A stretch of DNA of 64,000 nt from Halorubrum sp. GN11_10-6_MGM. Lineage in GTDB: Archaea > Halobacteriota > Halobacteria > Halobacteriales > Haloferacaceae. Positions 1 through 64,000 of this stretch are shown here, piece by piece. The translations under genes were made by a program, and so were the position numbers. Position 1 is the stretch's first letter. Each line of letters begins with the position of its first letter. The stretch is taken from assembly GCF_005435165.1 (NCBI RefSeq), contig NZ_SGUC01000002.1, positions 1 through 64,000 on the forward strand. The letters run 5' to 3'. The notes beneath the pieces were generated by a model. That model did not search any database, was not told the origin of the DNA, and saw only the letters and a list, made by a program, of their open reading frames with translations.

Positions 1-1
1 C

Positions 2-118
2 GCGTCAGATCTTGAAACGTATCGAGAACTGGTCTGTTCGATCTTTCACGACTACGCCGATCGGATAAGCTTCGCAAAGTCATGGATTGATCGCTTCTTA
101 TCTATTCAAAAGTTATGA
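2..118 (+). CDS. C-terminal fragment of an unidentified protein (5' end outside window)
   Basis: A reading frame open from the window edge encodes 38 residues and stops at TGA 116-118. The visible tail (ending FLSIQKL) matches no family I recognise. Codon third positions are a mix of A/T and G/C (TCA, GAT, CTT, TAT, TTT, ATT, TTA), unlike the strongly G/C-ending codons of nearly every other gene here. This suggests either recently acquired DNA to the left or a non-coding frame. With only 38 residues the call is tentative; a shorter frame on the same strand stops earlier. Confidence 0.35.
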   Translation, partial: ASDLETYRELVCSIFHDYADRISFAKSWIDRFLSIQKL

Positions 119-144
119 CTATCACTATCGGCGTCTCGTGATGA

Positions 145-395
145 CGAGAGAGCGAAGCTCTCTCGAACCACGCTCCTCGCTCGCGTTGCTCGCTGCGGTG
201 CTTACAGCGCCTCTGACCGCCTCGCGACCGCCCCTTCGAGTCCCACCCACCCCGCACAGTACCTCACGCCTCCCCAGCCTCGGCGGACGGCCCGGCGCGG
301 CTCCGCTCGCGCCGGACCGCCGCCTCCCTCGCGGGCCCCTCGCGGCCGCCCTCGGCGGCCGCCCGGCGGCGCGCCGTCGGCATGTTATACAACTA
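145..395 (-). repeat. Dispersed structured intergenic element, copy A (3' part truncated)
   Basis: Read on the minus strand, this starts with a TATA-like TTGTATAAC and continues through CGAGGGAG, a long imperfect stem, GAGGCTGGGGAGGCGTGAGG and GGGACTCGAAGGGGC, all shared with the copies at 5.4, 12.4, 28.7, 35.1 and 56.5 kb. The third stem and the CTGGGGCTT box are missing. In their place is a short perfect hairpin (CGAGAGAGC at 145-153 with GCTCTCTCG at 157-165). The element lies directly downstream of the inositol-monophosphatase-like gene in the same orientation. It fills the whole 119-402 gap; the short ORFs in it are compositional. Confidence 0.75.
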
Positions 396-402
396 GCCGC
401 GC

Positions 403-1221
403 TCAGTTCGGGTCCTCGATCGCTCGGGCAGCGGCGAGCACCTCGTCGTGGAGGGCATCGTTCGAGGCGACGAGCCCCGTCGAGTCGTGCCGCCAGCGAT
501 CTCCAGCCAAGTCCGTCACGCGCCCGCCCGCCTGCCGGATCACGAAGACGCCCGCCACCGTGTCCCACGGGTTCGCGGCGACGTTCGTGATCGTCCCCTC
601 CAGCCCGCCGGCCGCGACCGTGGGGAGCACTACCTGCGCGGCGCCGAGCCGACGCATATCTCCGAACCGGGTGACGATCGCCTCGCAGGCGCGGGCGTAC
701 TCGTCGCGGGCGTCGTACGCCCACCAGATCGTCGGGTCGACGGTCGCGCGCCGGGGCTCGGTGGCGTCGCTCACCGAGATCGGCTCGCCGTTGCGGTACG
801 CGCCCGTCGCGTCGGCGGTGTAGGTGTCGCCGAGCGCGGGGGCGACGATCGCGGCCGCAACGGGCTCGCCGTCGACGACGGCCGCGACCGCGGTGGCCCA
901 TACCCGGATGTCGCGGACGTAGTTGTGCGTGCCGTCGATGGGGTCGATCACCCACGCGGGGCCCTCCTCGGGCACGGTCTTCCGTTCGTCTTCTTCCTCG
1001 CCGACGACGGCGTCGTCCGGGTACGACTCGCGGATCTCGTCGATGACCGCGCGCTGGGCGGCGCGGTCGGCCTCCGTCACCACGTCGTCCTCGCCTTTCG
1101 TCTCCACGTCGATGTCGCTCCGGAACCCCTCGCGCGCCACGGCCGCGCCCGCCTCCGCGGCGCGCGTCGCGACGGCCGCGCGCTCGGCGACGTCATCGGC
1201 GCGCTCGTCTGCGTCGGTCAT
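403..1221 (-). CDS. Inositol monophosphatase family protein
   Basis: A 272-residue Mg2+-dependent sugar/inositol phosphatase, likely soluble. The family's metal-binding signatures are all present: GEEE at residues 74-77, DPIDGT at 93-98 inside WVIDPIDGTHNYV, and NPWDTVAG near residue 215. Length fits the family (250-280). Archaeal members hydrolyse inositol 1-phosphate and often fructose 1,6-bisphosphate, so the substrate cannot be fixed from sequence; a role in gluconeogenesis is possible. The ATG is followed by an acidic, Ala-rich helix typical of halophilic versions. It is followed downstream on the same strand by a copy of the dispersed element. Confidence 0.9.
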   Translation of the reverse strand: MTDADERADDVAERAAVATRAAEAGAAVAREGFRSDIDVETKGEDDVVTEADRAAQRAVIDEIRESYPDDAVVGEEEDERKTVPEEGPAWVIDPIDGTHNYVRDIRVWATAVAAVVDGEPVAAAIVAPALGDTYTADATGAYRNGEPISVSDATEPRRATVDPTIWWAYDARDEYARACEAIVTRFGDMRRLGAAQVVLPTVAAGGLEGTITNVAANPWDTVAGVFVIRQAGGRVTDLAGDRWRHDSTGLVASNDALHDEVLAAARAIEDPN

Positions 1222-1344
1222 GCCCCCCGTCGCCGCTCCGGCGGCGTATAAACGTCGATTCCGCGCCCCGCCGCTGTCGCCCCCGGCGCCCCCGGCAAGC
1301 TTCGCCGCGCGGTCGAAATTAACTCGGTTCCGAATCTGAGTACC

Positions 1345-1352
1345 TTTAAGTG
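1345..1352 (+). promoter_or_regulatory. TATA-like box (TTTAAGTG) of the small gene at 1369
   Basis: An A/T-rich TTTAAGTG lies about 20 bases before the ATG at 1369 in otherwise G+C-rich DNA. This is the spacing expected for an archaeal TATA box with a leaderless or nearly leaderless transcript, and it supports 1369 over the in-frame ATG at 1375. Confidence 0.5.
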
Positions 1353-1368
1353 GGTCGCGGCCGCAGGA

Positions 1369-1632
1369 ATGGGTATGGAACCAGAGGAAGCGGTCCGTCA
1401 GCTCGAATACACCATCGACGCCTCGCTCGACGAGATCGGTCAGCGCGCCGCCGCCGGCTACCGCCCCACCTTCGAGCGCGTGGCCGAACGCGCGGACGGG
1501 GCCGCGGTGTACGACCTCGCGGGCCAGCTCTCCGCCGAGGTCGTCGAGGGGTCCTGTCCCTCTCCGGCGGAGGCGAATCAGGTCGCCGAGCGCGTGCTCG
1601 ACGACTGGGCGTACACCGACGGCGGGGCGTAA
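1369..1632 (+). CDS. Small conserved haloarchaeal protein, unknown function
   Basis: An 87-residue acidic protein (begins MGMEPEEAVRQLEYTIDASL) with no membrane segment or signal peptide. It is predicted mostly helical; one Cys lies near residue 62. No catalytic motif is visible. Codon use is normal for this genome and a TATA-like box sits at leaderless spacing, so it is probably a real gene rather than a shadow. It is flanked by genes on the other strand and so is transcribed alone. ATG 1375 is an alternative start. Function not recognised. Confidence 0.7.
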   Translation: MGMEPEEAVRQLEYTIDASLDEIGQRAAAGYRPTFERVAERADGAAVYDLAGQLSAEVVEGSCPSPAEANQVAERVLDDWAYTDGGA

Positions 1633-1710
1633 GGAACTCCCTCCCCGCTCCCGGTTCTCTCGTCAGCGTCGAACCGGAAGCCGCCATTCTCTCCCGCCGT
1701 CGGGAGCCGG

Positions 1711-2961
1711 TCACACCTCGGTCCGCTCCCCGATTTCGGGCGCGCTCGCCGCGACCCCGTCCGCGCGCAGGTCTTCGGCGAACGCCTCGCAGCGGTCGCC
1801 GTGATTCACCAGCACCTGCGCGTCTCGGTACGGGCGCAGGAACGACTCCAACCCCTCTCGGTCGGCGTGCGCGGAGAAGTCGTACGACTCCACCCGCGCG
1901 CTCACGGGCCGGACGCGCCCGTTCAGCTCCAGCTGCCCGCGCTCCTGAAGCTCTCGGCCCGGCGTCCCTTCCACCTGATACCCCGTCAGCGTCACGAGGT
2001 TCGTGGGGTTCGTCCGGATCTCCGGGAGGTAGGTGTGGACCGGCCCGCCCGCGAGCATCCCGGACGTGGTGACGATGGGCGCGTTCTCGGCCGCGATCCG
2101 CTCCCGCTGTCCGTCGCGGCCCGTGACGATGCGCGCCCGGCCGACCGCGTCGCCGAACGCGTCCGCGTCGCGCAGGAACGCCGGGTAGCGGCCGAGCATC
2201 TCCGTCACCTCGACGCCCATCCCGTCGACGTACGGCGTGAGTCCGTTCGCGGCCGCGACGAGCAGCAGTTCCTGCGTCCGGCCGATGGCGAACGCGGGCG
2301 CGACGACGGTGCCGCCCTCCCAGATCGCCCGCTCGACGCGCTCCGCCCACGCCGACTCCACCGCGGCGCGGTCCTCGTGGGTCACGTCCGCGTAGGTGGA
2401 CTCACAGACCACGACGTCGGCGTCGGGGCGCGCGGTCGTCCCCGCGACCAGCCGCTGGTCGTCGGTGTGGAAATCGCCGGTGTACAGCAGCCGGGTGTCG
2501 CCGTCGTCGACGAGGACGTGCGCGGAGCCCGGGATGTGCCCCGCCGAGAACAGGGTCACCTCGTAGCCGCCGCCGTCGATTCCGCCGGCGACCGGGAACG
2601 CCTCCTCGTAGCCGTGTCGTCGCTCGACCTCGCCGAGCCGGGCGACGTGTTCGGCCCCGAACGGACACAGCGGGCTGTTGCCGTGGAGCTTCAGGGTGTC
2701 CTCGGCGAGGATGCGCGCGAGCTCGCCGGTCGGCGGCGTCCAGTGGATCGCCGGCCGGCGGTCGCCCTTCAGCAGCGCGGGGACCGCCCCGACGTGGTCG
2801 AGGTGGCCGTGCGAGACGACGACGGCCTCCGGCTCGGGATCGCGAACCGGGTACCGCGGCGGGTCGGCGGTCATGAGCCCGTAGTCCAGAATGAGGGTCT
2901 CGTCGACGAGGAGGGCGCTCCGACCGACCTCGCGGGCGCCGCCGAGGAACTCCAACTCCAT
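1711..2961 (-). CDS. beta-CASP metallo-beta-lactamase ribonuclease (aCPSF2-like, no KH domain)
   Basis: A 416-residue metallo-beta-lactamase fold nuclease of the CPSF73/beta-CASP group. Motif 2 is SHGHLDH (residues 50-56). It is followed by the GHIPGSAH histidine, the metal ligand in YTGDFHTD, the beta-CASP acid in CESTYAD, then SAHAD and VNHGD. Archaeal relatives cleave or trim RNA 3' ends. The N-terminal KH domains of the transcription-terminating FttA/aCPSF1 type are absent, so this is the shorter aCPSF2-like type. It lies 39 bases downstream of GINS on the same strand and is probably co-transcribed with priS and GINS. Substrate is not determinable here. Confidence 0.85.
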   Translation of the reverse strand: MELEFLGGAREVGRSALLVDETLILDYGLMTADPPRYPVRDPEPEAVVVSHGHLDHVGAVPALLKGDRRPAIHWTPPTGELARILAEDTLKLHGNSPLCPFGAEHVARLGEVERRHGYEEAFPVAGGIDGGGYEVTLFSAGHIPGSAHVLVDDGDTRLLYTGDFHTDDQRLVAGTTARPDADVVVCESTYADVTHEDRAAVESAWAERVERAIWEGGTVVAPAFAIGRTQELLLVAAANGLTPYVDGMGVEVTEMLGRYPAFLRDADAFGDAVGRARIVTGRDGQRERIAAENAPIVTTSGMLAGGPVHTYLPEIRTNPTNLVTLTGYQVEGTPGRELQERGQLELNGRVRPVSARVESYDFSAHADREGLESFLRPYRDAQVLVNHGDRCEAFAEDLRADGVAASAPEIGERTEV

Positions 2962-3000
2962 CGACGGCCCGTAACCGCCGGCGGGGTTAGTGTCCGTCGG

Positions 3001-4128
3001 TCAGTCGATGCGCTCGGCCGCGTCGCGCTGGACCAGCGGGTCCGCGTTCTCGACCGGGAGGGAGACGACGTCCTCGCTGGCGAGCTCGTACTCCCGCTCG
3101 TCGACGCCGAAGATGGCTCCGACGTCGCGGGTGATCCGGACAGTCGCCCGTTCGGTCTCTCCGTCCGGTCCCGGGTCGGCGTCCGGATCGCCGCCTGCCG
3201 CCCCTCCGGACACCGCGCCGCCGTCCGTCGTCGCCTCGGCGCTCGGCCCCTCGTCGGCGTCGCTCGCGGGAGCGCCGTCCGGGGCGTCGCTCGCGGGAGC
3301 GTTGTCCACGGCGTCGCCCGCGGGAGTGCCGTCCACGGCGTCGTCGGAGTCGTCCTCGACGCCGACCGCCCCCGGGGGCGCGGGCTCCGGCGGGACCGGA
3401 GTCGGCTCGTCGTCGCCGTCGGTCGCCGCGTCTCCGTTCTGCTCCGGGACATCGGGCGCGGCGTCGTCCTCGGTCGGCTCGGACGACGCGCCGAGGGGCG
3501 CCTCTCCCCCGTTGCCTCCCATCGCGCCGGTGAGGGCGTCGGCGGCGTTTTCGTCGGCGTCCGCCCGTCGGGAACTCGGATCCGTCGACGACGCCTCGGC
3601 CGACGACTCGGCGACTTCGGCCGCCGAGTCGTCCGACCGCCGGTCGCCCGGCACCGAATCGACCGATTCCGCGGGATCGGCGGCGGCGGGCGACTCGGCG
3701 CCGGGCGAGTCGTCGGCCGCCGACCCGCTCGCCACCGGCGAATCGCCGGCGAGCACGTCGAGCACCGTCGACTTGTTCGCGGTGATGCGCTCGACGAGGT
3801 CGTCGAACAGCCGGCGCTCCTCGGTCGTCATCCCCTCCTCGTCGACCGACATGTCGGCCGCGGCGAAGGAGGCGAGCTTGACGACCTTGCCGACGCGGCG
3901 CTCGTACAGCGCCTCGGCGACCTCCTCTGCGGTCTCCACCTCGTCGGAGAGCCGTCGGACGTCGTCGTCGGCGAACGGGTTCTCGACCTGCTCGGCGCGG
4001 CGGTCGCGCGCGGCGCGGAGGTCCGCGACGTACGCGCCCACGTCGTCGTAAAACGAGTCCCGCAGGTGCTGGAGGCTGTCCTTCCGTCGCTCCTTCGCCT
4101 GCGCGGACCGGAGTTCGTCGAGGTTCAT
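3001..4128 (-). CDS. GINS complex subunit (replicative helicase accessory)
   Basis: A 375-residue haloarchaeal GINS protein, part of the archaeal CMG-like (Cdc45/RecJ-MCM-GINS) replicative helicase. Residues 1-130 form the helical domain starting MNLDELRSAQAKERRKDSLQ. Residues about 323-375 form the small beta-rich domain (ATVRITRDVGAIFG). Between them lies a roughly 190-residue Asp/Ala/Ser-rich linker with imperfect repeats (SDAPDGAPASD type), much longer than in non-halophilic homologues. It begins 10 bases after the end of priS. The priS-GINS pairing is a known archaeal arrangement and supports the call. The linker is probably disordered and acidic. Confidence 0.88.
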   Translation of the reverse strand: MNLDELRSAQAKERRKDSLQHLRDSFYDDVGAYVADLRAARDRRAEQVENPFADDDVRRLSDEVETAEEVAEALYERRVGKVVKLASFAAADMSVDEEGMTTEERRLFDDLVERITANKSTVLDVLAGDSPVASGSAADDSPGAESPAAADPAESVDSVPGDRRSDDSAAEVAESSAEASSTDPSSRRADADENAADALTGAMGGNGGEAPLGASSEPTEDDAAPDVPEQNGDAATDGDDEPTPVPPEPAPPGAVGVEDDSDDAVDGTPAGDAVDNAPASDAPDGAPASDADEGPSAEATTDGGAVSGGAAGGDPDADPGPDGETERATVRITRDVGAIFGVDEREYELASEDVVSLPVENADPLVQRDAAERID

Positions 4129-4138
4129 CTGTGGTCGG

Positions 4139-5302
4139 TCATCGTTCGGGCGCTTTCCGCGCCTCGCCGCGGGCCATCAGGAAGGCTCCCGCGAACTCGG
4201 GCACGGTGTTTCTACCGGATTCAACTCTGACGCGCTCACCGTTTAATTCTACCGTCCGATCCGCGTCCGTCTCGATCCGGATCTCGCGGCCGACGAACCG
4301 GTCGGGGACCGCGTCGCGGAGGGGGTCGAAGTCGGCGAGTTCGTCGCGGTCGAGCGGCGTGACGACCAGCGCGGAGCCGCCGTGGAGCGTCCCGGGAAGC
4401 CGGATGAGCCGTCGGGTGTCCGTGGTCACCGGCTCGTCGATCGGCGCCGCGTCGGTCGCGGCGACGCGCGAGGCGAGCGCGGAGACGAGCCGCCGCACGC
4501 CGGGGCCGCCGGCCTCCACGTTCCCCTCCCGGACCGCGGTCGGGTTCCGGTCGAACGCGCCGAGGATCGTTTCCGCGCGCCCCTCGCCGATCCCGTCGAG
4601 CTCCATCAGTCGCTCGCGCGCGGTCTCGTCGTCCATCTCGCGGAGGTCGTCGGCGTACTCGACCAGGGCGTCGTGGACGCGCGCGCCCCACCCGCCTTCG
4701 GTCCGGAGGACGCGCTTCGTCGTTCCGCGGTCGGAGACGGTCCGGATCAGGCCGTCGGTATCGAGGTCGATCGCCCGCACGTAGTCGACGATCTCCCGTC
4801 TGGCCTCGCTGTCCAGCTCCCGGACGCCCTCGTCGCGGACGTGGACGTGGTAGCCGCGGCCGCCCGAGAAGACGACGGTCACGTCCTCGAACGTGAAGTC
4901 GTCGTCGATGAAGTCCAACAGCCGCAGGAGGGCGTCCTTACACGCCGCCAGCATCTCCGGGTACGAGGTCGTCTCCGGGTCGACGCCGGGGAGGTGGTCG
5001 GCGTCCAGATCGAAGACGAGGTCCGCGTTCCGCCATCCCTTCTGTCCCATGGTCGCCGCGCCGGGATCGTCGTACCGCGCGGCCGAGAAGTACGCGTGGC
5101 GGGGCGCGTTGTCCGCGAAGAACGTGTCGACGTCGCCGAGGTCGAACAGCGACTGGTGGCGGACCATCGTCGTCCCCGACCCGGGGGTCCACGGGATGTG
5201 GCCCCACTCGCGGAGGTTCGCGTCGGGCGGGAGCGACAGCGACACCGACCGGTAGTAGTCGCCGAACCGCCCCCGGAGGTACTCGCGGGTCCGCTCGTCC
5301 AT
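4139..5302 (-). CDS. priS: DNA primase small (catalytic) subunit PriS
   Basis: A 387-residue archaeo-eukaryotic primase catalytic subunit that makes primers with PriL (not in the window). The catalytic acids lie in VFDLDAD (Asp98 and Asp100), followed by [10 protein letters not shown]. The N terminus [19 protein letters not shown] is typical. An upstream in-frame extension runs to about 5755, but it crosses a dispersed repeat and lacks homology-like sequence, so the ATG at 5302 is chosen; the resulting length matches the family. It is followed after 10 bases by GINS, coupling priming with the helicase. Very likely essential. Confidence 0.93.
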
Positions 5303-5369
5303 CTCTCCGTCCCTACCCGCGGTCGACGTATCAACGTTGCCGTTCAAGAGCGGGCGCGGCGCCGTCCGC

Positions 5370-5575
5370 GTACGAATGATGCCAATGCGGTGGCGCGCGC
5401 CTGCGAGCGGCCGACAGGCCGCGAGTAGCGAGAAACCTTGGGTCTCTCGCTGGAGTCGGGCGCGCGGAGGACGACCGGAGGGAGTCCGAAGGCCGCGCCC
5501 GACGAGGCTGGGGAGGCGCGAGGTGCGGGGCCGGGCGGGACTCGAAGGGGCAGGGCTTCGGCGGTGGTCGTGTCG
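5370..5575 (+). repeat. Dispersed structured intergenic element, copy B (third stem deleted)
   Basis: This copy contains ATGCGGTGGCGCG, GAGGGAG, GAGGCTGGGGAGGCG and GGGACTCGAAGGGGCAG in the order of the other copies. The second stem closes perfectly (GTCGGGCGCG at 5455-5464 with CGCGCCCGAC at 5494-5503). GGGGCAG is joined straight to GGCTTCGGCGGTG, so the third stem has been removed precisely between its two boxes. It occupies the 5303-5657 gap between divergent priS and the 48-residue gene. A 155-codon ORF across it is an artefact except for its last 48 codons. Confidence 0.75.
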
Positions 5576-5657
5576 ATCGGCGCTTCGCGAGCGTTCGCCG
5601 CAGTCGCCGCCTCGTCTCGGCCACAACACTATCCGGGACCGCTCCGTACCCGTTCGC

Positions 5658-5804
5658 ATGCGCTCCGAAGAGGAGGTCAGAGAGCAGTACGAGTTCCTCC
5701 GCGAGCAGTTGGACGACGAGGAGATGAGCCACCGCGGCGTCGAGGAACTGTTCACGCACTACAAACGCGCGCTCGGTTGGGTGTTAGAAGAGGAACACAT
5801 GTGA
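5658..5804 (+). CDS. 48-residue conserved-looking haloarchaeal protein
   Basis: A small acidic, helical protein ([20 protein letters not shown], ending [10 protein letters not shown]). The start at 5658 is chosen because everything upstream in frame is repeat DNA. The composition (Glu, Tyr, Leu heptad-like spacing) suggests a short coiled helix. There is no signal peptide or metal motif. Small proteins of this style are common in haloarchaea but I cannot assign a function. It is followed by a candidate structured RNA. Confidence 0.6.
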
Positions 5805-5818
5805 GCGACGTACGACAC

Positions 5819-5826
5819 GTTTATGA
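5819..5826 (+). promoter_or_regulatory. TATA-like box upstream of the candidate small RNA
   Basis: CGTTTATGA lies 15 bases after the 48-residue gene. The distance from this box to the first base of the hairpin at 5849 is about 25 bases, the normal archaeal TATA-to-start spacing. No protein start codon follows at a useful distance, so if functional it would drive the RNA below. Confidence 0.45.
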
Positions 5827-5846
5827 CGCTCTACCCAGTACACCCA

Positions 5847-5935
5847 CGTGACGCTTCGTCTGGAGGGCCGAAGCGTCAGCGGGGACCAATCGGCAGGCCC
5901 GACGCGGCTTTTTTCCGCGTCGGGCGTGCCTTCTT
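5847..5935 (+). ncRNA. Candidate two-hairpin small RNA (unnamed)
   Basis: Two strong hairpins lie in tandem. Hairpin 1 pairs TGACGCTTCG (5849-5858) with CGAAGCGTCA (5869-5878), ten perfect pairs around a 10-base loop. Hairpin 2 pairs GGCA (5892-5895) with TGCC (5927-5930) and, after one mismatch, GCCCGACGCGG (5897-5907) with CCGCGTCGGGC (5915-5925) around a CTTTTTT loop. A 13-base joiner (GCGGGGACCAATC) separates them and a TATA-like box is correctly placed upstream. It could be a stand-alone RNA, a guide RNA or a double terminator. I do not recognise an Rfam family. The remaining 5936-6177 shows nothing else I can name. Confidence 0.45.
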
Positions 5936-6177
5936 CGGAAACTGATTCGACTAGCGTCCCGCACGAACTCGAGACGCTCCGTATCCCGACTCCGACGTCC
6001 GCCGGGACGGACCGCGCTCCCGACTCCGAATCGCTGACACGTCAGACGGTAAAAACGAGTTTGCGCCGCCGACGTGCGACCTCGTTCCGACAGACAGTTG
6101 CGGAGTTGACACAACGAGCCCGTCGGTTACGGAGGGTAAATGGCCGCGGGGCGGTCGTCCGAGGACTGAAATAACGG

Positions 6178-6191
6178 TATATTTATTTATT
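6178..6191 (+). promoter_or_regulatory. TATA box region of the PadR regulator gene
   Basis: TATATTTATTTATT is the most A/T-rich stretch of the neighbourhood and ends about 15 bases before ATG 6206 (27 before ATG 6218). A leaderless transcript starting at 6206 or 6218 is expected. Confidence 0.6.
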
Positions 6192-6205
6192 TTCGACAGG
6201 TATGT

Positions 6206-6493
6206 ATGAGCAGTTGTATGTACGACCTCACAGGTTTTCAGCGTGACCTGCTCTACGTGATCGCGGGGCTCGACGAGCCGCACGGGCTGGCCATCAAGGA
6301 GGAGCTCGAAGAGTACTACGAGAAGGAGATCCACCACGGCCGCCTCTATCCCAACCTCGACACGCTCGTCGAGAAGGGACTCGTCGAGAAGGGCCAGCGC
6401 GACCGCCGCACCAACTACTACACGCTGACCCGCCGCGGGCGCCGCGAGATCGAGGCCCGTACCGATTGGGAAGCCGAGTACATCGAGCACTGA
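6206..6493 (+). CDS. PadR family transcriptional regulator
   Basis: A 95-residue winged-helix DNA-binding protein of the short PadR type. It contains the family's GLAIKEELEEYY recognition region and the GRLYPNLDTLVEKGLVEKG wing segment, ending with DRRTNYYTLTRRGRREIEAR. It has no ligand domain beyond the wing, so it probably acts as a dimer on its own or a nearby promoter. ATG 6218 (Met-Tyr-Asp-Leu) is an equally good start and may be the native one. It stands alone, and its target is unknown. Confidence 0.88.
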   Translation: MSSCMYDLTGFQRDLLYVIAGLDEPHGLAIKEELEEYYEKEIHHGRLYPNLDTLVEKGLVEKGQRDRRTNYYTLTRRGRREIEARTDWEAEYIEH

Positions 6494-6636
6494 CGCGGCC
6501 GCCCGTCGCTCCCCCACCCGACCGATAAGCCGCCGCTGTTCTTCCCTTTCGCCGCTGTTCTTCGTCCGCTGCTCGGCCCGCCGCCGTGCCGTCCCGAACG
6601 GTTGGATTCAAGTCCGCCCCGGCGGAACCGGAGCGT

Positions 6637-7953
6637 ATGCAACCGGGAGATCGCGTCCGCGTCGAGCGCGGGGGCGTCACCAACGAGGGCGTACTGCTCC
6701 CCTCCACGACGCGCGACCACCTCGTCGTCAAGCTCGACGGCGGGTACAACGTCGGTATCGACCGCGACGAGGCCGACGCCGAGGTGTTGGAGTCCGGCGT
6801 CCGCGAGGTCGACCCCGCGGCCGACGCCGACGACGGCGGCGACGCCACCTCGGAGATCACCTTCGACGAGGGGCTGCCCACCGTCTCGCTGATCTCCACC
6901 GGCGGAACGATCGCCTCCACCGTCGACTACCGGACCGGCGCCGTCACCGCGCAGTTCGACGCCGAGGACGTCCTCCGCGCGGTCCCCGAACTCGCCGGAC
7001 GCGCGAACTACCGCGGCCGGGTCGTCGCGAACATCCTCTCGGAGAACATGGACCCGTCCATCTGGCGCGACCTCGCGGACGCGGTCGCCGAGGAGATCGA
7101 GGCGGGCGCCGACGGCGTCGTCGTGATGCACGGCACGGACACGATGCAGTACTCCGCGTCCGCGCTCTCCTTCATGCTCGACTCGCCGGTCCCGATCGTG
7201 TTCACGGGGAGCCAGCGCTCGGCGGACCGGCCCTCCTCGGACAACGTGATGAACGCGGTGTGCGCCGTCGAGGCCGCGAAGGCCGACCACGCCGAGACGC
7301 TCGTCTGTATGCACGCGAGCCCCTCGGACGACGCCTGCGCGCTCCACCGCGGCACGCGCGTCCGGAAGAACCACACCTCGCGGCGGGACGCCTTCGAGAC
7401 GGTCGGCGCCGAGCCGCTCGGGCTGATCGACTACGAGGCCGCCGCGGAGGCGGGAAGCGAGGGCGACGCGGCCGACGCCGCGATCGAGTGGCACCGCGAG
7501 CCGCTCCCGCGTAGCGGCGGCGAGAGAGGCGACGAGAGCGCGGTCGACGTCGACCTCGCCCCGGACCTCGACGGCGACGTCGAACTCGTCAAGTTCACGC
7601 CCGGGATGGACCCGGCCGCGTGGGAGTACCTCGACGGCAAGGACGGCGTCGTTATCGAGGGGACCGGCCTCGGCCACGTCCACACCGACCTCATCCCGCG
7701 GATCGAGGAGCTCGTCGAGGGCGGCACCGTCGTCGCGATGACGAGTCAGTGTCTCGCCGGCCGCGTCTGCGACCGCGTGTACGACACCGGCCGCGACCTG
7801 CTCGACGCGGGCGTCGTCGAGGCGGGCGACACGCTTCCCGGCACCGCGAAGGTGAAGCTGATGTGGGCGCTCGCGAACACCGCCGACCCCGCCGACGCGA
7901 TGGGCCGCGACCTCGCCGGCGAACTCACCGAGGAGTCGCGGCCCTGGCGATGA
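6637..7953 (+). CDS. gatD: Glu-tRNA(Gln) amidotransferase subunit D
   Basis: A 438-residue archaeal GatD, the glutaminase half of GatDE that converts Glu-tRNA(Gln) to Gln-tRNA(Gln). Residues 1-60 are the SH3-like barrel (MQPGDRVRVERGG). The asparaginase-like domain has its Thr motif STGGTIAS (87-94), and the second Thr-Asp pair in HGTDTMQYSAS. The in-frame ATG-like start at 6586 adds 17 unlikely residues, so 6637 is preferred. GatE is not in the window. Its stop codon overlaps the start of the GNAT gene (ATGA), implying translational coupling. Confidence 0.93.
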   Translation: MQPGDRVRVERGGVTNEGVLLPSTTRDHLVVKLDGGYNVGIDRDEADAEVLESGVREVDPAADADDGGDATSEITFDEGLPTVSLISTGGTIASTVDYRTGAVTAQFDAEDVLRAVPELAGRANYRGRVVANILSENMDPSIWRDLADAVAEEIEAGADGVVVMHGTDTMQYSASALSFMLDSPVPIVFTGSQRSADRPSSDNVMNAVCAVEAAKADHAETLVCMHASPSDDACALHRGTRVRKNHTSRRDAFETVGAEPLGLIDYEAAAEAGSEGDAADAAIEWHREPLPRSGGERGDESAVDVDLAPDLDGDVELVKFTPGMDPAAWEYLDGKDGVVIEGTGLGHVHTDLIPRIEELVEGGTVVAMTSQCLAGRVCDRVYDTGRDLLDAGVVEAGDTLPGTAKVKLMWALANTADPADAMGRDLAGELTEESRPWR

Positions 7954-9059
7954 GCGAGGGCGACAGCGGCGACGGCGTCGCGGGCGCCGATACCGCCGAC
8001 CCCGAGACGACCGTCGTCGTCCGCGAGGCCCGCCCCGCCGACGCCGACGCGGTCGCGGCGTTCACCGGGGACACGTGGGGCGAGCGCCACGAGGACTACA
8101 TCCCGCGGGTGTTCCCCGACTGGGCCGCGTCCGACGACCCCGACCGGGGCACGTTCGTTGCGACGCTTCCCCCGGAAGCCGTCGACGCTGACGGCATCGA
8201 CGACCTCGACGGCCGAGCGTCGGGCGACACGCACGTCGAGGGCGACGGGACCGGCGCGGCCGACGCGGGCGAGCCGGAGGCGGTGGTCGGCTGTATCCAG
8301 GGCGCGCTGCTCTCCGAGTGGGAGGCGTGGGGACAGGGGATCCGCGTCGACCCCGCCGCGCGCGGCCACGGCGTCGGCACGGCGCTCTCCGAGGCCGCGC
8401 TCGGCTGGGCCCGCGAGCGCGGCGCGACGGTCTGTCGGAACATGGTGTTCTCGTGGAACGTCATGGGGCTCGGCCAGTCGCGCGCGGTCGGCTTCGAGCC
8501 CGAGACGGAGGTCCGGTTCGCGGAGCCGGAGCCCGACGCCGACGCGCTCGACGGCGACGCGGACGCCGCGACCGCCGACGGCGACGCGGTCGCCCCCGTC
8601 GCCGACCCCGATCCGAACGCGGCGTGGGCGTTCTGGAGCGACAGCGACGCCCGCGACCACCTGCGCGGCCTCGCGCTCGATCCGGGCGAGTCGTGGGCCT
8701 GCTCGCAGCTCACCCGCGAGCGGCTCGCGGCCGCGGCCGCCGAGGGGCGACTGATCGCGGTCGCCGACGCGGCCGCGGTCGCCGGGTTCGCGGTCCGGAC
8801 GCGCGTGACGGAGCGCGAGGTCGACGGGGAGACGACCCGGGCCGCGACGTACGGCGTCGCCGCGTGGCGTGACGTCGACGCGGCGGGCGTCCTGTACGAC
8901 GCGCTCGCCGCCGACGCGGCCGAAGCGGACGCCGACGCGGCGCGCGCGCTGATCCCGGAGACGGTCGAACACGTGAGCGACACCGGCGCCAACCGCGTCC
9001 CGGTCGCCGGCGAGCCGGACTTCGTGATGTGCGCCGACCTCACCGGCGGGGACCGATGA
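7950..9059 (+). CDS. GNAT family N-acetyltransferase (extended, two-part)
   Basis: A 369-residue protein. Residues about 24-180 hold a GNAT domain with the acetyl-CoA loop RVDPAARGHGVGTALSE and the C-terminal NVMGLGQSRAVGFEPE segment. An Asp/Ala-rich linker follows, then a second alpha/beta region of about 170 residues (WAFWSDSDARDHLRGLALDP) resembling a degenerate second acetyltransferase domain. Substrate unknown. The start ATG overlaps the gatD stop, and its own stop overlaps the next small gene, so the three form one operon. Confidence 0.8.
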   Translation: MSEGDSGDGVAGADTADPETTVVVREARPADADAVAAFTGDTWGERHEDYIPRVFPDWAASDDPDRGTFVATLPPEAVDADGIDDLDGRASGDTHVEGDGTGAADAGEPEAVVGCIQGALLSEWEAWGQGIRVDPAARGHGVGTALSEAALGWARERGATVCRNMVFSWNVMGLGQSRAVGFEPETEVRFAEPEPDADALDGDADAATADGDAVAPVADPDPNAAWAFWSDSDARDHLRGLALDPGESWACSQLTRERLAAAAAEGRLIAVADAAAVAGFAVRTRVTEREVDGETTRAATYGVAAWRDVDAAGVLYDALAADAAEADADAARALIPETVEHVSDTGANRVPVAGEPDFVMCADLTGGDR

Positions 9060-9268
9060 CCCTCTTCGGTCTCGCGCTCCCGTGGTCGCTGCCGCTCACG
9101 CTCGTCATCTACGGCGTCGTCGTCGCGGCCGCGGCCTGGATCTACCGCGACGCGAGGGCGCGCGGGAACCGCTACGCGATACTCTGGGCGCTCGCGACGC
9201 TCCTGTTCACGATCGTTCCGGTGCTCGCGTACCTGTACCTCCACCGCGACGCGGGACCGGCGCGCTGA
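9056..9268 (+). CDS. Small two-helix membrane protein
   Basis: A 70-residue protein with two predicted membrane helices (about residues 8-25 and 40-60) separated by the basic loop YRDARARGNRYA, ending LYLHRDAGPAR. The ATG overlaps the stop of the GNAT gene by the ATGA arrangement, so translation is likely coupled. This type, with a phospholipase D/transporter N-terminus-like helix pair, is common in haloarchaea. No function can be assigned. Confidence 0.7.
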   Translation: MTLFGLALPWSLPLTLVIYGVVVAAAAWIYRDARARGNRYAILWALATLLFTIVPVLAYLYLHRDAGPAR

Positions 9269-9358
9269 GTCGGTCGCGCCTCGCGTCGGATCGGTCCGAC
9301 GCCGCGCAGTTCGGTCGTCCCCGACCGCTTATGTGTGACGGCATGGAACGACCGACGG

Positions 9359-10699
9359 ATGCCCTCCTCCCGACTCCCCGGACCGCTTCGCGCGCTCGGT
9401 CGCGGTCGTCGCCTCCGCGCGCTCTCGGTGGCGGTCGCCAACCTGCTCCCGCTGGTCGGCGTCGTCGCCCTCGGCTGGAACGCGGCCGCGCTGATGACGC
9501 TGTACTGGTTCGAACTCGGGATCACGTCCGGCTGGGCGCTCGTCCGCGCGCTGTTCGCCGGCAGACCGTCCGAGATCGAGCGGGACGGGCTGATCGTCGG
9601 CCCGCTCGCGGAGCGCCGCGCCGGGCTGTCGATCCCGCTGACCGGCGTCGAGATCCGATTCTCGTCGCTGCTCGTCCTCCCCATCGCCGCGGCGATCCTC
9701 GGCGTCGTCTGGGTGGTCGTCGGCACGCTCACCGTCGGCGTCGTCGCCGACGGCGGGCTGGGGCCCGAGGCGCTCGACACCGTGACGCTCGCGGTCCTCG
9801 CCGTCTTCGTCGGGGAGGGCGCGACGACGCTCGTCGAGTACTTCGGTCGCGGCGAGTACCGCGACCACAGCGCCCAAACGGCGATTCAGGGCGTGTTCGC
9901 CCGCGGCGCCGCGATCTTCTTCGGCGCGCTGGTCACCGTCACGATCGTCGGCGCGAGCACGCTGGAGGGCGACGCGCCGATCTCGGCGATCGACCCGGAC
10001 GCGATCGGGCTGCCGCTCCTGCTCGGGATCGTCGCGGTGAAGTTCGCCTTCGACCTCGCCGGGCTGTACGGCGACCGCCTCGCGGCGTTCGACGAGTCGT
10101 CGGCGCTCGATCTGGGCTTCTCGCACGAACCGCCCGCGGCGGAGCCGGTCGACGGCTCGCTCGCGGAGCCGGTCCGCACCGTTCGCCAGCCCGTCCGCGC
10201 GCGGCTGGCCGGGGCGCTGACGACGCCGCTCGGCCACCCGGGGCTGTGGTACCTCGCCTCGCTCCCGGCGCTCGGCGCCGCGCTGTTCGCGATCGGCGGC
10301 GAGTGGGGGGCCGTCGCCCTGCTCCTCTGCGTCGCCGCCGCCGTCCCGCTCGGCCTCGCCGCGCTCGACCACGAGCTTCGACACGGACTCGTCGCCTACC
10401 GCGCCGGCGGCGACGCGCTCGCGGCGCGCGACCGCCTCTCCGGCGTGACGCTCTGGCGCGTCGAGCCGTGGGACGAGACCGACCTGCGCGTGGAGCGGGG
10501 GCGGCTCGACCGCCGGCTGGGAACCGAGACCGTCGTGATCGAACTCCGGGACGACGAGCATCGGATCCCGGGACTCGCCGACCCCGAACCGATACTCGAC
10601 GTGTTCGACCGGCGGGCGACTCGGCCGGACGGACAGGCCGGGCCGGACGGACAGGCCGGGCCGGACCGACAGGCCGGACCGGATCGATCGACCAAGTGA
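9359..10699 (+). CDS. DUF6498 membrane protein
   Basis: About 446 residues, with roughly eight to nine hydrophobic segments. It starts MPSSRLPGPLRALGRG and enters the first helix at VANLLPLVGVVALGWNAAAL, typical of DUF6498 proteins. The second half (after residue 270) carries a TM pair, then a soluble tail ending in imperfect copies of GPDGQA encoded by an 18-base tandem repeat at about 10630-10685. A GTG at 9335 is an alternative start. Function of the family is unknown. Confidence 0.72.
   Translation: MPSSRLPGPLRALGRGRRLRALSVAVANLLPLVGVVALGWNAAALMTLYWFELGITSGWALVRALFAGRPSEIERDGLIVGPLAERRAGLSIPLTGVEIRFSSLLVLPIAAAILGVVWVVVGTLTVGVVADGGLGPEALDTVTLAVLAVFVGEGATTLVEYFGRGEYRDHSAQTAIQGVFARGAAIFFGALVTVTIVGASTLEGDAPISAIDPDAIGLPLLLGIVAVKFAFDLAGLYGDRLAAFDESSALDLGFSHEPPAAEPVDGSLAEPVRTVRQPVRARLAGALTTPLGHPGLWYLASLPALGAALFAIGGEWGAVALLLCVAAAVPLGLAALDHELRHGLVAYRAGGDALAARDRLSGVTLWRVEPWDETDLRVERGRLDRRLGTETVVIELRDDEHRIPGLADPEPILDVFDRRATRPDGQAGPDGQAGPDRQAGPDRSTK
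10630..10685 (+). repeat. 18-bp in-frame tandem repeat at the end of the DUF6498 gene
   Basis: The unit GGACAGGCCGGGCCGGAC recurs about three times with small changes. It encodes GQAGPD repeats just before the stop. It looks like recent slippage at a gene 3' end; similar short duplications occur after several other genes of this window. Confidence 0.7.
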
Positions 10700-10705
10700 G
10701 CCGCG

Positions 10706-11242
10706 TCAGCCGTTCGCGTCGCTCGTCTCCTCCCACCCGGACAGCGAGTGCGCGTCGCCGCCGACCCGCTCGAACGCGAGGAGGGCCCCGGCGTGGACGG
10801 CGACGAGGACGGTCACGCTCGCGACGATGATCGCCACCGCCGGCGGCGTCGAGAGGAGTCCGAGCGAGGCGATGAGCGTCGTCGCGCACGCGGGCGGGTG
10901 GACCCAGTCGGTCGCGATCATCGCCCAGCTGGTCGCCACGAGCGAGAGGACCGCGCTCGCGGTCAGCCGGAACCCCTCGGGCGAGAAGGCGGGCGGCGTC
11001 GCCGTGAGCGCGGCGCCGTCCGCGACGACCGCCCACGCCGCCAGCCCGGCGAGCCCGCCGAGGAGGTGGCCCCCGACGACGCGGACGGCGCGGTCGCGGT
11101 CGGTCGGCGGGTCGAACGCGAGGACGAACGCGGACGGGCCGAGGCTCGGGAAGACGAACGGCCGGCCGGTCGCCCACGCGACGAGGCCCAAGACCGCGAA
11201 CAGCAGGCCGGCGTACAGGCTGGTTCCGAGGCGGCGGCGCAT
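10706..11242 (-). CDS. HPP family membrane protein
   Basis: A 178-residue integral membrane protein with about four to five helices and the family-defining motif DWVHPPACATTLIA near residue 112. HPP proteins include the plastid/cyanobacterial nitrite transporter NitT1, but most archaeal members are uncharacterised, so nitrite transport is only a possibility. It is convergent with the DUF6498 gene (six bases between the two stops) and divergent from the prepilin peptidase gene. Confidence 0.85.
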   Translation of the reverse strand: MRRRLGTSLYAGLLFAVLGLVAWATGRPFVFPSLGPSAFVLAFDPPTDRDRAVRVVGGHLLGGLAGLAAWAVVADGAALTATPPAFSPEGFRLTASAVLSLVATSWAMIATDWVHPPACATTLIASLGLLSTPPAVAIIVASVTVLVAVHAGALLAFERVGGDAHSLSGWEETSDANG

Positions 11243-11385
11243 TGCGATCCGGTCGGCTGGCGAGTCACAAAGTCCCGACGGATCGGGGACGCCGAGGCGG
11301 CGCGACGGCTCGGACGCGGACCGGCGGTATCGATCGCGATACGCGAACCCGAACGCCTAATTGGTCTCCCCTCGGCCGTGGAGAC

Positions 11386-12423
11386 ATGTTTGCGACGCTG
11401 CCGGACCTCCTCCGACTGCTCGTCGTCCCCGTCTTCGCGTGGGCGGCGATCCGGGACGTCCGGACCCGGCGCCTCCCGAACCGGATCTGGCCCCCGCTGT
11501 ACCTGTTCGGCGCGCTGCTCCTCGTGTGGGAGGCCGTCTCGCTGTGGCCGTTCGCCGGGTTCGACGGGCGGATCTTCCTCGTGCGGGGCGCGATCAGCCT
11601 GCTGTTCGTCGCGCCGCTCGGCTACGCCTTCTGGTACCTCGGCGCGTTCGGCGGCGCCGACGCGAAGGCGATGATCGCGCTCGCGGTGATCTTCCCGACG
11701 TTCCCGGCCTACGAGCTCCTCGGGGTCACGCTCCCGCTCGTCGACACCCAGCTCGGCGTGTTCTCGCTCACGATCCTCACGAACACCGTCCTCATCGGGC
11801 TCGCGTACCCGATCGGCCTCGCCGGTCTCAACCTCGTCCGCGGCGAGGCCTCGCCGACCATGTTCTTCGCGCGCCCGGTCGAGACCGACTCGCTGTCCGA
11901 CCGACACGGCCGGCTGTTCGAGGACGCCGACGGCCCGACCCGGAACGGGGTCGATCTGGACGCGCTCCGGATGTACCTGCGCTGGCGCGGGCTCACGCTC
12001 GCGGACCTGCGGGGCGACCCGGACGCCCTCCGCGACCCCGACTCGGTCGGCGAGACGTTCGACCCCACGGACGGCGGGACGCACGTCGGCCCCCGGACGG
12101 ACGGTGGGCGCGCGGTCGACCGGGAACCCGAGGACGCCGACGACGCGGTCGACGCCGGGGGTACGGGCGACGGGACGGGCGACGCCGACCGCGACCCCGA
12201 CGATCCGTGGGCCGCCGCGCGCTTCCTCGACGACATCGACCACGGCGCCTACGGCACCGACGCCGCGACGCTCCGCGACGGCCTCGATGTCGTCGCCCGC
12301 GAGGACCGCGTGCTGGTCTCGCCGGGGATGCCGTTCGTCGTCCCGATGGCCGCCGGGCTCGTCGTCTCGCTGACGTACGGCGACGCGCTGTTCGCGGCGC
12401 TCGGCGCAGTCGGGTGGGTGTGA
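11386..12423 (+). CDS. pibD: Prepilin/archaellin signal peptidase (A24 aspartyl protease)
   Basis: A 345-residue membrane protease that removes class III signal peptides from archaellins and type IV pilins. The catalytic aspartates are Asp24 in AIRDVRTRRLPN and Asp92 in the GGADAKAM (GxHyD-type) motif. About six membrane helices occupy residues 1-190 and the extreme C terminus (MPFVVPMAAGLVVSLTY). Between them lies a 130-residue acidic cytoplasmic insert, a halophile feature. The ATG at 11386 is used because it starts directly in the first helix; upstream in-frame sequence is non-coding. No pilin genes are adjacent. Confidence 0.87.
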   Translation: MFATLPDLLRLLVVPVFAWAAIRDVRTRRLPNRIWPPLYLFGALLLVWEAVSLWPFAGFDGRIFLVRGAISLLFVAPLGYAFWYLGAFGGADAKAMIALAVIFPTFPAYELLGVTLPLVDTQLGVFSLTILTNTVLIGLAYPIGLAGLNLVRGEASPTMFFARPVETDSLSDRHGRLFEDADGPTRNGVDLDALRMYLRWRGLTLADLRGDPDALRDPDSVGETFDPTDGGTHVGPRTDGGRAVDREPEDADDAVDAGGTGDGTGDADRDPDDPWAAARFLDDIDHGAYGTDAATLRDGLDVVAREDRVLVSPGMPFVVPMAAGLVVSLTYGDALFAALGAVGWV

Positions 12424-12440
12424 GTGAACGACGACGAGCG

Positions 12441-12863
12441 CATTTATAAATGGCCGAGCGGTGCGGTGGCGTGTGCCGACGAGCGCCCGCAGGGCGCGAG
12501 TCGCACGCGCGAGGGAGTCGCTGGCGGCGCCAGCCGCCAGCGACGAGGCTGGGGAGGCGTGAGGCGCGGTCGCGGTGCGTTCCCGCGAGCGAAGCGAGCG
12601 GGAGCACGGAAGTCGCAGCCCGCGCAGCGAAGCGAGCAGGACCGTCTTCCGGAGGGGCGGGACTCGAAGGGGCAGTCGCCGGCGGCTTCGCCGCCGGCTG
12701 CCCGTGGCGCGTCGCGCCACGCTGCCGCGAGGGCGAAGCACGACGACGCAAGGACCGCAGGAGCGAGCGAAGCGAGTGACGAGGACCGCAGCGAGTCGCG
12801 CGAGCCGTCGCGGCTGGGGCTTTGGCGGTGTTCGCCGCCGATCCGCGAGCGGCCATTTATAAA
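12441..12863 (+). repeat. Dispersed structured intergenic element, copy C (longest, with perfect inverted ends)
   Basis: This is the most complete copy. TTTATAAATGGCC at 12443-12455 is repeated as its exact reverse complement at 12851-12863. Inside are GCGGTGGCG, stem 1 (12469-12508, ending in GCACGCGCGAGGGAG), stem 2 (12-bp perfect arms 12517-12528 and 12533-12544), GAGGCTGGGGAGGCGTGAGG, GGGACTCGAAGGGGCAG, then extra hairpins in place of the simple third stem, and GGCTGGGGCTTTGGCGG with a final GGCGG/CCGCC hairpin. It fills the whole gap between the convergent pibD and dnaG genes. No plausible protein is encoded. Confidence 0.85.
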
Positions 12864-12889
12864 CAAAAGGCGATGACCGCGCCGTATCG

Positions 12890-14455
12890 TCAGCTTCCGG
12901 CGCGGAGGTCGGCCGCAGTCAACACCCGCGTCCCGACCGGACGCTTCACGAACTCGCCGAGGTCGCGGCCGACGAGGTCACCGACTCCGCGCTGGGCCGA
13001 CACGTCGAGCAGCCGCTGGTCGACGGTCCCGTCGACGACGACCGCGTGCGGCGCGGTCTCGGCGCCCTCGACCGCGTCGAACGCGTCTCCGGCGTCGACC
13101 TCGTCGAGCACGTCGAATCCCTCGTCGAGGAGCCGCGCGCGGCCGGTTTCGTCGTCGACGACCTCGCCGACGTGGGCCGCTATCGAGTCCGGTTCGTCGG
13201 TGTCGACGGACTCGTCGGCCGGATCGGCGTCGGTGTCGACGGACTCGTCGACCGGATCGGTATCGGCTTCGTCGGTCTCGTCGGCCGGATCGGCGTCGCC
13301 GTTGCCCCCGGAGTCCGCGTCGGGGGCGTCGTCACCGTCCGCGCCGGGACCGACGCTCGCCTGCGACTCGCCGTCGTCGGTCGTCGCAGTCGGCGAGTCG
13401 TCCGCTCCGCCGGTCGGGGTCGGATCGCGGATTTCGGCCGCCGCGTCGGCGTCGGCCGGCTCGGTCGATCCGTCCCCCGATGTGTCGCTCCGTACCGCGC
13501 CCCCGTCCCCGACGCGGGCGACAAAGCCGGAGGCGTCGCCGTCGGCTCGCTCGTCGCTGTTCGTTCTCTCGCCGCCGTTGACGACGCCCCCGTTACCGGG
13601 GTCGCTCTCGGTCGCCCCCTCGTCGCTGGCGGCCGCCCGGAGGTCGGCGGCGTCCGCGAGGCTCGCGTACGGGACCTTCCCCCGGAGCGCCTCGAAGACG
13701 GCGTCGCGGCCGAGGTCCTCGACGGACTCGCCGGGGGGCGCGAACGCGACGTAGTCGACGTCGCCCACCTGCGAGAGCTCGCGGAGGATGAGCTCGCCGC
13801 CGCGGTCGCCGTCGAGGAACGCGGTGACGGTCCGGTCGGCGGTCAGGTCGGCGACCGCGTCGGGGACGTTCGTCCCCTCGACGGCGACGGCGTTTTTGAT
13901 CCCGCAGTCGAGCAGCGTCAGCACGTCCGCGCGCCCCTCGACGACGATGACGGCGTCGGAGTCGCCGACGCGGGGCCCCGCCGGGAGTCCCTCGTAGTCG
14001 ACGATGCCCTCGACGCGGGCGGCGTCGCGGACCTCGTCTAACACGTCGCTGCTCGCGAGGCTCGTCTCCTCGAACCCGCCGGCGATCAGCTCCTTCGCCC
14101 GCTCGACGACCTCGCGGCGCTTGGCCGCGCGGACGTCCTCGATGCTCGTCACTTCGACGGAGGCGTGACAGGGACCGATGCGGTCGATCGTCTCCAGCGC
14201 GGCCGCGAGGATCGCGGTCTCGACCTTGTCCAGGCTCGACGCGACGGTGACCTCGCCGAACGACTGCCCGTTCTCGGACTCGACGGAGACGTCGATCCGA
14301 CCGACGCGCGAGGACTCTTGGAGGTCCCGGAGGTCCAACTCGTCGCCGAGCAACCCCTCCGTCTGGCCGAACACCGCGCCGACCACGTCGCTCCGCTCGA
14401 CGACGCCGTCGGCCGCGATGGTGGCGTGTATCAGGTATTTCTCTGTGTCTTTCAT
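12890..14455 (-). CDS. dnaG: DNA primase DnaG (archaeal TOPRIM type)
   Basis: A 521-residue archaeal DnaG. Residues 1-150 form the N-terminal region (MKDTEKYLIHATIAADG). The TOPRIM domain follows, with the catalytic Glu in VIVVEGRAD (Glu173) and the DGDRGG acids (Asp215 and Asp217). Residues about 275-435 are an acidic linker with near-perfect repeats (DPADESVDTD). A C-terminal domain of about 80 residues ends the protein. Archaeal DnaG is mainly an exosome subunit that aids poly(A)-rich RNA decay, and primase activity has also been reported. The start at 14455 matches the conserved N terminus; upstream codons are not coding-like. Confidence 0.93.
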   Translation of the reverse strand: MKDTEKYLIHATIAADGVVERSDVVGAVFGQTEGLLGDELDLRDLQESSRVGRIDVSVESENGQSFGEVTVASSLDKVETAILAAALETIDRIGPCHASVEVTSIEDVRAAKRREVVERAKELIAGGFEETSLASSDVLDEVRDAARVEGIVDYEGLPAGPRVGDSDAVIVVEGRADVLTLLDCGIKNAVAVEGTNVPDAVADLTADRTVTAFLDGDRGGELILRELSQVGDVDYVAFAPPGESVEDLGRDAVFEALRGKVPYASLADAADLRAAASDEGATESDPGNGGVVNGGERTNSDERADGDASGFVARVGDGGAVRSDTSGDGSTEPADADAAAEIRDPTPTGGADDSPTATTDDGESQASVGPGADGDDAPDADSGGNGDADPADETDEADTDPVDESVDTDADPADESVDTDEPDSIAAHVGEVVDDETGRARLLDEGFDVLDEVDAGDAFDAVEGAETAPHAVVVDGTVDQRLLDVSAQRGVGDLVGRDLGEFVKRPVGTRVLTAADLRAGS

Positions 14456-14473
14456 GAGTGGTGAATGGTGATT

Positions 14474-14495
14474 ACGGGCGGTAGCGCCCGCCCGT
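14474..14495 (-). promoter_or_regulatory. Hairpin in the dnaG 5' leader region
   Basis: ACGGGCG (14474-14480) and CGCCCGT (14489-14495) form 7-bp arms around an 8-base loop, 19-40 bases upstream of the dnaG start. A T-rich AGCTATTTTCC on the minus strand (about 14518-14528) could be the TATA region. That would place the hairpin at the very start of the leader or in the initiation zone. Confidence 0.35.
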
Positions 14496-14632
14496 GTATC
14501 GTTGCGTTCCTCGCGGAAAATAGCTATCGCCACGCTCCTCCGGCGACCGATGTTGAAGAGAATTTTTCTCCGATAACTATGTTCGAACTCGTTCGTTAGT
14601 TCTTAGTTCCTATAGATGTACCGTTGACTCAC

Positions 14633-14917
14633 ATGACGCGTTCACGGAGCGATATCGTGTGGATACCGACGTTCGCGATCCTCGTGGCGTTCGCGGTCCC
14701 GTGGCCCCTGTGGGGCGTCGACCGCGTCGTCGCGGGGCTGCCGGTGTGGATCTGGTGGCACGTAGCGTGGCTCGGGCTGTGTGCGACCCTGTTCGCGCTG
14801 TTCGTCCGGAGCGGCGCGTGGGAGCGCGGGATGGGACAGCGCCCGACCGCGGTCGCCGACGCGGGGACCGTCGAGGAGAGCGCGACCCCGACCGCCGACA
14901 CGGAGGGGGACCGCTGA
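14633..14917 (+). CDS. DUF3311 small membrane protein (symporter partner)
   Basis: A 94-residue protein with two membrane helices (IVWIPTFAILVAFAVPWPLW and VWIWWHVAWLGLCATLFALF) and a polar tail. DUF3311 proteins are typically encoded immediately before sodium/solute symporters and are thought to be small accessory subunits. Here the stop TGA overlaps the ATG of the symporter by one base, so the two are co-translated. ATG 14624 (three residues longer) is an alternative. It is divergent from dnaG. Confidence 0.82.
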   Translation: MTRSRSDIVWIPTFAILVAFAVPWPLWGVDRVVAGLPVWIWWHVAWLGLCATLFALFVRSGAWERGMGQRPTAVADAGTVEESATPTADTEGDR

Positions 14918-16401
14918 TGACGCTCGGCCTCTCGCTCGGGATCGTCGTCGGCTACCTCGTCGTCGCGCTCGGGCTCGGCCTCGTCGCGTACCGCGTCTCG
15001 GAGACGACCGCCGAGGACTACTACCTCGCGAATCGGTCGATCGGGACGCTCGTCCTGTTGTTCACGACGTTCGCGACGCTGCTGTCCGCGTTCACCTTCT
15101 TCGGCGGCCCGAACCTCGCGTACGCCGCCGGGCCGGAGTGGCTGATCGTGATGGGGACGCTGGACGGCGTCCTGTTCGCGGTGCTGTGGTACGTGATCGG
15201 CTACAAGCAGTGGCTGATCGGCGCCCGCAACGGCTACGTGACGCTCGGCGAGATGCTCGGCGACCGGTTCGGTTCGACCGGGCTTCGCGCGCTCGTCGCG
15301 GGGGTAAGCCTCCTGTGGCTGTTCCCGTACGTGATGCTCCAGCAGATGGGCGCCGGCGAGGCGCTCGTCGGGCTGACGGGCGGCGCGGTCCCCTACTGGG
15401 GCGGCGCGGCGCTCATCACCGGGTTCATGATCCTCTACGTCGCCGTCGCGGGGCTCCGCGGCGTGGCGTGGACGGACACGCTCCAGGGGCTCTTTATGCT
15501 CTCCGTCGTCTGGATCGCGGCGGCGTGGGTCGTCTCGTCGCTCGGCGGCGTCGGCGCCGCGACCGAGGGGATGCTGGCCGCCCGCCCCGAGTTCGGGAGC
15601 TTCGGCGGCGGGACGTACACGCCCGGATTTATCGTCTCGACGGCGATCACCATCGCGTTCGGCGTGACGATGTTCCCGCAGATCAACCAGCGGTTCTTCG
15701 TCGCGAAGTCGGCGACGACGCTGAAGCGGTCGTTCGCGCTGTGGCCTGTCCTCGTCCTCCTGTTGTTCCTCCCCGCGTTCATGCTCGGCGCGTGGGCGGC
15801 CGGGACGCCGATCGAGGTGCCGGACGGCGCGAACGTGTTGCCGGTGATCCTCGGCGAGTACGCGCCGGCGTGGTTCACGGCGCTCGTCGTCGCGGGCGCG
15901 ATGGCCGCGATGATGTCCTCCTCGGACTCGATGCTGCTGTCGGGGTCGTCGTACTTTACCCGCGACCTCTACCGACCGCTGATCGACGCGAACGCCTCCG
16001 AGCGGCGCGAGGCGTGGATCGCGCGGATCGGCGTGGCGGCGTTCGCGACGCTTTCGTTCGTCGCGAGCCTGTTCCGGCCCGGGACGCTGATCGAGGTGGG
16101 CGACACCGCGTTCTCCGGGTTCGCGCTGCTCGCGCTCCCGGTGATCTGCGCGCTCTACTGGCCGCGGACGACGCGGACGGGGATGATCGCGGGCGTCGCG
16201 GTCCCGCAGGTCGCGTACCTCGCGGTGGTGCTGTCGGCGGTCGTCGGCGCCGTCCCGACGCTCCCGCGGACCGTGTTCGGCGGCTGGGACGTCGCCCTCG
16301 GGCTGATGGTCCTGTCCGGCGCGCTCACGGTGGGCGTCTCGCTGCTCACCGCGGCGACCGACGAGGGCGACGCCTCCCGGTTCGCGGTGGCCGGAGACTG
16401 A
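14917..16401 (+). CDS. Sodium:solute symporter (SSS family)
   Basis: A 494-residue Na+-driven transporter with about 13 membrane helices and the SSS N terminus (RVSETTAEDYYLANRSIGTL). The helix 2 segment is TTFATLLSAFTFFGGP, and the Na2-site Ser-rich helix is AAMMSSSDSMLLSGSSYFTRD. With a DUF3311 partner upstream it resembles the pantothenate/acetate/proline-like branch; the solute cannot be read from sequence. The start is set by the overlap with the preceding stop. Confidence 0.9.
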   Translation: MTLGLSLGIVVGYLVVALGLGLVAYRVSETTAEDYYLANRSIGTLVLLFTTFATLLSAFTFFGGPNLAYAAGPEWLIVMGTLDGVLFAVLWYVIGYKQWLIGARNGYVTLGEMLGDRFGSTGLRALVAGVSLLWLFPYVMLQQMGAGEALVGLTGGAVPYWGGAALITGFMILYVAVAGLRGVAWTDTLQGLFMLSVVWIAAAWVVSSLGGVGAATEGMLAARPEFGSFGGGTYTPGFIVSTAITIAFGVTMFPQINQRFFVAKSATTLKRSFALWPVLVLLLFLPAFMLGAWAAGTPIEVPDGANVLPVILGEYAPAWFTALVVAGAMAAMMSSSDSMLLSGSSYFTRDLYRPLIDANASERREAWIARIGVAAFATLSFVASLFRPGTLIEVGDTAFSGFALLALPVICALYWPRTTRTGMIAGVAVPQVAYLAVVLSAVVGAVPTLPRTVFGGWDVALGLMVLSGALTVGVSLLTAATDEGDASRFAVAGD

Positions 16402-16495
16402 TCGACCGCGGCGGTTGCTTCCACCGACCGCCGCCCGCACCCGCGGAGCGACTGATCGGATGGGCAGTGCGAACCGATTTCACTCCGCACACGTC

Positions 16496-16506
16496 TATTT
16501 TTATAC
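16496..16506 (+). promoter_or_regulatory. TATA box of the secreted-protein gene
   Basis: TATTTTTATAC lies 30 bases before ATG 16536, a good archaeal distance. A second A/T box, ATTTATAAG (16517-16525), is only 11 bases from the ATG. It is probably a shadow box, or would serve a transcript missing this start. Confidence 0.55.
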
Positions 16507-16535
16507 TCAGGCGATCATTTATAAGTGGAATCACA

Positions 16536-17000
16536 ATGAGACGCCTTTCCCTACTCCTCGTCGTTTCCGTGCTGCTCGCGAGCGCGCTGGCCGGGGGTGC
16601 GGTCGCGCAGACGGACGACGGCGACGACCTGTACGAGTCGCTCGAAGAGATGGTTCCGGTGTACAACGAGAACGCCGACGCCGTCGACCTCGGGCCGATC
16701 AACCTCGCCGGAACGACCAACATCTACATCGAGGACGGCGACGGCGAGGTGACGTACTCGATCACCATGGACGAGCGCAACCGGATCACCGCGCTCGACG
16801 ACAGCCGCAGCGACGACGCGGTCCGGAAGATCACGACCGACCGCGAGACGCTCGAAACCATCGCCGCGGCGGACAACCCCGCGGCGGCCTTCCGGAGCGC
16901 GGTCGCGAACGACGACATCGTGATCAGCGGTGAGGACGGGCGGTTCTTCGAGGGCGTCAAGTGGACGGTGATCAACGCGTTCAAGGGATTCTTCATCTGA
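16536..17000 (+). CDS. Small secreted haloarchaeal protein, unknown function
   Basis: 154 residues with a clear Sec-type signal peptide (MRRLSLLLVVSVLLASALAG, probable cleavage after AVA near residue 24) and an acidic mature part. A beta-strand-like segment (NIYIEDGDGEVTYSITMDE) is followed by a helix-rich region, and the C terminus (VKWTVINAFKGFFI) is amphipathic and aromatic and might associate with the membrane. No Cys and no lipobox. A strong TATA box suggests good expression. Function not recognised. Confidence 0.7.
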   Translation: MRRLSLLLVVSVLLASALAGGAVAQTDDGDDLYESLEEMVPVYNENADAVDLGPINLAGTTNIYIEDGDGEVTYSITMDERNRITALDDSRSDDAVRKITTDRETLETIAAADNPAAAFRSAVANDDIVISGEDGRFFEGVKWTVINAFKGFFI

Positions 17001-17100
17001 ACGCCGGCGATCCGCGCCGGTGATTGCGACGCTCCGAGCGGCCGGGACGGCGCTCCGAGCGGTCGGGCATCGGCGAAAGTCAAAAGAGCCGTTCCGGGCT

Positions 17101-17982
17101 ATGACTCGTATGAACGAGCCCGGTACCGAGGGCGTGCTGTTGGACCAAGCGACCCTCCACGACCGGCTGGACGACGCCCCGGACTGGCTGCGCGAGCATT
17201 ACCGCACGTTCCGCGAGTCGATGCTCGGCGAGCGCGACGGGTCGCCGTTCCCCTGCTACTTCGGGATCGAGGTCGAGCGCGAGGGCGACCTCCTGTACGC
17301 CGCCTGCGAGTCGACGACGGACCCGGCCGCGCTGTTGCGGCTGCGCGACGTCCTCGTCGAATACCTCGACGCGTACCCCGACCACGCCGACCGAGCCCCG
17401 CTGGCGGTCTTTTTCAAACCTCCGGAGGGCGACCGCGGGGAGGCCCACTACCACGAGCGGCTCTGGCACGCCCTGGAGTTCCTCCACGTCCACGATCCCG
17501 AGCCGTGGCCCGACGACATCCCGACCGACCCGGACACCCCGCGCTGGGAGTTCTGCTTCGGCGGCGAGCCCCTGTTCCCGACCTCGCGGGCCCCCTTCTA
17601 CGAGGAGCGCAAGAGCCGGTACTCGCCGGTCGGACTGGAGATCACGTTCCAGCCTCGGGCCGTCTTCGAGGGGATCACCGCCGACACCGAGGCCGGCGAG
17701 CGCGCCCGCGAGGTCATCCGCGACCGGATGGGCGACTACGACGGCGTCTGCCCCCACGCCGACCTCGGCGACTGGGGCGTCGAGGGCGACCGGGAGTGGA
17801 CGCAGTACCTGTTCCGCGAGGACGACGCCGCCAGTCCAGACGCCTGTCCGCTCGACCCGACGCGCGACCACCCGAAGGCACCGGCCGAGCTCCTCGAACC
17901 CGGCGCGTGGCGAGCGTTCGACGACGACGCGGACCCGGGCGACCGCGACGCCTCCCTCACCGCGGGGCTCGGCGATGACTGA
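17101..17982 (+). CDS. YqcI/YcgG family protein
   Basis: A 293-residue cytoplasmic protein of the YqcI/YcgG family. The N-terminal [20 protein letters not shown] segment and the central [33 protein letters not shown] and [12 protein letters not shown] segments are typical. The family has a heme-utilisation-like fold and no firmly assigned enzymatic role. ATG 17110 is an alternative start. The 3' end overlaps the isochorismatase-like gene by 8 bases, pointing to co-translation. The acidic C-terminal tail is an adaptation to salt. Confidence 0.8.
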
Positions 17983-18523
17983 CGACGCCGTCCTCCTCCT
18001 CGTCGACTTCCAGACCGGCTTCGACGGGCCGGGCTGGGGCGAGCGCAACAACCCCGAGGCCGAGTCGGTCGCGGCCGCACTCCTCGACCGCTGGCGCGAG
18101 ACCGACCGCCCCGTCGCGCACGTCCGCCACGCCTCGACGGAGCCGGACTCGCCGCTGCGCCCCGACGCCCCCGGTTTCGCGTGGAAGCCGGAGACGACCC
18201 CGGTCGACGGCGAGCCGACGTTCGAGAAGTCGGTCAACGGCGCGTTCCTCGACTCGGGGCTCGACGCGTGGCTCCGCGAGGCGGGTTACGAGTCGCTCGT
18301 CGTCTGCGGGCTCACCACCGACCACTGCGTCTCGACGACGACGCGGGAGGCGGAGAACCGGGGGTACGACGTCCGCGTCGTCGCCGACGCGACCGCGACG
18401 CACGCCCGCGAGGCGCCCGACGGCGAGCGGATCGACCCGGAGACCTCCCACCGCGTCGCGCTCGCGCACCTGAACGGCGAGTTCGCGACGGTCGTTGAGG
18501 GCGCCGACCTGCTCGCGGACTGA
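17975..18523 (+). CDS. Isochorismatase-like cysteine hydrolase
   Basis: A 182-residue hydrolase with the complete family triad: Asp11 in [10 protein letters not shown], Lys85 in [10 protein letters not shown] and Cys118 in [13 protein letters not shown]. The cis-peptide motif is normal. Members hydrolyse amides such as nicotinamide or ureido groups, so the substrate is open. Nicotinamidase metal ligands are not obvious, which argues against PncA. It overlaps the YqcI/YcgG gene by 8 bases and probably forms a two-gene operon with it. Confidence 0.88.
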
Positions 18524-18560
18524 CCGAGAACTCCCTGACTACGCGTCGCCGACTCCCCGC

Positions 18561-20033
18561 TCAGTCGTCGTCGGCCGCCTCCGCTCCGCCCTCGCTGCCG
18601 CCCCCGCTCGCCCGTTCGGCCGCGTTCGCGAACATCCCGCGCCGCGTCGTGTACAGGAAGTACGCGCCCAGTCCGAGGAAGCCGACGACGTTCGAGGCCG
18701 CGACCGCCCAGAAGACGGCCTCGACACCCCAGCCCAGCCCCGGCGTCACCGCGACGCCGAACGCGCCGAACGTCGTCGCGACCGGCACGGCCGCGACCGC
18801 GATCGGGAACCGGACCGCCCAGTACTTGATCAGGTCGGCGACGAACGAGGTACGCGTGCGAGAGGCGCCGTTGAACCCGGCCAGCAGGGTGTACGTGCCG
18901 CCGAGCGCCCAGTAGCTCGCCGCGAGCAGGCGGAGGTACGTCACCGCGAGGCCCCGGCCCGTCGCCGTGAGATCGGGCGCGAGGAGGTCCGCGATCCCGC
19001 CGGCGAAGAGGAATTGGAGGGCGCCGAGCGCGAGGAACCCGCCGACGACCATCCCCGTCCCGACGGTCGTCATCCGGCGGGCGCGCTCGGGGGCGTCCGC
19101 GCCGAGGTTCTGTCCGATCATCGACTGCGCGGCCTGTTGTATCCCGAGCGCCGGGACGACCGCGAGCGTCGCCACCCGCGCGCCGACCGTGTACGCCGCG
19201 ACGCCCGCCGCGCCGCCCGCGACCGCGACCAGTCCGACCACGAGTACCCTGACGAGCTCGCTCACGCCGCGCTGGCCGCCGAGCGGGAGGCCGACCGAGA
19301 CCACTTCTCGGACGGTCGCGAGGTCGAGCGCGAACGCCTCGCGGGTGAGCCGGAAGGTGTCGCGGCCGATCCCCGCAGCGTACCCGAACACCCACAGGAG
19401 GCCGGCGACCCCGGCGAGCGCGGTGCCGAGCGCGGCGCCCGCGACGCCGAGGCGCGGGACCGGTCCCACGCCGAAGATGAGGACGGGTGCGGCCACGAGG
19501 TTGACGAGGACGCCGACGAGGCTCACGTGGAACACCGCGCGGGTGTCGCCGTACGCCGTAAAGCAGTTCTCGACGGTGTCGCCGACCGCGCCGACGGGGA
19601 GGACGGCGGTCACGATCGCGAGGTACGTCGCGGTCGTCCCCGCGAGCGCGGGGTCGGCGCCGAGCAGCGCCACAACCTCCTCGGCGTAGACGGCGACCGG
19701 GAGCGCGACCGCCGCGGTGACCGCGAGCGCGACGAGCGCGCCGTTGACCGCGGCGCTGCGCGCGCCCGCCTCGTCGCCGTCGCCGGCGCGCTGCGCGACG
19801 AGGATCTGGGTGCCGACCGCGCCGATCACGACCGTCGCGCCGAGCAGCGACTGGATCGGGAGGCTGAGGCCGACGGCCGCGACCGCGTCCTCGCCCACCC
19901 GCCCGAGCCAGAACGTGTCGACCAGCGCGTTCGCGACGTAGACGAGGTTCTGCGCGACGAGCGGCGCGGCGAGGACGAGCAGCGCCCGCCCGACCGGCCC
20001 GTCGGTGATCGCCTCGCGGTCGACGTCGAACAT
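18561..20033 (-). CDS. MATE family efflux transporter
   Basis: 490 residues with about 12 membrane helices arranged as two similar halves. The MATE N-terminal pattern LVLAAPLVAQNLVYVANALV is followed by DTFWLGRVGEDAVAAVGLS. The second half begins near residue 245 (VVSVGLPLGGQRGVSELV). Members export cationic drugs or metabolites by Na+ or H+ antiport. The start at 20033 gives the usual short cytoplasmic N terminus (MFDVDREAITDGPVGRALL); the longer frame upstream to 20195 is not coding-like. Transcribed alone. Confidence 0.88.
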   Translation of the reverse strand: MFDVDREAITDGPVGRALLVLAAPLVAQNLVYVANALVDTFWLGRVGEDAVAAVGLSLPIQSLLGATVVIGAVGTQILVAQRAGDGDEAGARSAAVNGALVALAVTAAVALPVAVYAEEVVALLGADPALAGTTATYLAIVTAVLPVGAVGDTVENCFTAYGDTRAVFHVSLVGVLVNLVAAPVLIFGVGPVPRLGVAGAALGTALAGVAGLLWVFGYAAGIGRDTFRLTREAFALDLATVREVVSVGLPLGGQRGVSELVRVLVVGLVAVAGGAAGVAAYTVGARVATLAVVPALGIQQAAQSMIGQNLGADAPERARRMTTVGTGMVVGGFLALGALQFLFAGGIADLLAPDLTATGRGLAVTYLRLLAASYWALGGTYTLLAGFNGASRTRTSFVADLIKYWAVRFPIAVAAVPVATTFGAFGVAVTPGLGWGVEAVFWAVAASNVVGFLGLGAYFLYTTRRGMFANAAERASGGGSEGGAEAADDD

Positions 20034-20209
20034 CGGATCGTTTCGACGTAGTGTTGGGAAATTAAAAGTATACTGGTGCTGAAACGCTCGCCGCGTCGGC
20101 CGATCCCTCGGTTTCCGCGGGACGATGGCGCGAACCGACCGCGTCCGGGCTGCGCGGAGCCGCCGCGAAGGGAAACCTCTTAATGGACTACACACGGAGG
20201 TCGTGGTAT

Positions 20210-21658
20210 ATGAGCAACGGCGACGACGACCCGGCCGACGCCGACGAGGCCGACGCCGCGGACGACGGCGGAGACGCCGGCGAGCCGACGGAGACGGCCG
20301 CTCCGACGCTCCCCGACGACCCGACGGAGGAGTCCCTGAACGAGTACCTTGACGAGATCGCCGATCGCCTCGACGCCGCGGAGACCGAGGCCGACCTCGA
20401 CGACGTCGCGGCGCTGCTGGACGACGCGGAGAGCGGCATCGAGGAGGCGGACCTCCCCGAGCCGGACGAGGACGACGAGGACGCGGACGACCCCCGCGCC
20501 GACCTCGAAGCCCGCGTCTCGGAGCTCCGAGACGGCGTCGAGGACGCCCGCGGCCCGTACGGTGAGGACGTCGTCGACGCGGTCGAGGCCGCCGCCTCGA
20601 CGGTCGAGGGCACGGAGTGGACCGAGGCCGGACACGACGACGTCGCGGCCGCCGTCACGTCGTTCGTCGACGAGGCGGCCGACGCCATCGACGACGCGGC
20701 CCCCGCCGCGATCGACGAGGCCGACGAGGACCCCGAAGCGCTCCTCGCGGAAGCCGACGACGCGGACAGCGAGGAGGACGCCGCCGCGGAGCCGGTCTCC
20801 ACCGATCAGCTCGTCGCGGCGCTCGACGCCGTCGCGGCCGCCGTCGCCGACGCCGACTTCGACGCGGACGACGACGCGGACGTGATCGCCGCGCTGCTGG
20901 CGGCGACCGACGAGCTCGAGACCGGCCTCGACGAGGCCGAGGAATGGGACGACCTAGAGACCCACGAGCAGCTCCGCGCGCAGGGGTACTACGACGTGCT
21001 CGGCCACTACAAGGACTTCCCCGTCGAGTGGGCCGCGCTGAAGGAACACGAGGCGCGCGGCAACGTCGACATGATCCTGCTCGCGCTCGACTCCCTCCAG
21101 TCCGAGTTCATGGAGCGTCACTGTCTGGAGGCGTTCGAGCGGATGGGCAAACGGGGCAAGACCGAGGCCTCCGTCGAGGAGATCCTCGGCCGGGCCGAGA
21201 AGCGCGACCAGCCCGCGATCCGAATCCTCGGGAAGATGGCGGCCGAGGAGGCGACGGAGACGCTCGTCGAGTACGTTGACGAGGATTCGAACCCGCAGCT
21301 CCAGAAGGCCGTGTTCAAGGCGCTCGGAGAGATCGGCGCCCCGGAGGCCGTCCAGCCGCTCGCGAACCAGCTCGACCCGGACGGCGACACCGACGAGCTC
21401 GTCCGTCCCCACGCCGCCCGCGCGCTCGGGCTGATCGGCGACACGCGCGCCGTCAAGCCGCTCGCCGACGCGCTCGACGCGCACCCGTCCGACGACGTCC
21501 GCGCGGCCGCCGGCTGGGCGCTCCGCCAGATCGGCACCCGCGAGGCGCTCGAGGCCGTCGCCGAGTATGCCGACGAGCGCTCCTTCGTCGTCTCCACCGA
21601 GGGCGAGAAGGCGCGCGACGCGCTCGACGACGAGCCCGAACCCGCGGCGACGGCCTGA
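20210..21658 (+). CDS. HEAT-repeat protein with acidic N-terminal half
   Basis: 482 residues. Residues 1-240 are extremely Asp/Glu/Ala-rich with helical, possibly coiled-coil stretches. Residues about 245-475 contain HEAT/PBS-lyase-type repeats, with recognisable units KAVFKALGEIGAPEAVQPLA, HAARALGLIGDTRAVKPLAD and RAAAGWALRQIGTREALEAV. Such repeats make a protein-binding solenoid, and no catalytic residue is evident. The ATG at 20210 follows a TTAATGG box at leaderless spacing; GTG/ATG 20183 is less likely. Binding partner unknown. Compare the HEAT protein of the chemotaxis cluster at 46180. Confidence 0.85.
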   Translation: MSNGDDDPADADEADAADDGGDAGEPTETAAPTLPDDPTEESLNEYLDEIADRLDAAETEADLDDVAALLDDAESGIEEADLPEPDEDDEDADDPRADLEARVSELRDGVEDARGPYGEDVVDAVEAAASTVEGTEWTEAGHDDVAAAVTSFVDEAADAIDDAAPAAIDEADEDPEALLAEADDADSEEDAAAEPVSTDQLVAALDAVAAAVADADFDADDDADVIAALLAATDELETGLDEAEEWDDLETHEQLRAQGYYDVLGHYKDFPVEWAALKEHEARGNVDMILLALDSLQSEFMERHCLEAFERMGKRGKTEASVEEILGRAEKRDQPAIRILGKMAAEEATETLVEYVDEDSNPQLQKAVFKALGEIGAPEAVQPLANQLDPDGDTDELVRPHAARALGLIGDTRAVKPLADALDAHPSDDVRAAAGWALRQIGTREALEAVAEYADERSFVVSTEGEKARDALDDEPEPAATA

Positions 21659-21712
21659 CGCGGGCGCCGTCCGGCCGACCCTTCTTATCGGAAGCCGGGG
21701 AGAGACCCCGGC

Positions 21713-23491
21713 GTGTCGTCTACTCCCTTCCACTCCGCGGGCAACGCGACCGCGAGCGTCGCGGCCGTCGCGCTCGGGCTGCTCGTCTTCACGACCCTCG
21801 CCCCGGTTGCGGCCGCGGTCGACGCCGGAGCCGGCTCGCCGGCCGTCGGCGTCGATCCCGGCGGTGCCGCCGCAGCGGCGAACGAGAGCGCGGCAAACCC
21901 GACGCTCGTCTCGACGACGCCGCGGATCGTCGAGCTGTTCCCGAACCCGGCGGCCGCGGAGAACCGCGGCGAGTACCTCGTCGTCCGGCTCCCGGAGCGC
22001 GGGAACTGGTCGCTCTCGGACGGCTACCACGAGGCGGAAATCCCGGCGAACGCAAGCGGCGTCGTCGCCCTCTCGATGGACCCCGCGAACGCGACGCCGC
22101 TGCTCGCCGACGAGACCGCGGTCGCCGGCACCGGCGGCACCGGCGACCCGACGCTCCGCGCGCTCGACGATCACTTCCCGCTCGCCGCGTCGGGCGACCG
22201 GGTCGAGCTCCGCCGGAACGGGACGACCGTCGCCGTGGTGGCGTACGACCGCGCCCGCGAGGGGTACCGCTGGCGCGCCGACTGGGGGGAGTGGCGCCCG
22301 CGGGGTTACGACGCCCGCTCGCCGGAGCGGACCGCGGACGCGGCCGTGACGCCGTTCGTGCTTCCCGACAGTCCCGGACTGCCGATCGAGCCGCTTCGGA
22401 CCGCGGACGACCGGCTGTTCGTCGCCGGTTACACGCTGACCTCGGAGCGGGTCGCGGACGCCCTCGTCGCGGCCGCCGACCGCGAGGTTCGCGTTCGCGT
22501 GCTGCTCGAAGGCTCGCCGGTCGGCGGATTCTCGACGCGCAGCGCGGAACTGCTCGACCGGCTGACGGCGGCCGGCGTCGAGGTCCGTATCCTCGACGCC
22601 GAGGTCGAGCGCTTCCGCTTCCATCACCCCAAGTACGCGGTCGCGGACGGCCGCGCCGTCGTCCTCACGGAGAACTGGAAGCGGTCCGGCACCGGGGGCC
22701 GGAGTAACCGCGGCTGGGGCGTGGTCGTCGGGGGCGACCGCCGCGCCGAGGGTGAGACGGACGCCGGAGACGGGGGTGAGCCCGCCCCCGACGCGACCGT
22801 CGCGGACGACCTCGCCGCGCTGTTCGTCGCCGACTTCGAGGCCCGCGACGCGCGACCGTGGCGCGCCTTCCGCGCCGACGCCGAGTTCCACGACGGCGGG
22901 CGCGCGAACGGCACCTACCCGACGCGCTTCGACGCGCCCGCGGAGCCGGCGACGGCGAACGTGACCGTGCTGACAGCGCCCGGCAACGCCGCAGACCGGA
23001 TCGTCGCGCGGATCGACGCCGCCGACGAGCGCGTGCTCGCGGTCGTGCCGCGCGTGGGCGGTCCAGACGACCGGATCGTCCGCGCGCTCCGGCGTGCGGC
23101 CGACCGCGGGGTCGACGTCCATCTGCTGCTCTCGGACGCGTGGTACGACCGCGAGACGAACCGGAACCTCTCGGAGCGGCTCGCGGACGAGCCGATCGCC
23201 GTCGACCTCGCCGAGCCGCGCGGCCGGTTCGGGAAGGTCCACGCGAAGGGGCTCGTCGTCGACGACACAGCGGTCGTCGGGAGTCTCAACTGGAATCCGA
23301 GCGCGGAGACCAACAACAGGGAGGTGTTGGTCGCGGTCGAGAACGAGTCGGTCGCGGAGTTCTACGCTCGGGCGTACGCCGCCGACTGGCGCGGCGGCGG
23401 CGTCCAGCTTCCGATCGGCTTCGCCGCCGGGCTCGGCGTCGCGCTCGCGGGCGCCGGCGCCGTCGCTCGACGGGAGATCGCGTTCGGGTGA
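21713..23491 (+). CDS. Secreted/membrane-anchored phospholipase D-like protein with lamin-tail-like domain
   Basis: 592 residues, GTG start. An N-terminal signal/anchor helix (VAAVALGLLVFTTLAPVAAA) is followed by a lamin-tail-like segment beginning PRIVELFPNPAAAENRGEY. Two HKD catalytic motifs follow: HPKYAVAD (about residue 304) and HAKGLVVD (about residue 512), the second with GSLNWNPSAETN. A C-terminal membrane helix (GFAAGLGVALAGAGAVARRE) ends it. HKD enzymes act on phospholipids or nucleic acid backbones. With the active site outside the cell, an extracellular phosphodiesterase is likely. Confidence 0.83.
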   Translation: MSSTPFHSAGNATASVAAVALGLLVFTTLAPVAAAVDAGAGSPAVGVDPGGAAAAANESAANPTLVSTTPRIVELFPNPAAAENRGEYLVVRLPERGNWSLSDGYHEAEIPANASGVVALSMDPANATPLLADETAVAGTGGTGDPTLRALDDHFPLAASGDRVELRRNGTTVAVVAYDRAREGYRWRADWGEWRPRGYDARSPERTADAAVTPFVLPDSPGLPIEPLRTADDRLFVAGYTLTSERVADALVAAADREVRVRVLLEGSPVGGFSTRSAELLDRLTAAGVEVRILDAEVERFRFHHPKYAVADGRAVVLTENWKRSGTGGRSNRGWGVVVGGDRRAEGETDAGDGGEPAPDATVADDLAALFVADFEARDARPWRAFRADAEFHDGGRANGTYPTRFDAPAEPATANVTVLTAPGNAADRIVARIDAADERVLAVVPRVGGPDDRIVRALRRAADRGVDVHLLLSDAWYDRETNRNLSERLADEPIAVDLAEPRGRFGKVHAKGLVVDDTAVVGSLNWNPSAETNNREVLVAVENESVAEFYARAYAADWRGGGVQLPIGFAAGLGVALAGAGAVARREIAFG

Positions 23492-23580
23492 GAACCGGGC
23501 TCGGGTGGGAATCGGATTCGATGAGTACCGGGTTCGGATCGGGACCGAGTTCAGATGCGAACCGGATTCGGTCCGACCGG
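23492..23580 (+). repeat. Degenerate short tandem repeat after the phospholipase-D-like gene
   Basis: Variants of CGGGTTCGGATCGGGACC and GAACCGGATTCGG recur about three to four times between the stop at 23491 and the convergent DHH gene. No stem is obvious. It resembles the slippage-type repeats at other gene ends here. Confidence 0.5.
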
Positions 23581-23594
23581 CCGCGGCGGCCGGC

Positions 23595-25589
23595 TCAGTC
23601 GTCGAGCGCGATGGTCGACGAGAGCGCCTCGTCGATCTCCGCGCCGGCCATCTTCTCGACGAGCGCCTCGATCACCTCGCTCCGGCGCCCCTTCACGAAC
23701 TTGATGGAGCCGACGACGAGGTGGCCGCCGCCGGAGACGCCGGCCTCGGGCAGCTCTTCGTTCAGCTCGGTCACCATGTTCGGGATGTCGAGCCGGACGC
23801 CGTCCGAGCGGAGGACGCAGAAGTCGGGGCCGTAGCCGATGGTGATGACGGGGTCGCCGGTCTCCGTTACCTTCGCGTCGTGGAGCTCGCCGGTGGTCTT
23901 CCCCGGCGCGGGGTAGGTGAACCGGTGGGCGTACTCGTCGAGATCGATGCGGTAGAGGTGCGCGCCGGAGGCGAGCCGCTCGTGTTCCACGTGGTCGTCG
24001 ACGGCGTCGAGCTGGCGTTCCACGTCGCGCTCGGCGCGATCCGAGAGGAACTCGACGAGCTCCTCGTGGCGCGCTTCGTCGTCGCAGCCGACGTTGAGGG
24101 CGTCGTTGACGAGCGTCTTCCCCTCGGAGTAGCGGAGCCAGTGGGCGGCGTAGTCGAGCGCCTCCCCGATGTCGAGGAGGTCGGACTCGTCGTAGCCCGC
24201 GCCCTCGGCGAGCGCGACGTAGTCGTCCATGGTCTCGGCCTTCGAGCGGTCGGAGAGACCGGCCACCGCCGGCACGTGTTCGAGCTCTTCGGTGAGCGAG
24301 GGGTCGATCAGCCGGGCGAGTTCGACGCACATCATCCCCGTGGTGATCCGGTAGTCCTCGCCGTGGAGATAGGGGTTCACGTGGGCGTTGAGCAGGGACT
24401 CGACCGCCTCGGGGTCGGGGTGGTGGTGGTCGACGGCCGCGATGGGGATGTCGTAGTGCGCGAGGTTCTCGTAGGCGGGCACGTCCTCTTCGGTCGAGCC
24501 GTTGTCCAACATTAGGAGGAAGGGGAGCTTCTGCCCGTGCCGTGCGCGGCCCTCCAAGGCGAAGTTGAGGTCGCGGGTGACGTCCTCCATCTCGTAGTAG
24601 GGGGCCTTGCTCGGGAGCCGCTTGAAGAGGTGCCGCGGCGAGTCGGGGTCGCCGTGGACCTCCTCGATCAGGTTCTCCACGGCGAGTTGGACCGGAATCG
24701 CGGCGCACATCCCGTCACCGTCGGCGTGGTGTCGGACGCGGATCGGGCGCCCGGCGAGGACGGTCCGCCGGATCAGCCCGGCGAGTTCGCGGAGGTCGTC
24801 GTGGATCGGCTCGAACGCCTCCCACTCGACGAGCTGGTCGACGTCGGCGGGCGACGCGCGCTCGTCGAGGGCAGACTCGTAGCGCTCGCGCGCCTCGGCG
24901 GCGCGGTCGTCGGGGAGCCGCTTCAGGGAGTCGACCTCCAGTTGGAGCGCGTTCTCGCGGGTCTCGATCGTCCCGGAGACGTGGACCATGTCGCCGACCT
25001 CGACCTCGGGGTACGCCCGGACGCCGGCGGACTCGAAGGCGGCACAGGAGACGACACCGGAGGCGTCGGCGACCGCGAACACCGTCGGGCCGCCCGTCTG
25101 TTTCGCCTGGACGACCTCGCCCTCGACGGTCGCCTCGTCGCCGGGGGAGAGTCCGCGGACCCGCGAGACGGTCGGCTCGTGGGCGACGGTCTCGGTGCGG
25201 TAATCGGCGAGGTCGACGTCGTCGAAGGCGACGTCGCCGTTCTCCTTCACCTCGGTGAGCCGGACGATCAGCCGGTCGCCGACGGCGTAGTCGTCGTCGA
25301 GGTTCGACTCGTGGACGAGCCCGCTGACGGCGTCGGAGAGGTCGACGAACACGCCGTAGTCGACGACGCCGTTGACCTCGGCGTGGTACAGCTTGTCGAC
25401 CGCGGCGTCTTCGAGGGTACAGTCCGGCGCCAGGTCGTAGACGGTCGGCCGGTCGTCGGTCGCGCTCTCCGGCCGGTCGTCGGTCGCGCTCTCCGGCCGG
25501 TCGTCGGCCGCCCCCTCCGCCTCGTCGGCGTCGGGTTCGGGGCTCGAATCGCCCCGCGTGCCGGAATCCCCGGCAGTGTTTTCGCTCAT
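23595..25589 (-). CDS. DHH-family phosphoesterase with S1 and OB domains (RecJ-like)
   Basis: 664 residues. An acidic N-terminal tail has a repeated DDRPESAT unit, then an S1 RNA-binding domain (about 60-130, VNGVVDYGVFVDLSDAVSGL) and an OB-fold (about 150-220, GDEATVEGEVVQAKQTGG). The DHH domain has HHADGDGMCAA and AVDHHHPD, and the DHHA1 domain ends with VSGGGHLVVGSIKF. This architecture is the archaeal RecJ-like nuclease group, some members of which pair with GINS (GAN) or degrade RNA 5'-3'. Which of the several haloarchaeal RecJ paralogues this is cannot be fixed here. Monocistronic. Confidence 0.87.
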   Translation of the reverse strand: MSENTAGDSGTRGDSSPEPDADEAEGAADDRPESATDDRPESATDDRPTVYDLAPDCTLEDAAVDKLYHAEVNGVVDYGVFVDLSDAVSGLVHESNLDDDYAVGDRLIVRLTEVKENGDVAFDDVDLADYRTETVAHEPTVSRVRGLSPGDEATVEGEVVQAKQTGGPTVFAVADASGVVSCAAFESAGVRAYPEVEVGDMVHVSGTIETRENALQLEVDSLKRLPDDRAAEARERYESALDERASPADVDQLVEWEAFEPIHDDLRELAGLIRRTVLAGRPIRVRHHADGDGMCAAIPVQLAVENLIEEVHGDPDSPRHLFKRLPSKAPYYEMEDVTRDLNFALEGRARHGQKLPFLLMLDNGSTEEDVPAYENLAHYDIPIAAVDHHHPDPEAVESLLNAHVNPYLHGEDYRITTGMMCVELARLIDPSLTEELEHVPAVAGLSDRSKAETMDDYVALAEGAGYDESDLLDIGEALDYAAHWLRYSEGKTLVNDALNVGCDDEARHEELVEFLSDRAERDVERQLDAVDDHVEHERLASGAHLYRIDLDEYAHRFTYPAPGKTTGELHDAKVTETGDPVITIGYGPDFCVLRSDGVRLDIPNMVTELNEELPEAGVSGGGHLVVGSIKFVKGRRSEVIEALVEKMAGAEIDEALSSTIALDD

Positions 25590-25731
25590 GTGGTTCCTCC
25601 TCGGGAACGGCCGGTGTTAAGCCTGTTCTCTCGGGTCTCGCGGCGTCGAGCCGCGCCCGTCGGCCGGCGGAAACGCCCCCCACGTCACGCGGTCCGGAAC
25701 CCCTATGAGGCGACGGCGACTTATCTCGTTC

Positions 25732-26247
25732 ATGCGACTGTTCCGCTCGGACGAGCTCCTCGGCATCGCCCGAGAGACCCTGGAGTTCGTGCTCGAGGCG
25801 AGCGAGGAGACGCACCCCAACGAGTACATGGGGTTCCTCCGCGCGGACGACGCCCGGAAGCTGGACCTCGACCGGGACGGACAGGTGATAACCGACGTGC
25901 TCGTCATCCCGGGCACGGAGTCGAGCCCGACGAGCGCCACCGTCCGCACCAACATGAAGCCGAACGACATGCGCGCGGTCGGCTCGGTCCACTCGCACCC
26001 GAACGGCGCGCTCCGGCCGAGCGACGCCGACCTCGCGACGTTCGGACAGGGGAAGGTCCACATCATCGCGGGCGCCCCCTACGGCTGGGGCGACTGGAAG
26101 GCGTTCGACAACGAGGGGCGACAGACCACCCTCGACGTGCTCGACGTTGAGGTGCCGGACGAGCACTTCTTCGATTTCACGCAGGCGGACATCGACCGGG
26201 AGCTGGAGGACCGAGACGACGGCGGCTTCCTCTCGTGGTTCCGATGA
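25732..26247 (+). CDS. JAMM/MPN+ metalloprotease (JAMM2-like)
   Basis: 171 residues, the single-domain archaeal JAB1/MPN+ type. The zinc site is complete: Glu31, His87 and His89 in SVHSHP, Ser97 and Asp100, which fits HxHx7SxxD. Haloarchaeal JAMM proteins cleave SAMP (ubiquitin-like) isopeptide bonds, and this may be the second, less characterised paralogue. The start at 25732 avoids a basic nine-residue leader encoded upstream. The stop overlaps the start of FAD synthase (ATGA), a pairing I believe is conserved in haloarchaea. Confidence 0.87.
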
Positions 26248-26696
26248 CGCGGGTCGTCGCGCAGGGGACGTTCGACCTGCTCCACCCCGGCCACGTTCAC
26301 TACCTGGAGGACGCGGCGACGTACGGCGACGAGCTCCACGCCATCGTCGCCCGCCGCACCAACGTCACGCACAAGCCCGCACCCGTGCTGTGTGCCCGCC
26401 AGCGACGGGACATGGTCGAAGCGCTCGACGCGGTCGACGAGGCCCATCTCGGCGACCCCGAGGACGTGTTCGTCCCCATCGAGCGGCTCGACCCCGACGT
26501 GATCGTGTTAGGGTTCGACCAGCACCACGACGAGGCCGACATCGCGGCCGCGCTCGACGCCCGCGGGATCGACTGCCGGGTCGAGCGCGCGTCCGGCCGC
26601 GAGCCGAAGTACGAGGACGAACTGCTCTCCAGCGGCGACATCGTCGATCGGATCTTGCGCGAGCGCGGCGACGAGTCGGGCGTCACGGGCCGGTGA
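26244..26696 (+). CDS. ribL: Archaeal FAD synthase RibL
   Basis: A 150-residue nucleotidyltransferase that adenylates FMN to FAD. The cytidylyltransferase-fold motif [14 protein letters not shown] (HPGH, residues 14-17) and the C-terminal [12 protein letters not shown] segment are present. Length matches archaeal RibL (about 150), which lacks the riboflavin kinase domain of bacterial RibF. It is translationally coupled to the JAMM gene by an ATGA overlap. The link between a protease and a flavin enzyme is unexplained. Confidence 0.9.
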
Positions 26697-26785
26697 ACGA
26701 CGGACGGCCGCGTAGACGACGGACGCTCTCGTGAACGACGGACGGCCCGGTGAACGACAGACGCCCCGATGACCCGATGGACGGG
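26692..26785 (+). repeat. About 19-bp tandem repeat after ribL
   Basis: Four to five imperfect copies of GTGAACGACGGACGGCCCG begin at the ribL stop codon itself and run toward the heme O synthase gene. Unit length varies by a base or two. The intergenic space (26697-26842) holds nothing else apart from a possible CTAAAT box before GTG 26843. Confidence 0.7.
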
Positions 26786-26842
26786 CTCGGACGGGGGGCG
26801 GAAGCGCGGCATCTAAATGGACTGGCTCCTAAATCGAGGTGA

Positions 26843-28246
26843 GTGAACGTTCCCGACAAGTTCCCCGCGGTGTTGGCCGCGGCCGCGATGGGCGTGTACC
26901 TCCTCGTCGTCGTCGGCGCGACCACTTCCCTCACGGAGGCGGCGACCGCCTGCGGCGGCTGGCCCGCCTGCGGGAGCGGCGCCGCCCTGCCGACGGCGAC
27001 CGAGGGGTGGATCGCCCTCGGCCACCGCGCCCTCGCGGTCGCCGTCGGTCTCCTCGTCGCGCTCTCGGCCGCCCTCGCGTGGCGGGACGGCGCCGACCGT
27101 CGAGTCCGGCTCGCGCTCGCGCTCGCGCTCGTCGTCTACCCCGCGCAGGCCGGCGTCGGGGCGCTCGTCGCGCTCGGCGACCTGCCGGCCGCGCTCGGCT
27201 CCGCCCACCTCCTCCTCGGGGTCGGCATCTTCGGCGCCGTCCTCGCGGCGCTCGCGTGGTGGCTGGAGGCCGAGACGGGGCACCCGGACGACGCCCCCGA
27301 CGACTTCGAGCCCGGGACGGACCACCTCCCGCCGGTCGAGGAGGCGCCGGAGCCGGAGATTCCGACGGCGACGCTTCCCCGGCTGCGGGCGACGGCGGCC
27401 GCGTACTTCCGGCTGATGAAGCCGCGCCTGATGTGGCTGCTCTGTCTCGTCGCCGCGGCCGCGATGGCGCTCGCGGGCGGGTCCGGGTTCACGCCCGGCG
27501 TCGTGGCGGCGACGCTGGCCGGCGGCGCGCTCTCGATCGGCGCCTCCGGCACGTTCAACCACGTCCTCGAACGCGACGTGGACAAGCGGATGCAGCGGAC
27601 CAGCGACCGCCCGCTCGCGACCGACCTCGTGCCCGTCCCGAACGCCCTCGCGTTCGGCGGGCTGCTGACGCTCGTCTCGCTCGGGCTGTTCTGGAGCGTG
27701 AACCCGCTGACGGCCGCGCTCGGGCTGGTCGCGATCGTGTTTTACAGCGTCGTGTACACGCTCGTCCTCAAGCCGAACACGGTCCAGAACACGGTCATCG
27801 GCGGCGCGGCCGGCGCGCTCCCGGCGCTCATCGGCTGGGCCGCGGTGACGGGCGAGGTCGGCGGCGGCGGGCTGCTGCTCGCCGCGGTCATCTTCCTGTG
27901 GACGCCGGCGCACTTCTACAACCTCGCGTTAGCGTACAAGGACGACTACGAGCGCGGCGGGTTCCCCATGATGCCCGTTGTCCGCGGCGAGACGGCGACG
28001 CGCCGGCACATCCTCTGGTACCTCGGCGCGACGCTCGTCGCCGCGGTCGCGCTCGCCGCGGCCGCCGACCCGCTCGGCGCGCTGTACGCGGTCGTCGGCG
28101 TCGGCGTCGGCGCGGTCTTCCTCTGGGCCGTCGTCCGGCTGCACTACGAGCAGACCGAGGACGCCGCGTTCCGCGCGTTCCACGCGTCGAACGCCTACCT
28201 CGGCCTGCTGCTGTTCGCGGTCGTCTTCGACGCGCTGGTGGTGTGA
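26843..28246 (+). CDS. ctaB: CtaA/Cox15-like domain fused to heme O synthase (CtaB)
   Basis: 467 residues, GTG start. Residues 1-150 form a four-helix membrane module resembling half of CtaA (ACGGWPACGSG cysteines, ALGHRALAV histidine, ALGSAHLLLGV histidine). A charged linker joins it to a UbiA-type prenyltransferase (about 190-467). The prenyltransferase has the NHVLERDVDKRM metal/diphosphate motif (NxxxDxxxD) and YKDDYERGGFPM. It farnesylates heme B to heme O for the oxidase encoded 4 kb downstream. The fused layout is known in haloarchaea. A GTG start is accepted because the first helix begins immediately. Confidence 0.88.
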   Translation: MNVPDKFPAVLAAAAMGVYLLVVVGATTSLTEAATACGGWPACGSGAALPTATEGWIALGHRALAVAVGLLVALSAALAWRDGADRRVRLALALALVVYPAQAGVGALVALGDLPAALGSAHLLLGVGIFGAVLAALAWWLEAETGHPDDAPDDFEPGTDHLPPVEEAPEPEIPTATLPRLRATAAAYFRLMKPRLMWLLCLVAAAAMALAGGSGFTPGVVAATLAGGALSIGASGTFNHVLERDVDKRMQRTSDRPLATDLVPVPNALAFGGLLTLVSLGLFWSVNPLTAALGLVAIVFYSVVYTLVLKPNTVQNTVIGGAAGALPALIGWAAVTGEVGGGGLLLAAVIFLWTPAHFYNLALAYKDDYERGGFPMMPVVRGETATRRHILWYLGATLVAAVALAAAADPLGALYAVVGVGVGAVFLWAVVRLHYEQTEDAAFRAFHASNAYLGLLLFAVVFDALVV

Positions 28247-28252
28247 GAGGGT

Positions 28253-28330
28253 CGGCGTCGTCGCGGCGCCCCGGAGTTCGTCGCGGCGCCTCGCGTGTTC
28301 GTCGCAGCGCCTCGCGTATTCGTCGGGGGC
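28253..28330 (+). repeat. 21-bp tandem repeat after ctaB
   Basis: GTTCGTCGCGGCGCCTCGCGT and close variants occur about four times in a row just after the ctaB stop. The period is 21 bases with a few substitutions. Only the promoter region of the SelW-like gene (28331-28387, with GTTTTAATCG near 28356) separates it from the next start. Confidence 0.7.
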
Positions 28331-28387
28331 GAGTCGGCGACCGCCGCGACCGCCCGTTTTAATCGGTTGCGCGTCCTACCTCGTGGT

Positions 28388-28630
28388 ATGACACGCGTCG
28401 AAGTCGAGTACTGCGTCCCCTGTGGCATGTTGAACCGCGCGCAGGACGTCTCCGAGGCGATCCTGAAACAGTTCGGCGAGGGGATCGACGAGGTCGCGCT
28501 GGTGACCGGCGACGACGGCGTGTTCGTCGTCCGCGCCGACGACGAGGTCGTCTTCGACAAGACCGAAGACGAGTACGACGTCGACGCCATCGTCCGCGCG
28601 GTCAGGCCGTACGTCGGCGCGACGGCGTAA
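28388..28630 (+). CDS. Rdx family (SelW/SelT-like) thioredoxin-fold protein
   Basis: 80 residues with the redox motif Cys9-Val-Pro-Cys12 in VEVEYCVPCGM, followed by the Rdx-type sequence AQDVSEAILKQFGEGIDEVA. It is the cysteine version of SelW-like proteins, which act as small thiol redox proteins, possibly on glutathione-like thiols (gamma-glutamylcysteine in haloarchaea). The start is chosen at 28388 because the preceding codons belong to repeat DNA. It sits between heme and copper assembly genes, so a part in oxidase assembly is conceivable but unproven. Confidence 0.85.
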   Translation: MTRVEVEYCVPCGMLNRAQDVSEAILKQFGEGIDEVALVTGDDGVFVVRADDEVVFDKTEDEYDVDAIVRAVRPYVGATA

Positions 28631-28643
28631 GGCTCGGTCGTTT

Positions 28644-28701
28644 ATTTATAAATGGCTTCGGACGGATCGACGAGGAGCGCCGCCGAAGCCCCAATCGCTC
28701 G
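28644..28701 (-). repeat. Fragment of the dispersed element (right end only)
   Basis: On the minus strand this reads GGGGCTTCGGCGG, a short spacer, and then CCATTTATAAATA. These are the terminal CTGGGGCTT box and TATA-like end of the element, without the rest. It directly abuts complete copy D in the same orientation, giving a tandem duplicated right end. Confidence 0.6.
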
Positions 28702-28995
28702 CTTATAACTAGCTGCTTCTGAATCGGCGGTGTTCACTGCCGAAGCCCCAGTCGCGAAGCAGGCGCACGCTCGCTGTGCGCCTCACTCGGTCGCTCACTG
28801 CGTTCGCTCCCTCGTTGCGGTGCTTGCTTCGCCTGCGCCTGCTTCGCGACTGCCCCTTCGAGTCCCCCCGCACAGCACCGCAACCGCACCTCACGCCTCC
28901 CCAGCCTCGCGGTTCGCGCTCTCCGAGCGCTCACCGCTCCCTCGCGCGTGCTGCTCGGCCGCGAGGCGGCCTCGCAGGCACGCGCCACCGCTTGC
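28702..28995 (-). repeat. Dispersed structured intergenic element, copy D
   Basis: Minus-strand copy with all boxes: GGTGGCGCGTGCCTGCGAG, GCACGCGCGAGGGAG, stem 2 (GCGGT...ACCGC plus GCGCTC...GAGCGC), GAGGCTGGGGAGGCGTGAGG, GGACTCGAAGGGGCAG and CTGGGGCTTCGGC. Stem 3 is a perfect 18-bp pairing of 28750-28767 with 28834-28851. The right end has TTATAA (28703-28708); the left end lacks the TATA-like palindrome. It lies between the convergent SelW-like and copper ATPase genes. The long ORFs crossing it are shadows. Confidence 0.85.
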
Positions 28996-29018
28996 TTTCG
29001 AGTCGAATCGGGTCCCCG

Positions 29019-31430
29019 TCAGTTTTCGTTATAAACGGCGCGCGCGGAGTTCGTCACCACGAGGATGCTGCTCGACGCCATCGCGAGCGCGGCGAGCAGG
29101 GGGTTGAGGAGGCCCGAGAGCGCCAACGGAATCGCGACCGCGTTGTAGACGAACGCCCAGCCGAGGTTCTGCTTCAGCCGCCGGTTCGTCCCGCGAGTGA
29201 CGGCGAACAGCTCCGGGACCGCGGAGAGTCGATCCTCCAGCAGGACCGCGTCCGCGGCGTCCGCCGCGAGGTCGGTGCCGGAGGCGATCGAGACCCCGAG
29301 GTCGGCGGCGGCGAGCGCCGGGGCGTCGTTGCTCCCGTCGCCCACCATCGCGACCGACCCGTCGGCGCCGAGCCGCCGCACCGTCTCGGCCTTCGCCTCC
29401 GGCGGTACCTCGGCGAACACCTCGTCGATCGCGGGATGCTCCGCGAACCGCCGCGCCGCGGCCGGCGCGTCGCCGGTGAGCACGACGACGCGGCGGCCGT
29501 CCGCGTCGAGGTCGGCGACGACCGACTCCCAGCCGTCGCGCACCTCGTCGCCGACGGTCAGGACGCCGCGGACGCGACCCGCCCAGCCGACGTAGACGGG
29601 GACGTTCCCGCGGTCGCGGGCGGCCGCCCCCGCCTCGCGGAGTCGGTCCGGGGTCGGCCAGTCGCGCTCGGCGAAGAGGTCGCGGTGTCCGACGACGACC
29701 TCGTCGCCGTCGACGCGCCCCGCCACCCCGCGGTCGAAGACGTCGACGTCAGTGGCGGCGGCCCCGCCGTTCGCGGACGCACTGACGGTACCGCCGTCGG
29801 TCGCGGCCCGGTCGCCGGATCGCTCGCCAGCACCGTCGTCCGACCCGCCGCTCACGCCCGCGACGATCGCCTCGGCGATCGGGTGGATAGAGGCGCGCTC
29901 GACGGCGGCCGCGCGCTCTCGGACGCGCTCGACCGAGGTCCCCTCGGCCGCGGTCGCGTCGAGCAGCCGCATCTCGCCGTCGGTGAGCGTCCCGGTCTTG
30001 TCGAGGACGACGGTGTCGACGTCGTCGGCCGACTCGAAGACGGCGTCGGAGACGACGACGATCCCCCGCCTCGCGGCGTCGCGGATCCCGGCCGCGACCG
30101 CGAGCGGCGTCGCGAGCCCGAGCGCACACGGACACGAGACGATGAGCACCGTCAGTCCCACGAGCGCGGCGTCGATCGGCGCCGACCCGAGCGCTAGCGT
30201 GGCCGCGGCGCCGACGGCCGCGACCGCGACGACGAGGGGAACGAAGGCGGTCGCCAGCCGGTCGACGAGGCGCTGGATCCCGGACCGCGAGCTCTGGATC
30301 TCCCACAGCAGGCGCACGAGCGTGTCGAGGGTGTTCGCCGCGTCCGCCCCAACCTCGACGACGACCGGGGAGTCGGTGACGACGGTGCCGCCGCGGACCG
30401 GGTCGCCCGCGCGCTTCGTCACCGGGAGCGACTCCCCGGTGACGAGCGCCTCGTCGACCGCCGCGGTCCCCTCGGCGACGGTGCCATCGAAGGGCACGCG
30501 CTCGCCCGGCCGGACGAGCAGGCGGTCGCCGGGGTCGACCGCGTCGGCCGCGACGGTCTCGCCCGCCTCGGTCCGGACGGTCCGGTCCTCCGTCGCCGTC
30601 AGGTCGGCGAGCATTCCCGTCGCCCGCCGCTTGATGATCGACTCGTAGTGGTTGCCCGCGGTGACGACGAGGACGACGGCGATGGTCACGTCGAAGTAGA
30701 GGTCTGTCCGGCCGACGAGCAGCGCGAGCGTGCTGTACGCGTACGAGCTCGTCGCCGCGAGCGACACGAGCAGGTCCATGTTCGGCTGTCTCGCCCGGAG
30801 GCTCACGTACGCGCCGCGCAGGATCGGGTAGCCGGTGTAAAACAACACGATGGAGGCGAACAGCCAGATCTGTGCGAAGAGGTAGGTTCCGGAGACGCCG
30901 CCGAGGTCGACGATGGGATCGTACCCGAAGTAGGTCGGGTATAAGAAGAGGACGTACCACAGCATCGCCATCATCCCGAAGAAGCCGCCGCCGATCAGGA
31001 ACCGCACGACCGCGTCGTTGTCCTCCGCGTCCGGGTCCGCCCGGTCGCTCGCCGAGTAGCCCGCGACCGAGAGCCGGTCGGGGAGTTCCGCGGCGCTCAC
31101 GGCGTCCGGGTCGTAGTCGACCCGGATCGTGTCCGTGGCGTAGCTCGCCTCTGCGGCCGCGACTCCCTCCTGCTCGCCGGCCGTCATCTCCAGGAATGAC
31201 TCGCAGGTCGCGCAGTGCATCCCGTCGACGTGGAGAAACGTCGTCTCGCCGTCGAACTCGTCGTCCGGCGTCGCGTCCGGCCGGCGCTCGTCGAGGTCGT
31301 CGAGGTCATCGACGTCGTCGAGCGAGCGCGCGACGGTCAGGCAGCCCCGACAACAGAACTCGCCGTCGACGTCGGGGGCCGTGTGCGGGTCGTCCCCGGT
31401 CGGGAGGTCACAGAGCGTACAGCGTGACAT
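29019..31430 (-). CDS. Copper-translocating P1B-type ATPase (CcoI/FixI/CopA-like)
   Basis: 803 residues. An N-terminal Cys-rich finger (CTLCDLP...CCRGC) is followed by a heavy-metal-associated domain with HCATCES (about 72-78) and eight membrane helices. The metal site is SCPCALGLATPL, the phosphorylation site DKTGTLTDGE, the P1B histidine SIHPIAEAI, and the hinge GDGSNDAPALAAAD. The N-terminal finger plus one HMA domain is the layout of the ATPases that supply copper to cytochrome oxidases. It is placed beside the cba oxidase operon and fits that role. Copper specificity is inferred from CPC and context. Confidence 0.88.
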   Translation of the reverse strand: MSRCTLCDLPTGDDPHTAPDVDGEFCCRGCLTVARSLDDVDDLDDLDERRPDATPDDEFDGETTFLHVDGMHCATCESFLEMTAGEQEGVAAAEASYATDTIRVDYDPDAVSAAELPDRLSVAGYSASDRADPDAEDNDAVVRFLIGGGFFGMMAMLWYVLFLYPTYFGYDPIVDLGGVSGTYLFAQIWLFASIVLFYTGYPILRGAYVSLRARQPNMDLLVSLAATSSYAYSTLALLVGRTDLYFDVTIAVVLVVTAGNHYESIIKRRATGMLADLTATEDRTVRTEAGETVAADAVDPGDRLLVRPGERVPFDGTVAEGTAAVDEALVTGESLPVTKRAGDPVRGGTVVTDSPVVVEVGADAANTLDTLVRLLWEIQSSRSGIQRLVDRLATAFVPLVVAVAAVGAAATLALGSAPIDAALVGLTVLIVSCPCALGLATPLAVAAGIRDAARRGIVVVSDAVFESADDVDTVVLDKTGTLTDGEMRLLDATAAEGTSVERVRERAAAVERASIHPIAEAIVAGVSGGSDDGAGERSGDRAATDGGTVSASANGGAAATDVDVFDRGVAGRVDGDEVVVGHRDLFAERDWPTPDRLREAGAAARDRGNVPVYVGWAGRVRGVLTVGDEVRDGWESVVADLDADGRRVVVLTGDAPAAARRFAEHPAIDEVFAEVPPEAKAETVRRLGADGSVAMVGDGSNDAPALAAADLGVSIASGTDLAADAADAVLLEDRLSAVPELFAVTRGTNRRLKQNLGWAFVYNAVAIPLALSGLLNPLLAALAMASSSILVVTNSARAVYNEN

Positions 31431-31533
31431 GCGTGGTGGTGTTCGTCGTTCCGCCGGGCGGCGCGGTCCCGTTTCCGTCGATCTTCTCGCGTCGCGTCCG
31501 CCGTGCGTCGGTCAGACCGACGCGTTCGAGCGG

Positions 31534-31734
31534 TTACGCCCGTTCCGGATCGGTCGCGTCGTCTCCCACTCCCGGGAAGCTCCCCCCGGTCGCGATCCGG
31601 AGGCTCGCCCAGATGAGCAGGACGTTCACCAGTGTGACCGCGACGAAAACCTCCGATCGGTCCGCGATAAACACCGCGGCGGGGACGAGCCCGCCGAGGA
31701 CCAGCAGTACGGCCTGTTGGATCGAGAGCCCCAT
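31534..31734 (-). CDS. Small two-helix membrane protein of the oxidase locus
   Basis: A 66-residue protein with two hydrophobic helices (VLLVLGGLVPAAVFIADRSE and VFVAVTLVNVLLIWASLRIA) and a short acidic tail. It is divergent from the cba operon and upstream of the copper ATPase on the same strand. A TATATA box lies 25 bases before the ATG, supporting this start over a 40-codon-longer frame. Similar proteins accompany haloarchaeal oxidase clusters; the function is unknown and is probably in oxidase assembly or stability. Confidence 0.7.
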   Translation of the reverse strand: MGLSIQQAVLLVLGGLVPAAVFIADRSEVFVAVTLVNVLLIWASLRIATGGSFPGVGDDATDPERA

Positions 31735-31758
31735 ACCGCGATGTACGACTCCCTGAAG

Positions 31759-31810
31759 ATATATACCGCCCGTGTTCTCACGGTTCGAAAACCGCTGTAT
31801 CATATATATT
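31759..31810. promoter_or_regulatory. Divergent promoter pair with central short inverted repeat
   Basis: GATATATACC (31759-31768), read on the minus strand, is a TATA box 25 bases from ATG 31734. CATATATATT (31801-31810) is a TATA box 23-30 bases from ATG 31833. Between them CGGTT (31781-31785) and AACCG (31790-31794) form a small inverted repeat, well placed to bind a regulator acting on both promoters. Confidence 0.6.
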
Positions 31811-31832
31811 CCGCTACCGACAACCGCGGCCC

Positions 31833-32009
31833 ATGGCGCAAAACGAGACCGCACACGCTCCCGCGGACGACGTGGGCGGCGACACCGAAGAATTCGACCC
31901 GATCGGGACGCTGACGCTCATCGGGATATACTTCGTCATCTTGGTGCTGTCGTGGGTGTACATCTACTACATCGAGTTCCTCGGCCGCGATCTGGTCGTC
32001 GTGGGGTGA
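31833..32009 (+). CDS. cbaD: Oxidase small subunit CbaD-like
   Basis: A 58-residue protein (MAQNETAHAPADDVGGDTEE, then one membrane helix around GTLTLIGIYFVILVLSWVYI, ending FLGRDLVVVG). Its position as first gene, 7 bases before subunit II, and its single helix match CbaD of the haloarchaeal ba3-type oxidase operon cbaDBAE. The ATG has a TATA box at leaderless distance. It probably stabilises the complex in the membrane. Confidence 0.8.
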   Translation: MAQNETAHAPADDVGGDTEEFDPIGTLTLIGIYFVILVLSWVYIYYIEFLGRDLVVVG

Positions 32010-32016
32010 TCACGAG

Positions 32017-32532
32017 ATGCACATTCACGCCTACGAGAAGATCTGGCTGGCAACGTCGGTGCTGCTAATCTTGTTCCTCCTCGGCTCGGTCACCTACGGC
32101 GCCGTCGGCCCCGGCGTCGCGATGGTGAGCGACACCGAGCCGACGATCGACGCCGGCGCGCTCGACGAGGACGAGCGATTCTCCGAGCCGCGGGTCGAAC
32201 AGGTCGGCGAGAACGAGTACGCGGCGTACGTCGTCGCGCGACAGTTCGGGTTCCAGCCCGATCCGATCGTCTTACCGGCGAACAGCACGGTGACGTTCTA
32301 CATCACGTCCGCGGACGTGATACACGGGTTCGAGGTCGCCGGGACGAACGCCAACACGATGGTCGTCCCCGGCGAGGTCTCCGAGATAACCGTCAGGGTC
32401 GAGGAGCCCCAGGAGTACGGCCTCATCTGTAACGAGTACTGCGGCGCCGGCCACCACGTGATGGAGGGGAAGGTGAACGTCGTCAGTCAGGCGGCCTTCG
32501 AGGAGCGGACCAGCGGGGGTGACGGCGAATGA
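32017..32532 (+). CDS. cbaB: Cytochrome c oxidase subunit II (ba3-type, CuA)
   Basis: 171 residues with one N-terminal helix (KIWLATSVLLILFLLGSVTY) and a cupredoxin domain facing the outside. The CuA site is complete: His in DVIHGFEVAG and the CNEYCGAGHHVM cluster (two Cys, one His, one Met). Length is short, like ba3-type subunit II. It receives electrons, in haloarchaea probably from halocyanin, and passes them to subunit I. The end overlaps cbaA by four bases. Confidence 0.92.
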   Translation: MHIHAYEKIWLATSVLLILFLLGSVTYGAVGPGVAMVSDTEPTIDAGALDEDERFSEPRVEQVGENEYAAYVVARQFGFQPDPIVLPANSTVTFYITSADVIHGFEVAGTNANTMVVPGEVSEITVRVEEPQEYGLICNEYCGAGHHVMEGKVNVVSQAAFEERTSGGDGE

Positions 32533-34319
32533 GCGAGGCGCTCGAAGGGGACCGGACCTTCGCCGACAAGTACCCGGAGGAGGCCCGCATCGTCCGCGCA
32601 GCGCTCCTCAGCTCCTTCCTCGCGCTGGTGATCGGGGCGATACTCGGGATCATTCAGACGCTCCACCGCACCGACGTGGCCCGGATCATCCCGTCGACGG
32701 ACTACTACACGGTGCTGACCGCGCACGGGGTGTTCCTCGCGATCAGCTTCACGACATTCTTCCTCGTCGGGCTGTTCACGTGGGCGGTCGTGCGGAGCCT
32801 CGACCGGCCGCTTCTCAACACCAAGATCACGTGGACGTGGTACGGGCTCATGGCGGTCGGGATGACGATGACCGGCGTCTCGATCCTCGCGGGGTTCGTC
32901 GACGCGGTCGACATGAGCGCGGACGTGCTGTTCACGTTCTACGCGCCCCTCCAAGCCCACCCGATGTTCTACGCCGGGCTCGCCGTCTTCATCGTCGGCT
33001 CGTGGATTGCCGGCGCTGACTACTTCCGCACGTGGCTCGCGTGGAAGCGCGAGCACCCCGACGAGCGGATCCCGCTCCAGACGTTCATGGTGTTGACGAC
33101 GATGGCGATGTGGTACATCGCGTCCTCGGCGGTGGCGGCGTCGGTGCTGATCTTCCTGCTGCCGTGGTCGCTCGGGCTGATCGATCAGGTGAACCCGACG
33201 CTGACCCGGACGCTGTTCTGGTTCTTCGGCCACCCGGTGGTGTACTTCTGGCTGATGCCGGCGTACCTGCTGTGGTACACCGTGCTGCCGAAGATCGCCG
33301 GCGGGCGGCTGTTCAGCGACCCGCTGGCTCGGGTCGTGTTCGTGCTGTTCCTCCTGCTTTCGACTCCCGTCGGGATCCACCACCAGTACCTCGATCCGGG
33401 GATCGCGGAGGGGTTCAAGTTCATCTCGATGACGAACACGCTGTTCCTCCTGCTGCCGAGCCTGCTCACCGCGTTCACGGTCGTCGCGAGCGTCGAGTAC
33501 GGCGCCCGCCAGCGCGGCGGCGGCGGGCTCCTCGGCTGGCTCACCGACCTCCCGTGGCGCGATCCGGCGTTCACGGGGATGATGCTCGCGGGACTGATGT
33601 TCGCCGCCGGCGGCTTCTCCGGGATGGTGAACGCCGGGATGAACATCAACTACATGATCCACAACACGATCTGGGTTCCGGGCCACTTCCACCTCACCGT
33701 CGGGACCGCCGTCGCGCTCACGTTCATGGCCGCCACGTACTGGATCTGGCCGCAGATCAGCAACAAGCCGATCTACAGCCGGACCATCGGACTGGTCCAG
33801 GTCGTGGTCTGGTTCGTCGGGATGGCGCTGATGTCGAACGCGATGCACGCGCAGGGGATCATGGGCGTCCCGCGCCGGACTGCCGAACCGGAGTACACCG
33901 GCTTCGACTACCCGACGATGTTCGGCGGGTTCGAGGAGCTGAACATTCAGATCGCGATCGGCGGGACGCTGCTGTTCGTCTCGACGGTCCTGTTCATCGG
34001 GAACCTCCTGCTCACGATGGGGAACCCGAAGGTCTCCGGGCTCGCGGACCCGCTGCCGCCCGCCTTATCCGGTCCCGACGATTCGCCGAAAGTGCTGGAT
34101 AACCTCCGGCTGTGGGTCGGTATCGCGCTCACGCTCGTCGTCCTCGCGTACGCGCTCCCGCTGGCGGCGATCGTCCAGCGCGGCGGCCTGCTCGGCCCCG
34201 GCGTCGGCACCTATCCGGTGTGGCTCGCGCCGCTGTTCGACGCGCTCGCGGACGCGGCCGCGCCGCTCGTCGGCGCGGTCGCCGACGCGTCGGCCTCGCT
34301 CGCCGAGGTGGTCCGATGA
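32529..34319 (+). CDS. cbaA: Cytochrome c oxidase subunit I (ba3-type heme-copper oxidase)
   Basis: A 596-residue subunit with about 13 membrane helices that reduces O2 to water and pumps protons. The heme and CuB ligands are visible: FFGHPVVYFWLMP (CuB His and cross-linked Tyr), HHQYLDPG (two CuB His), HFHLTVGTAVAL (heme His pair) and an early His in YTVLTAHGVFLAI. The motif set is that of the B family (ba3), lacking the A-family D-channel pattern. ATG overlaps the cbaB stop. Heme O or A is supplied through the ctaB gene upstream. Confidence 0.93.
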   Translation: MSEALEGDRTFADKYPEEARIVRAALLSSFLALVIGAILGIIQTLHRTDVARIIPSTDYYTVLTAHGVFLAISFTTFFLVGLFTWAVVRSLDRPLLNTKITWTWYGLMAVGMTMTGVSILAGFVDAVDMSADVLFTFYAPLQAHPMFYAGLAVFIVGSWIAGADYFRTWLAWKREHPDERIPLQTFMVLTTMAMWYIASSAVAASVLIFLLPWSLGLIDQVNPTLTRTLFWFFGHPVVYFWLMPAYLLWYTVLPKIAGGRLFSDPLARVVFVLFLLLSTPVGIHHQYLDPGIAEGFKFISMTNTLFLLLPSLLTAFTVVASVEYGARQRGGGGLLGWLTDLPWRDPAFTGMMLAGLMFAAGGFSGMVNAGMNINYMIHNTIWVPGHFHLTVGTAVALTFMAATYWIWPQISNKPIYSRTIGLVQVVVWFVGMALMSNAMHAQGIMGVPRRTAEPEYTGFDYPTMFGGFEELNIQIAIGGTLLFVSTVLFIGNLLLTMGNPKVSGLADPLPPALSGPDDSPKVLDNLRLWVGIALTLVVLAYALPLAAIVQRGGLLGPGVGTYPVWLAPLFDALADAAAPLVGAVADASASLAEVVR

Positions 34320-34531
34320 GCGTCGACATCTCCCGCGGCGGGCTGCTCGTGACGCTCGCCGTCTTCGGCGTGATCGTCTACGAGATGCGGACCGTCCTCG
34401 ATTTCATTGGGATCGAGCTGCCGCTGATCCCGTACATGGCCGGGGTGTTCGTCCTCGCCGGCCTCTCGGTGTGGTACGTCACGCTGAAGGGCGGCTGGCG
34501 GACCGAGCCCGAGGGCGACGAGCCGGCGTAG
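34316..34531 (+). CDS. cbaE: Oxidase small subunit CbaE-like
   Basis: A 71-residue protein with two hydrophobic helices (GLLVTLAVFGVIVYEMRTVL and LIPYMAGVFVLAGLSVWYVT) and a charged tail. Its ATG overlaps the cbaA stop (ATGA). It occupies the last position of the cbaDBAE order, hence the name. Unlike some haloarchaeal clusters, no halocyanin gene follows within the window; a thioredoxin comes next. Confidence 0.78.
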   Translation: MSVDISRGGLLVTLAVFGVIVYEMRTVLDFIGIELPLIPYMAGVFVLAGLSVWYVTLKGGWRTEPEGDEPA

Positions 34532-34634
34532 CGAGGCGGTCTCCGACTTTCATCCTCTTCTCGCTTCCCGATCCATCCGCGAAGTCGATTTCGCCGACAG
34601 AAGCAGTTATCACCCCTCGACCGCAATAGTGTGT

Positions 34635-35039
34635 ATGGAATCCAATACTGTGTCGAACGGGGCCGACGCGGCCGACGCCGACGCGGCCGACGCCGAGGCG
34701 GCCGACGGCGGGGACCGCCCGGTTTCGCTGGCTGACGAGGCGGAGCTCGACGCCTTCGTCGCGGACGCCGACGCCGCGCTCGTGGAGTTTTACACCGACG
34801 GCTGCGGGATCTGCGCGAGCATGGAGCCGGTGATCGGGAACGTCGCCCGGGGCGTCGAGACCGACCTCGCAGTCGGGCTGGTGAACCCCCGCGACGACCC
34901 GCCGCTGGTCGAGCGGTTCGACGTGCGGAGCGTCCCGCTGTTCGTCCTCTTCGTCGACGGCGAGCCGGTGGCGCGCCGCGCCGACGGTTTCATCCCGGGC
35001 GACGAGCTGACGGCGTGGGTCGAGGAACACGCGGCCTGA
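34635..35039 (+). CDS. Thioredoxin family protein
   Basis: 134 residues. An Ala/Asp-rich N-terminal tail of about 28 residues precedes a thioredoxin fold with the active site Cys-Gly-Ile-Cys in EFYTDGCGICASMEPV, and the cis-Pro segment VRSVPLFVLFVDGEPV. It has no signal peptide, so it is cytoplasmic. Placed just after the oxidase operon, it may help copper-site or cysteine reduction, but it could be a general thiol reductant. GTG 34629 is an alternative start. Confidence 0.86.
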   Translation: MESNTVSNGADAADADAADAEAADGGDRPVSLADEAELDAFVADADAALVEFYTDGCGICASMEPVIGNVARGVETDLAVGLVNPRDDPPLVERFDVRSVPLFVLFVDGEPVARRADGFIPGDELTAWVEEHAA

Positions 35040-35090
35040 TCGATAGCGCTGTGTCGGTCTGGACTCGTTCCGGGAGTTCGCCGCGACGAC

Positions 35091-35127
35091 GACCACCGAA
35101 ACCCCAGCCGCTCGGCCGTACGACGAT
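35091..35127 (-). repeat. Fragment related to the dispersed element
   Basis: On the minus strand this contains CGGCTGGGGTTTCGGTGG, the terminal box of the element, next to the end of copy E. A closely similar 37-base sequence with a handful of mismatches recurs at 37236-37272, so this fragment type has itself dispersed. Confidence 0.5.
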
Positions 35128-35129
35128 TT

Positions 35130-35440
35130 CATTTATAAATCGCTAAGCCACACGGACCGCTCCGAAGCCCCAGCCGCGAGGCGGGCGCACGCTCGGAGCG
35201 GTCCTCGCTCGTTCGCTCCGCTCACTCGCTGCGGTCCTGCCTTCGCCTGCGCCCGCCTCGCGACTGCCCCTTCGAGTCCCACCCCGCACCGCGACCGCAC
35301 CTCACCCCTCCCCAGCCTCGTCGGTGGTCCTCCGCTTCGCTCCGGACCACCGACTCCCTCGCGCGTGCTCCTCGCGGCCGCCGAGGGCGGCCGCTCGCAG
35401 GCACGCGCCGCCGCACGTGGTGGTTTCGCTTATTAAACGA
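35130..35440 (-). repeat. Dispersed structured intergenic element, copy E
   Basis: Minus-strand copy with all boxes. Both ends are A/T motifs (TTATTAAA at 35430-35437 and the palindrome-like CATTTATAAAT at 35130-35140). Stem 2 arms 35320-35330 and 35344-35354 pair over 11 bases with a sequence unrelated to stem 2 of copy C. Stem 3 pairs 35172-35189 with 35248-35265 (17 Watson-Crick pairs and one G-U). It occupies nearly all of the 35040-35490 gap between thioredoxin and SufU-like genes, both on the plus strand. Confidence 0.85.
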
Positions 35441-35490
35441 CCGCGTTCGACGGAACCCTTTTGAGCCGGAGCGGCCTACTCGGAGCCAGT

Positions 35491-35913
35491 ATGGGACTGG
35501 GCTCGGACATGTACCGGCAGCAGATCCTCGACCACTACAAGAACCCGCGAAACTACGGGGAGATCGAGGATCCGGACTTCACGCACGTCGGCGAGAACCC
35601 CTCCTGTGGCGACACGATCCGGATGGACGTCGACCTCGACGACGACGGGGAGACGATCGAGGCGGTGCGGTTCACCGGCGACGGCTGCGCCATCTCGATG
35701 GCCTCCGCGAGCATGCTCTCGGAGCGGCTCCACGGGATGGACGTCGAGGAGCTGGACGCGCTCGACACCGACGACGTCACCGAGATGCTCGGCGTCGACA
35801 TCTCCCCGATGCGCGTGAAGTGCGCGGTGTTGGGACGACAGGTCGCGCAGGACGGCGCGAAGATCCACCGCGGCGAGCTCGACCCCGACGACCGCACGAT
35901 CACCGAGGAGTAG
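35491..35913 (+). CDS. sufU: Fe-S cluster assembly scaffold, SufU/IscU-like
   Basis: 140 residues of the IscU fold, which assembles or relays sulfur for Fe-S clusters with cysteine desulfurase SufS. The ligand set Cys39 and Asp41 (PSCGDT), Cys66 (GDGCAIS) and Cys111 (VKCAVLG) is intact. The N-terminal MYRQQILDHYKNPRNYG is diagnostic. The GDGCAISMASAS segment is typical of the SufU type. The rest of the suf machinery is not in this window. ATG 35491 is used; a TTG start 30 bases earlier is less likely. Confidence 0.92.
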   Translation: MGLGSDMYRQQILDHYKNPRNYGEIEDPDFTHVGENPSCGDTIRMDVDLDDDGETIEAVRFTGDGCAISMASASMLSERLHGMDVEELDALDTDDVTEMLGVDISPMRVKCAVLGRQVAQDGAKIHRGELDPDDRTITEE

Positions 35914-35990
35914 CCGGCCTCTCGCGCGGGAGGCCTCTCCTCCGGCCCGAGCCCACGGAACTTTTGCCCGCGAACCACGTTCGTTCGTCC

Positions 35991-36689
35991 ATGAGCGACG
36001 GCTTCGACAAAGAGGCGGAACGCGAGAAGCTCCGCGAGAAGCTCGCGGACGACGAACAGAAGCGCGAGCACACCCAGCGGATGTCCGAGCTCCTCCTGAA
36101 GGGCGCGACGATGACGAATCGCCACTGCGACGCGTGCGGTGACCCGATATTCCGCCACGACGGCCGCGAGTTCTGCCCCACCTGCGGGAACGAGGTCGGG
36201 GGAGGGACGGGCGAGACGACTGAGACCGCGGCCGACGCGGACGGGACGGCGGCCGACGCGGACGCAGCCGCGGCGGACGGCGCCGCCGCGGAGAACGGCT
36301 CGATCGACGCCGGCTCCGCCGACACCGTCGCCCCCGACCCGACGGACGCCGGCGTGGTGGACGCCGCCCCGACCGAGACCGCACAGTCACCGTCGTCGCC
36401 GCCGACCCCTGCGCCTTCGCAGGAGTCGGTATCCTCGCAGAGCTCGTCGCCCTCTCAGGGAGCCGCGCCGCCGCAGCGGTCCGAGCCGCAACCACCCGCG
36501 TCCCGGCAGTCGACGCCGTCGCAGTCGGCCGACGACGCCGGCGGCGTCGACGCCGCTCGCGCGTCGCTGACGCGCACGCTGACGCGGTTCGCCCGCGCGG
36601 CCGAGGAGACGGACGACCCGCGACGCGCCCGCGATCACCTCGAAGCGGCCCGCGAGGCGGCCGAGGCGCTTGCGGCGCTCGAACGGTGA
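35991..36689 (+). CDS. Zinc-finger protein of the Sjogren/scleroderma autoantigen 1 (p27) family
   Basis: 232 residues. The N terminus is charged and helical (DKEAEREKLREKLADDEQKR), followed by LLLKGATMTNRHCDACGDPI and FCPTCGNEV, giving a four-cysteine zinc ribbon (about residues 46-68). A long disordered Ala/Asp then Ser/Pro/Gln-rich linker leads to a C-terminal helical segment (ASLTRTLTRFARAAEETDDP). The family is widespread in archaea without known function. The linker and Gln-rich stretch are unusual. Monocistronic. Confidence 0.85.
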   Translation: MSDGFDKEAEREKLREKLADDEQKREHTQRMSELLLKGATMTNRHCDACGDPIFRHDGREFCPTCGNEVGGGTGETTETAADADGTAADADAAAADGAAAENGSIDAGSADTVAPDPTDAGVVDAAPTETAQSPSSPPTPAPSQESVSSQSSSPSQGAAPPQRSEPQPPASRQSTPSQSADDAGGVDAARASLTRTLTRFARAAEETDDPRRARDHLEAAREAAEALAALER

Positions 36690-36694
36690 CGACG

Positions 36695-36790
36695 CGGAGC
36701 GACCGCGTACCGAGAAGCGACCGGCGAACTGCGACCGCACGTCAGTAGCGACCGGCGAAGGGAGCCCGCAGCGTAGCGACCGGCTTCCAG
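36695..36790 (+). repeat. Degenerate tandem repeat after the zinc-finger gene
   Basis: The motif AGCGACCGGCGAA and variants such as AGCGACCGGCTTC occur three to four times in about 95 bases between two convergent genes. No stem or ORF is supported. Confidence 0.5.
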
Positions 36791-36801
36791 CGGGGTCGGC
36801 G

Positions 36802-37089
36802 TCAGACCCGGACCGGCGATCCGGCGGGCTCCATCTCGGCCCAGCCCGGCTCGTCGCGCAACAGGGCACAGACGATCCGAACGACCTCGTCGACGCTCTC
36901 GTGACAGTCGACGTCGCCGCACTCCGCGCGGCGGGCGAACCGATCGACTTCCTCCAGCGTCACGGTTCCGTCGGCGACGGCGCCGGTGAGGGTCTGCGTG
37001 TCGCTTTCGAGCGCGTTCAACAGCTCGGGCGACGGGTCGGTCTCCGACGAGGCGGGACGGGACGTGCGGGCCGGGTTCGCGGTGGTCAT
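36802..37089 (-). CDS. Small haloarchaeal protein, unknown function
   Basis: 95 residues (MTTANPARTSRPASSETDPS...), helical in the middle (LLNALESDTQTLTGAVADG), with two or three cysteines in RRAECGDVDCHESVDE and a third in IVCALL. That could be a small metal-binding or disulfide site. The ATG at 37089 is preferred over 37119 because an A/T-rich stretch (GTTTACTCAG region) lies where its TATA box should be. No family recognised. Confidence 0.6.
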   Translation of the reverse strand: MTTANPARTSRPASSETDPSPELLNALESDTQTLTGAVADGTVTLEEVDRFARRAECGDVDCHESVDEVVRIVCALLRDEPGWAEMEPAGSPVRV

Positions 37090-37235
37090 CTCAAACGTTA
37101 CTACAGACTGAGTAAACATATTACTACCGGAAAACGTTAGAAGTATGTCTGTTCTTGGCGTTGGTTGCGGCGGGACCGGCTTCGCGACGCCGACCTGCGT
37201 CGTTTATCACCCATCGCCGGCGGGTGTGCGGGCAA

Positions 37236-37272
37236 CACCTCCGAAGCCTCAGCCCCTCGGCCGGACGACGAT
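37236..37272 (-). repeat. Fragment related to the dispersed element
   Basis: On the minus strand this carries CGAGGGGCTGAGGCTTCGG, a variant of the element's terminal box. It closely resembles the fragment beside copy E (35091-35127) over about 36 bases. It lies between two minus-strand genes (phosphohexomutase end and small gene start); the rest of 37120-37332 shows no gene. Confidence 0.45.
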
Positions 37273-37332
37273 GTCGCTATCGGCCGGCTGACTCCAGCGA
37301 GGGGCGAAGGTCCACGGAAAAACGAACCGTCG

Positions 37333-38697
37333 CTATCGACCGCTCTCGACGGCGACGCGCATGTCCTCGGCGAGCTTCTCGGCGCGGTCGGCGTCGGCGG
37401 ACTCGGCGTAGATCCGGATCTTCGGCTCGGTGCCGGAGGGGCGGACGAGCACCCACGCGTCGCCGTAGTCGAGGCGGTAGCCGTCGGTCGTGTTCGGCTC
37501 GGCCTCGGCCGTCTCGACGTAGGCGCGGGCGGCAGAGAGCATCTCGTCGCGCTCGTCGTCGTCCGCGTACCCGACGTTCTCCCGCACGAAGTGGTAGTCG
37601 CTGTACGGCGCGACCACCTCGCTGACGGGCGCGCCACCCGCGCCGGCGAGCAGTTCGAGGAAGCGCGCGCCGATGTACGCCCCGTCGCGGGAGAGCCGGT
37701 ACGGCGGGAAGAAGATCCCCCCGTTCCCCTCGCCCGCGACGGGGACGTTCACTCCCTCGTCGTGGAGCTCGCGGGTGCGGGTGATGATGTTCGTGGCACC
37801 GATGGGCGTCAGTTCGAGGTCCGCGTCGTTGTCGGCGCAGACGTCGACGAGCCGCTGGGAGACGTTGACCGCGCTGACCACCGCGTCGCCGGGCGCGAGG
37901 CAGTCGTCCGCCATCGCCGCGAAGGAGGTGTCGCCGTCGACGAACGCTCCGGTCTCGTCGACGAAGACCGCCCGGTCCGCGTCGCCGTCGTGCGCGATCC
38001 CCACGTCTGCGTCGGAGGTCGCCACCAGCCGCGAGAGGTCCGCGAGGTTCTCCGGGACCGGCTCGGAGTCGCGCCCGGGGAAGTGACCGTCCGGGGTCGC
38101 GTTGACGGTCAGCACCTCACAGCCGAGTTCGCGGTAGATCCGCGGGGACGCGACCGAGGCCGCGCCGTGACCGGGGTCGACCGCGACCGTGAGGTCGGCG
38201 TCGGCGATCGCCTCGCCGTCGACCGCGGCGGTCAGCTGGTCGACGTAGTCGTCGACGACGCCCTCGATCGCGGTCGTCGCGCCGGCCGACCGCCAGTCGG
38301 CGCGGTCGTACTCGTCGTCGAGAACGCGCCGTTCGATCCGCTCTAACACGTCGACCGACAGCTCGACGCCGTCGTCGCCGACGAGCTTGATCCCGTTGAA
38401 CTCCGGCGGGTTGTGCGAGGCGGTGACGAGGACGGCGGGGACCCCCGCCGACTCGCAGTAGTTCCCCACCGCGGGCGTGGGCACCACGCCGAGGCGGTCG
38501 ACGTCGCAGCCGACCGCGGCCAGCCCGCTCGCGGCCGCGTTCGCGAACAGCTCGCCGGTGGTCCGGGTGTCGCACGCGACGGCGACCCGGTCGGCGTCCC
38601 AGACCGTCCCGGCCGCCTTCGCGATGTCGAGGACGAGCGCGGGCGTGAGGTACCGCAGCGCGACCCCGCGGATGCCGCTCGATCCGAACAGCTCCAT
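37333..38697 (-). CDS. glmM: Phosphoglucosamine mutase / phosphohexomutase
   Basis: A 454-residue alpha-D-phosphohexomutase. The catalytic Ser94 lies in TASHNPPEFNG, metal-binding in AHDGDADRAVF (about residue 230), the sugar loop in GEGNGGIFF, and the phosphate-binding loop in RPSGTEPKIRIY near the C terminus. Archaeal enzymes of this group interconvert glucosamine or hexose 6-phosphate and 1-phosphate for nucleotide-sugar and glycan synthesis. GlmM is the closest family label; phosphomannomutase activity is equally possible. The start ATG at 38697 matches the conserved MELFGSSGIRG. Confidence 0.85.
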   Translation of the reverse strand: MELFGSSGIRGVALRYLTPALVLDIAKAAGTVWDADRVAVACDTRTTGELFANAAASGLAAVGCDVDRLGVVPTPAVGNYCESAGVPAVLVTASHNPPEFNGIKLVGDDGVELSVDVLERIERRVLDDEYDRADWRSAGATTAIEGVVDDYVDQLTAAVDGEAIADADLTVAVDPGHGAASVASPRIYRELGCEVLTVNATPDGHFPGRDSEPVPENLADLSRLVATSDADVGIAHDGDADRAVFVDETGAFVDGDTSFAAMADDCLAPGDAVVSAVNVSQRLVDVCADNDADLELTPIGATNIITRTRELHDEGVNVPVAGEGNGGIFFPPYRLSRDGAYIGARFLELLAGAGGAPVSEVVAPYSDYHFVRENVGYADDDERDEMLSAARAYVETAEAEPNTTDGYRLDYGDAWVLVRPSGTEPKIRIYAESADADRAEKLAEDMRVAVESGR

Positions 38698-38831
38698 GCG
38701 AGGCAATGCGCCGGCCGACGGGAAAGCGGTTCCGAACCGCTCGGACGGGCACGTGTCGGTCGGCGGACACCCCGACGCTCGGCTCCCGGACGACGCGTGC
38801 GGTTCATGCCGGTGGCGCCCGTTCGCTCGGT

Positions 38832-39422
38832 ATGGACCACACGCGACGCGACGCGCTCGTCGGAAGCGCGCTCGCGCTCTCGGTCGCGACGGCGGGCTGT
38901 CTCGACTTCGCGGCGGGCGACGGACCGCAGGGACCCGAGGGGACGCCCGAAACGCTGACCTGCGAGGACGACGGGTTCGTCCGCCTCGATCAGCCGTTCG
39001 AGGCGTCGGTCACCGAGACGATCGCCGAGACGCCCGAGACGACCGTCGAGCTCTCCAGCGAGGGGACGACCGAGACGTACGGCCAGTCGCTCCGGCTCGT
39101 CCTCCGGAACACCGGCGACGCCCCCGCCGCCACGCTCGGCGAGGCCGCCTACTCGCTCCAGCGCGAGACGGGTGCGGGGTGGCTCGACGTCCGCGGGGCG
39201 ACGACCGGCGAGCCGGTCGAACTCCCCCGCAACGAAGCGTCGCTCGACACGAGTTCGGCGTACTCTTGGGACATCACCCTGACGGAGACCGGGATCGCCG
39301 ACGCGGTCGACGGCGTCGACCTCGACGTCTGTCCGCCGCTCGGCCCGGGGACGTACCGGTTCGTCTACTGGGGGCTCGTCGACGCGCCGCCGATCGGCGC
39401 GGCGTTCGAGCTGGTGGGGTGA
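38832..39422 (+). CDS. Tat-exported lipoprotein, unknown function
   Basis: 196 residues. Twin arginines in HTRRDALVGSALALSVA and a lipobox ending at Cys23 (TAGC) mark it as a Tat lipoprotein, the usual anchoring route in haloarchaea. The mature part is acidic and beta-rich with immunoglobulin-like spacing (LRLVLRNTGDAPAATL, GTYRFVYWGL), a pattern common in extracellular haloarchaeal domains. No enzyme motif. Likely displayed on the cell surface. Confidence 0.82.
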   Translation: MDHTRRDALVGSALALSVATAGCLDFAAGDGPQGPEGTPETLTCEDDGFVRLDQPFEASVTETIAETPETTVELSSEGTTETYGQSLRLVLRNTGDAPAATLGEAAYSLQRETGAGWLDVRGATTGEPVELPRNEASLDTSSAYSWDITLTETGIADAVDGVDLDVCPPLGPGTYRFVYWGLVDAPPIGAAFELVG

Positions 39423-39450
39423 GGGCACACTCCGGCGCTACGGAACCCGA

Positions 39451-40059
39451 TCAGAACGGCTGCCACTCGGAGGGCTTGCCGACGCGGCCGCGGACGCGGA
39501 ACTCCCGTTCGTCGTCCTCGACGCGCGTCTCGACGACGATCTCGAACGGCTCGTGGAGGGTGTGGACGACCTGCTCGTCGTGCGCGGTCGAGCCGACGAC
39601 GCCGACGAACGGCCAGCCCTCGCCGGAGGTCTGCGAGGTCATCACGCGGGTGAACCGGTAGATGCGTTCCGGGTCCCAGTACATCAGCAGCTGCGACAGC
39701 GAGTAGATCCCGACGGCGCGGTCGCGGCCGGCCGAGGACTCGACGACGTCGGTGAACTTGATCCCGATGTCGGTGAGGTTGCCGGCGCTGGCGACGTACT
39801 TCGTCGTCGGCGTGTCCTCGCGCTTGTCGCCCTGCTCGTGGGTGACGCAGTCGATGACGACCACGTCGTCGCCGCTCTCTCCCGTCAGCTCCTCGTAGTC
39901 ATCGCGGACCTTCTCCGCGGTCCGTCCGGTCGAGATCACGACCGGGCCGTCGGACCACGCCGCGAGCAGCCGGTTGAACAGGTCGTACTTCCCGCTCATC
40001 GGGGGACCGCTGATGAGGACGCTGTCGGCACCGCGGACAGCGTCGGGAAGCGCGGTCAT
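39451..40059 (-). CDS. RAD55/KaiC-like P-loop protein (degenerate)
   Basis: 202 residues resembling the RecA-fold RAD55/KaiC relatives frequent in haloarchaea. The Walker A-like segment is GPPMSGKYD (18-26), in which the usual Thr/Ser after Lys is Tyr. A possible Walker B hydrophobic strand is VGIYSLSQLLMYWD. The second half ends with a beta-rich tail (EFRVRGRVGKPSEWQPF). The Tyr substitution suggests weakened nucleotide hydrolysis. It follows two related genes on the same strand, next to cheW, so a signalling role is plausible. Confidence 0.72.
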   Translation of the reverse strand: MTALPDAVRGADSVLISGPPMSGKYDLFNRLLAAWSDGPVVISTGRTAEKVRDDYEELTGESGDDVVVIDCVTHEQGDKREDTPTTKYVASAGNLTDIGIKFTDVVESSAGRDRAVGIYSLSQLLMYWDPERIYRFTRVMTSQTSGEGWPFVGVVGSTAHDEQVVHTLHEPFEIVVETRVEDDEREFRVRGRVGKPSEWQPF

Positions 40060-40102
40060 GGTGAAGACGTGAGAGAGTGTCGGATAAAACCCTTCCGAGG
40101 GG

Positions 40103-40495
40103 TCACTTTCGGAGCATGGAGGGGAGGTCGAGCGACGACGGCGGCCCCTCCCGCGGTCCGTCGGTCAGTGTCAGTTCGCGTATCGCACCGGGGAGCGCGG
40201 CGGGCACCGGCGACTCGCGCGGCGTCCCGACGCCGTCGACGAGCGACCGCCAGACAGCCTCGTCGTCGGAGTCGTCTCGCTCCGCTCTCGCCTCCAGCGC
40301 CTTCGTCCGCCCCTCGTCGTACGCCAACTCCACGATGCTCTGGTCGTAGGCCCCCGGGAACGCCTCCAGCACGCGGTCGAGCTCGTCGGGACGGGGGCTG
40401 TCGACGCCGGCCGCGACGCCCAGCGCGAAGGCGCGCTCGACGGCCTCCTCCCGAGAGAGGTCGTCCCACCCCGTGCCGAACGTGCGCTCGTACAT
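40103..40495 (-). CDS. Small haloarchaeal protein linked to a KaiC-like ATPase
   Basis: 130 residues, predicted helical. The start is overlapped by the stop of the KaiC-like gene upstream (TGA/ATG overlap at 40493-40497), so it is translated with that ATPase. It starts MYERTFGTGWDDLSREEAVE and ends in an unstructured tail (PPSSLDLPSMLRK). No known domain or motif. The tight coupling suggests it works with the ATPase. Confidence 0.68.
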   Translation of the reverse strand: MYERTFGTGWDDLSREEAVERAFALGVAAGVDSPRPDELDRVLEAFPGAYDQSIVELAYDEGRTKALEARAERDDSDDEAVWRSLVDGVGTPRESPVPAALPGAIRELTLTDGPREGPPSSLDLPSMLRK

Positions 40496-41190
40496 CAGTG
40501 GGTCACCGTCGTCGCCGGGCCCACCCGGAGACCGCTGTCGGTGAATTCGACGTCTTGGATGTCCGTGTCGACGTTCGTCCCCCGCATCTTCAGCACTTGG
40601 ACCCCGCGGCGCATCCCCTCGTCTTCGAGGTAGTTGTGCATGAAGACGACGCCGTGTGCGAGGTAGTGCTCCTCCGAGTAGGCGCTCGGGTCGGTCATCT
40701 CGGAGATCAGGAGGGTGGTGGCGTCGGTCCGCTTCAGCGACGAGAGCAGCTGGATCATCGTGTCCTCGTCGTCGTCGAGGAGGAACCGCAACAGCATCGT
40801 GGAGTCGAAGACGACGCGGTCGATGTCGCGGGAGTTGATGAACCCCGTCAGGCGGTTCGTGACGCCCGAGCGGTCGCGGCGGTCGCCGGGGAGGCCGAAG
40901 AAGCGCCGACCGTCCGAGGAGAAGGAGTCGAGGAAAGTGACGCGATCGGAGTCGAGCGCGCGGTCGAACCCGAAGTCGTAGCCGCTCATGTCCTCGCGGA
41001 TCCCCTCTTTGGTCTCGTGCATGCTGATGTACAGGACGTCCTCGCCGTTCCGGGCGCCCTGGGCCGCGAACTGCGAGCAGAATGTCGTCTTTCCGCTCCC
41101 GGGCGGACCGCTGACAACGTAGAGGCGGCTCTCGGGGAATCCGCCGTCGGCGAGATCGTCGAACCCCGGGACGCCGCTTGACACGCGCAT
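40495..41190 (-). CDS. RAD55/KaiC-like RecA-fold ATPase
   Basis: 231 residues, one RecA-fold domain. Walker A is GPPGSGKTT (28-36). HETKEGIREDMSGYDFGFD follows, and DRVVFDSTMLLRFLLDDDE is the Walker B region. It begins with the KaiC-family TGIPGFDDL-like VSSGVPGFDDLADGGFPES. Such haloarchaeal ATPases are thought to act in signal transduction near sensory or chemotaxis genes. It is first of a minus-strand set of three, and a perfect 11-bp inverted repeat lies 40 bases upstream. Confidence 0.85.
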   Translation of the reverse strand: MRVSSGVPGFDDLADGGFPESRLYVVSGPPGSGKTTFCSQFAAQGARNGEDVLYISMHETKEGIREDMSGYDFGFDRALDSDRVTFLDSFSSDGRRFFGLPGDRRDRSGVTNRLTGFINSRDIDRVVFDSTMLLRFLLDDDEDTMIQLLSSLKRTDATTLLISEMTDPSAYSEEHYLAHGVVFMHNYLEDEGMRRGVQVLKMRGTNVDTDIQDVEFTDSGLRVGPATTVTH

Positions 41191-41229
41191 ACGTACCGAA
41201 CCCGTCGGACCGCTGATAAGCGTTGGCTC

Positions 41230-41253
41230 CCGGTTCTCACGGGTGAGAACCGG
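41230..41253. promoter_or_regulatory. Perfect inverted repeat upstream of the KaiC-like gene
   Basis: CCGGTTCTCAC (41230-41240), a GG spacer, then GTGAGAACCGG (41243-41253): 11-bp perfect arms with nearly full dyad symmetry. It lies just upstream of a TATA-like CTTATC (minus strand, about 41213-41219) for the gene starting at 41190, a typical operator position. Alternatively it is a hairpin ending cheW transcription. A second weaker hairpin (GGCGACGA 41263-41270, TCGTCGCC 41276-41283) is next to it. Confidence 0.5.
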
Positions 41254-41334
41254 TCGGTGCGGGGCGACGATAGAGTCGTCGCCGTCGCAGTCCGGCTACA
41301 TGGGCCGTCGCGGGTCGACGACGCCGCGACCCGG

Positions 41335-41808
41335 CTACGCCTCCGCGGTCTCGACGTCGTCGAGGTCGGCCGCGAGGGCCTCGTCGACGTCCGGCGAGAC
41401 CCACACGACGAACCGGTCGTCCGACTTGACGATCCCGCGGACGCCCTCGTCTTCGACGGTGGTGCTCTGGTCGACGTCCTCGGGCGAGACGTCGCGGACC
41501 TGGAACACCTCGTCGACCATCCACCCGACGGTGCCGCCCTCGTCGACCTCCGCGTCGTCAAAGACGACGATCCGCTCGCGCGGGCCGTCCTCGTCGATGT
41601 CGAACAGCGTCTTCGGGTCGACGATCGTCGTCGTCCGGCCGCGGAGGTCCATCACGCCCTCGACGTGGTCGGGAGAGTTGGGAATCCGGGTGAGCTCGCC
41701 CGCGTCGACGATCTCGTCGATGACCCCGATGTCCAGACAGTACGTCCCGTCGCCCAGGCCGAACTCCAGCACCTTCGTCGGTTCGGCGTCCGCCTCTGTG
41801 GCTGCCAT
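41335..41808 (-). CDS. cheW: Chemotaxis coupling protein CheW
   Basis: 157 residues of the CheW SH3-like fold. Family signatures are LEFGLGDGTYCLDI, the RIPNSPDHVEGVMDLRGRTT core and the DEVFQVRDVSPEDV segment. CheW bridges transducers (Htr/MCP) and the kinase CheA. It is transcribed away from cheB-cheA-cheR, sharing a 102-base control region with cheB. The start at 41808 (MAATEADAEPTKVLEF) has a TTATTTG box at leaderless spacing; longer frames upstream run through the control region and are rejected. Confidence 0.93.
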   Translation of the reverse strand: MAATEADAEPTKVLEFGLGDGTYCLDIGVIDEIVDAGELTRIPNSPDHVEGVMDLRGRTTTIVDPKTLFDIDEDGPRERIVVFDDAEVDEGGTVGWMVDEVFQVRDVSPEDVDQSTTVEDEGVRGIVKSDDRFVVWVSPDVDEALAADLDDVETAEA

Positions 41809-41830
41809 ACCCGTCCCTGCGGTCAACCGA

Positions 41831-41886
41831 CAAATAACCGTGATCCCTGAATTATCAGGGGTGATTACTGGGTCCGTGGATTTATG
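41831..41886. promoter_or_regulatory. Divergent cheW/cheB control region with palindrome
   Basis: A minus-strand TATA-like CGGTTATTTG (41831-41840) serves cheW, and plus-strand ATTTATG (41880-41886) serves cheB, each 23-30 bases from its ATG. Between them CCCTGA (41845-41850), ATTA, TCAGGG (41855-41860) form a perfect 6-bp dyad. It extends imperfectly to about 10 bases on each side (GTGATCCCTGA / TCAGGGGTGAT), a likely operator for joint control. Confidence 0.6.
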
Positions 41887-41910
41887 CTGATTCTGGGCCC
41901 GCTGTGGAAC

Positions 41911-43017
41911 ATGAGCAGGACGACGGATCGGCGCGGCGGTCGGGACGGGTCGCCGCGGGTGGTGGTCGTCGACGACTCTCCGTTCATGCGGGGACTGATA
42001 AGCGACCTCTTGGCCGACGCCGGGGTCGCGGTCGTGGGCGAGGCTGGGGACGGGGAGGAGGCGCTCTCGGTGGTGGCCGAGACGCGCCCCGACGTCGTGA
42101 CGATGGACGTCGAAATGCCCGGGATGGGCGGACTCGAAGCCGTCGAGCGGCTGATGGAGGAGACGCCGACGCCGGTGTTGATGCTGTCGGCCCACACCGA
42201 CGAGGGCGCGGAGGTCACCTTCGAGGCGCTCGACCGCGGCGCGGTCGACTTCTTCGCGAAGCCCGGGGGAGAGGTCTCCACCGGCGTCTCGCGCGAGTCC
42301 GACCGGCTCGTCGACGCGGTGCGGTCGGTCGCCGACGCCGACCTCGACGCCGCGACCCGCGAGCGCGACGACCCGACCGTCGCGGCCTCGCGGTCGACCG
42401 GCTCCGGCGCCGACGCCGGGGCAGGGGCCGACGCGGCGGATATCGACGCGCCGCTGACGGTCGTGATCGCGGCGTCGACCGGCGGCCCGAACGCGGTCGA
42501 GCGCGTCCTGTCGGCGCTGCCGATGGCGGACTGCCGCGTGGTGGTTGTCCAGCACATGCCGGAGGCGTTCACCTCGCGGTTCGCCGACCGACTCGACGCG
42601 GCCTCCGCGTACGACGTGCGGGAGGCGAGCGACGGCGCGCGGATCGGCGCCGGCGAGGTGCTCGTCGCCCGCGGCGGTAGCCACACCGTGATCGACAGCT
42701 ACCGCTCGGGGCGGCTCCGGGTGAAGCTCGACGAGGACGACGACTCCCACACCGTCACGCCCGCGGCCGACGTGACGATGCGGTCGGCGGCCGAGGTGAT
42801 CGACGACCCGCTCGTCGGCGTCGTGTTGACCGGGATGGGCTCGGACGCCGCCGAGGGGATCCGCGCGATGGCCGACGCCGGGGCGCGCACGATGGCGCAG
42901 AGCGAGGACACCTGCGTCATCTACGGGATGCCGAAGCGCGCGGTCGAGACGGGCGGGGTCGACGCGGTGTACGACCTCGACGACGTCGCCGGCGCGATAG
43001 TCGGGGGTGAGGCCTGA
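41911..43017 (+). CDS. cheB: Chemotaxis methylesterase/deamidase CheB
   Basis: 368 residues. The receiver domain (1-125) has phospho-acceptor Asp66 in DVVTMDVEMPGMGG and Lys in FFAKPGG. An acidic linker follows. The methylesterase domain (about 165-368) has the catalytic Ser in AASTGGPNAV, His in VVVQHMPEAFT and Asp in GMGSDAAEG. It demethylates transducers when phosphorylated by CheA. The ATG at 41911 is favoured over 41884 because of the ATTTATG box 25 bases before it. The stop overlaps cheA. Confidence 0.93.
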   Translation: MSRTTDRRGGRDGSPRVVVVDDSPFMRGLISDLLADAGVAVVGEAGDGEEALSVVAETRPDVVTMDVEMPGMGGLEAVERLMEETPTPVLMLSAHTDEGAEVTFEALDRGAVDFFAKPGGEVSTGVSRESDRLVDAVRSVADADLDAATRERDDPTVAASRSTGSGADAGAGADAADIDAPLTVVIAASTGGPNAVERVLSALPMADCRVVVVQHMPEAFTSRFADRLDAASAYDVREASDGARIGAGEVLVARGGSHTVIDSYRSGRLRVKLDEDDDSHTVTPAADVTMRSAAEVIDDPLVGVVLTGMGSDAAEGIRAMADAGARTMAQSEDTCVIYGMPKRAVETGGVDAVYDLDDVAGAIVGGEA

Positions 43018-45365
43018 TGGACTCCCACCGCGCCGCGTTCGTCGCCGAGGCCGAGGACGGAATCACGGACCTCAACAACGCCCTGCTCGCCCTCGAGGCC
43101 GACCCCGAGGACGCCGAGGCGATGGACGACGTGTTCCGCGTCGCGCACACCCTGAAGGGGAACGCCGCGGCGATGGGGTACGAGGACGTCTCCGACTTCG
43201 GCCACGCGCTGGAGGACCTGCTGGACGCGGTCCGGCAGGGCGACCGGGACGTGAACCCCGAGCTGATGGACCTCCTCTTCGAGGGCGTCGACACCGTCGA
43301 GGCGATGGTCGAGGAGATCGCCGACACCGGCGAGGTGTCGACCGACCCCTCGGACCTCGAATCGCGGCTGCGCGAGATGGAGGAACACGGCACCGTCGGG
43401 GGCGGCGACGACGGCGAAAGCGGCGGTGCCGGTGGCGACGAAGCGGGCGGCGACGACGGCGAGACCAACGGGGCCGTCGACGCCGATAGCGAGGCCGATG
43501 CGGCGGGGGGCGAGCCGGAGGAGGACGGTGCGGACGAGACCGCACCCGACGTCTCGGTGCCGGAGCCGCCCGCGGCCGACCTCGCGGACCCGGTCGCCTA
43601 CGCGGACGTGACGATCGGCGACGCGCAGATGCCGGGCGTCGACGCGGCGCTCGTCCTCCAGGCGCTCGACGAGCAGTTCGACGGGCACGCGACCGACCCC
43701 GCCCCGGAGGCGCTGGAGGGCGGCGAGTACGACGAGGGGTTCGACGCCTTCGTCGGCGGCGCCGGGCCCGAGGTCGTCGCCGAGGGGCTCCGGGCGCTCA
43801 CGCAGGTCGAGGCGGTGACGGCGGTCGCGGTCGACGGCGACGACGCGGAGTCGGACGCGGCCGACGCCGACGCGGGATCCGAGGCCGCCGCCGAGGCCGG
43901 CGAATCCGAGGGCGACGCCGACGCCGAATCCGAAGTCGAGGCCGATCCGGAACCCGACGCGGATGCGGAAGCCGAAGTCGAGGCCGATCCGGAGTCCGAG
44001 GCCGACGCTGAACCGGACTCGCCCGCCGAGGCCGACGACGGCGGCGACGGCGACTCCGAATCGTCCCCGGACGACGCCGGCTCGAAGTCCGACTCCAAGT
44101 CCGGTGACGAGATCAAATCGATCCGGGTCGACGTCGACCAGGTCGACGAGCTGTACGGGCTCGTCGAGCAGCTGGTGACGAGCCGGATCAAGCTCCGCCG
44201 GGAGATCGAGGGGACGGAGGCGGAGTCCGACGCCCTCGACGAGCTCGACAAGCTCGCCTCCAGCCTTCAAGACACGGCGATGGACATGCGGCTCATCCCG
44301 TTCTCGCAGGTGTCCGACTCGTTCCCGCGGCTCGTCCGCGACATCTCGCGGGACCTCGACAAGCGGATCGACTTCGAGATCGAGGGCGACGACGTCGAGC
44401 TCGACCGCACCATCCTCACGGAGATGCGCGACCCGCTCGTGCACGTCCTCCGGAACGCGGTCGACCACGGGATCGAGTCGCCAGAAGAGCGCGAGGCCGC
44501 GGGGAAGGACCCGACCGGCCACGTGGAGCTCACGGCCGAGCGCGAGCGCGACCACGTGATAATCGAGGTCGCGGACGACGGCGGCGGGCTCGACCCCGAC
44601 CAGCTCCGCGAGAAGGCGGTCGAAGAGGGGGTCAAGAGCCGCGAGGCGGTCGAGGCGATGGAGGACGACGAGGTGTACGACCTCGTCTTCCACCCCGGCT
44701 TCTCCACCGCGGAGGAGGTCACCGACGTCTCCGGCCGCGGGGTCGGGATGGACGTGGTCCGCACGACCGCCCGCGACCTCGACGGCTCCGTCTCCGTGGA
44801 GAGCGAGCCCGGCGAGGGGACCACGGTCCGATTCCGGCTCCCCGTCACCGTCGCCATCGTGAAGGTGATGTTCGTCGACGTGGGCGGCACGGAGTACGGG
44901 ATCCCGATCAAGTCGATCGCCGAGGTCGCCCGCGCCGACGACGTCGAGGAGGTCCACGGCGACGAGGTCGTCAGACACGAGGACGACCTCTACCCGGTGA
45001 TCCGGCTGAACGAGCGCCTCGGCGAGATCGGCTCGGGCGCGCCGGAGGCGTCGGCGGCCGCGAACGAGACGCCCGCCGCCGACGGCGGCGTCGCGGTCGA
45101 CGGCTCCGGGGGCGCCGAGGGGAGCGACCCCGCCGGCCCGGGGACCGACGCCGCGGGCGGTGCGGGCGAGACCGACCACGGGATGCTCGTCCGTATCCGC
45201 GAGGAGACGCGACAGGTCGCGCTCCACTGCGACGCGGTGTTAGACCAGGAGGAGGTGGTCGTCAAACCCCTCGACGGCCCGCTCTCGGGGACGCCCGGCC
45301 TCAGCGGCACGGCGGTCCTCGGCGACGGGGACGTCGTGGCCGTGCTCGACGTGGTGAGCCTATGA
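43017..45365 (+). CDS. cheA: Chemotaxis histidine kinase CheA
   Basis: 782 residues. The HPt domain has phosphorylated His44 (VAHTLKGNAAAMG). The CheY-binding region is flanked by two acidic linkers, the second (about 275-365) almost pure Glu/Asp/Ala/Ser. A dimerisation domain is followed by the HATPase domain (NAVDHGIE, DDGGGLDP, GRGVGMDVV, GTTVRFRLP) and a CheW-like C-terminal domain interrupted by another acidic insert (about 680-715). It phosphorylates CheY and CheB. ATG overlaps the cheB stop by one base, and its end overlaps cheR by four bases. Confidence 0.95.
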   Translation: MDSHRAAFVAEAEDGITDLNNALLALEADPEDAEAMDDVFRVAHTLKGNAAAMGYEDVSDFGHALEDLLDAVRQGDRDVNPELMDLLFEGVDTVEAMVEEIADTGEVSTDPSDLESRLREMEEHGTVGGGDDGESGGAGGDEAGGDDGETNGAVDADSEADAAGGEPEEDGADETAPDVSVPEPPAADLADPVAYADVTIGDAQMPGVDAALVLQALDEQFDGHATDPAPEALEGGEYDEGFDAFVGGAGPEVVAEGLRALTQVEAVTAVAVDGDDAESDAADADAGSEAAAEAGESEGDADAESEVEADPEPDADAEAEVEADPESEADAEPDSPAEADDGGDGDSESSPDDAGSKSDSKSGDEIKSIRVDVDQVDELYGLVEQLVTSRIKLRREIEGTEAESDALDELDKLASSLQDTAMDMRLIPFSQVSDSFPRLVRDISRDLDKRIDFEIEGDDVELDRTILTEMRDPLVHVLRNAVDHGIESPEEREAAGKDPTGHVELTAERERDHVIIEVADDGGGLDPDQLREKAVEEGVKSREAVEAMEDDEVYDLVFHPGFSTAEEVTDVSGRGVGMDVVRTTARDLDGSVSVESEPGEGTTVRFRLPVTVAIVKVMFVDVGGTEYGIPIKSIAEVARADDVEEVHGDEVVRHEDDLYPVIRLNERLGEIGSGAPEASAAANETPAADGGVAVDGSGGAEGSDPAGPGTDAAGGAGETDHGMLVRIREETRQVALHCDAVLDQEEVVVKPLDGPLSGTPGLSGTAVLGDGDVVAVLDVVSL

Positions 45366-46180
45366 GCGGATCGGCAGACGACGGCGAGACGGCGTTCGAG
45401 GGCGTCCTCCGGCAGATCGACGACACGGTCCCGTTCGAGCCGGGGTACTACAACGAGTCGTACCTCGACCGCCGGATCACGGCGCGGATGCGGCGCCGAG
45501 ACACGGAGTCGCACGCCGAGTACGAGCGCATCCTCCGCGAGGACGCCGAGGAGCGGCAGGCGCTGATGGACGCGCTCACGATCAACGTGACGGAGTTCTT
45601 CCGCAACCCGGAGATGTGGGACGTCCTCCGGGACGTGTTGCGCGACCGGACCGCGAACCAGCGGCGCGTCCGCGTCTGGTCGGCGCCGTCGGCCGACGGC
45701 CGCGAGCCGTACTCCGTCGCGATGTTGGCCTGCGACGACCCCGAGATCGACGAGTCGCGCGTCGAGGTGCTCGGCTCCGACATCAGCGAGGAGGCGCTCG
45801 AAAACGCCCGCGAGGGCGTCTACCACACGACGCGGACGACGGACATCGCCGAGGAGCTGGAGCCGCTCTCCGACCCCGACCGCTACGTCGAGCGCGACGA
45901 GGACACCTTCCGGGTGCGTCCGGCGGTCAAGCGGCTCGTCGAGTTCGAGACGCACGACCTGATCCGTGACGGCGCCCGCGACCCCTTCGACGTGGTGTTG
46001 TGCCGGAACCTGCTGATCTACATCGACGTCGACCACAAGGCGGCGCTGTTCGACACGCTGGAGGCGTCGCTGGCGGAGGACGGCGTCCTCGTGTTGGGAA
46101 TGACCGAGAGCGTCCCCCCGGACCGGAGCGACCGCTACGAACCGATCGACAAGCGGCGGCGGGTGTTCGGGAGGCGCTGA
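45362..46180 (+). CDS. cheR: Chemotaxis methyltransferase CheR
   Basis: A 272-residue SAM-dependent methyltransferase that methylates transducer glutamates. The N-terminal helical domain ends around MDALTINVTEFFRNPEMWD. The SAM site is VWSAPSADGREPYSVAML, in which the usual Cys-Ser-Thr-Gly-Glu part is replaced by Pro-Ser-Ala-Asp-Gly-Arg. VVLCRNLLIYID and VLVLGMTESVP are conserved. The altered SAM loop keeps EPYS, so activity is still likely. It is coupled to cheA (ATG overlap) and to the HEAT gene. Confidence 0.93.
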   Translation: MSGSADDGETAFEGVLRQIDDTVPFEPGYYNESYLDRRITARMRRRDTESHAEYERILREDAEERQALMDALTINVTEFFRNPEMWDVLRDVLRDRTANQRRVRVWSAPSADGREPYSVAMLACDDPEIDESRVEVLGSDISEEALENAREGVYHTTRTTDIAEELEPLSDPDRYVERDEDTFRVRPAVKRLVEFETHDLIRDGARDPFDVVLCRNLLIYIDVDHKAALFDTLEASLAEDGVLVLGMTESVPPDRSDRYEPIDKRRRVFGRR

Positions 46181-47394
46181 TGTCGCTGTACCAGCACGCC
46201 CGGGACGGGAACGCGGAGCGCCTCCGGGACGCGCTCGGTAGCGACAGCGCGGCGGTCAGGCGACGTGCGGCGGAGTTCCTCGGCGAGATCGGCGAGGAGG
46301 GCGACCAGCCCACGATCGACGGGCTGCTCCGCACCGCGACGACGGACGACGACCCGGAGGTCCGCGGCGCGGCGGTCGACGCCCTCGACGAGATCGGCGA
46401 GGCGGCGCTCGAACAGCTCCTCGAAGAGCTCACCGGCGGCGGCGGGGACTCCGAGGCCGAGTGGGTCACCGCGCAGAAGTTCGCGCGGGCGCTCCAGACC
46501 GACCGGCCCGAGCTCCGGATGGCGGCGGCGAACGCGCTCGGTCGCCTCGACGACGCGAGCGGCCTCCAACCCCTAGTCGGCGCGCTCGACGACGAGGACG
46601 CCCGCGTCCGGCTCCGCGCGGCGCAGGCCTGCGGGACCTTCGCGGACCCCCGGGCGGTCCCCGGGCTCCGCGAGCGGCTCGGCGACGAGGAGCCGCGCGT
46701 GCGACGCGCCGCGGCGAACGCGCTGGGCACGATCGGGACCGACGAGGCGCTGTCGCCGCTCCTGGACCTGCTCGACGACGGCGACGAGTCGATCCGGCGG
46801 ATCGCGGCCGGCGCGCTCGGGAAGGCGAGCACCCCGGAGCCAGTCGAACCGCTCGCCCGGGCGCTCGGCGACGAGAGCGCGGTCGTGCGCAACGCGGCGG
46901 TGTACTCGGTGATCGAGCTGCTCTCGAATGTTCCGACCCAGCAGAGCCACGCTGTCCGCGATCAGGTGGTCTCGGAGCTGAAGGCGGCCGACGACGCCAC
47001 CGTCGTCGAGCCGCTCGTCGAGATCCTCACCGACGGCCAGCAGTCCCGCCAGCGGCGGAACGCGGCGTGGATCCTCGGCCGGGTGGCGGACCCGGACGCG
47101 TCGCTGGCGGTGGAGGCGCTCGCGGACGCGCTCGCGGACGACGACCCCCAGACCGCGCAGTTCGCGGCCACGAGCCTCAAGAGCCTCGGCGGCCCGGTCG
47201 TCGAGGACCGTCTGCTCGACAAGCTCAGCCCCGAGAACCCGGAGGACGCCCGCGCGAAGGCGGTGTTCGTCCTCGGACAGATCGGCGGCCAGGAGACGCT
47301 GAACCGCCTCGAAGAGTACGCCGACGACGACAGTCAGGCCGTGAGAAAGCGCGTGTTCTCGGCCGTCTCGAAGCTCCGCGCGGGGGGCCCTTAA
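46180..47394 (+). CDS. HEAT-repeat chemotaxis-associated protein
   Basis: 404 residues made almost entirely of HEAT/PBS-lyase repeats, units recurring as RRRAAEFLGEIGEEGDQPTI, RMAAANALGRLDDASGLQPL, RRAAANALGTIGTDEALSPL and RRNAAWILGRVADPDASLAV. A homologous HEAT protein in Halobacterium was linked by interaction studies to the CheF adaptors that connect the chemotaxis system to the archaellum. Its place between cheR and cheF supports the same role. ATG shares a base with the cheR stop. It is an interaction scaffold with no catalysis expected. Confidence 0.9.
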   Translation: MSLYQHARDGNAERLRDALGSDSAAVRRRAAEFLGEIGEEGDQPTIDGLLRTATTDDDPEVRGAAVDALDEIGEAALEQLLEELTGGGGDSEAEWVTAQKFARALQTDRPELRMAAANALGRLDDASGLQPLVGALDDEDARVRLRAAQACGTFADPRAVPGLRERLGDEEPRVRRAAANALGTIGTDEALSPLLDLLDDGDESIRRIAAGALGKASTPEPVEPLARALGDESAVVRNAAVYSVIELLSNVPTQQSHAVRDQVVSELKAADDATVVEPLVEILTDGQQSRQRRNAAWILGRVADPDASLAVEALADALADDDPQTAQFAATSLKSLGGPVVEDRLLDKLSPENPEDARAKAVFVLGQIGGQETLNRLEEYADDDSQAVRKRVFSAVSKLRAGGP

Positions 47395-48267
47395 ATGGCG
47401 CAACAAGGAGACGAGTACAAGATCACCGACACGCAGGCGAAGTTCGCGGTCGCGGTCCGCGAGGGCCGGAAGGTGAGCGACGTCTCGTGGACGCCCGGCC
47501 GCGTCCTCCTCTCCAACCGTCGCCTGATCCTCGCGGGCAACGACGGGAAGCGGACGGTCCCGCTGTCGAAGCTGGAGCGCCTCGGCGGTCGGCACGACGC
47601 GAACCAGTCGGTCGCGCGCGTCTCCAACTACGTGAGCTTCGACCTCGGCGAGCAGGTGCTGCTCGTCGCCGCGAAGGACCACGAGCCGTTCGAGCGCGAC
47701 GTCTACCGCGCGCTGCTCGACCAGAAGACGGTGATGGCGAAACACCCCGCGATCGAGGGGGGCGTCGTTCAGGACACGGGGTGGGAACAGGCCCGCGTGA
47801 AGATCGACGAGAACGGGCTCAACGCCGCCTTGGAGCGCGGCGCGTTCGTGAAGTTCGACCTCGACGACATCAGCGGGCTCGACGCCGCGAAGCGCACGGT
47901 GAACGGCGAGAAGAAGCCCGTCATCGAGGTGTCGCACACGGACGACGAGGGGACGAGCATCGAGACGCACGTCGCGGGTGACCCCAGCCGGATGCGGTTC
48001 GTCGAGTCGTGGCTGCGGAAGGGCGAAGAGCGTAGCTCGACGAACGTCGACCTCTCCAGCCGCGACCGAGAGGTGCTGATGGCGCTGTACTCCGGCGTCT
48101 CGCCGTTCGAGATCCCCTCGTTCCTCGGGATGGACGTCGACGACGTCGAGGAGACGTTCGAGCGGCTCGTCGACCTCGAAGTGGTCGAGGAGGTGCGGAT
48201 CCGCCGCGAGGTCGCGCTCAACTCCCGCGGCCGCAACATCGCCAGCGAGGCGATGAACGAGCAGTAG
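47395..48267 (+). CDS. cheF: CheF archaellar adaptor protein (CheF-arch, DUF439)
   Basis: 290 residues starting right after the HEAT gene's stop. The family segments are visible: KITDTQAKFAVAVREGRKVS, RVLLSNRRLILAGNDGKRTV (a PH-like core) and a C-terminal winged-helix-like part (EVLMALYSGVSPFEIPSFLG). CheF binds phosphorylated CheY and the archaellum motor, replacing the bacterial FliM contact. The presence of only one cheF here does not exclude a second elsewhere. The end of the chemotaxis operon is here. Confidence 0.92.
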   Translation: MAQQGDEYKITDTQAKFAVAVREGRKVSDVSWTPGRVLLSNRRLILAGNDGKRTVPLSKLERLGGRHDANQSVARVSNYVSFDLGEQVLLVAAKDHEPFERDVYRALLDQKTVMAKHPAIEGGVVQDTGWEQARVKIDENGLNAALERGAFVKFDLDDISGLDAAKRTVNGEKKPVIEVSHTDDEGTSIETHVAGDPSRMRFVESWLRKGEERSSTNVDLSSRDREVLMALYSGVSPFEIPSFLGMDVDDVEETFERLVDLEVVEEVRIRREVALNSRGRNIASEAMNEQ

Positions 48268-48358
48268 CGGGACTCGCGTCCCGCGCGCCGACTCCGAACC
48301 GTGACTCCCCGCCACTGCGTCGAACCACGCTTAAGTCGGTCCCCCTCCGAGTCGGTCC

Positions 48359-49072
48359 ATGAGCTACGAGGCGGTGTTATTCGACCTCGACAACACGCTG
48401 TACCCGTACGCCCCCTGTAACGAGGCGGGCAAGCGGGCCGCGCTCGACGCCCTCCGCGAGCGCGGGTACGAGCTGGACCGCGGGGCGTTCGACGACCTGT
48501 ACGCGGCGGGGCGTCGGGAGGCCAAACGCGAGACGCGCACCACGGCGGCCTCCCACGACCGCCACATCTATTTCAAGCGCGGGCTGGACCGACGCGTCGG
48601 CGAGCCGGACGTCGCGAGCGCGCTGGCGGCCGGCGACGCCTACTGGAACGGCTACCTCGCGGCGATGTCGCTCTGCGACGGCGTCGAGGCCGTCCTCGAC
48701 GCGCTCGACGCGGCCGGCACCGACGTCGCCGTCGTGACGAACCTCACGACCCGGGTCCAGCTGCGCAAGCTCGTCAGACTGGGGCTCGACGACCGGATCG
48801 ACCTGCTCGTCACCTCCGAGGAGGTCGGCCGCGAGAAGCCGAGCGCGCTCCCGTTCACGACCGCGCTCGCCGAGCTCGACTGTCGCCCGAGCGAGGCGCT
48901 GGCGGTCGGCGACAACGTCGACACCGACGTCGCGGGCGCGAACGCCGTCGGGCTCGACTCGGCGCTGTTCGTCGCCGACGGCGACGCGCCGGCCGGCGCG
49001 GACCTCCCGGAACAGCAGCGGCCGGACCACCGGCTCGACGCGTTCGCCGACCTGACGGAGGTGGCGGCGTGA
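48359..49072 (+). CDS. HAD hydrolase, candidate ribulose-1,5-bisphosphate phosphatase
   Basis: A 237-residue HAD phosphatase. Motif I is DLDNTLYP (Asp9 nucleophile), motif II VVTNLT, motif III Lys in GREKPS, and motif IV GDNVDTD. The cap is helical. HAD enzymes have wide substrates. Its position just before a class II aldolase, R15P isomerase and a PfkB kinase points to the step ribulose 1,5-bisphosphate to ribulose 1-phosphate in the haloarchaeal non-carboxylating pentose bisphosphate pathway. This is inferred from context. A CTTAAG box lies about 30 bases before the ATG. The end overlaps the aldolase gene. Confidence 0.82.
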
Positions 49073-49773
49073 CCCGCGACGGCTCCGGGGGAGCGCCCGA
49101 CTCCGACACGCATCCGGACGCGAACCCCGACCTCCTCCGCGATGCGCGCGAGGCGGTCGTCGAGTACGCGCCGGCGCTCGCCGACCTGACCCCCGGCCGG
49201 ACCGGGAACCTGAGCGTCCGCGAGGGCGACCGCGTCGCGGTCACACCCACCGGCGTCCCCTACGACTCCTTCGACGCCGTCGACGTGCCCGTGGTGTCGC
49301 TCGACGGGGAGCGGCTCGCGGGACGGATGGCCCCGTCGAGCGAGGTACCGATGCACACGGGCATCTATAAGCACGACCGGCCGGGCGCGATCGTCCACAC
49401 CCACTCGCCGTGGGCGACGACGATGGCGACGCTTCACCGGAAGCTCCCCCCGATCCACTACATGATCGCCGCCGTGGGCCGGGAGGTGCCGCTGGCGGAC
49501 TACGCGCCGTACGGCACCGAGGAGCTGGCGGCGAACGTCGTCGCCGCGATGGCCGAGGCCGACTCCGACGCCGCGATCCTCGCGAACCACGGGCTCGTGG
49601 TGACCGGCCCGGACGTCGAGACCGCCGTCGAGAACACCCACCACGTCGAGGACATCTGCCGGCTCTACCTGCGCGCGTCTGCCGTCGGCGAGCCGCACGT
49701 CCTCACCGACGAGCAGATGGCGACCGTCGAGGAGCGGTTCGAGAGCTACGGCCAGCAGCCGGACGCCGAGTAG
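49069..49773 (+). CDS. Class II aldolase, candidate ribulose-1-phosphate aldolase
   Basis: 234 residues, GTG start overlapping the HAD stop. This fuculose-phosphate-aldolase-type zinc lyase has Gly-Asn in GRTGNLSV, the phosphate loop SSE (90-92), zinc ligands His110 and His112 in [10 protein letters not shown], and His174 in [10 protein letters not shown]. Known family members split fuculose 1-phosphate or ribulose phosphates to DHAP plus an aldehyde. In this operon the natural reaction would be ribulose 1-phosphate to DHAP plus glycolaldehyde (inference). The N-terminal tail is acidic. Confidence 0.84.
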
Positions 49774-49842
49774 GTCGGCCCGACGGGGGGCGACGCGGTC
49801 CGCCGCGAGCGGGGCCGGAGCCGCCGGCGGTCGCGGAGCCGG

Positions 49843-49853
49843 TTTTATAAATA
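49843..49853 (+). promoter_or_regulatory. TATA box of the R15P isomerase-kinase operon
   Basis: TTTTATAAATA ends 22 bases before ATG 49876, a strong leaderless promoter. It shows that the second pair of pathway genes has its own promoter, independent of the HAD-aldolase pair upstream. Confidence 0.65.
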
Positions 49854-49875
49854 CGCGGGCGGCTACCGGATCGGT

Positions 49876-50847
49876 ATGACAGACACGGAGCCGGCGCCGG
49901 CGGTCCGCGAGACCGCCGAGTCGATCGCGACGATGGAGATCCGCGGCGCGGCCACCATCGCCTCCGCCGCCGCCGAGGCGCTCGCCGAGCAGGCGGAGGC
50001 GGCGGCCGAGACGGACGCGACCGCGAGCGACCCCGCGGCGTTCCGCGCGTCGATGCGCGCCGCCGCCCGGACCCTCCGCGAGACGCGTCCGACCGCGGTG
50101 TCGCTGCCGAACGCCCTCCGGTACGTCCTCCAGCGGATGGAGGGCGACTCGGTCGATCGGCTCCGGCGGAGCGTCGTCGACGCGAGCGAGGCGTTCGTCG
50201 ACCAGCTCGACCGCGCGCAGGAGGACCTCGGACAGGTCGGCGCGAACCGCCTCGCCGACGGCGACACGGTGATGACTCACTGCCACTCCACCGACGCCTT
50301 GGCGTGTATCGAGGCGGCCGTCGAGCAGGGGAAGTCGATCTCCGCGGTCGTCAAGGAGACGCGTCCGCGCCAGCAGGGCCACATCACGGCCGAACAGCTC
50401 CGCGACGCGGGCGTCCCGGTCACGCTCATCGTCGACTCCGCGGCGCGGCGCTACCTCGACGAGGTCGACCACGTCGTCGTCGGCGCCGACTCGATCGCCG
50501 CCGACGGCGGCGTCATCAACAAGATCGGCACCTCGGGGCTCGCCGTCAACGCCCGCGAGCGCGGCGTCCCGATCATGACCGCCGCGCAGACGATCAAGCT
50601 CCACCCGGAGACGCTGACGGGCCACACCGTCGAGATCGAGATGCGCGACGAGACCGAGGTGATCGACGCCGAGTCCCGCGAGGCGATCGGCGAGATCGCG
50701 GTCGAGAACCCCGCGTTCGACGTGACCCCGCCGCGGTACATGGACGCGATCGTCACCGAGCAGGGACAGTTCCCTCCGGAGAGCATCGTGACGCTGATGC
50801 GGGAACTGTTCGGCGAGGGCGCCGCCGAGCCGTGGGCGGAGCCATGA
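49876..50847 (+). CDS. Ribose-1,5-bisphosphate isomerase
   Basis: A 323-residue protein of the eIF2B-like family whose archaeal subgroup isomerises ribose 1,5-bisphosphate to ribulose 1,5-bisphosphate. The catalytic Cys136 (MTHCHSTDAL) and Asp205 (VVGADSIAADGGVINKIGTS) occupy the expected positions, and TRPRQQGHITAEQL is typical. No RuBisCO or AMP phosphorylase is in the window. In haloarchaea this enzyme can work in nucleoside degradation without RuBisCO. ATG overlaps nothing upstream; its stop overlaps the kinase start (ATGA). Confidence 0.93.
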   Translation: MTDTEPAPAVRETAESIATMEIRGAATIASAAAEALAEQAEAAAETDATASDPAAFRASMRAAARTLRETRPTAVSLPNALRYVLQRMEGDSVDRLRRSVVDASEAFVDQLDRAQEDLGQVGANRLADGDTVMTHCHSTDALACIEAAVEQGKSISAVVKETRPRQQGHITAEQLRDAGVPVTLIVDSAARRYLDEVDHVVVGADSIAADGGVINKIGTSGLAVNARERGVPIMTAAQTIKLHPETLTGHTVEIEMRDETEVIDAESREAIGEIAVENPAFDVTPPRYMDAIVTEQGQFPPESIVTLMRELFGEGAAEPWAEP

Positions 50848-52031
50848 GCGGACGCGACGGCGCTCCGGGGGACGACGCTTCGGGCGACGGCGAACGGCCC
50901 GACGACGGCTCTGAACCCGCCGAGGGTGTCGACGACTGGGACGAGACCGTCGCGGAGTGGGACCAGGAGGTCGACGAGTGGGAGGACGCGACCCCCGAGA
51001 ACGGGACCGCCGACGGCGCAGGGGACGTCGATCCCGCGGTCGACCGCGACCCCGACCTGCCCCCGGACGACGGCGACCGCGTGCCGAAGGTCGTCTCGGC
51101 GGGCCACATCAACTGGGACGTGACGATCCACGTCGACAGCCTGCCCGAGCCGGACGGCGAGACGCGGATCGAGCGGCTCGAACAGTCGGGCGGGGGGAGC
51201 GCCGCGAACGTCGCGGTCGGGCTCGTCGACCTCGGCGGGCAGTCGGTCGTCTACGGGAGCGTCGGCGGCGACGAGTCGGGCGCGCTGGCGCTGCGCGAGC
51301 TCGCCAGCGCGGGCGTCGACCCCGGGCAGGTGCTCGTCGACGCGAGCGAGCCGACCTCCGTGAAGTACGTCATCGTCGACGGGAGCGGGGAGCTGCTAAT
51401 GTTAGCCAACGACGGCGCCAACGAGTCGTTCTCGGCGGCCGGACTCGACCGCGACACGCTGTCGGCGGCCGACCACCTCCACCTCACCGGCCAGCAGCCC
51501 GAGACCGCCGCGGCGCTCGCGACGGCGGCGGCGGAGGCGGGCGCGACGCGGAGCTTCGACCCCGGTCGTCGCGTGGCCGACCGCGAGTTCGACGCCGCGC
51601 TCCACGCGACCGACGTGCTCTTCTTGAACGACCGGGAGGCGGACGCGCTCGCGGCGGCGACCGACCTCGACCCGTGGGAGCCGGACGACCGCGTCGTCGC
51701 GATCAAGCTCGGCGACGAGGGGGCGACGGTCCGGACGCCCCACGGTAGCGTCTCGCACCCGGGGTTCGACGTCGACCCGGTCGACACGACCGGCGCGGGC
51801 GACGCCTTCGCGGCCGGGTTCCTCGCGGCCGCGCTGCGCGAGCCGGAGATCACCGGCGACGGCTTCTCGCACGACCCGCGCGACTACCAGGTGCCGGTCC
51901 TGGTCGGCAACGCCTGCGGCGCGATCGCGACCGAGTCGGTGACGGCGCGCACCGACCTCTCGTGGGAGCGCGTGCGGGAGCAGCTGGGCGAGTCGCCCGA
52001 GACGGACCTGCTGATCGAGGTCCGGGCCTGA
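50844..52031 (+). CDS. PfkB-family kinase, candidate ribose-1-phosphate kinase
   Basis: 395 residues. The first about 78 are an acidic disordered tail (DDWDETVAEWDQEVDEWEDA). The ribokinase fold follows, with GGGSAANVAVGLVDLGG and the ATP/catalytic motif DTTGAGDAFAAGF (Asp320 as base). It is translationally coupled to R15P isomerase. PfkB kinases phosphorylate many sugars and nucleosides. The coupling suggests ribose 1-phosphate to ribose 1,5-bisphosphate, feeding the isomerase (inference from the known haloarchaeal pathway). Another possibility is a guanosine or cytidine kinase. Confidence 0.86.
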   Translation: MSGRDGAPGDDASGDGERPDDGSEPAEGVDDWDETVAEWDQEVDEWEDATPENGTADGAGDVDPAVDRDPDLPPDDGDRVPKVVSAGHINWDVTIHVDSLPEPDGETRIERLEQSGGGSAANVAVGLVDLGGQSVVYGSVGGDESGALALRELASAGVDPGQVLVDASEPTSVKYVIVDGSGELLMLANDGANESFSAAGLDRDTLSAADHLHLTGQQPETAAALATAAAEAGATRSFDPGRRVADREFDAALHATDVLFLNDREADALAAATDLDPWEPDDRVVAIKLGDEGATVRTPHGSVSHPGFDVDPVDTTGAGDAFAAGFLAAALREPEITGDGFSHDPRDYQVPVLVGNACGAIATESVTARTDLSWERVREQLGESPETDLLIEVRA

Positions 52032-52130
52032 GGCGTCGCCCGTAGCCGCCTCCTTTTTTATTCTTCTCCTCGACGAACGCGCGTCCACCCACCCGCTCCG
52101 CGACCGAGCGGCCGAGGCGTTTCGTCCGGC

Positions 52131-53228
52131 CTACGCCGGCGGCGCGAACAGCGCCTCGATCCCCTCGCGGTCGAGGCCGGCGGCGAGGCCGAGCGCGAGC
52201 GCGACGCGCGCCTTCGCCGCCGGGAGGTCGCCGGCGAACGTCGCCCCGCGGTCCGCGAGCGTGACGGCGCCGCCCGGCGTCCCGTACACCGGCTCCGTCG
52301 GCCCGGCCGGCGGGCGGCCGGCGACGACGACCGGCACGGAGTCGACCGCCTCCCCGATCGCGTCGCCGAGCGCCCCCGTGACGTTTCCGAGGCCGGTCCC
52401 CTCGACGACGACGCCGCCGACCCCCGCGTCGAGCGCGCGTTCGAGCGCGCCCGCGCCGACGCCGGTCCCCGAGTGGATCACCGGGACCTCGGGCACGTCT
52501 TCCGCGCTCCCGATCGCGTCCGCGAGGGGTTCGACGGGGACGCCACGCTCCGGGGCGCGGACGAGCCGCGAGGCGGCGCGAGTGAAGGTCGCGACCGGGC
52601 CCGCCCCCGGCGAGGTCATCGTCGACAGGGCGTTGCTGTGGCCCTTCACGACGTCGCGGGCGGCGTGGAGCTCGTCGTCGAACGCGACGTGGACCCCCGG
52701 GGCGAACCGGCGGTCCGCGGCGGCCCTGACCGCGAGCGCGAGGTTCGCGGGCGCGTCGCTGGACGGTTCGTCCAATCGGCGCTGCGCGCCCGTCACGACG
52801 ACCGGCGCGTCGAGGTCGGTGAGCAGGTCGAGCGCGAACGCGGTGTCCGCGAGGGTGTCCGTCCCGTGGGTGACGACGACGCCGTCGGCCGCCCCCTCTG
52901 CGCTCCCGCTCGCCTCGTCCGGGCTCTCCCCCACCGCGTCGCGCACTGCGGCCGCGGTCGCGAGCACGTCCCGCCACCGGACGTCGAACCCGGGCTGCGA
53001 GCACACCTCGCTGGTCGTCACCCGCGCGTGGTCGCTCACGGCCGGCACCGCCGCCACGAGGTCGTCGCCGGTCTTCTCGGGGGCCGCCCCGTCGTCGCCC
53101 GGCTCCGAGGCGATGGTGCCGCCGCAGGCGACGACCGCCACCTCCGGGCGGCCGCCGTCGGCGCGCGCGGCAGCGCCGTGTCGATCCCTCCGGTCCTCGC
53201 GTCGGTCGCGGCGATCGCTTTCTGGCAT
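52131..53228 (-). CDS. L-asparaginase-family amidohydrolase
   Basis: 365 residues, type I/II asparaginase fold. The first catalytic Thr is Thr38 in ACGGTIASEP, and the second Thr-Asp in VVTHGTDTLADT. GAQRRLDEPSSDAPANL and GVVVEGTGLGNV follow. The first 27 residues are a charged Arg/Asp tail. It hydrolyses asparagine to aspartate, presumably in the cytoplasm since there is no signal peptide. It is distinct from gatD, which has the same fold plus an SH3 domain. Confidence 0.87.
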   Translation of the reverse strand: MPESDRRDRREDRRDRHGAAARADGGRPEVAVVACGGTIASEPGDDGAAPEKTGDDLVAAVPAVSDHARVTTSEVCSQPGFDVRWRDVLATAAAVRDAVGESPDEASGSAEGAADGVVVTHGTDTLADTAFALDLLTDLDAPVVVTGAQRRLDEPSSDAPANLALAVRAAADRRFAPGVHVAFDDELHAARDVVKGHSNALSTMTSPGAGPVATFTRAASRLVRAPERGVPVEPLADAIGSAEDVPEVPVIHSGTGVGAGALERALDAGVGGVVVEGTGLGNVTGALGDAIGEAVDSVPVVVAGRPPAGPTEPVYGTPGGAVTLADRGATFAGDLPAAKARVALALGLAAGLDREGIEALFAPPA

Positions 53229-53451
53229 ACCCCACCTCGCTCCCCGACGGACAAAGCGGTTGGTGCCGCGGCAGTCCGGTTCCGGTGTCGTCGGTCCGCG
53301 GCGACCGGATCGGCTCGAAACGGCCGGATCCGGTTCGAACCAGAAACAAAGGATTAGCGGCCGGTATGAACTGTTAAAATGTCTCTGCGACGGTTTTAAA
53401 ACGTCCGAACCGGCCGAGAAATGTGGTAAAATTCGTCGAACCCTCGTCGGG

Positions 53452-53458
53452 GTATATG
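53452..53458 (+). promoter_or_regulatory. TATA box of the small membrane protein gene
   Basis: GTATATG lies 28 bases before ATG 53487 within an unusually A/T-rich intergenic stretch (53340-53460). That stretch also contains GTTAAAATG and TTTTAAAAC, possible extra promoter-like boxes. Confidence 0.5.
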
Positions 53459-53486
53459 TGGTCCCCCGTCGTACGGAGAAGTGTCC

Positions 53487-53708
53487 ATGTCAACCCCCGC
53501 TCCCACCCAGATCGCCTCCGGCGAACGGCTCGCCGGGCTGATGACCGGCACCGTCAAGGCCGCCGCCTTCTGGGCGGCCATCGCCATCCCGGCCGCCTAC
53601 CCCGTCCTGCTGTACTCGGGGCTCGACGGCGGCACCGGGCGGCTGTTCGTCGCCCTCCTGTTCGCGAACGCCCTCGCGCTCGCCCTCGGTCACGACTACA
53701 AGCGCTGA
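53487..53708 (+). CDS. Small membrane protein, unknown function
   Basis: 73 residues with two hydrophobic helices (AAAFWAAIAIPAAYPVLLYS and RLFVALLFANALALALGHDY). The N terminus is polar (MSTPAPTQIASGERLAGLMT). The type is common and conserved-looking in haloarchaea but unassigned. A GTG six bases upstream (53481) is an alternative. A TATA box is at the right distance. Confidence 0.68.
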   Translation: MSTPAPTQIASGERLAGLMTGTVKAAAFWAAIAIPAAYPVLLYSGLDGGTGRLFVALLFANALALALGHDYKR

Positions 53709-53789
53709 ACTCGACGCCGCCCGGTCACCGAGAGCCGACCCGAACCGCCCGTCCGACCGCCGACGCGTCGCGTGGACACCGGCGCTCGC

Positions 53790-53905
53790 CCTCCCGCCCT
53801 CCGTTCGCTCGGCTTTCGCCCTCCGTTCCCCTCGACCTCCCGCTCTCTCTTCGCTCGGCCTCGTTCTACGGGGTTCCGCTTTCCGCTCCGGCCTTCCGCT
53901 CTCGA
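53790..53905 (+). repeat. Pyrimidine-rich degenerate tandem repeat
   Basis: About five imperfect copies of CGCCCTCCGTTCGCTCGGC-like units give a strand with mostly C and T and almost no A. It lies between the small membrane protein and the DUF255 gene, within the 230-base gap 53709-53938. No ORF or stem is convincing. Confidence 0.5.
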
Positions 53906-53938
53906 AGCGCTTACCCCCGCCCCGGTCCGACTGCGCGT

Positions 53939-55597
53939 ATGACCGACGAGACCCGCGTCGAGTGGCGCGACTGGGGCCCCGAGGCGTTCGCCGAGGCCGA
54001 CGAGCGCGACCGCCCGGTGCTGCTCTCGCTGTCGGCCACGTGGTGCGAGGGCTGTCACGAGATGGACGCGATCACCTACGCGGAGCCGCGGATCGCCGCC
54101 AACGTCAACGAGGGGTTCGTCCCCGTCCGCGTCGACGTGGACCGCCATCCGCGGGTGCGCGAGCGGTACAACATGGGCGGGTTTCCGACGACCGCCTTCC
54201 TCACGCCCGAAGGGAAACTGCTGACGGGCGCGGGCTACCTCGACGTCGACGGGATGCGGCAGGTCCTCGAATCGGTCCGACAGATGTGGACCGACAAGGG
54301 CCGCGAGGCCGGGCGCGTCCCGCGCGCGCTCGACGCCGATCTGCCGCCCCGCGGTGAGCTGACGGACGGGATCGAGAGTCACCTGGCGGGCCAGCTGGAG
54401 GTGAAGTACGACGACGAGCACGCGGGCTGGGGCACCGACGCGAAGTTCCCGCTTCCGCGGACCGTCGAGTTCGCCCTGAAGCGCGACCGGGGTCGCGCGC
54501 TCCGGTCGCTCGACGCGGTCCGCGACCACCTCGCGGACGACGTCGACGGCGGGTTCTTCCGGTACGCGGGGACGCGAGACTGGGGCGATGTCGCCTACGA
54601 GAAGCCGCTCGACACGAACGCGGCCGTGACCCGCGTGTTCGCGAACGCCTTCCTCTACACCGGAGACGACGCGTACCTCGACCCCGCGCTCGACGCCGTC
54701 GGCTTCCTCACCGACGACCTCTGGACCGGCTACGGCGTCGGCGGCAGCGTCGGGCCCGGACTCGGCCGGGCGTACTACGCGGCGCCCGCCGAAGACCGAG
54801 CGGACCTCGACGAGCCGCGCCGCGACCTGACGACCTTCGCCGGCGGCAACGCGCTCGCCGCGGACGCGCTGTTCGCCGTGGCGGGCTACACGGACGACGA
54901 GCGCGCCCGCCAGTACGCCGACCGGATCCTCGACGGGCTCGAACGAGACCTGATCGACGCCGAGAGCGGCGAGGTGACCCGCTATCGCGGCAGCGACGAG
55001 GCCGGCGAGTCCGACCTGCTGGAGGACGCCGCCCGCGTCGTCGGGGCGTACGTCCGCGCGGCCGGCGTGCGCGGCGAGGGCGCCGAGGTCGCCCGCGCGG
55101 TCGCGGACCGCGCGATAGACCGCCTCCACGTCGACGGCTCGTTCGTCGACGGGCCGCGCTCGGGGCCCGGGCTGCTCGACCGGTCGTTCCGCCCGCTCGA
55201 CGCCAACGTCGAGATGGCGTCCTCGCTGCTCGATCTGGCGGCGCTCACCGGGAACGACCGCTACCGCGAGGTCGCGCGCGAGACGGCCGAGGCGTTCGCC
55301 GGCGCCACCGAGCGGCTGAGCGTTCAGGTCGCCGCCTACGGGAGCCTCGCCGCCCGAATTCGGCGCGACACGACCGTCATCGCGGTCGGGACCGAGCCCG
55401 GGAGCGACCTCCACCGCGCGGCGTGGCGGGTCGCCGACCACGAGAAGGTGGTCGCCCCGAACGCCCACGAGACCGACGCGCCCGCGCCGCGGACGGTTCC
55501 GGCGGGGACGGCGGTCGTCCTCGCCGGCGACGAGAGCTCCGAGCCGGCGGAAACGCCGGACGAGTTGATGGACCGCGTCGGCGACGTCTTGGCGTAA
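53939..55597 (+). CDS. DUF255 thioredoxin-fold protein (YyaL/SPATA20-like)
   Basis: 552 residues. The N-terminal thioredoxin-like domain (1-130) has Cys36 and Cys39 in SATWCEGCHEMDAITY and NMGGFPTTAFLTPEGK. The second, larger part is an alpha/alpha-barrel glycosidase-like fold (HAGWGTDAKFPLP, FRYAGTRDWGDVAYEKPLD, GGNALAADALF). The family (YyaL/SPATA20) is widespread, with unresolved function in redox or sugar-related processes. It is slightly shorter than bacterial members (about 650-680), lacking part of the C terminus. Start at 53939 chosen by the conserved beginning. Confidence 0.87.
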   Translation: MTDETRVEWRDWGPEAFAEADERDRPVLLSLSATWCEGCHEMDAITYAEPRIAANVNEGFVPVRVDVDRHPRVRERYNMGGFPTTAFLTPEGKLLTGAGYLDVDGMRQVLESVRQMWTDKGREAGRVPRALDADLPPRGELTDGIESHLAGQLEVKYDDEHAGWGTDAKFPLPRTVEFALKRDRGRALRSLDAVRDHLADDVDGGFFRYAGTRDWGDVAYEKPLDTNAAVTRVFANAFLYTGDDAYLDPALDAVGFLTDDLWTGYGVGGSVGPGLGRAYYAAPAEDRADLDEPRRDLTTFAGGNALAADALFAVAGYTDDERARQYADRILDGLERDLIDAESGEVTRYRGSDEAGESDLLEDAARVVGAYVRAAGVRGEGAEVARAVADRAIDRLHVDGSFVDGPRSGPGLLDRSFRPLDANVEMASSLLDLAALTGNDRYREVARETAEAFAGATERLSVQVAAYGSLAARIRRDTTVIAVGTEPGSDLHRAAWRVADHEKVVAPNAHETDAPAPRTVPAGTAVVLAGDESSEPAETPDELMDRVGDVLA

Positions 55598-55690
55598 GCC
55601 TCGCCGACAGGTCGGATGGAACACGCCGTGTTGCCCCGGCGTCGTCGAGCACGCCCGATCGAGCGGTCCGAATTGTAAACGGACGACGCG

Positions 55691-55697
55691 TTTATAC
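55691..55697 (+). promoter_or_regulatory. TATA box of the TrmB-like regulator gene
   Basis: TTTATAC lies 23-29 bases before ATG 55720 in a G+C-rich gap; it fits a leaderless transcript. Confidence 0.6.
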
Positions 55698-55719
55698 GGG
55701 TGCCGCGGCATCCTCGGGT

Positions 55720-56526
55720 ATGGCATCTCTCCGCGATCTGGGCCTCTCCGAGTACGAGGCCCGGGCGTACCGCGCGCTCCTCCGGACCGGCCCGACGACG
55801 GCGAAGGACCTCTCGCGGGCCAGCGAGGTCCCGATGGGGCGGATCTACGACGTGCTCAACAGCTTGGAGCAGCACAGCCTCGTCCGCAGTCAGGCCGCCA
55901 GCCGCCCGAAGAAGTACGTCGCGGTCGAGCCGGACGCCGCGCTCGACCGCCTGCTCGACGAGAAGAAACAGGAGCTGGAGACGCAGGCCGAGCAGTACGA
56001 GTCGGTCGTCGACGACCTCTCCGCCGAACTCGACGCCGGCGAGCCGGTCGACGGCCAGTTCTGGACCGCCGCCGTCGGCGCGGAGGAGGCGACGGACCTC
56101 CTCTTAGAGCGGATCGCCGCCGCGGAGCGACGGGTCGTCGTGGTCGCCGGCGCGCCCGCGACCGGCTTCGACCTCGGCACGATCGGCGAGCGCGTCACCG
56201 CCGAGCTGGAGTCCGCGCTCGACCGCGGCGTGGAGATACGGGTGCTGCTGTCGCCGGCGACGGTCGACGAGCTTCCCCGGAGCGTCGGCCGACGGTACAC
56301 GTCGGAGCTGGCCGAGGTGGACGGCTTCGAGGTCCGGACGTCCCCGAACGTGGACGGGACGTTCAACGTGTTCGACGAGATCGAGGTGTGCATCGAGGTG
56401 CCGCACCCGCTGTCGGCGGACGAGCCGTTCGCGATGATCGACGTGAAGGACATCGACTTCGCGACGAGCGTGAAAGAGCAGTTCGAGCCGCGGTGGGCGG
56501 AGGCGGAGCCGCTGACGTTCGGGTGA
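55720..56526 (+). CDS. TrmB family transcriptional regulator
   Basis: 268 residues. A winged helix (about 1-72: LGLSEYEARAYRALLRTGPT, EVPMGRIYDVLNSLEQHSLV) is followed by a coiled dimer helix (EKKQELETQAEQYESVVDDL) and an effector-binding C-terminal domain (about 110-268) of the phospholipase-D-like fold seen in TrmB relatives. TrmB proteins sense sugars or other metabolites; the effector and targets here are unknown. No transporter lies next to it. Confidence 0.88.
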   Translation: MASLRDLGLSEYEARAYRALLRTGPTTAKDLSRASEVPMGRIYDVLNSLEQHSLVRSQAASRPKKYVAVEPDAALDRLLDEKKQELETQAEQYESVVDDLSAELDAGEPVDGQFWTAAVGAEEATDLLLERIAAAERRVVVVAGAPATGFDLGTIGERVTAELESALDRGVEIRVLLSPATVDELPRSVGRRYTSELAEVDGFEVRTSPNVDGTFNVFDEIEVCIEVPHPLSADEPFAMIDVKDIDFATSVKEQFEPRWAEAEPLTFG

Positions 56527-56543
56527 GCGACTGCCGACGACTG

Positions 56544-56856
56544 CTTACAAATGACGATGCGGTGGCGCGTGCCTCCGGGTGGCCGCCGCAGGCGGCTACG
56601 AGGAGCACGCGCGAGGGACGCCGCGAGCGACCGCAGGAGCGAGCGGCGAGGCTGGGGAGGCGTGAGGTTGCGGTTGCGGTGCTGTGGGGGGGGATTCAAA
56701 GGGGCAGCCGCGAGGCGGACGCAGGCGAAGCAAGGACCACAGGGCGGGAGCGAGTGAAACGAGCGACCAACCGAGAACCGCAGCGAGCGTGCGCCCGCCT
56801 CGCGGCTGGGGCTTTGGCGGTGTTCGCCGCCAATCTGTTCGCAGCTATTTATAAAC
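56544..56856 (+). repeat. Dispersed structured intergenic element, copy F
   Basis: Plus-strand copy with TTACAAATGACG at the left end and TATTTATAAAC (56846-56856) at the right. Boxes in order: GATGCGGTGGCGCGTGCC, GCACGCGCGAGGGA, GAGGCTGGGGAGGCGTGAGG, GGATTCAAAGGGGCAG (a divergent version of GACTCGAAGGGGCAG) and GGCTGGGGCTTTGGCGGTG. Stem 3 pairs 56706-56723 with 56790-56807 (17 of 18). It lies between convergent TrmB-like and mptA genes. Confidence 0.85.
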
Positions 56857-56911
56857 GATCGGCTGGGGCTTCGGGAGCGATCACGACCGCGCCGCTAACT
56901 ATTTACAAATA
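56857..56911 (+). repeat. Fragment of the dispersed element (right end only)
   Basis: After copy F, GGCTGGGGCTTCGGGAGCG and, about 30 bases on, ATTTACAAAT repeat the terminal box plus A/T end without the rest. Another A/T stretch (CATTTATTTAAAAA, 56929-56942) follows before the mptA stop. The arrangement mirrors the extra right end beside copy D. Confidence 0.6.
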
Positions 56912-56968
56912 TCCGTCGGCGACACCCACATTTATTTAAAAATTCCCAGTAGCCGCAACGAGACGCTC

Positions 56969-57895
56969 CTATCGGTCGAGTTCGTCGCGGAGGTCGCCCA
57001 GCCGGACCTCGCGCTCGGCGTGGGCGTTGTGCTGGTGGATCGACTCGTCGTTCGACTGCTTCATGTGGATCACGGCGTCGTCCGAGAGGTGCGGGAACTC
57101 CTCGACGGTGCCCTCGGCGAGCGCGCGGACGCAGTCCTCGACGAACTTCGCGTCGGCGTGGGCCTCGTAGGTCATGTGGTCCTCGTCCGGCCGCTTCGCC
57201 ATGTTGTAGATGCGCGCGCTCATCGAGTCGCGGGCGACGTCGATCACGTCCCGGAGGTCGATGTCGGGGTGGCCGTCGGTCGTGATCGTCAGGGTGGCGT
57301 GCCCGCGCTGGGAGTGGCCCGGCTGCGGCACAGCGTCGAGGAACTCCTCGGTCGTCTCCTCGTCGACGCCGAGCTCCGCGAGCTTGTCGCGGGCCCGCGA
57401 CTCGCTCATCCCCTGCGAGCAGGGGCAGACGGTCATCCCGGTGACCTCGGCGCCGATCTCCTCGCGGGTGCCCTCCTCGGTGGCGGTCGCGCTGGCGACG
57501 ATCGTCGCCGTGCTCTGGGTCTCGATGTCGGACGCCGGCGTGTTCTCGCGGGTGACCAGCTCCGCCGACATCGACACCTCGGCGGTGGTGGTGTAGTCGT
57601 GTTTCTCCAGCAGGCGCTCGGCGGCGTCGCCGCAGACGTCCTCGACGCGGTACGCCTCCTCGCGGGTGATATCTTCGAGGATCTCGTCGACGGTCGTAAG
57701 GTTCCGCGACATGTCGATCCCCTTCCGCCCGCTCGGGAGATCGACGAACACCTCGAACTCCGCCATGAGGACGATGGGGCGCTTGTCGCCGCGCGCCAGC
57801 TTTACGAGTTTCTCCACGCCGGTGACGCCGACCTGCGAGAGTCCGACCGTGACGTCGGGCGCCGACGCCTGTACGTCCGGTAGCTGATGACTCAT
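56969..57895 (-). CDS. mptA: GTP cyclohydrolase MptA (type IV, Fe-dependent)
   Basis: A 308-residue member of the FolE2/MptA group that makes the pterin precursor for archaeal folate analogues (and tRNA 7-deazaguanine precursors). Conserved cysteine in [18 protein letters not shown], the histidines in [16 protein letters not shown] and [16 protein letters not shown] are visible. The start [20 protein letters not shown] at 57895 is typical; the longer frame upstream reaches into the L21e promoter region and is rejected. Convergent with the TrmB-like gene through copy F. Confidence 0.92.
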
Positions 57896-58057
57896 TGGAA
57901 AGATGATGGGGACTCCCGGGATTAGCCCTTTCGGAAGGGGGAGGTGCGTCTGGTAGTCGCGCGCGTGCGACCCGGCCGCGCGAGGCGGACGAACTAGGCG
58001 CGAACCGGTGGTCTCTCCGTGTGTGACGAGCCCACGTCCTGCGGGTCGTAACGCACG

Positions 58058-58065
58058 ATTTATAA
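58058..58065 (+). promoter_or_regulatory. TATA box of the L21e-rpo4 operon
   Basis: ATTTATAA is 28-35 bases before ATG 58094. The preceding 57896-58057 shows no gene. Confidence 0.6.
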
Positions 58066-58093
58066 CGGCGGCAGCGGAAGGTATCCCAAGACC

Positions 58094-58387
58094 ATGCCGA
58101 GTTCCAATGGGCCGCAGAAGGCGACTCGCGACAAGCTCTCGAACAAACCCCGCAACCGCGGCACCTCCCCGCCGCAGCGAGCGATCCAGGAGTTCGAGGA
58201 GGGGTCGCAGGTCCACCTCAAGATCGACCCGAGCGTTCCCAAGGGGCGCTTCCACCCGCGCTTCGACGGCCGGACCGGCACCGTCGTCGGCAAGCAGGGG
58301 TCGGCGTTCAAAGTCGAGATTCCGGACGGCGGCAAGACGAAGACGCTCATCGTCACCGCCGCCCACATGCGGGCCCAGCAGAACTGA
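58094..58387 (+). CDS. rpl21e: 50S ribosomal protein L21e
   Basis: A 97-residue small basic ribosomal protein of the large subunit, archaeal/eukaryotic L21e. It carries [20 protein letters not shown] at the start, [20 protein letters not shown] and [20 protein letters not shown]. Basic composition is unusual in this acidic proteome and is expected for an rRNA binder. It is followed at once by rpo4 and the translation-related block, a conserved archaeal order. Confidence 0.95.
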
Positions 58388-58388
58388 G

Positions 58389-58745
58389 ATGACGATCTTC
58401 AAAGAGAAGCTCGACGAGGAGTACGTCACCACCTCCGAGGCGAAGGAGATCCTCGTGGAGATCGAAGCGGAGCGCGCGGCCGACGAGGACCGCGATCTCC
58501 GCTACGAGCTCGCCCGCGCGATCGAGCACGTCAACCGGTTCGCGGAGCTGGACGCCGATGAGTCCCGAGAGCTCGTCGAAGAGCTCACCGAACTCGACCA
58601 GATCGACCTGCCGACCGCCGTGAAGATCACCGATCTGCTCCCCGAGGACCGCACCGAGCTCCGCTCGGTGTTCGCCCAGGAGCGCTACTCGCTCGACGGC
58701 GAGGAGCTCGACGAGATCCTCAATGTCGTCGCGAAGTACGCCTGA
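58389..58745 (+). CDS. rpo4: RNA polymerase subunit Rpo4 (RpoF)
   Basis: A 118-residue Rpb4-like protein that forms the stalk of archaeal RNA polymerase with Rpo7. Signatures are [20 protein letters not shown] and a HRDC-like helical core ([39 protein letters not shown]). It begins one base after the L21e stop. Placed in the L21e-rpo4-DUF655-KsgA order typical of archaea. Confidence 0.93.
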
Positions 58746-58887
58746 TCGCGAAGCGCGAAGATCCGCACGACATCCCGCTCGATACCGCGTCTCGACCCCC
58801 CGCATTTCCTTCTCGACCCGTCCGCGGTTTCGTCGAAACGTCCTCCTCGCCAGCGGTTTTTTCACCGCTCGGAGCGATACACGATAC

Positions 58888-59580
58888 ATGAACCACGCCG
58901 ACGGCGACGGGACGCCGAGCGACGACCGGAACCGCGGTGGCGCCGCCGCAAACGTCGGGGAGGAGGCGGACGGGGGAAGCGACGCCGCCGGACAGGGGGA
59001 GGAACCCGACACCGCTGGCGAGACGGAGGGCGACGACGCCGGCCCGACCGCGGTCCTGCTCGACGTGCTGCCGAACGGGCGGCCGGACGACGACCGCCCG
59101 CAGTCCCGGAAATCGCCGGTGGCGTACGGGCTCGGCGCCGGCTCGTTCGGGCTGTACGAGCTGACGCTCGCGGACGGCGCGGACGTCTCGGTGGGGGCTC
59201 GGATCGCGCTGGACGGGCCGCACGTCGGCCGCTACCGCGAGGTGTCGTTCGACGATCTCACGCGGAACGCGGCCGCGGAGGTGGAGTACGCGGTCGAGGC
59301 GATCGTCGAGGCCGACGAGGAGCGCTTCGTCGACTTCTACAACGAGGCGGGGCCGATCACGCTCCGGCTCCACCAGCTGAACCTGCTGCCCGGAATCGGC
59401 AAGAAGCTGCGGAACGACCTCCTCGACGAGCGGAAGCGCGGCCCGTTCGAGAGCTTCGCGGACGTCGAGGAGCGCATCTCCGGGCTCCACCGCCCGCGAG
59501 AGGTGATCTTGGAACGGATCGTCGAGGAGATCCGCGAGCCCGACCTGAAGTACCGGACGTTCGTCGGCCGCGAGGAGTGA
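58888..59580 (+). CDS. DUF655 protein (helix-hairpin-helix nucleic acid binding)
   Basis: 230 residues. An acidic tail (about 1-50) precedes the DUF655 domain (about 54-230). Visible signatures are AVLLDVLPNGRPDDDRPQSR, the OB-like LADGADVSVGARIALDGPHV and the HhH segment RLHQLNLLPGIGKKLRNDLL. It is an archaeal protein almost always next to rpo4 and ksgA, presumed to bind RNA or DNA during transcription or rRNA maturation, but uncharacterised. Confidence 0.88.
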   Translation: MNHADGDGTPSDDRNRGGAAANVGEEADGGSDAAGQGEEPDTAGETEGDDAGPTAVLLDVLPNGRPDDDRPQSRKSPVAYGLGAGSFGLYELTLADGADVSVGARIALDGPHVGRYREVSFDDLTRNAAAEVEYAVEAIVEADEERFVDFYNEAGPITLRLHQLNLLPGIGKKLRNDLLDERKRGPFESFADVEERISGLHRPREVILERIVEEIREPDLKYRTFVGREE

Positions 59581-59650
59581 GTTGGGCCGGTCGCGGCGGT
59601 CGGATCGGCTCCGGCCGCGGCGGTCGGATCGGCTTCGGTCGCGAACCGTC
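59581..59650 (+). repeat. Short tandem repeat after the DUF655 gene
   Basis: Two to three imperfect copies of GGCGGTCGGATCGGCTCCGG lie between the DUF655 stop and the ksgA promoter region. It resembles other gene-end tandem duplications in this window. Confidence 0.6.
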
Positions 59651-59701
59651 CCCGCCGCCCCGAAACGAGACTTTTACCCGAACACCGCGTGTACCCCGGC
59701 C

Positions 59702-60628
59702 ATGACCGACTCATCGGCGGGTGAGGGCGCCGCGTACGGGAGCCGCGACCCCGACGCGCTCGCGAGGCGGGCCGGTTCGCGCGCCGACCCCGACCGCGAC
59801 CAGCACTTCCTCGTCGACGACCGGGTCCTCGATCGGATCCCCGGATACCTCCCCGAGGACGCCGACCGCAGCCACCTCCTCGAGATCGGCGGTGGCGCGG
59901 GCGCGCTCACGGATCGGCTGCTGGCGACGCTCACGTCCGGGCGCGACGGCGACGCCGCGCCCGACAACCCGGACGCTGTACCCGGTCGCCTGACCGTGGT
60001 CGAGCGCGACGAGACCTTCGCCGAGTTCCTCCGCGAGGAGTTCGCGGCGGCGGTCGCGGACGGCCTGCTCGACGTGGTCGAGGGCGACGCGCTCGACGTC
60101 GATCTCCCCCCGTTCACCGCCTGCGTCGCCAACCTCCCGTACGGCGTCTCCTCGGAGATCGCGTTCCGGCTGCTCCCGGCGAAGAAGCCGCTCGTGTTGA
60201 TGTTCCAGGCGGAGTTCGCCGACCGGATGGTCGCGTCCGCCGGGGAGTCCGAGTACGGGCGACTCTCCGTGTCGGCCCAACACTACGCCGACGTCGAGAT
60301 CGTCGAGCGCGTCCCGAAGGAGGCGTTCGACCCCCAGCCAGCCGTCGAGAGCGCGGTCGTTCGCTGTACGCCGCGCGACCCCGACTACGCCGTCGGCGAC
60401 GAGGCGTTCTTCCTCCGGTTCGTGAAGGCGCTTTTCACCCAGCGGCGCAAGACGGTGCGGAACGCGGTGCGGAACACGGCGCACATCTCCGGACTCGACG
60501 ACCCCGAGGCGGTCGTCGACGCCGCTGACGAGGAGCTGCTCGCCAGCCGCCCCGGAACGCTGGAACCGGCGGCGTTCGCCGCGCTGGCGGAACTGGCCCG
60601 CGAGCGGGGCGCCCCGACGGAGGCGTGA
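59702..60628 (+). CDS. rsmA: 16S rRNA dimethyladenosine transferase RsmA/KsgA (Dim1)
   Basis: 308 residues. It dimethylates the two adjacent adenosines at the 3' end of 16S rRNA. The N-terminal DQHFLVDDRVLDRIPGYL is followed by the SAM motif LLEIGGGAGALTDRLL, the catalytic NLPYGVSSEIAF and the C-terminal helical domain (LFTQRRKTVRNAVRN). The acidic N-terminal tail and one acidic insert (near 85-98) are halophilic. The following channel gene starts at once. Confidence 0.94.
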   Translation: MTDSSAGEGAAYGSRDPDALARRAGSRADPDRDQHFLVDDRVLDRIPGYLPEDADRSHLLEIGGGAGALTDRLLATLTSGRDGDAAPDNPDAVPGRLTVVERDETFAEFLREEFAAAVADGLLDVVEGDALDVDLPPFTACVANLPYGVSSEIAFRLLPAKKPLVLMFQAEFADRMVASAGESEYGRLSVSAQHYADVEIVERVPKEAFDPQPAVESAVVRCTPRDPDYAVGDEAFFLRFVKALFTQRRKTVRNAVRNTAHISGLDDPEAVVDAADEELLASRPGTLEPAAFAALAELARERGAPTEA

Positions 60629-60630
60629 CG

Positions 60631-61818
60631 ATGACCGGCTGGATCGGCCTCGCGACGGAGCTTCAGCGCGCGCTCGCGGGCAACCTCGGGCGGTTCGCGG
60701 CCTCCGTCGGCGTCCTCGTCGCCGTGCTGGGGGTGCGGCTCCTCACGCGGCGGCTGCGGCGCGGCGATCGGGACCTCTCCTCCACGCAGCGGCTCCTGCT
60801 GTCGGCAGGGGTCGGCGGCGCGACCGCGCTGGGCGCGATCGCGCTGATCGCGGTGTGGGACCAGAGCGGCGCCCTGTTCGAGACGGCTCGGTCGGCCCTG
60901 AGCGCGAACCAGCTGTCGAACGTCGTTCTCGCGGTGATCCTCCTCGCGATCGCGTACGCGCTGACGGACTTCCTCGGGGGCGTCGTCCGCGAGATCGGCG
61001 CCGAGAGCGCGTCTATCTCCCAACACCAGCAGGAGGTCATCCTCCGGATCACGCAGCTGACCGTCTACACGTCGGCGATACTCGCCGTCGTCGGGCTGTT
61101 CACCGACAACGTGGGCAGCCTCCTCGTCGGCGCGGGGTTCCTCGGGATCGTCGTCGGGATGGCGGCGCGGCAGACGCTCGGCGCGATCCTCGCGGGCTTC
61201 GTGCTGATGTTCTCCCGACCGTTCGAGGTCGGTGACTGGGTCGAGATCGGCGACCACGAGGGGACGGTGACGGAGATATCGATCATGAGCACGCGGCTGC
61301 GGTCGTTCGACGGCGAGGTAATCACGATGCCGAACGACGACGTGCGCGCCGGCTCGATCGTCGACCGCTCGCGCCGGAACCGGCTGCGGATCGAAGTCGA
61401 GGTCGGCGTCGACTACGACACCGACGTCGAGCGCGCGGCCGAGGTGGTCGAGGCGGCGGTCGCCGGCGTTGAGGACGTCGCCGAGATGCCCGAGCCGAAC
61501 GCCGTGACGAAGCGGTTCGGCGACTCCGCGGTCGTGTTGGGGCTCCGCTACTGGATCCGGAACCCCAGTATGCGGAAGCGCTGGCGGACCCAGACAGCCG
61601 CGATGAACGCGATGAAGGGCGCGCTCGAAGACGAGGGGATCGTCATCCCGTTCCCGCAGCAGACGCTCTCCGCCCGGTCGGAGGGCGCCTCCGGACCGCA
61701 GCTGGACGCGGCGGTCGAGGACCGTGCGGCGACGCGCGGCGGGTCAGAAAACTCCGGCGAGGGCGACGCGGAGAGCGGCGACGCAGAGAGCGGCGACTCG
61801 GAGGGAAGCGAACAATGA
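60631..61818 (+). CDS. MscS-family mechanosensitive ion channel
   Basis: 395 residues. An N-terminal helix pair and a third membrane helix (LLVGAGFLGIVVGMAARQTL) line the pore. The MscS beta domain starts with SRPFEVGDWVEIGDHEGTVT, then STRLRSFDGEVITMPNDDV, and an alpha/beta C-terminal cage follows. An acidic tail (residues about 345-395) ends it. It is a small-conductance channel that protects from hypo-osmotic stress, relevant to halophiles. The GTG at 60625 overlapping the rsmA stop is an alternative start. The end overlaps the next gene. Confidence 0.9.
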   Translation: MTGWIGLATELQRALAGNLGRFAASVGVLVAVLGVRLLTRRLRRGDRDLSSTQRLLLSAGVGGATALGAIALIAVWDQSGALFETARSALSANQLSNVVLAVILLAIAYALTDFLGGVVREIGAESASISQHQQEVILRITQLTVYTSAILAVVGLFTDNVGSLLVGAGFLGIVVGMAARQTLGAILAGFVLMFSRPFEVGDWVEIGDHEGTVTEISIMSTRLRSFDGEVITMPNDDVRAGSIVDRSRRNRLRIEVEVGVDYDTDVERAAEVVEAAVAGVEDVAEMPEPNAVTKRFGDSAVVLGLRYWIRNPSMRKRWRTQTAAMNAMKGALEDEGIVIPFPQQTLSARSEGASGPQLDAAVEDRAATRGGSENSGEGDAESGDAESGDSEGSEQ

Positions 61819-62435
61819 GCGGGACTGGAGGCGAGGACGACCGGAACACGGGCAAGGACGACGGCGGTCTCGCGTCGCGTCGCGGTCTCGACGAGGTCAC
61901 CGTCTACCAGCCGGCCGAGGACTCCGGCCTGCTCGCGGAGGCGGCGGTCGCCGAGGCGCAGGGTCGCGTGCTGGAAGTCGGCACGGGATCGGGGTGGGTC
62001 GCGGAACGGGTGGCGACCGAGCGCGACCTCGACGTGGTCGGTAGCGACCTCAACCCGCACGCCGCGCGGCAGGCCCGCGACCGCGGCGTCGAGGCCGTCG
62101 TCGCCGACCTCTGCTCGCCGTTCCGCGCGGACGCCTTCGACACGGTGTGTTTCAACCCGCCGTACCTGCCGACCGACCCAGAAAACGAGTGGGACGACTG
62201 GATGGAGCACGCGCTCTCGGGCGGCGAGTCGGGGCGCGAACTCATCGAGCCATTCCTCGCGGACGTGGGTCGCGTCCTCGCGCCCGACGGGGTCGTCCTC
62301 CTGCTCGTCTCCTCGCTCACCGGCTACGACGAGGTGCTCGCCCTCGTCGAAGACGCGCGGTTCGCCCACGAGGTCGTCGTCGAGGAGTCGTTCCCGTTCG
62401 AGACGCTCACCGTGCTGGCGCTGCGCCGGGAGTGA
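61815..62435 (+). CDS. HemK2/MTQ2-type protein-glutamine methyltransferase
   Basis: 206 residues. The Rossmann methyltransferase has SAM motif LEVGTGSGWVAERV and the catalytic NPPY in VCFNPPYLPTDPEN, preceded by VYQPAEDSGLLAEA. The archaeal group methylates the Gln of the GGQ motif in release factor aRF1. A 35-residue acidic tail precedes it. It overlaps the MscS gene by four bases and closes the translation-related run. Confidence 0.87.
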   Translation: MSGTGGEDDRNTGKDDGGLASRRGLDEVTVYQPAEDSGLLAEAAVAEAQGRVLEVGTGSGWVAERVATERDLDVVGSDLNPHAARQARDRGVEAVVADLCSPFRADAFDTVCFNPPYLPTDPENEWDDWMEHALSGGESGRELIEPFLADVGRVLAPDGVVLLLVSSLTGYDEVLALVEDARFAHEVVVEESFPFETLTVLALRRE

Positions 62436-62476
62436 GTTGCCCGTAAAATAACTCAAAGGCATCAAACGTATTAGCA

Positions 62477-62488
62477 AATATTATACCA
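62477..62488 (+). promoter_or_regulatory. TATA box of the MetE-like operon
   Basis: AAATATTATACC ends 21 bases before ATG 62510 in an A/T-rich 74-base gap. That gap also carries ATAACTC and CGTATTAGC upstream, leaving room for a regulator site. The strong box suggests controlled, potentially high expression. Confidence 0.6.
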
Positions 62489-62509
62489 CGGCATAGCCAA
62501 AGCTCGGTA

Positions 62510-63526
62510 ATGACCGAACGAGTCGCGGCGACGCCGGGGCTGTATCCGCTCCCGGACCGGGCGAAAGGGACGCTCTCCGACCTGAAGGGCCACCAGAAGG
62601 GTGACCTCCTGAGCGGCGACGAGGGCGAGGCGATCGTGACGGCGTACGACGAGGTTCGCGCCGAGTACGTCGACGACCAGCTGGACGCCGGCCTCGGCCT
62701 GATCTCCGAGGGGCAGGGTCGCTGGGACGACATGATCGCGCACCCGCTGACCGTCAGCGACGCCGTCGAGACCGGCGGTATCGTCCGGTACTACGACAAC
62801 AACAACTTCTACCGCGACCCGCGCGTCGTCGACGACCTCGACTTCTCGGGCGACGTGGCCGCCGAGTTAGAGACGGCGGGGGACCTGCTCGCCGACGCGG
62901 ACGGCGCCGCAGACGCCTCCCTCGCGGCGACGCTCCCCGGTCCGTACTCGCTGGCCGACCTCGCCACCGACGAGCACTACGGCGACGAGGCCGAGTTCCA
63001 GGCCGCGATCGCGGAGTTCCTCGCGGGCGAGGTCGAGGCGTTCCCGGCCCACGAGACGCTGTTCCTCCTCGAACCGTCGCTCGTCACGAACCCGCCCGCG
63101 GAGGGCAACGAGGGGCGCGCGACCGAGGCGATCGCGACGGTCGCCGACGCCACCGACGCCGACGTGGTCGTCCAGACGTTCTACGGCGCGCTCGGCGAGA
63201 AGCTGTACGCGCACCTCGTCGACGAGGCTGGCGCCGACGCGCTCGGCCTCGACCTCGTCGCGGGCGACCGCGACGACACCGTCTACAACGTCCAGGAGTT
63301 CGGCTCCACCGACTCGCTGTCGCTCGGGCTCGTCGACGGGCAGAACACGCTCGTCGAGGAGCCGGAGACGGTCGCGGAGCGCGTCGAGTGGTTCGAGTCG
63401 CAGATCCCGCTGGAGGGGTTCGACCGGACCTACCTCACGCCGAACACCGAGCTGTTCTACCTGCCGACGAACAAGTACCGCGCGAAGCTGAACACGCTCG
63501 CCGCCGCCGCGGAGGTGCTCGACTAA
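62510..63526 (+). CDS. MetE-like protein, first of a two-gene methionine synthase locus
   Basis: 338 residues of the cobalamin-independent methionine synthase (MetE) superfamily, TIM-barrel type. Visible segments are GLYPLPDRAKGTLSDLKGHQ, GLISEGQGRWDDMIAHPLTV, ATLPGPYSLADLATDEHYGD, LLEPSLVTNPP and FYLPTNKYRAKLNTLAAAAE. It lacks the full double-barrel length of bacterial MetE (about 750). Haloarchaea typically use two adjacent short MetE-like genes. Its stop overlaps the next start (TAATG), so they are translated together; methyl donor uncertain. Confidence 0.87.
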   Translation: MTERVAATPGLYPLPDRAKGTLSDLKGHQKGDLLSGDEGEAIVTAYDEVRAEYVDDQLDAGLGLISEGQGRWDDMIAHPLTVSDAVETGGIVRYYDNNNFYRDPRVVDDLDFSGDVAAELETAGDLLADADGAADASLAATLPGPYSLADLATDEHYGDEAEFQAAIAEFLAGEVEAFPAHETLFLLEPSLVTNPPAEGNEGRATEAIATVADATDADVVVQTFYGALGEKLYAHLVDEAGADALGLDLVAGDRDDTVYNVQEFGSTDSLSLGLVDGQNTLVEEPETVAERVEWFESQIPLEGFDRTYLTPNTELFYLPTNKYRAKLNTLAAAAEVLD

Positions 63527-64000
63527 TGGTCCGAAACCCGTCCGCCAACCGCGACCAGTTCCGTCCGACCGACCACCCGAACGACGCGTTCCTGCTCACG
63601 ACCGTCGTCGGCTCGTACCCGAAGCCGAAGTGGCTCAACCGCGCCGACGAGCTCGTCGACGACCCGGACTCGAAGTTCGACGCCGCCGACCTCGAAGAGG
63701 CTCACGACGACGCCTGCCGGCTCATCACGCACGAACACGAGCGCGCCGGGCTCGACACGGTCGTCGACGGCGAGATGCGCCGCAACGAGATGGTGGAGTT
63801 CTTCGCCGACCGCATCGACGGCTACGAGTTCAACGGCCCGGTGAAGGTGTGGGGTCACAACTACTTCGACAAGCCGTCGGTCGTCGAGGAGGTCGAGTAC
63901 GACGAGCCGTGGCTCGTCGACGAGTTCGAGTTCACCTCGAACGTCGCGGAGCGCCCGGTGAAGGTCCCGATCACGGGGCCGTACACGCTCGGCTTCTGGG
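63526..64000 (+). CDS. MetE-like methionine synthase, N-terminal part (runs off window)
   Basis: The first 158 residues are visible and the frame is open at the window end. The start MVRNPSANRDQFRPTDHPND is followed by the MetE-type TTVVGSYPKPKWL and VVDGEMRRNEMVEFFADRID, and later VPITGPYTLGFW. The catalytic zinc Cys/His residues lie beyond the edge. It is coupled to the upstream MetE-like gene by a one-base overlap, which argues that the two products act as a pair. Confidence 0.85.
   Translation, partial: MVRNPSANRDQFRPTDHPNDAFLLTTVVGSYPKPKWLNRADELVDDPDSKFDAADLEEAHDDACRLITHEHERAGLDTVVDGEMRRNEMVEFFADRIDGYEFNGPVKVWGHNYFDKPSVVEEVEYDEPWLVDEFEFTSNVAERPVKVPITGPYTLGFW

Follow-up and report, generated by a model that had tools for sequence, protein, structure and literature searches.

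The region at 28702-28995 of the window (the whole 64,000-nucleotide stretch of a Halorubrum contig analysed here) contains stems whose sequence changes between copies of a repeat while their pairing is kept. This raises the questions of whether selection acts on the structure and, if so, which molecule carries the fold. Our analysis showed that the finding first made at this locus, in a sequence-only reading, is correct in what was seen and larger than was recognised.

Structure of the element and selection on its fold

A covariance model (R1) was built from an alignment of 41 Halorubrum copies (A1). Upon search with R1, six copies (A-F) were found in the window, three complete (D, E, and F) and three damaged (A, B, and C). 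Copy D, which occupies the locus, lies 28 nt after a copA-like gene on the same strand. It is read on the minus strand from 28991 to 28740, and its tail runs to about 28640. The parts of copy D and the other copies, in window coordinates, are as follows:

28740..28991, minus strand: copy D, complete main element (R1 match of 214 bits, E 3.5e-51, model positions 1-247)
28944..28985, minus strand: P1, a stem with an internal tandem G-A step; outer pairs GCGCGTG..CACGCGC, inner pairs covarying
28909..28937, minus strand: P2, a hairpin whose stem sequence changes freely (arm-swap test)
28889..28908, minus strand: conserved box GAGGCTGGGGAGGCGTGAGG
28853..28871, minus strand: G tracts and the 5' side of the outer helix P3a (CGAAG)
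28834..28852, minus strand: 5' arm of P3, the "stem 3" of the sequence-only reading
28770..28825, minus strand: P4, a ladder in which 2-bp steps and tandem G-A steps alternate, the cap usually a GNA loop
28749..28767, minus strand: 3' arm of P3
28740..28749, minus strand: GGGGCTTCGG, the fourth G tract and the 3' side of P3a
28635..28739, minus strand: tail of copy D, a second CTTCGG unit and TTATAA/TTTATAA boxes
139..289, minus strand: copy A, truncated (72.6 bits)
5387..5561, plus strand: copy B, stem P3 missing (57.6 bits)
12463..12825, plus strand: copy C, expanded and rearranged (36.7 bits)
35162..35414, minus strand: copy E, complete (199.4 bits)
56559..56817, plus strand: copy F, complete (185.8 bits)

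Tandem tail units of about 58-75 nt, which start with CTGGGGCTTCGG and contain TTTATAA, trail many Halorubrum copies (for example L013 1745-1900 and window 28640-28740). Only a tail remnant is present at 37130-37330 of the window, where L075 has a whole copy.

Stem 3 had been described as 18 bp long in D, E, and F. In D the arm CAGTCGCGAAGCAGGCGCA pairs flawlessly with TGCGCCTGCTTCGCGACTG over 19 bp, and E likewise has 19 bp with one wobble, while F contains one A.C mismatch and so is not a perfect stem of 18-19 bp. The two double changes from A-T to G-C between D and E are present, as is the G-U pair noted in E, a single T.G wobble that exists on the minus strand only and reads A.C on the plus strand. 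The sequence also contains every stem 2 arm that was quoted (for B, C, and E), with the complement following in each case.

The minus strand of copy D folds at -153.8 kcal/mol, compared with a shuffled mean of -134.6 (z -4.0, 0/200) and with -132.1 kcal/mol for the plus strand. In A1, 97.4% of the cells pair (84.5% in shuffled alignments and 27-45% in slid controls), double-change cells number 227 vs 73 shuffled, and 23 of the 42 pairs are changed on both sides. Among 39 matches from other genera the corresponding values are 98.4% pairing, 311 vs 82.5 double changes, and 33 of 42 pairs doubly changed; this cross-genus alignment was fitted to R1 and therefore leans towards the model. When arms were swapped between copies, every helix became weaker except P1a, which is nearly invariant, and in P2 the average pairing fell from 7.1 contiguous bp to 3.2. 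A pseudoknot between UGCGGUGC and GCACCGCA was rejected, as linkers taken from other copies matched at least as well as the copy's own complement (491/500).

Under a strict phylogenetic null, in which substitutions were re-placed along the tree, 10 of about 30,000 column pairs reached E<0.05, and seven of these are pairs of the fold. Significant covariation is thus present, although modest by this test, and the count is probably an underestimate because MAFFT misaligns P2 and upper P3.

Read on the minus strand, 64 cells are G-U but only 7 are A-C. In P4, four G-A dinucleotides occur in all 41 copies and the intervening 2-bp steps covary; in P1 the G-A columns 20-21 are invariant (41/41), and columns 47-48 hold at 40/41 and 38/41. 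The wobble bias, together with the invariant P4 steps and their covarying flanking pairs, indicates that the fold is on the minus strand.

The same numbers bear on the possibility that structure is not selected at all and that the pairing comes from template-switch palindrome correction and gene conversion between paralogous copies in polyploid cells. Such a process would fit the great length of the perfect stems and their many transversion-type double changes, as well as the mosaic modules described below and the flipped P3 loops, which are DNA-level events. However, palindrome correction is hard to invoke for P4, since it would remove the very G-A mismatches that are kept, and it predicts no strand bias. 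Recent gene conversion as the sole cause cannot explain 33 of 42 pairs doubly changed across genera. We consider this explanation improbable overall, and for P1 and P4 it is already largely refuted.

The evidence on P3 is less decisive, as correction or conversion could contribute to its perfection. In 54 copies P3 has 19 contiguous pairs, its paired stem comes in 51 distinct versions, and 50 one-step neighbours differ in both arms. The loop orientation of P3 is kept in 107 of 109 scorable copies. Separately, P3 loops inverted relative to other copies were seen in L316, L116:4881, and L128:7396, suggesting that recombination took place across the P3 arms.

The claim that structure is under selection, be it of RNA or of single-stranded DNA, therefore stands in a strand-specific and class-wide form, while its strict-null support is modest and the copies are mosaic. 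Selection on structure holds for P1 and P4 and probably for P3. Some of the covariation is common to copies through descent or conversion, given mosaic copies with exchanged modules.

Distribution, genomic context and turnover

The conserved box has 122 matches in the own Halorubrum genome, compared with 13 for a reversed control, and R1 has 133. R1 matched 241 of 292 Halobacteria genomes, covering 64 of 77 genera. Of 295 genomes sampled from the phylum, 46 matched, all of them inside the order, and none of the 242 genomes from the rest of the phylum did. Sixteen genomes of other genera contained 6-97 matches each, and many of these are a short form with P3 and P4 only, which ends in GGGACTGAAAGGGGC and GGGGCTTTC. 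The short form is 110-125 nt and the long form about 240-260 nt. In most genomes examined closely the copy number is roughly 30-130.

Plasmids of Halorussus, Halobaculum, Salinigranum, Natrinema, and others carry the element, mostly unannotated. No element was found in phage records, and four exact box matches were found in viral contigs. Upon search against Rfam, the 64-kb window had no match at the gathering threshold, and no sub-threshold match (E up to 10) lay inside 28740-28991. Our searches of the literature and with motif strings found no description of the repeat. The family is a non-coding, intergenic, Halobacteria-wide repeat that has apparently gone undescribed so far.

None of the 96 copies checked overlapped a gene call. 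The neighbouring genes of 91 copies were convergent in 28 cases, divergent in 19, and codirectional in 44, and orientation is near random. An element that acts in cis on transcription or RNA processing at the ends of genes, such as a terminator or a 3' UTR structure, would agree with the position of copy D behind the copA-like gene and with some enrichment between convergent genes (28/91, compared with 47/211 background intergenes). But the gene to the left shares the strand of the copy in only 45 of the 91 cases, and 19 copies lie between divergent genes; with this insufficient orientation bias the 3'-UTR or terminator reading was rejected, and we regard it as very unlikely. A double-stranded DNA binding site or boundary element, for which the intergenic position, the many copies, and the very conserved box would speak, leaves the covarying arms and the strand-specific G-A mismatches unexplained, and its probability is similarly slight.

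Among own-genome copies the similarities of P1, P2, P3, and P4 are almost uncorrelated (Mantel r -0.06 to 0.11), which indicates that the copies are mosaics. That genome also contains many fragmentary or decayed copies besides the complete ones. Copy D sits in the copZ-copA intergene. This site is empty in 11 species, with only 2-80 bp between the genes, and holds the element in six, all in the same orientation; the remaining species have unrelated sequence instead. About half of the copies at the six filled sites are decayed or rearranged: two have degraded severely and contain inserted hairpin modules, and in one the P3 loop is flipped. L303, L299, L306, L308, and others have about 700 bp of unrelated sequence at the site, probably another gene. 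G103 has no copy E, and the copy E of G169 is without P3. Because intergenic DNA diverges too fast between the species compared, none of them yielded a clean empty site from which the element's ends or a target duplication could be read.

In other genera (L262, L263, L266, L269, and L274), elements also occur as neighbouring inverted pairs with about 20-125 bp between them. TTTATAA boxes flank some copies. We also observed another small repeat, composed of two hairpins (GTCGCCGGCG..CGCCGGCTGCCAGAG..CTCGCTGGAGTCG) inserted inside some copies (L051, L057, L018, L044, and the D site in L298 and L302); it has its own GNA loops on the opposite strand. Many contigs of the own assembly, G000, end within the element (e.g. 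C41:18-35, C116:24-41, C125:19-36, and C179:19-36), which suggests that the family probably causes assembly fragmentation. Taken together, the family behaves as a mobile, decaying element would, with active lineages keeping the fold.

Nature of the folded strand

The reading we favour is a non-autonomous mobile element whose fold is kept for propagation and whose folded species is single-stranded DNA. This may well be the case, though we stop a little short of calling it probable. Copies would arise by copying into intergenic DNA, swap hairpin modules among themselves, and then decay, and the fold would be retained since propagation needs it. The least certain steps are that the folded strand would be DNA exposed in replication or excision, and that it would be recognised by an enzyme encoded elsewhere, presumably not the Y1 (IS605/RAYT) transposase. 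Transposition itself is an inference, as the observed sites gave no clean insertion point. The analysis turned up no mobilising enzyme. The G-U preference and the tandem G-A steps are equally expected of RNA, and the long near-perfect stems could partly stem from palindrome correction in replication.

The other reading is a family of structured non-coding RNAs. Here the minus-strand sequence would be transcribed and would act as a folded RNA, and the copies would be amplified genes or RNA-dependent mobile elements. The strand-specific fold, the large excess of G-U wobbles over A-C, and the deep cross-genus covariation are all consistent with it, as are the tandem G-A steps, a usual feature of internal loops in RNA. 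On the other hand, the copies are often decayed, their orientation relative to neighbouring genes is near random, and a promoter-like box is missing at the spacing needed for a transcript that starts at P1: the TATA-like boxes are concentrated around -15 and -48 relative to the 5' end of the element, not near -30, and an own promoter just upstream of P1 was therefore rejected. The apex loops also speak for DNA. About 71 of 107 P4 apexes are GNA triloops, P2 apexes are likewise mostly GNA triloops, and of 45 tetraloops across P1, P2, and P4, 31 are GNNA but only three GNRA, which is thus avoided. The third tetraloop position prefers a pyrimidine, which neither the RNA nor the DNA reading explains. 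In DNA mini-hairpins, GNA and GNNA loops on G-C pairs are reported to confer extraordinary stability, with a melting temperature of 78 C for GCGAAGC (PMC4686876). An RNA family is a serious but somewhat doubtful candidate. Together, the loop types and the absence of a promoter where one would be expected tip the balance slightly towards single-stranded DNA rather than RNA.

The G tracts follow a pattern (GGG-Y-GGG, GGGG before P3, and GGGG after P3) that 101 of the 116 Halorubrum copies display, compared with 15% of shuffled linkers, and that is also present in 28 of 39 copies of other genera; copy D reads GGGGGG in place of GGG-Y-GGG. Haloferax volcanii is reported to have more than 5,800 potential quadruplex sequences, many of which fold in vitro (PMC12873603). 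From their conservation, the four tracts might form a G-quadruplex. The broader idea, a lineage-wide class of archaeal genetic elements with a fold suited to molar potassium (a G-A ladder, GNA caps, and four basal G tracts that possibly form a quadruplex) and with a single strand recognised by a haloarchaeal enzyme, is speculative and rather unlikely.

About four fifths of the Halobacteria genomes sampled contain the repeat, frequently with dozens of copies each, and Rfam has no entry for it. Within this class it is a probable cause of assembly breaks and of genome plasticity, and it points to a class-wide mobilising or binding protein. With more than 100 natural variants of one fold in a single genome, it offers an unusually direct test of stem evolution, and these variants could show whether selection sees folded single strands, RNA or DNA.

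Comparison with known systems

Integron attC sites are recognised as a folded single strand, with stems that covary and a sequence that is largely free. The present element is similar in all three respects, the folded strand, the covarying stems, and the largely free sequence; we know of no conserved box or G-A ladder described for attC. HEARO is a multi-copy structured RNA that is possibly mobile. The present element resembles RNAs of this type as a repeated structured element, possibly mobile, but it has no Rfam match and no associated ORF was noticed.

Bacterial REP/REPIN-RAYT systems likewise have many intergenic hairpin repeats per genome, often with inverted neighbours and with the hairpin under selection (PMC3116915, PMC3733652). 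REPs are defined there as palindromes of 20-40 bp with a GTAG or CGTC tag (PMC3733652). In contrast, the present elements are 110-260 nt, their alignments have no terminal GTAG or CGTC tag, and their fold is branched with a G-A ladder. RAYT-type mobilisation was rejected, as the Y1 transposase (PF01797) is missing in eight of 24 carrier genomes, including the copy-rich G135 (97 copies), G026 (93), and G258 (84); a Y1 transposase is therefore unlikely as the driver.

R1 searched over 18 TnpB loci gave two fragments of about 16 bits only, and a TnpB guide RNA or an IS605 end was rejected as a reading. The ends also differ from those of a MITE, which has terminal inverted repeats matching a transposon: alignments of the ends revealed no terminal inverted repeats, GCGGTGGCGCG and GGGGCTTYGG not being inverted copies of each other. 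At about 250 nt the element is too short for a transposase. The SMRs of Haloquadratum are also short mobile haloarchaeal repeats without a transposase, but they are about 80-110 bp long, have terminal inverted repeats, and often target PATEs or IS605 (PMC3119063). The PATEs of Haloquadratum walsbyi resemble IS605 ends, which the present element does not, but like it they are haloarchaeal, non-coding, and transposase-free, without terminal inverted repeats, palindromic, and present in many copies (PMC3119063).
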